Positions 1 to 9,129 of a stretch of 9,129 nt of DNA are shown piece by piece; the stretch's first letter is position 1, and each line of letters opens with the position of its first letter. Origin of the DNA: a bacterium (GTDB lineage Bacteria; Thermosulfidibacterota; Thermosulfidibacteria; Thermosulfidibacterales; JALWSI01); NCBI GenBank assembly GCA_027080315.1, contig JALWSI010000021.1, forward strand, positions 1 through 9,129, in the 5' to 3' direction. The notes beneath the pieces were generated by a model, which ran no database searches, was not told the DNA's origin, and saw nothing but the letters and a program-made list of their open reading frames with translations. The translations under genes were made by a program, and so were the position numbers.

Positions 1-368
1 GCATCCTTGGGCAGTTTCCACATGATCCTCTGCAGGGTGTTGGCCACGTCTGTGGCGGCAGCGTCCAACCCCTTCTTGTACTCAAACTCGGCGGAGATGG
101 CGGCGATCTCGTCGTTGCTCACCGAGGTCACCTTGCGAACAAGGTCAATGGTGCCAAGCTCCTTCTCAATAGGCCTGGCAACCTTGTCCTCCATGTCTCT
201 GGCAGAAGCCCCAGGTTGATAAACCACCACGCTGATAACCGGGTAGTTTGCGTCTGGGAAGAGGTTTAAGGGCATGAGCTTGAAGGATATGGCCCCTAAG
301 GCCACCACCAGGAATATTGCAGCGGTTATGAGGTGGGGCCTTTTGGTGTATGCTTCTACAAAGCTCAT
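1..368 (-). CDS. RND multidrug efflux pump, inner-membrane subunit (HAE1 type), N-terminal part only
   Basis: This is the 5' end of a proton-driven RND transporter, the inner-membrane motor of a tripartite efflux pump; the gene runs off the left edge. About 122 residues are visible of a protein that is usually about 1000. The start MSFVEAYTKRPHL is followed by a first membrane helix at about residues 13-31 and then by LFPDANYPVISVVV and YQPGASARDMEDKVARPIE. This is the characteristic opening of the HAE1 porter domain. The ATG at 368 overlaps the TGA of the adaptor gene (ATGA, 365-368). A GGAG motif (376-379 on the plus strand) sits 7 bases upstream, so the start is well supported. The gene is last in the visible tetR-TolC-adaptor-pump operon and the product is expected to work with the two preceding proteins. 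The substrate cannot be judged from this fragment. Confidence 0.93.
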   Translation of the reverse strand, partial: MSFVEAYTKRPHLITAAIFLVVALGAISFKLMPLNLFPDANYPVISVVVYQPGASARDMEDKVARPIEKELGTIDLVRKVTSVSNDEIAAISAEFEYKKGLDAAATDVANTLQRIMWKLPKD

Positions 369-1486
369 AGGTTCTCTCCAGCGATGGGCTTCACCTTAAC
401 CCCATTGTGGAGCCTTAAAAGGGCGCTGTCGCTGCCCATAACCACCCTCTCGTTGGTGGACAAGGGTCCATTAACCGCCGCCAAGGTGTCGGTTTTACCC
501 AACACCTTAACCGGCACCGCTTTAACTTTATCCTTTCTGTCCAAAACAAAGACCGTCTCTCCCTTTGTGGTGTGAAGCAGCGAGCGGGTAGGCACGATGA
601 AGCCCTTCACATTGCTGGTGACCAAAGCCACATCCAAAGTGGCTCCTGAGGGAAGTTCAAAGGGAGGTCTGGGCAAATCTATCTCCACTGTGGCCAAAGT
701 CCCTACCGTCACGGCAGGATATATCCGGGAGATTGAGGCTTCCAAAGAGGCGCTTTTCTTCTCAGAGGTTGAAGAGAGATAGGCCTTGCCTCCAATACTA
801 AGGTTTTTCACCAGCTCCTGAGGTACTCTGACCACAACCTTGTATCCCTCTTGGGGAGACTCCATCTCAAGAATGACCTTGCCAGGAAGGCCAAGGTCGC
901 CGGGCTCCTGAAGCCTGCGGGTGATCACTCCGTCCATAGGGGCCTTTATTGTGCAATACTCAAGGTTCAACTGGGCTGTTTTAAGTGACTCTTCTAAGGT
1001 GACCACTTTGGCTCGGGCCTCGTCTTTGGCAGCTCGGGAGCGATCAAGCCTCTCTTTGCTCACCGCTTTGTTCTTGTAGAGCATGAGATCTCGTCTGTAG
1101 ATTCCCTCAAGGGTGGCAAAGGTGCTTTTTGCACCTTCAAGCTGGGCCTTGGTGGACTGGTACTGATTCAGAAAGGGCCTGTCGTCCAATCTGGCAAGGA
1201 TTTCTCCCTTTTTAACCCTGTCACCCTCTCTGACCTTCACCTCCAGGATGTGGCCTGTAACCCTGGGGGCTAAACTGGAGGAGACCATGGGTAAGATCTC
1301 TCCCAGATAGTGCTCTTTTACCTCCAGAACCCCCTGTTTAACAGCTGCGGTGAGCACAGGTAGGGGATAATGAGCCGGGGCAGGGGCTTGGGAGATCTCT
1401 GCTTTTCTCTTCTTAACAACTAAGATGCCAGTAACAATCAGCACTGGAATAACGAGAAAGGGGGCAAAACGCCTGATCCTTTTCAT
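365..1486 (-). CDS. HlyD/AcrA-type periplasmic adaptor (membrane fusion protein) of an RND efflux system
   Basis: The periplasmic adaptor links the inner-membrane RND pump to the TolC channel. The 373-residue product has a basic N-terminus and a membrane anchor at about residues 9-25, with no lipobox Cys. The first lipoyl half-motif is at about 76-101 (PRVTGHILEVKVREGDRVKKG). A helical hairpin of about 105-175 follows, rich in Lys, Glu and Gln. The second lipoyl half is at about 178-200 (CTIKAPMDGVITRRLQEPGD), and a beta-barrel and membrane-proximal domain follow. I chose the ATG at 1486 (TGATG overlap with the TolC stop) because AAAGGAG lies 7 bases before it. A GTG at 1489 would add one residue but sits only 4 bases from that site. 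The order TolC-adaptor-pump is that of a complete tripartite exporter. The sequon N-L-S is present but without an acidic residue at -2. Confidence 0.93.
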   Translation of the reverse strand: MKRIRRFAPFLVIPVLIVTGILVVKKRKAEISQAPAPAHYPLPVLTAAVKQGVLEVKEHYLGEILPMVSSSLAPRVTGHILEVKVREGDRVKKGEILARLDDRPFLNQYQSTKAQLEGAKSTFATLEGIYRRDLMLYKNKAVSKERLDRSRAAKDEARAKVVTLEESLKTAQLNLEYCTIKAPMDGVITRRLQEPGDLGLPGKVILEMESPQEGYKVVVRVPQELVKNLSIGGKAYLSSTSEKKSASLEASISRIYPAVTVGTLATVEIDLPRPPFELPSGATLDVALVTSNVKGFIVPTRSLLHTTKGETVFVLDRKDKVKAVPVKVLGKTDTLAAVNGPLSTNERVVMGSDSALLRLHNGVKVKPIAGENL

Positions 1487-2829
1487 CACTCATCTCCTTT
1501 TGAAAGGTTTTCAAGAATGGTGGCGGTGGCCAACCGGTAGGCCACAACCGCGGCGTGGTAGTCGTAGAGGGCCTGGTAATAGCGGGCCTGAGAACCCAGC
1601 CACTGGGCCTGTGCCAAGAGCATGTCTGTAACGGTGCCCGCCCCTGTGGTGTACCTGAGCTTTTCTATACGGAACGACTCTTTTGCGCTCTCAAGGGCAA
1701 GTCTGGCCGCCTCTATTCTGGCCCTGGCCTCTCCAATGGAGGATGTGGCATGGAGAATCTCCTGCTGGGCTTTGAGTTTGGTGTTCTGAAGCAGGTTCTG
1801 GGCCTGGAACAGCTCAGCCTTTGCCTGCCTAACCCTTGCTGAGATTGTGCCTCCGCTGAATATGTTAAGCTTCAAATAGGCCCCTGCCTGCCACACCTCC
1901 TCCTTGCCGTGAAAACCGGCCCCTGCCCTGTCACCGTAGCTGGAAGAGAGGTAAAGGCTGGGCAGGTGTGCACCAAACTCGTAGGAGACCTTTTTTTCTG
2001 CCTCCTCCACCGCCTTCAGTGCCGCCTTCACATCGGGGCGCTTTGAGACCGCCTGCAGGTCAGGCTGGGGGGTGAAGCCCATCTCTTTCAACTCGCCTTT
2101 TAGCTTAAACCGGCTTGTGGGAGACCAGCCAAGAAGGTAGGCAAGGGTTTCTCTTGTGCGCTCCATCAGCTCCTCTGTGGCTACCAGGTCCTGTTTCTGG
2201 GCAGAGACCTGGGTCTCTATTCTCATGAGATCCACCGGGGCCACCCTGCCTACTTTCAGCAGGTTGGCGGTGTCACTACGAACCTTTTCAAGGGCGGTCA
2301 GCGCATCTTTCTGGGCCTTCCTTAGATATCTGAGCTGTACCAACCTGTTGAACAGGTTGGTTACATCGGCCACAAGCTCCTCCTGACTTAACTTTAACTG
2401 GTTAGAACTTATCTCCTCTTCAAGCCTTGAGATCTCCACCTTTCGGGTGATTCTGCCACCCTCGTAGATGGGCAGGTATCCAACAGCCTTCCACTCATAG
2501 ATGTTTTTGCTGAAGGTGGGAGGACGCATCCCAAAGCCCTTGATTGGCACCACCGCTACGGGATCACTTAGCCTGGTGTAGCTGGACTGAAGCTCTATTT
2601 GAGGGAGATGAGCCCCCCATGCAGCTCTTACCCCCTGGTGTTTAGCATTCAAGCCCCACCTGCTGGCCCTGATCACAGGGCTGCACTTCAAGGCCACAGA
2701 TAGGGCCTCCTCAAGGGTCAAAGCCTCTCTGATGGCACAATAGCCTGTGGAGTTTGCCTCATTACCAAAAGCCGCCTGGGCACTGTGAAACACCGTGCAT
2801 AGGGCAAGAATAAAGACCAGCTTCCTCAT
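1486..2829 (-). CDS. TolC-family outer membrane efflux protein
   Basis: This is the outer membrane channel of the tripartite exporter. The 447-residue length is normal for the family. A Sec signal peptide covers about residues 1-19 (hydrophobic VFILALCTVF, then HSAQA before the likely cleavage). Two OEP repeats are visible. The first starts at about residue 36 (ALTLEEALSVALKCSPVI, then GVRAAWGAHLPQIELQSSY). The second starts near residue 265 (RPDVKAALKAVEEAEKKV, then FGAHLPSLYLSSSY). Each has the long coiled-coil helices and the proline-bearing turn into beta strands expected of TolC. The start ATG overlaps the tetR stop (ATGA, 2826-2829). No strong ribosome site is near it (GGGG about 11 bases away), so coupling to tetR translation is likely. 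Just after the signal peptide, residues 24-28 read E-A-N-S-T, an extended bacterial N-glycosylation sequon, notable because an oligosaccharyltransferase gene lies nearby. Confidence 0.93.
   Translation of the reverse strand: MRKLVFILALCTVFHSAQAAFGNEANSTGYCAIREALTLEEALSVALKCSPVIRASRWGLNAKHQGVRAAWGAHLPQIELQSSYTRLSDPVAVVPIKGFGMRPPTFSKNIYEWKAVGYLPIYEGGRITRKVEISRLEEEISSNQLKLSQEELVADVTNLFNRLVQLRYLRKAQKDALTALEKVRSDTANLLKVGRVAPVDLMRIETQVSAQKQDLVATEELMERTRETLAYLLGWSPTSRFKLKGELKEMGFTPQPDLQAVSKRPDVKAALKAVEEAEKKVSYEFGAHLPSLYLSSSYGDRAGAGFHGKEEVWQAGAYLKLNIFSGGTISARVRQAKAELFQAQNLLQNTKLKAQQEILHATSSIGEARARIEAARLALESAKESFRIEKLRYTTGAGTVTDMLLAQAQWLGSQARYYQALYDYHAAVVAYRLATATILENLSKGDE
1494..1500 (-). promoter_or_regulatory. 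Ribosome binding site deciding the adaptor start
   Basis: On the minus strand AAAGGAG lies inside the last codons of the TolC gene. It is 7 bases from the ATG at 1486 but only 4 from the GTG at 1489. The spacing favours the ATG and the TGATG junction, typical of translational coupling. Confidence 0.6.
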
Positions 2830-3419
2830 CTTTTCTCTATCCCCTTCAAGACTATATTCATAAAACCATCCACCGTCTCTTCCACATCCCAGCCCTTCTC
2901 CTTCAGAAGCGAGAGAATCACCGTTGACTGGATGAAGCCAATCACCGCACGGGAAGAGAGATCCAGATCAAGCTCTGGGATAAGGCTGCCCTCTTCAATC
3001 CCCTGCTTAAGAATATCTTTCAACTTCTCCTGAAAGTTGCTGATCAACTGAAACATGACCTCTTTCAGGTCTAGATCGTTGTGGTGTATGGCCTCTGAGA
3101 GGAGAACAAGGGTGATGCCCCGGTTTTCACTCAGGAATCTCAAAGTGGCCTCCATGAGGCCCCTGAGACGCTGAGGGGCACTTTCGCCCCCCTCAGCCGC
3201 AGGAATCACCTCCTCTTTCAGCCTGGACCACACGTAGCCGTAGAGGGCCAGCAGAAGCTCTTTTTTGGAATCAAAGTGGCGGTAGATGGCAGGCTCACTG
3301 ATGCCGAGATGCTCCGCTATTTTCCTTATTGTGAGGGCGTGACATCCACCCTCTGCAAGCAGCTCTAAGGCCACCTGCATGATCTGCACCTGTCTGGGTT
3401 TAAGCTTCGCCTCAACCAT
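2826..3419 (-). CDS. TetR/AcrR-family transcriptional repressor, likely regulator of the efflux operon
   Basis: This is a DNA-binding repressor of TetR type, 197 residues, a normal length. The N-terminal helices (QVALELLAEGG, about 15-25) lead into the helix-turn-helix at about 29-54 (LTIRKIAEHLGISEPAIYRHF, then SKKELL), which matches the family closely. The remaining helical part, about 60-197, is the ligand-binding and dimerisation domain and is not assignable to a ligand. The first ATG is kept because residues 8-20 form the expected first helix and the next Met (residue 14) would cut it. No ribosome site precedes the ATG. It is the first gene of the efflux operon and overlaps the TolC gene by 4 bases. 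An inverted repeat lies over its own promoter, so autoregulation of the whole operon is the likely mode of control. The efflux ligand or inducer is unknown. Confidence 0.93.
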   Translation of the reverse strand: MVEAKLKPRQVQIMQVALELLAEGGCHALTIRKIAEHLGISEPAIYRHFDSKKELLLALYGYVWSRLKEEVIPAAEGGESAPQRLRGLMEATLRFLSENRGITLVLLSEAIHHNDLDLKEVMFQLISNFQEKLKDILKQGIEEGSLIPELDLDLSSRAVIGFIQSTVILSLLKEKGWDVEETVDGFMNIVLKGIEKR

Positions 3420-3420
3420 G

Positions 3421-3444
3421 GTTAGTTATCATAAGCTAACTTAG
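3421..3444. promoter_or_regulatory. Inverted-repeat operator candidate for the TetR protein
   Basis: Arms GTTAG (3421-3425) and CTAAC (3436-3440) are perfect complements. Inside them TTAT (3426-3429) and ATAA (3431-3434) also pair, giving a dyad with one extra base on one side. The right arm continues into a second short palindrome, CTAACTTAG (3436-3444). The repeat covers the -10 box and the region between -10 and -35, the classic place for a TetR autorepression site. Binding itself is inferred. Confidence 0.6.
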
Positions 3445-3455
3445 GCGAGTGTCAA
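3428..3455 (-). promoter_or_regulatory. Sigma-70 type promoter of the tetR-efflux operon
   Basis: Read on the minus strand, a perfect -35 box TTGACA (3450-3455) is followed by a 16-base spacer and the -10 box TATGAT (3428-3433), 5 of 6 to consensus. Only 8 bases separate the -10 box from the tetR ATG, so the transcript should start at or within 1-2 bases of the start codon. That agrees with the absence of a ribosome binding site. Confidence 0.75.
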
Positions 3456-3578
3456 CACATCTCAGGATAAAATCTACCTCTGTATGAAGAGGAGGTGAGC
3501 GTAGGGGAACTACTGCTTAGATTTCAAGCAGGGGATGGAGTGATTTGTCTTCCTTAAAGCCCTCTGGAGGAATGAAGA
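3456..3578. other. Intergenic region with three short hairpins downstream of the V4R gene
   Basis: No gene is supported here. Three inverted repeats follow one another. GTCTTC/GAAGAC (3547-3552 and 3574-3579) starts at the V4R stop codon and contains an inner CCTC/GAGG. CTGCTT/AAGCAG (3513-3518 and 3526-3531) is a perfect 6-base stem with a 7-base loop. CCTCT/AGAGG (3477-3481 and 3488-3492) has a 6-base loop. On the minus strand none is followed by a clear T-run, so they are at best weak terminators. They may also mark RNA-processing or 3'-end structures of the GTPase-V4R transcript. Confidence 0.35.
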
Positions 3579-4055
3579 CTACCCTATCTTAACCTGAAAT
3601 CTGCAGCTTTCGCCGCCGGCACCTTGGCACTCCACCTCTTTCACCTGAACCTTTTTGCCTGTGGCAAGCTCAAAGAAGCCAGCAATGTACCCGGCAAGGG
3701 GATAACAGCTTGGTTTCTTTCGCGTTTTTTCCAAGCTCTGGATTAAAATGTTCTCTTTTACCGTTACCTCGTACTCTTCTCCTTTCTTTTCCACACTCAT
3801 GTTGCCCCAATTGCCTGCTTTAAAGGCTACAACCATGGCTCCAATAAGGTCTTCTCCTTCAAGACCAAGCTTCTCTTTTATTGCCGAGGCACCTTTTTCG
3901 CCGGCTTTTTTACCGCCGCTGTATAGGATTCCTCCCAACCCAAAGCCTGCAATCTTGAGAACAGAGTCGTAAAGGTTTGATAATCCTTCTTTGTCTATTA
4001 GAACAGAGTCCTCTTTGATCATGTTCTTCACTTCACTCAGTGTCTCGTTATTCAT
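3579..4055 (-). CDS. Stand-alone V4R (4-vinyl reductase) domain protein
   Basis: This is a 158-residue soluble protein made of a single V4R domain, a small-molecule-binding fold also related to the Bet3 subunits of eukaryotic TRAPP. The C-terminal signature is clear: SCYPLAGYIAGFFELATGKK (residues 116-135) followed by a V-x-V-x-E-x-E-C-like strand and GGESCRFQVK. It has the three cysteines typical of this part of the domain (C117, C143, C151), which could bind metal or cofactor. The N-terminal half has a Gly-rich stretch at about 37-57 (GFGLGGILYSGGKKAGEKG), as in other V4R proteins. No DNA-binding, GGDEF or kinase domain is fused, unlike many V4R proteins. The start is supported by AAGGAGG 7 bases before the ATG. 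It follows the small GTPase by 13 bases in the same direction, so the two are very likely co-transcribed and may act together; that link is inference. The ligand is unknown. Confidence 0.85.
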   Translation of the reverse strand: MNNETLSEVKNMIKEDSVLIDKEGLSNLYDSVLKIAGFGLGGILYSGGKKAGEKGASAIKEKLGLEGEDLIGAMVVAFKAGNWGNMSVEKKGEEYEVTVKENILIQSLEKTRKKPSCYPLAGYIAGFFELATGKKVQVKEVECQGAGGESCRFQVKIG

Positions 4056-4062
4056 CCTTATT

Positions 4063-4069
4063 CCTCCTT
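4063..4069 (-). promoter_or_regulatory. Strong ribosome binding site of the V4R gene
   Basis: AAGGAGG on the minus strand overlaps the last base of the GTPase stop codon and lies 7 bases from the V4R ATG. It is one of the best Shine-Dalgarno matches in the window, suggesting the V4R protein is made in good amount from the bicistronic mRNA. Confidence 0.7.
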
Positions 4070-4593
4070 CACATGTTCTTCATAACGAGTTCCACCAGCT
4101 CAAGAAGGACATTTTTTACGCTTTCTTTATCTTTGGCCACGCAGGGTATCACCTTTATCCCGTCGTTCAGATCAAGATATGCTCTGATAAAGTTGGGAGA
4201 CCATGCATCAGGGAGATCCTGCTTGTTCGCAGCTACCACATATGGAGCTCCAACCTTGGTATGAAAGAAGTCTATTATTCTTCGTGCTCTCTGTAAGCTT
4301 TCCCCCCTGGTGCTGTCCACCATCATAACCGTTCCCAAAGCCCCTTTTCCAAGAATGTCCCACATGAAATCAAATCTTTCCTGCCCCGGAGTTCCAAATA
4401 GATGGAGTACCAGATTGTCGTCTATGGTTATTCTTCCAAAGTCCATGGCCACGGTGGTCTCTTCTTTCACCTCAAGCTCATCCGATTTCTTAACCTTCTT
4501 CTCCGTGGAGACCACCCCTATCTCACTGATGCTCTTTATGAACTCTGTTTTCCCAGAGGCAAAAGGTCCTGTAACCACTATCTTAACATTCAT
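4069..4593 (-). CDS. Small Ras-like GTPase (COG2229/MglA-like)
   Basis: This 174-residue cytosolic GTPase has little outside the G domain. G1/P-loop is GPFASGKT (residues 9-16). The switch I region has the conserved Thr pair in EETTVAMDFG (44-53). G3 is FGTPGQERF (66-74), where the usual Asp of D-x-x-G is replaced by Gly; from memory this is normal in the COG2229 branch. G4 is NKQD (123-126), specifying guanine, and G5 is likely CVAKD (151-155). In characterised relatives such as MglA the GTPase acts as a polarity or localisation switch with a roadblock-type GAP (MglB). No roadblock gene is seen here; the adjacent partner is instead a V4R protein. The ATG at 4593 has GGGAG about 9 bases upstream and the P-loop begins at residue 9 as expected. 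The exact process it controls cannot be told from the sequence. Confidence 0.9.
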   Translation of the reverse strand: MNVKIVVTGPFASGKTEFIKSISEIGVVSTEKKVKKSDELEVKEETTVAMDFGRITIDDNLVLHLFGTPGQERFDFMWDILGKGALGTVMMVDSTRGESLQRARRIIDFFHTKVGAPYVVAANKQDLPDAWSPNFIRAYLDLNDGIKVIPCVAKDKESVKNVLLELVELVMKNM

Positions 4594-4764
4594 AGGCTCA
4601 TACTCCCTAAACCTTTTCTAAACTTTCCTCTCAATGGCCTTGGTTTGCTTGCCATGATTTCTTAGTAAAAAGCTCTCTCCTTCCGAATGATGAATCTTTT
4701 CTATACCGCCTACTTCCAGAGAAGAATCTGACTTCTCCAAAATCGTAAACTTTATTTCTCTCTC

Positions 4765-4793
4765 CCTATACCCCAACACACAACAATCCTCAA
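4765..4793 (-). promoter_or_regulatory. Candidate promoter of the GTPase-V4R unit
   Basis: On the minus strand TTGAGG (4788-4793) is followed after 17 bases by TATAGG (4765-4770), each 4 of 6 to the sigma-70 consensus with ideal spacing. It would give a leader of roughly 165 bases. This is the best match I found on this strand, but it is modest. Confidence 0.35.
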
Positions 4794-4835
4794 TAACGGG
4801 ATTTTTTAACTCTTAAGCTATTTTGAGTTGTGCTT

Positions 4836-4863
4836 TTGTTACTTTATATCCAGTTTGTATTAT
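4836..4863 (+). promoter_or_regulatory. Candidate promoter of the oligosaccharyltransferase gene
   Basis: TTGTTA (4836-4841), a 16-base spacer and TATTAT (4858-4863) resemble a sigma-70 promoter, with 4 of 6 and 5 of 6 matches. It would produce a leader of about 115 bases. A weaker alternative is an extended -10, TGATATACC (4937-4945), which would give a much shorter leader but has a poor -35. Confidence 0.45.
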
Positions 4864-4925
4864 TAAGGGTGGCTGGGTGTGATGATTCCAATTTAGCCTA
4901 TCACTAAGAGGCGTCCTTTATCAGC

Positions 4926-4950
4926 AAGGTACAGGGTGATATACCTTTTT
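4926..4950 (+). terminator. Weak terminator-like hairpin in the oligosaccharyltransferase leader (possible attenuator)
   Basis: AAGGTA (4926-4931) and TACCTT (4942-4947) form a perfect 6-base stem with a 10-base loop, running into a T-run (4946-4950). Only two G-C pairs make it weak. The loop contains GTGATA (4936-4941), which is perfectly complementary to TATCAC at 4899-4904. ATCAC (4900-4904) can itself pair with the earlier GTGAT (4879-4883). These mutually exclusive pairings resemble an attenuation switch, but this is inference from base pairing only. Confidence 0.25.
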
Positions 4951-4985
4951 GAGAGAGAACTCACTTTTGGGGAGGATATCGACCT

Positions 4986-7352
4986 ATGGCCAAAAAGAGG
5001 CGGAAGAGAAAGAAGGCAGAGGTGCCCAAGCCTTCTGAGGCAAAGTGTAGAAAGGGAGACTCCCCCGTCTCAAGGATAAGGGAAGGGTCCCAAGAAGAGC
5101 CTCAGAAGGGGAGAGCCACCACTGCCTCCACCATCAACACTACAACAGAGATTCTGGAGAGAGACAGGGTTTTTCTGAACAGATGGTCTGTATGGGTTAT
5201 AGCCTTTTTTATCACCTTCTCTATTGCTGTTGGGGTGCGTTGGCATGATGTGTCGGTGTGGAATGCAAGGTACAAAAACGAGTTCTTCGTCAAGCAGAAG
5301 AGACCTATATTTACAGGATATGACGCCTTTCTTTTTGCAAGGAAGGCCAGGGATATTGCCGATGGCAGATACACTCCTCAGGATAGATTGAGAACCGTTG
5401 CGGGAAAATACGCTTATTGGTCCGATGGATGGAGTGGTCCCTTGCATGAGGTTGAGAAGACAAGGAAGCCTCTTCCTGCCTTGCCTTTGGCAGGAGCCAT
5501 TGCCACAAAGCTGAGTTCTTTGCCCAATGAATGGGTGTTTAGTCTGTTCCCCATAATTGTTGGCAGCTTCATAGTGCTCGGTTTTCTCCTATGGGGTTCT
5601 CTGTTGGGAGGAGTTTACACTGGGATAGGAGCGGCTCTTTTGGGCTCGTTAGCTCACCAGTACTACTATCGCACCAAACTTGGTTGGTTTGACACCGACT
5701 CTCTGAACTTCACCTTTGCCCTTGTAGTAACCTATCTTTTGGCCAGAATGCTTCTAACCAAGGATAGGAAGCGTGGGTTGATCTGGGCAGTTCTTGCCGG
5801 TGTTTCGTTCTTTCTCTACGGCTGGTGGTGGGGGGCAGGCAACGCCTTTCTGCTGCCCTTTCTCTTGGCAGGGGTGATAGTGGCCTTGATTGGAGAGCCT
5901 GGTAGATGGAAGGAGAGGATTACTCAAGCCGCTCTGGTTTATGTCTGCTACGCTCTTTTGTGGTTCTTATGCACAGGCTCCTTCAACGTAGTTCTTGATC
6001 CAATATGGGCCTTTGTGTCAAGGTTTAAGGTGTATTACGTCAGTGTGAAGCACGTGGCTGCTGAGGGAGGGGTCTTCCCCTCAATCTCTCGCTCCATCTC
6101 TGAACTCACCCCGGAGAAGCTCTCCAGTGTCTATCAGAGGACCTGGGGTTCTCCCGTAATATTCTGGCTCTGCGCTGCAGGGGCGGTGCTTATGGGCTTT
6201 AGAGAGTGGAGAAAAGGGTTTCTGTTGGCTCCTGTGGCTGTACTGGGGCTTTGGTGTTTTAGGTCGGGGGCGAGATTTGTGCCTTTTTTGAGCCTGGTGT
6301 TGGCTCTGGGTGGAGGGTATTTAGCCTATCTTTGCTACGAGGGTACCATAAGGCTCTTCAAAAATAGGGGCTTAGCCATGATCAGGTTTGTTTCTCCGCT
6401 GATCATCTCAGCAGCTTTGGTCTGGATACCAGCCAAACGGGACTACAACTATCTTCCCGTTCCAATAGCCTTATCCCCTGTACCTACTGCCTTTCACAGG
6501 CTGAAGGCGGTTGCTCCACAAGATGCCGCGGTATGGACCTGGTGGGACTACGGCTACCTTATTCAGTACTGGAGTGGTTTGGGAACCCTTGGAGATGGTG
6601 GATCCCAATTGGGCCCCACCTCCTACTTTTTGGCCTTGGGTATGTCCACACCTGATCCAGTATTCTCTGCACGGCTTATGCGATTCTACACCACAAGAGG
6701 GTTTGACCAGGGCTTTGACACCCTATCCTCTGTTCTTGGCAGCGAGAGAGAGGCCATGCTCACAATAAAGGATGCCATGAAGCTGGGTCCACAGGGTATT
6801 GAGATTGTTGTAAAAAAGCACAAACTTCCCTTAGGTGACTGGAAGGAGTTCTTCTTTCCCACAAGGTCGGTTCCTGTCTATCTGGCCTACACAAAGGATA
6901 TGATTCCCAAAGGTGGGTGGTGGTACTACTTTGGAACCTGGGATTTGAACCAGAAGAATGGAACAAGACCAACAGTGTATCAGGTGGACTGTTCTCTTAC
7001 CAGGCCTGGGATCTACCAATGCGCTAAAAACACAAAGCTCAGTGTCCTGGCCGGGGTTGCTGAGGTGAATGGTAGAAACATTCCCCTTTCAGAGATCACG
7101 ACGGTGATTGCCAATCGTCCTGAGGTTAAAGACTTTCCCCAGTATTCACGTTCAAGGTTGAGAGCCGTTATTCAACAATATGGAAGAAACCGGTGGAGGT
7201 TGGTGCTTCTCTCAAAGGGTTTTTACTCTTCTGTGTTCTCAAAGATGTTTCTTGCCAACACCTACGATCGTAGGGCCTTTGAGCCTGTGATCATCTGGAA
7301 TCCCTACATCCAGATCTGGAAGGTGCTGGATCCTGACAGGCAGAAGACTTAG
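4986..7352 (+). CDS. stt3: Single-subunit oligosaccharyltransferase, STT3/PglB family
   Basis: This membrane enzyme moves a lipid-linked glycan onto Asn of N-x-S/T sequons on the periplasmic face. It has 788 residues, somewhat longer than Campylobacter PglB (about 713). A basic cytosolic N-terminus of about 65 residues (KKRRKRKK at 3-10) precedes the first membrane helix (about 67-85). Catalytic elements appear in order. First is GYDAFLFARKARD with D113. Next is RTKLGWFDTD with R229, D236 and D238. SISE follows at 370-373 (E373, the SVSE/TIxE-like loop), then GARFVPF with R430, WWDYG at 519-523 and DGG at 537-539. These match the metal- and sequon-binding residues of PglB, so the enzyme should be active. 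About 13 membrane helices lie between residues 67 and 480, and a periplasmic C-terminal domain follows. GGGGAGG (4969-4975) precedes the ATG. No glycosyltransferase or flippase gene is nearby, and it converges with the pseudouridine synthase gene, 2 bases apart. Confidence 0.92.
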   Translation: MAKKRRKRKKAEVPKPSEAKCRKGDSPVSRIREGSQEEPQKGRATTASTINTTTEILERDRVFLNRWSVWVIAFFITFSIAVGVRWHDVSVWNARYKNEFFVKQKRPIFTGYDAFLFARKARDIADGRYTPQDRLRTVAGKYAYWSDGWSGPLHEVEKTRKPLPALPLAGAIATKLSSLPNEWVFSLFPIIVGSFIVLGFLLWGSLLGGVYTGIGAALLGSLAHQYYYRTKLGWFDTDSLNFTFALVVTYLLARMLLTKDRKRGLIWAVLAGVSFFLYGWWWGAGNAFLLPFLLAGVIVALIGEPGRWKERITQAALVYVCYALLWFLCTGSFNVVLDPIWAFVSRFKVYYVSVKHVAAEGGVFPSISRSISELTPEKLSSVYQRTWGSPVIFWLCAAGAVLMGFREWRKGFLLAPVAVLGLWCFRSGARFVPFLSLVLALGGGYLAYLCYEGTIRLFKNRGLAMIRFVSPLIISAALVWIPAKRDYNYLPVPIALSPVPTAFHRLKAVAPQDAAVWTWWDYGYLIQYWSGLGTLGDGGSQLGPTSYFLALGMSTPDPVFSARLMRFYTTRGFDQGFDTLSSVLGSEREAMLTIKDAMKLGPQGIEIVVKKHKLPLGDWKEFFFPTRSVPVYLAYTKDMIPKGGWWYYFGTWDLNQKNGTRPTVYQVDCSLTRPGIYQCAKNTKLSVLAGVAEVNGRNIPLSEITTVIANRPEVKDFPQYSRSRLRAVIQQYGRNRWRLVLLSKGFYSSVFSKMFLANTYDRRAFEPVIIWNPYIQIWKVLDPDRQKT

Positions 7353-7354
7353 CC

Positions 7355-8062
7355 TTAAGAGCCTTTAACCAGAGATTCAATCTCTTCTGGCGTAAGAAAC
7401 CTCCATTTGCCTTCAGAAAGATTCCCAAGGGCGAGTGGACCTATGGATATCCTCTGAAGGTCAAGCACCTTGAGCCCTAAGTGGGCAAGGGCCCGGCGGA
7501 TCTGGCGTTTTCTCCCCTGGGTAAGGGTCATCTCAAGCAGAGTATAGCCTTTGTGGGATTCTAATATTTTGGTTCTCATAGGAGCGTAGTACTCTCCCTC
7601 CACCACCATTCCTTTTTCCAGGGCTGTAATAATTTTTGCAGATACCCCTTCTTTCACCTTCACCCTGTACCTTTTGGGGACGTGATGCCGGGGGTGGGCG
7701 AGCTTATGGTAGAGGTCTCCCCAGTTGGTCAAGAGAAGCAGCCCACGACTCGGAACATCCAGCCTGCCTACTGGATAGAGGCGTTGGGATAATCCCACCA
7801 GCCTCAGCACAGAGGGGTATGGAGGCTCATCCTCAACAGAGGAGACATACCCAGGGGGCTTGTTGAGCATGATCACGATCCGGTCTTCAGGTTCTACTGG
7901 CTGATTGTCAACCAGAACCTTGTCTCTTTCAGGGTCAATCTTTGTTCCAAGTCGGGTTATGGTAACCCCGTTCACCTTAACCCTGCCAGAGGTGATGAGC
8001 TCTTCAGCCTTTCTCCGAGAGGCAACCCCGCACCTCGCCAAGTAGCGCTGTAAGCGCTCCAT
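7355..8062 (-). CDS. rluB: RsuA/RluB-type rRNA pseudouridine synthase
   Basis: The enzyme isomerises a specific uridine in rRNA to pseudouridine. The 235-residue protein has an N-terminal S4 RNA-binding domain at about 1-60 (QRYLARCGVASRRKAEELI, then VKVNG). The catalytic domain has the family signature YPVGRLDVPSRGLLLLTN, whose Asp (residue 102) is the nucleophile. It also has the late motif QGRKRQIRRAL. After LLLLTN the usual D-G-x-L is N-W-G-D-L, a small variation. Length and the closing motif fit RluB (23S rRNA) or RsuA (16S rRNA); RluB is favoured but target specificity cannot be proved. The ATG at 8062 is chosen because it forms a TGATG overlap with the purQ stop; a TTG one codon earlier is the only alternative. 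It is apparently co-transcribed with purS and purQ, and its stop is 2 bases from the convergent oligosaccharyltransferase stop, leaving no room for a terminator. Confidence 0.9.
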   Translation of the reverse strand: MERLQRYLARCGVASRRKAEELITSGRVKVNGVTITRLGTKIDPERDKVLVDNQPVEPEDRIVIMLNKPPGYVSSVEDEPPYPSVLRLVGLSQRLYPVGRLDVPSRGLLLLTNWGDLYHKLAHPRHHVPKRYRVKVKEGVSAKIITALEKGMVVEGEYYAPMRTKILESHKGYTLLEMTLTQGRKRQIRRALAHLGLKVLDLQRISIGPLALGNLSEGKWRFLTPEEIESLVKGS

Positions 8063-8772
8063 CAACTCGCCTTGGTCTTCCTCTCCTCTAAGTAGGCAAT
8101 AACCGATTGAAAGATAAGTCTGCCGTCCTGGGTTTTCATGATGGATTCAGCGCATCTTTCGGGATGGGGCATCATTGCAGCCACATTCCCCCTTTCGTTG
8201 CAGATGCCTGCGATGTTTCCTGCAGAGCCGTTGGGGTTCCACTCAGGGGACACATCCCCTTCTGGGGAAGAGTAACGCAGAAGCACGCATCCTCTATTCT
8301 CTAATCCCCCTACCCCTCCTTCTGGGGGAACGTAGTTTCCCTCCATGTGGGCGATTGGGATTCTAAGCACCTGTCCCTTCTCTGCCAGCATGGTGAAAGG
8401 GGTGTCGTCTCTCTCCACAACCACGTTCACGTATTGGCAGATGAACTGCAGGTTGCGGTTTCTGAGCATGGCCCCTGGCAAGAGACCGGATTCCAGAAGT
8501 ATCTGAAACCCGTTGCATATTCCCAAGACGAGTCCTCCTGAGTTGGCAAACTCTTTCACCTTGGCCATCACCGGAGAGAACCTGGCTATGGCCCCTGCCC
8601 TCAGGTAGTCACCGTAGGAGAATCCTCCAGGCAGTATGATGCAATCTACTCCTTTTAGGCTATCTTCCTGGTGCCAGATGTACTCCACATCCTGCCCTAA
8701 AACCTCACTCAGAACATAGTGACAGTCGTGATCGCAGTTTGATCCCGGAAAGACTACAACCCCGAATTTCAT
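8062..8772 (-). CDS. purQ: Phosphoribosylformylglycinamidine synthase, glutaminase subunit PurQ
   Basis: PurQ releases ammonia from glutamine for step four of purine biosynthesis, converting FGAR to FGAM together with PurL and PurS. The 236 residues form a complete class I (triad) glutamine amidotransferase. FPGSNCDHD lies at 8-16 and the oxyanion-strand sequence [17 protein letters not shown] at 47-63. The nucleophile elbow GICNGFQIL has C86, and the His/Glu pair is in MMPHPERC (H203, E205). Length is that of the stand-alone bacterial PurQ, slightly longer than the usual ~227. Its ATG overlaps the purS stop (ATGA, 8769-8772). PurQ needs PurS as bridge, which is the gene just upstream. PurL would normally come next but an rRNA pseudouridine synthase follows instead. 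Confidence 0.96.
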
Positions 8773-9002
8773 TCTTCCAAGGTCTCTATCTGGTAGTCCT
8801 CAATAACAGGGTTAACCAGAAGCTTTTTGCATATCTCGTGAACCGTCTCCAGATCTCCCTCTGACAAGGTGAGGTCAATCACCTTGCCCACTCTCACCCT
8901 ATCAACTCCCTCAAACCCAAGGTTCTCAAGCGCCCCTTTCACCGCTTTTCCCTGGGGATCAAGGATTCCCTCTCTCAAGGTTACCGTCACTCTGTAGCGC
9001 AT
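8769..9002 (-). CDS. purS: Phosphoribosylformylglycinamidine synthase, PurS subunit
   Basis: PurS is the small subunit that joins PurQ to PurL and helps channel ammonia in the FGAM synthase complex. At 77 residues it has the normal length. Family features are an N-terminal strand [20 protein letters not shown], the middle [11 protein letters not shown] strand and the C-terminal [16 protein letters not shown] lies 8 bases before the ATG, and that ATG overlaps the stop of the preceding gene by one base (TAATG). The presence of PurS indicates the three-part PurSQL enzyme rather than the large single-chain PurL of gammaproteobacteria. Confidence 0.95.
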
Positions 9003-9129
9003 TAATTCAGTCCTTTCAGCTCTTCTTTAAGAGAGACCTTCTTTTTCAGCCAGCGCTTAACCTTCTCAATAAGCTCTTTGCGATAGTTTTCGTCCAGTAC
9101 CGTCTCTTCAAGGTACTTTTTGTACTTCT
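9002..9129 (-). CDS. C-terminal end of an unidentified protein upstream of purS
   Basis: An open minus-strand frame enters from the right edge and stops at TAA (9002-9004), overlapping the purS ATG by one base. Only 41 residues are visible. They are highly charged and apparently helical, starting KYKKYLEETVLDENYRKEL and continuing through EKVKRWLKKK to ELKGLN. The tight overlap with purS suggests another member of the same operon, for example purB or purC by usual gene order. The tail does not match the endings I know for either, so I leave it unnamed. Confidence 0.6.
   Translation of the reverse strand, partial: KYKKYLEETVLDENYRKELIEKVKRWLKKKVSLKEELKGLN

Follow-up and report, generated by a model that had tools for sequence, protein, structure and literature searches.

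A bacterial genome in which a small GTPase gene lies directly beside a gene for a stand-alone V4R protein raises the question of whether the two products act together and, if so, in what kind of system. The TRAPP Bet3 family has been suggested to derive from prokaryotic V4R (PMC2253512), and a preliminary description of this DNA took the pair for a possible bacterial counterpart of the Rab–TRAPP module. We analyzed the window (the whole stretch of 9,129 nt that contains the pair), nine genomes of the phylum, and a sample of 386 genomes in which this phylum is included. In our best reading, the locus represents a variant of the MglA/roadblock/DUF4388 module that includes V4R as a predicted ligand-sensing accessory subunit, perhaps tied to type IV pili. 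A search of the open-access literature, with subscription papers outside its range, returned no paper describing a GTPase–V4R pairing.

The GTPase–V4R gene pair

Both minus-strand open reading frames are real (Table 1). Orthologues are present in related genomes, with 61–75% identity for the GTPase and 57–68% for V4R, and dN is much lower than dS wherever dS is computable, so the pair of ORFs is not a chance occurrence. The motifs first reported for the GTPase, the 13-nt gap that separates it from the V4R gene and the ribosome site of the latter were all recovered. Upstream, the GTPase gene is flanked by a divergent oligosaccharyltransferase-like gene; downstream of the V4R gene lie a TetR gene and an efflux operon. 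No further gene of the 9.1-kb window clearly belongs with the pair.

Table 1. Features of the GTPase–V4R locus (window coordinates)
Feature	Position	Strand	Basis
Stand-alone V4R protein, 158 aa, complete PoxR/Bet3-type fold	3579–4055	-	Pfam, AlphaFold model, fold matches
Zinc-type motif of V4R, C117-x22-E140-x2-C143-x7-C151	3603–3707	-	Alignment
AGGAGG ribosome-binding site of V4R gene, directly after GTPase stop codon	4063–4068	-	Junction sequence
MglA-family (COG2229/CvnD-type) small GTPase, 174 aa	4069–4593	-	Pfam, PDB relatives, motifs
G4 motif NKQD, residues 123–126	4216–4227	-	Sequence, orthologue alignment
G3 region FGTPGQERF, residues 66–74, Gly at usual Asp position	4372–4398	-	MglA alignment
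G1/P-loop GPFASGKT, residues 9–16	4546–4569	-	Largely invariant in five orthologues

The flanking genes were also annotated. The oligosaccharyltransferase (788 aa, 4986–7352, plus strand) is a bacterial protein of the STT3/PglB/AglB type, whose match to the PglB model (1e-37) falls far under the model's cut-off and thus marks it as a divergent member. The minus-strand region 3–3419 has the layout of a typical efflux operon: a TetR regulator gene comes first, then genes for TolC-like, AcrA-like and RND pump proteins, annotated by eye except for TetR.

The GTPase belongs to the MglA family

Pfam assigns the GTPase to ATP_bind_1 (9e-21) and Ras (4e-9), both above cut-off, and the solved structure that it matches best is Thermus MglA (6e-11). 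It is a small single G domain that, as in the MglA family, lacks the Asp of the G3 DxxG: G67 aligns with a Thr of MglA (3t12) at the position occupied by Asp in Ras and Rab, and the FGTPGQ stretch is kept in four relatives. GTPGQ stands in place of the Rab DxxG, and the chain ends in ELVMKNM with no Cys, i.e., without the hypervariable, prenylated tail of Rab proteins. Stronger matches outside the phylum include nine copies in one large genome, which by inference are of the conservon type, and many GTPases preceded by DUF4388 or DUF4388-like proteins. The MglA relationship, the G3 Gly, the Cys-free tail and the outside matches together identify a COG2229/CvnD-type member of the MglA family. 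Rab identity is ruled out by the G3 Gly in the MglA alignment, and the initial Rab-like label is replaced accordingly. The DUF4388 neighbors and the NKxD motif would further place the protein in Group 5 (PMC4316618).

MglA is regulated by the roadblock protein MglB (PMC11016934). The preliminary description saw no roadblock partner, which holds within the 9.1-kb window and fails for the genome, where two roadblock proteins are encoded elsewhere. One of them, the roadblock gene coupled to the GTPase at the level of the genome, is located on contig C168, away from the pair; a separate MglB-like gene is found on C159, along with an MglA-like gene on C139. A roadblock gene adjoins the GTPase module in two related genomes (G006 and G007).

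V4R has a complete sensor-type fold

The V4R protein, encoded by the single V4R gene found in the source genome, matches Pfam V4R (PF02830) at E=2e-16 (60.2 bits against a cut-off of 31). This match covers only residues 96–156, yet the whole chain forms one V4R/Bet3 fold. The AlphaFold model (11 rows; pLDDT 87.5, pTM 0.86) is matched best by the ligand-binding domains of MopR, DmpR and PoxR (Z ~17 over 153–158 residues), followed by MJ1460, TRAPP Trs/Bet3 subunits and Asgard TRAPPC3 (Z 13–15). The proposed relation to Bet3 is borne out at the level of fold, with Z scores of 14.3 for mouse Bet3, 14.7 for 3cue chain E and 14.8 for MJ1460. At the sequence level, the best PDB match of the V4R profile is MJ1460 (7.5e-9), and no TRAPP chain appears at E up to 5.

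The spacing of the C-x22-E-x2-C-x7-C motif is identical in all 11 V4R proteins aligned. The zinc-type C-E-C-C motif of PoxR and MopR has the same spacing. By analogy with PoxR and Thor-TRAPPC3 (PMC10933270), the motif would serve in zinc binding.

In TRAPP, the exchange site is formed mostly by the longin pair, with the C-terminus of Bet3 pushing against switch I (PMC10152722). The V4R protein has the Bet3 fold and lacks this switch I-clashing tail: the chain stops at residue 158, which is matched to residue 168 of Bet3, and no Bet3-like extension follows.

Gene neighborhoods within the phylum

The GTPase–V4R pair occurs in two of the nine genomes, the source genome (G000) and G007, which belong to different families. 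Conservation of the pairing, the check proposed at the outset, thus extends to these two genomes (one of them with a fused pair) and not to the rest of the phylum. In G007, from the same order and another family, the pair is a single 339-aa GTPase–V4R ORF that reads on where the window has TGA. On one strand, roadblock and DUF4388 genes precede this ORF, which is convergent with pilM; the last ~50 codons of the roadblock gene are at L042 8357–8509 and the remainder is on a second contig, which overlaps the first over 329 nt (98.8%) and also carries a membrane-protein gene and thrS–infC. V4R may be translated separately there as well, since its part of the ORF is still preceded by an internal ATG and by a GGGAGG that resembles a ribosome site. 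The fusion comes from one metagenome assembly and may be due to a single base change or to an error in the consensus. AlphaFold modeling of this natural fusion (17 shallow unpaired rows) gave two domains joined by a low-confidence linker (pLDDT <50), with pTM 0.56 and no confident interface, an outcome that at this depth speaks neither for nor against binding.

In the source genome, contig C145 carries a DUF4388 gene beside a membrane-protein gene, the product of which is 40% identical to its G007 counterpart, with pilM ~3.2 kb away. With the roadblock gene on C168 and these two genes on C145, V4R is the sole partner still adjacent to the GTPase. A replacement of roadblock by V4R is ruled out, as both the source genome and G007 keep a roadblock gene.

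Other genomes of the phylum separate the two genes. G006 shows the order pilM–roadblock–DUF4388–GTPase with no V4R, and G002 has the GTPase with V4R absent; both count against the module reading. In G003, G005 and G008, V4R lies beside pilM in convergent orientation, and no GTPase of this type, roadblock or DUF4388 gene was found. Among these three, dN is 0.04–0.10 against a dS of 1.3–1.5 (dN/dS ~0.03–0.07), indicating purifying selection and hence some role of V4R without this GTPase, perhaps on the pilus side. In G001, thrS–infC and pilM are close together with no module genes between them. The G003 pilM gene beside V4R (L048:7739–8812) contains an in-frame TAA and is therefore split there.

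V4R, GTPase and roadblock genes beyond the phylum

V4R was found in 86 of the 386 genomes, and a GTPase-profile match in at least 239 (matches listed to E ~6e-6). In the flanks of the best loci, among the matches listed, the two genes are neighbors only in G000 and G007, which speaks against a general V4R–GTPase pairing across bacteria. A strong COG2229-type GTPase is encoded in 16 genomes, 9 of which have a V4R match, as do 77 of the 370 others, kinship being ignored in this comparison.

A second phylum, that of G241, was picked for holding the nearest outside V4R, not for its operons. The V4R subfamily is present at high score in 12 of its 25 genomes. Most V4R genes of this phylum are not near a GTPase. 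Two genomes carry one-strand runs of module genes: in G403, a 395-aa protein, the GTPase, a roadblock-like protein (139 aa), a roadblock protein (120 aa) and V4R; in G405, an MglA-type GTPase, a 386-aa protein, V4R, a 182-aa protein, a roadblock protein, a 111-aa protein and DUF4388. Neither has a pilM match near V4R. Two V4R–roadblock neighbors in this phylum compare with 0.05 expected by chance. The subfamily forms a clade with support in a tree of V4R proteins; G403 and G405 branch deep in it but, owing to long branches, without support for or against an ancestral state of the GTPase-linked copies.

The 182-aa protein of G405 (L162:6545–7093), between V4R and the roadblock gene, is Cys-rich and without matches in Pfam or the PDB. 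One stretch of it, GCFRGAAEFLL, looks like the tail of a V4R protein, an assignment to which profile comparison gives no support. Elsewhere, a different, generic V4R gene directly precedes a roadblock gene in a 6.6-Mb genome (G271:C91, L230:126–1221), on a contig that starts just upstream. It is the one V4R–roadblock neighbor in the sample outside the source phylum, against 0.2 expected, and is thus not significant alone.

Comparison with known systems

The FGTPGQ-type GTPase, the small roadblock protein and the DUF4388 neighbor are common to MglA–MglB systems (including COG2229/Group-5-like GTPases beside PATAN/DUF4388) and the CvnA–D conservons. The present system differs from these in having a V4R protein as neighbor or fusion partner of the GTPase, in that no histidine kinase was found, and in that the roadblock gene of the source genome lies away from the window. 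With the V4R sensor domains of PoxR, MopR and DmpR/CapR, V4R shares the fold and the zinc-type motif; unlike them, it has no AAA+ or DNA-binding domain and occurs alone or fused to the GTPase. Archaeal MJ1460 (2OSD/2OSO), its best PDB profile match, is likewise a single-domain, stand-alone V4R protein.

The TRAPP core with Rab1/Ypt1 (Bet3/TRAPPC3, Trs31 and the longins Bet5/Trs23) and Asgard TRAPPC3 have in common with V4R the Bet3-family fold (PMC2253512, PMC10933270), and the module, like TRAPP–Rab, combines a small GTPase with a roadblock protein. It differs in that the GTPase is not a Rab, V4R has no Bet3 C-terminal tail, and roadblock takes the place of longin. Of the proposed Rab–TRAPP counterpart, the fold and the company of a GTPase therefore stand, whereas the claims that roadblock is missing and that the GTPase is Rab-like do not. 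In the Asgard archaeon MK-D1, TRAPP- and GTPase-type genes are generally not in operons (PMC10933270). Here, bacterial operons and one apparent gene fusion unite V4R, roadblock and small GTPase, so that small bacterial proteins offer a direct test of whether the Bet3 fold was in contact with small GTPases before eukaryotes arose.

A proposed dispersed MglA-type module and its alternatives

The module reading is built on direct observations: which genes are present and in what order, the fusion ORF, the V4R fold and its motif. We give about an even chance to a reading in which the pair belongs to a dispersed MglA-type module and V4R senses a ligand and regulates the GTPase–roadblock complex. 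Such a module would comprise a membrane receptor-like protein, roadblock, a DUF4388 (PATAN-like) adaptor, the small GTPase and V4R, and in this phylum would be linked to the type IV pilus protein PilM. Roadblock would act on the GTPase as MglB does on MglA (GAP and/or GEF), and V4R, predicted to bind a small hydrophobic ligand, would contact the GTPase–roadblock complex and render its nucleotide state or output ligand-dependent. Judged solely from proximity to pilM, the module would probably act on type IV pilus activity.

The functional link between GTPase and V4R that was originally suggested gains support because the pair is kept, in fused form, in another family and V4R occurs in GTPase/roadblock operons of a second phylum; an obligate link is opposed by the persistence of V4R in three genomes without GTPase, roadblock and DUF4388. 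That same persistence under purifying selection, together with the convergent V4R–pilM arrangement there and in G007, is what favors a downstream or parallel position of V4R, as an effector or PilM-side sensor modulated by the GTPase module instead of a regulator of nucleotide state. We consider this unlikely, given that V4R adjoins the GTPase and not pilM in the window and that the V4R loci of G403 and G405 are free of pilM matches. Equally improbable is an incidental adjacency, in which two unrelated genes go back to a shared ancestral locus and the loss of the stop codon in G007 is recent and without function. The patchy pairing in the phylum, its absence outside the phylum in the 386-genome sample (best loci, among the matches listed) and the surviving GGGAGG and ATG in G007 are consistent with such a history, against which stand the independent V4R–GTPase–roadblock operons of the second phylum and an adjacency kept in the window after other module genes had moved away.

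An exchange-factor role of V4R, alone or with roadblock, as TRAPP acts on Rab, is the least credible of these alternatives, and we regard it as very unlikely. The Z scores of Bet3/TRAPP subunits (12–15) speak for it, as does the G403 run, where GTPase, two roadblock-type proteins and V4R would amount to the three protein classes of the TRAPP–Rab core if roadblock is longin-like. The GEF role specifically proposed for V4R is nonetheless unsupported, because the longin pair makes most of the TRAPP exchange site (PMC10152722); the rest of that site involves a Bet3 tail that V4R does not have, the profile search returned no TRAPP chain, and the GTPase is not a Rab. A bacterial TRAPP-like core, with V4R and a longin-like roadblock dimer in complex on the small GTPase and controlling nucleotide exchange, is a similarly long shot; if true, the three-part plan of TRAPP–Rab predates eukaryotes and exists in bacterial operons.

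Possible accessory proteins of the module

The uncharacterized membrane protein (L141:5770–6753 and L060:557–1471, 40% identical) adjoins DUF4388 or roadblock genes. Inspection by eye suggests a receptor-like protein with a HAMP-like region, which may be the module's sensor. DUF4388-type proteins encoded before GTPases (L141:5063–5770, L042:7613–8338, L043:7543–8256, L098:602–1423 and L102:476–1501) have in common, across phyla, a basic C-terminal tail, e.g., GLLRRLINKIRGL and SLVNRIINRIRGM, possibly a membrane- or GTPase-binding helix.
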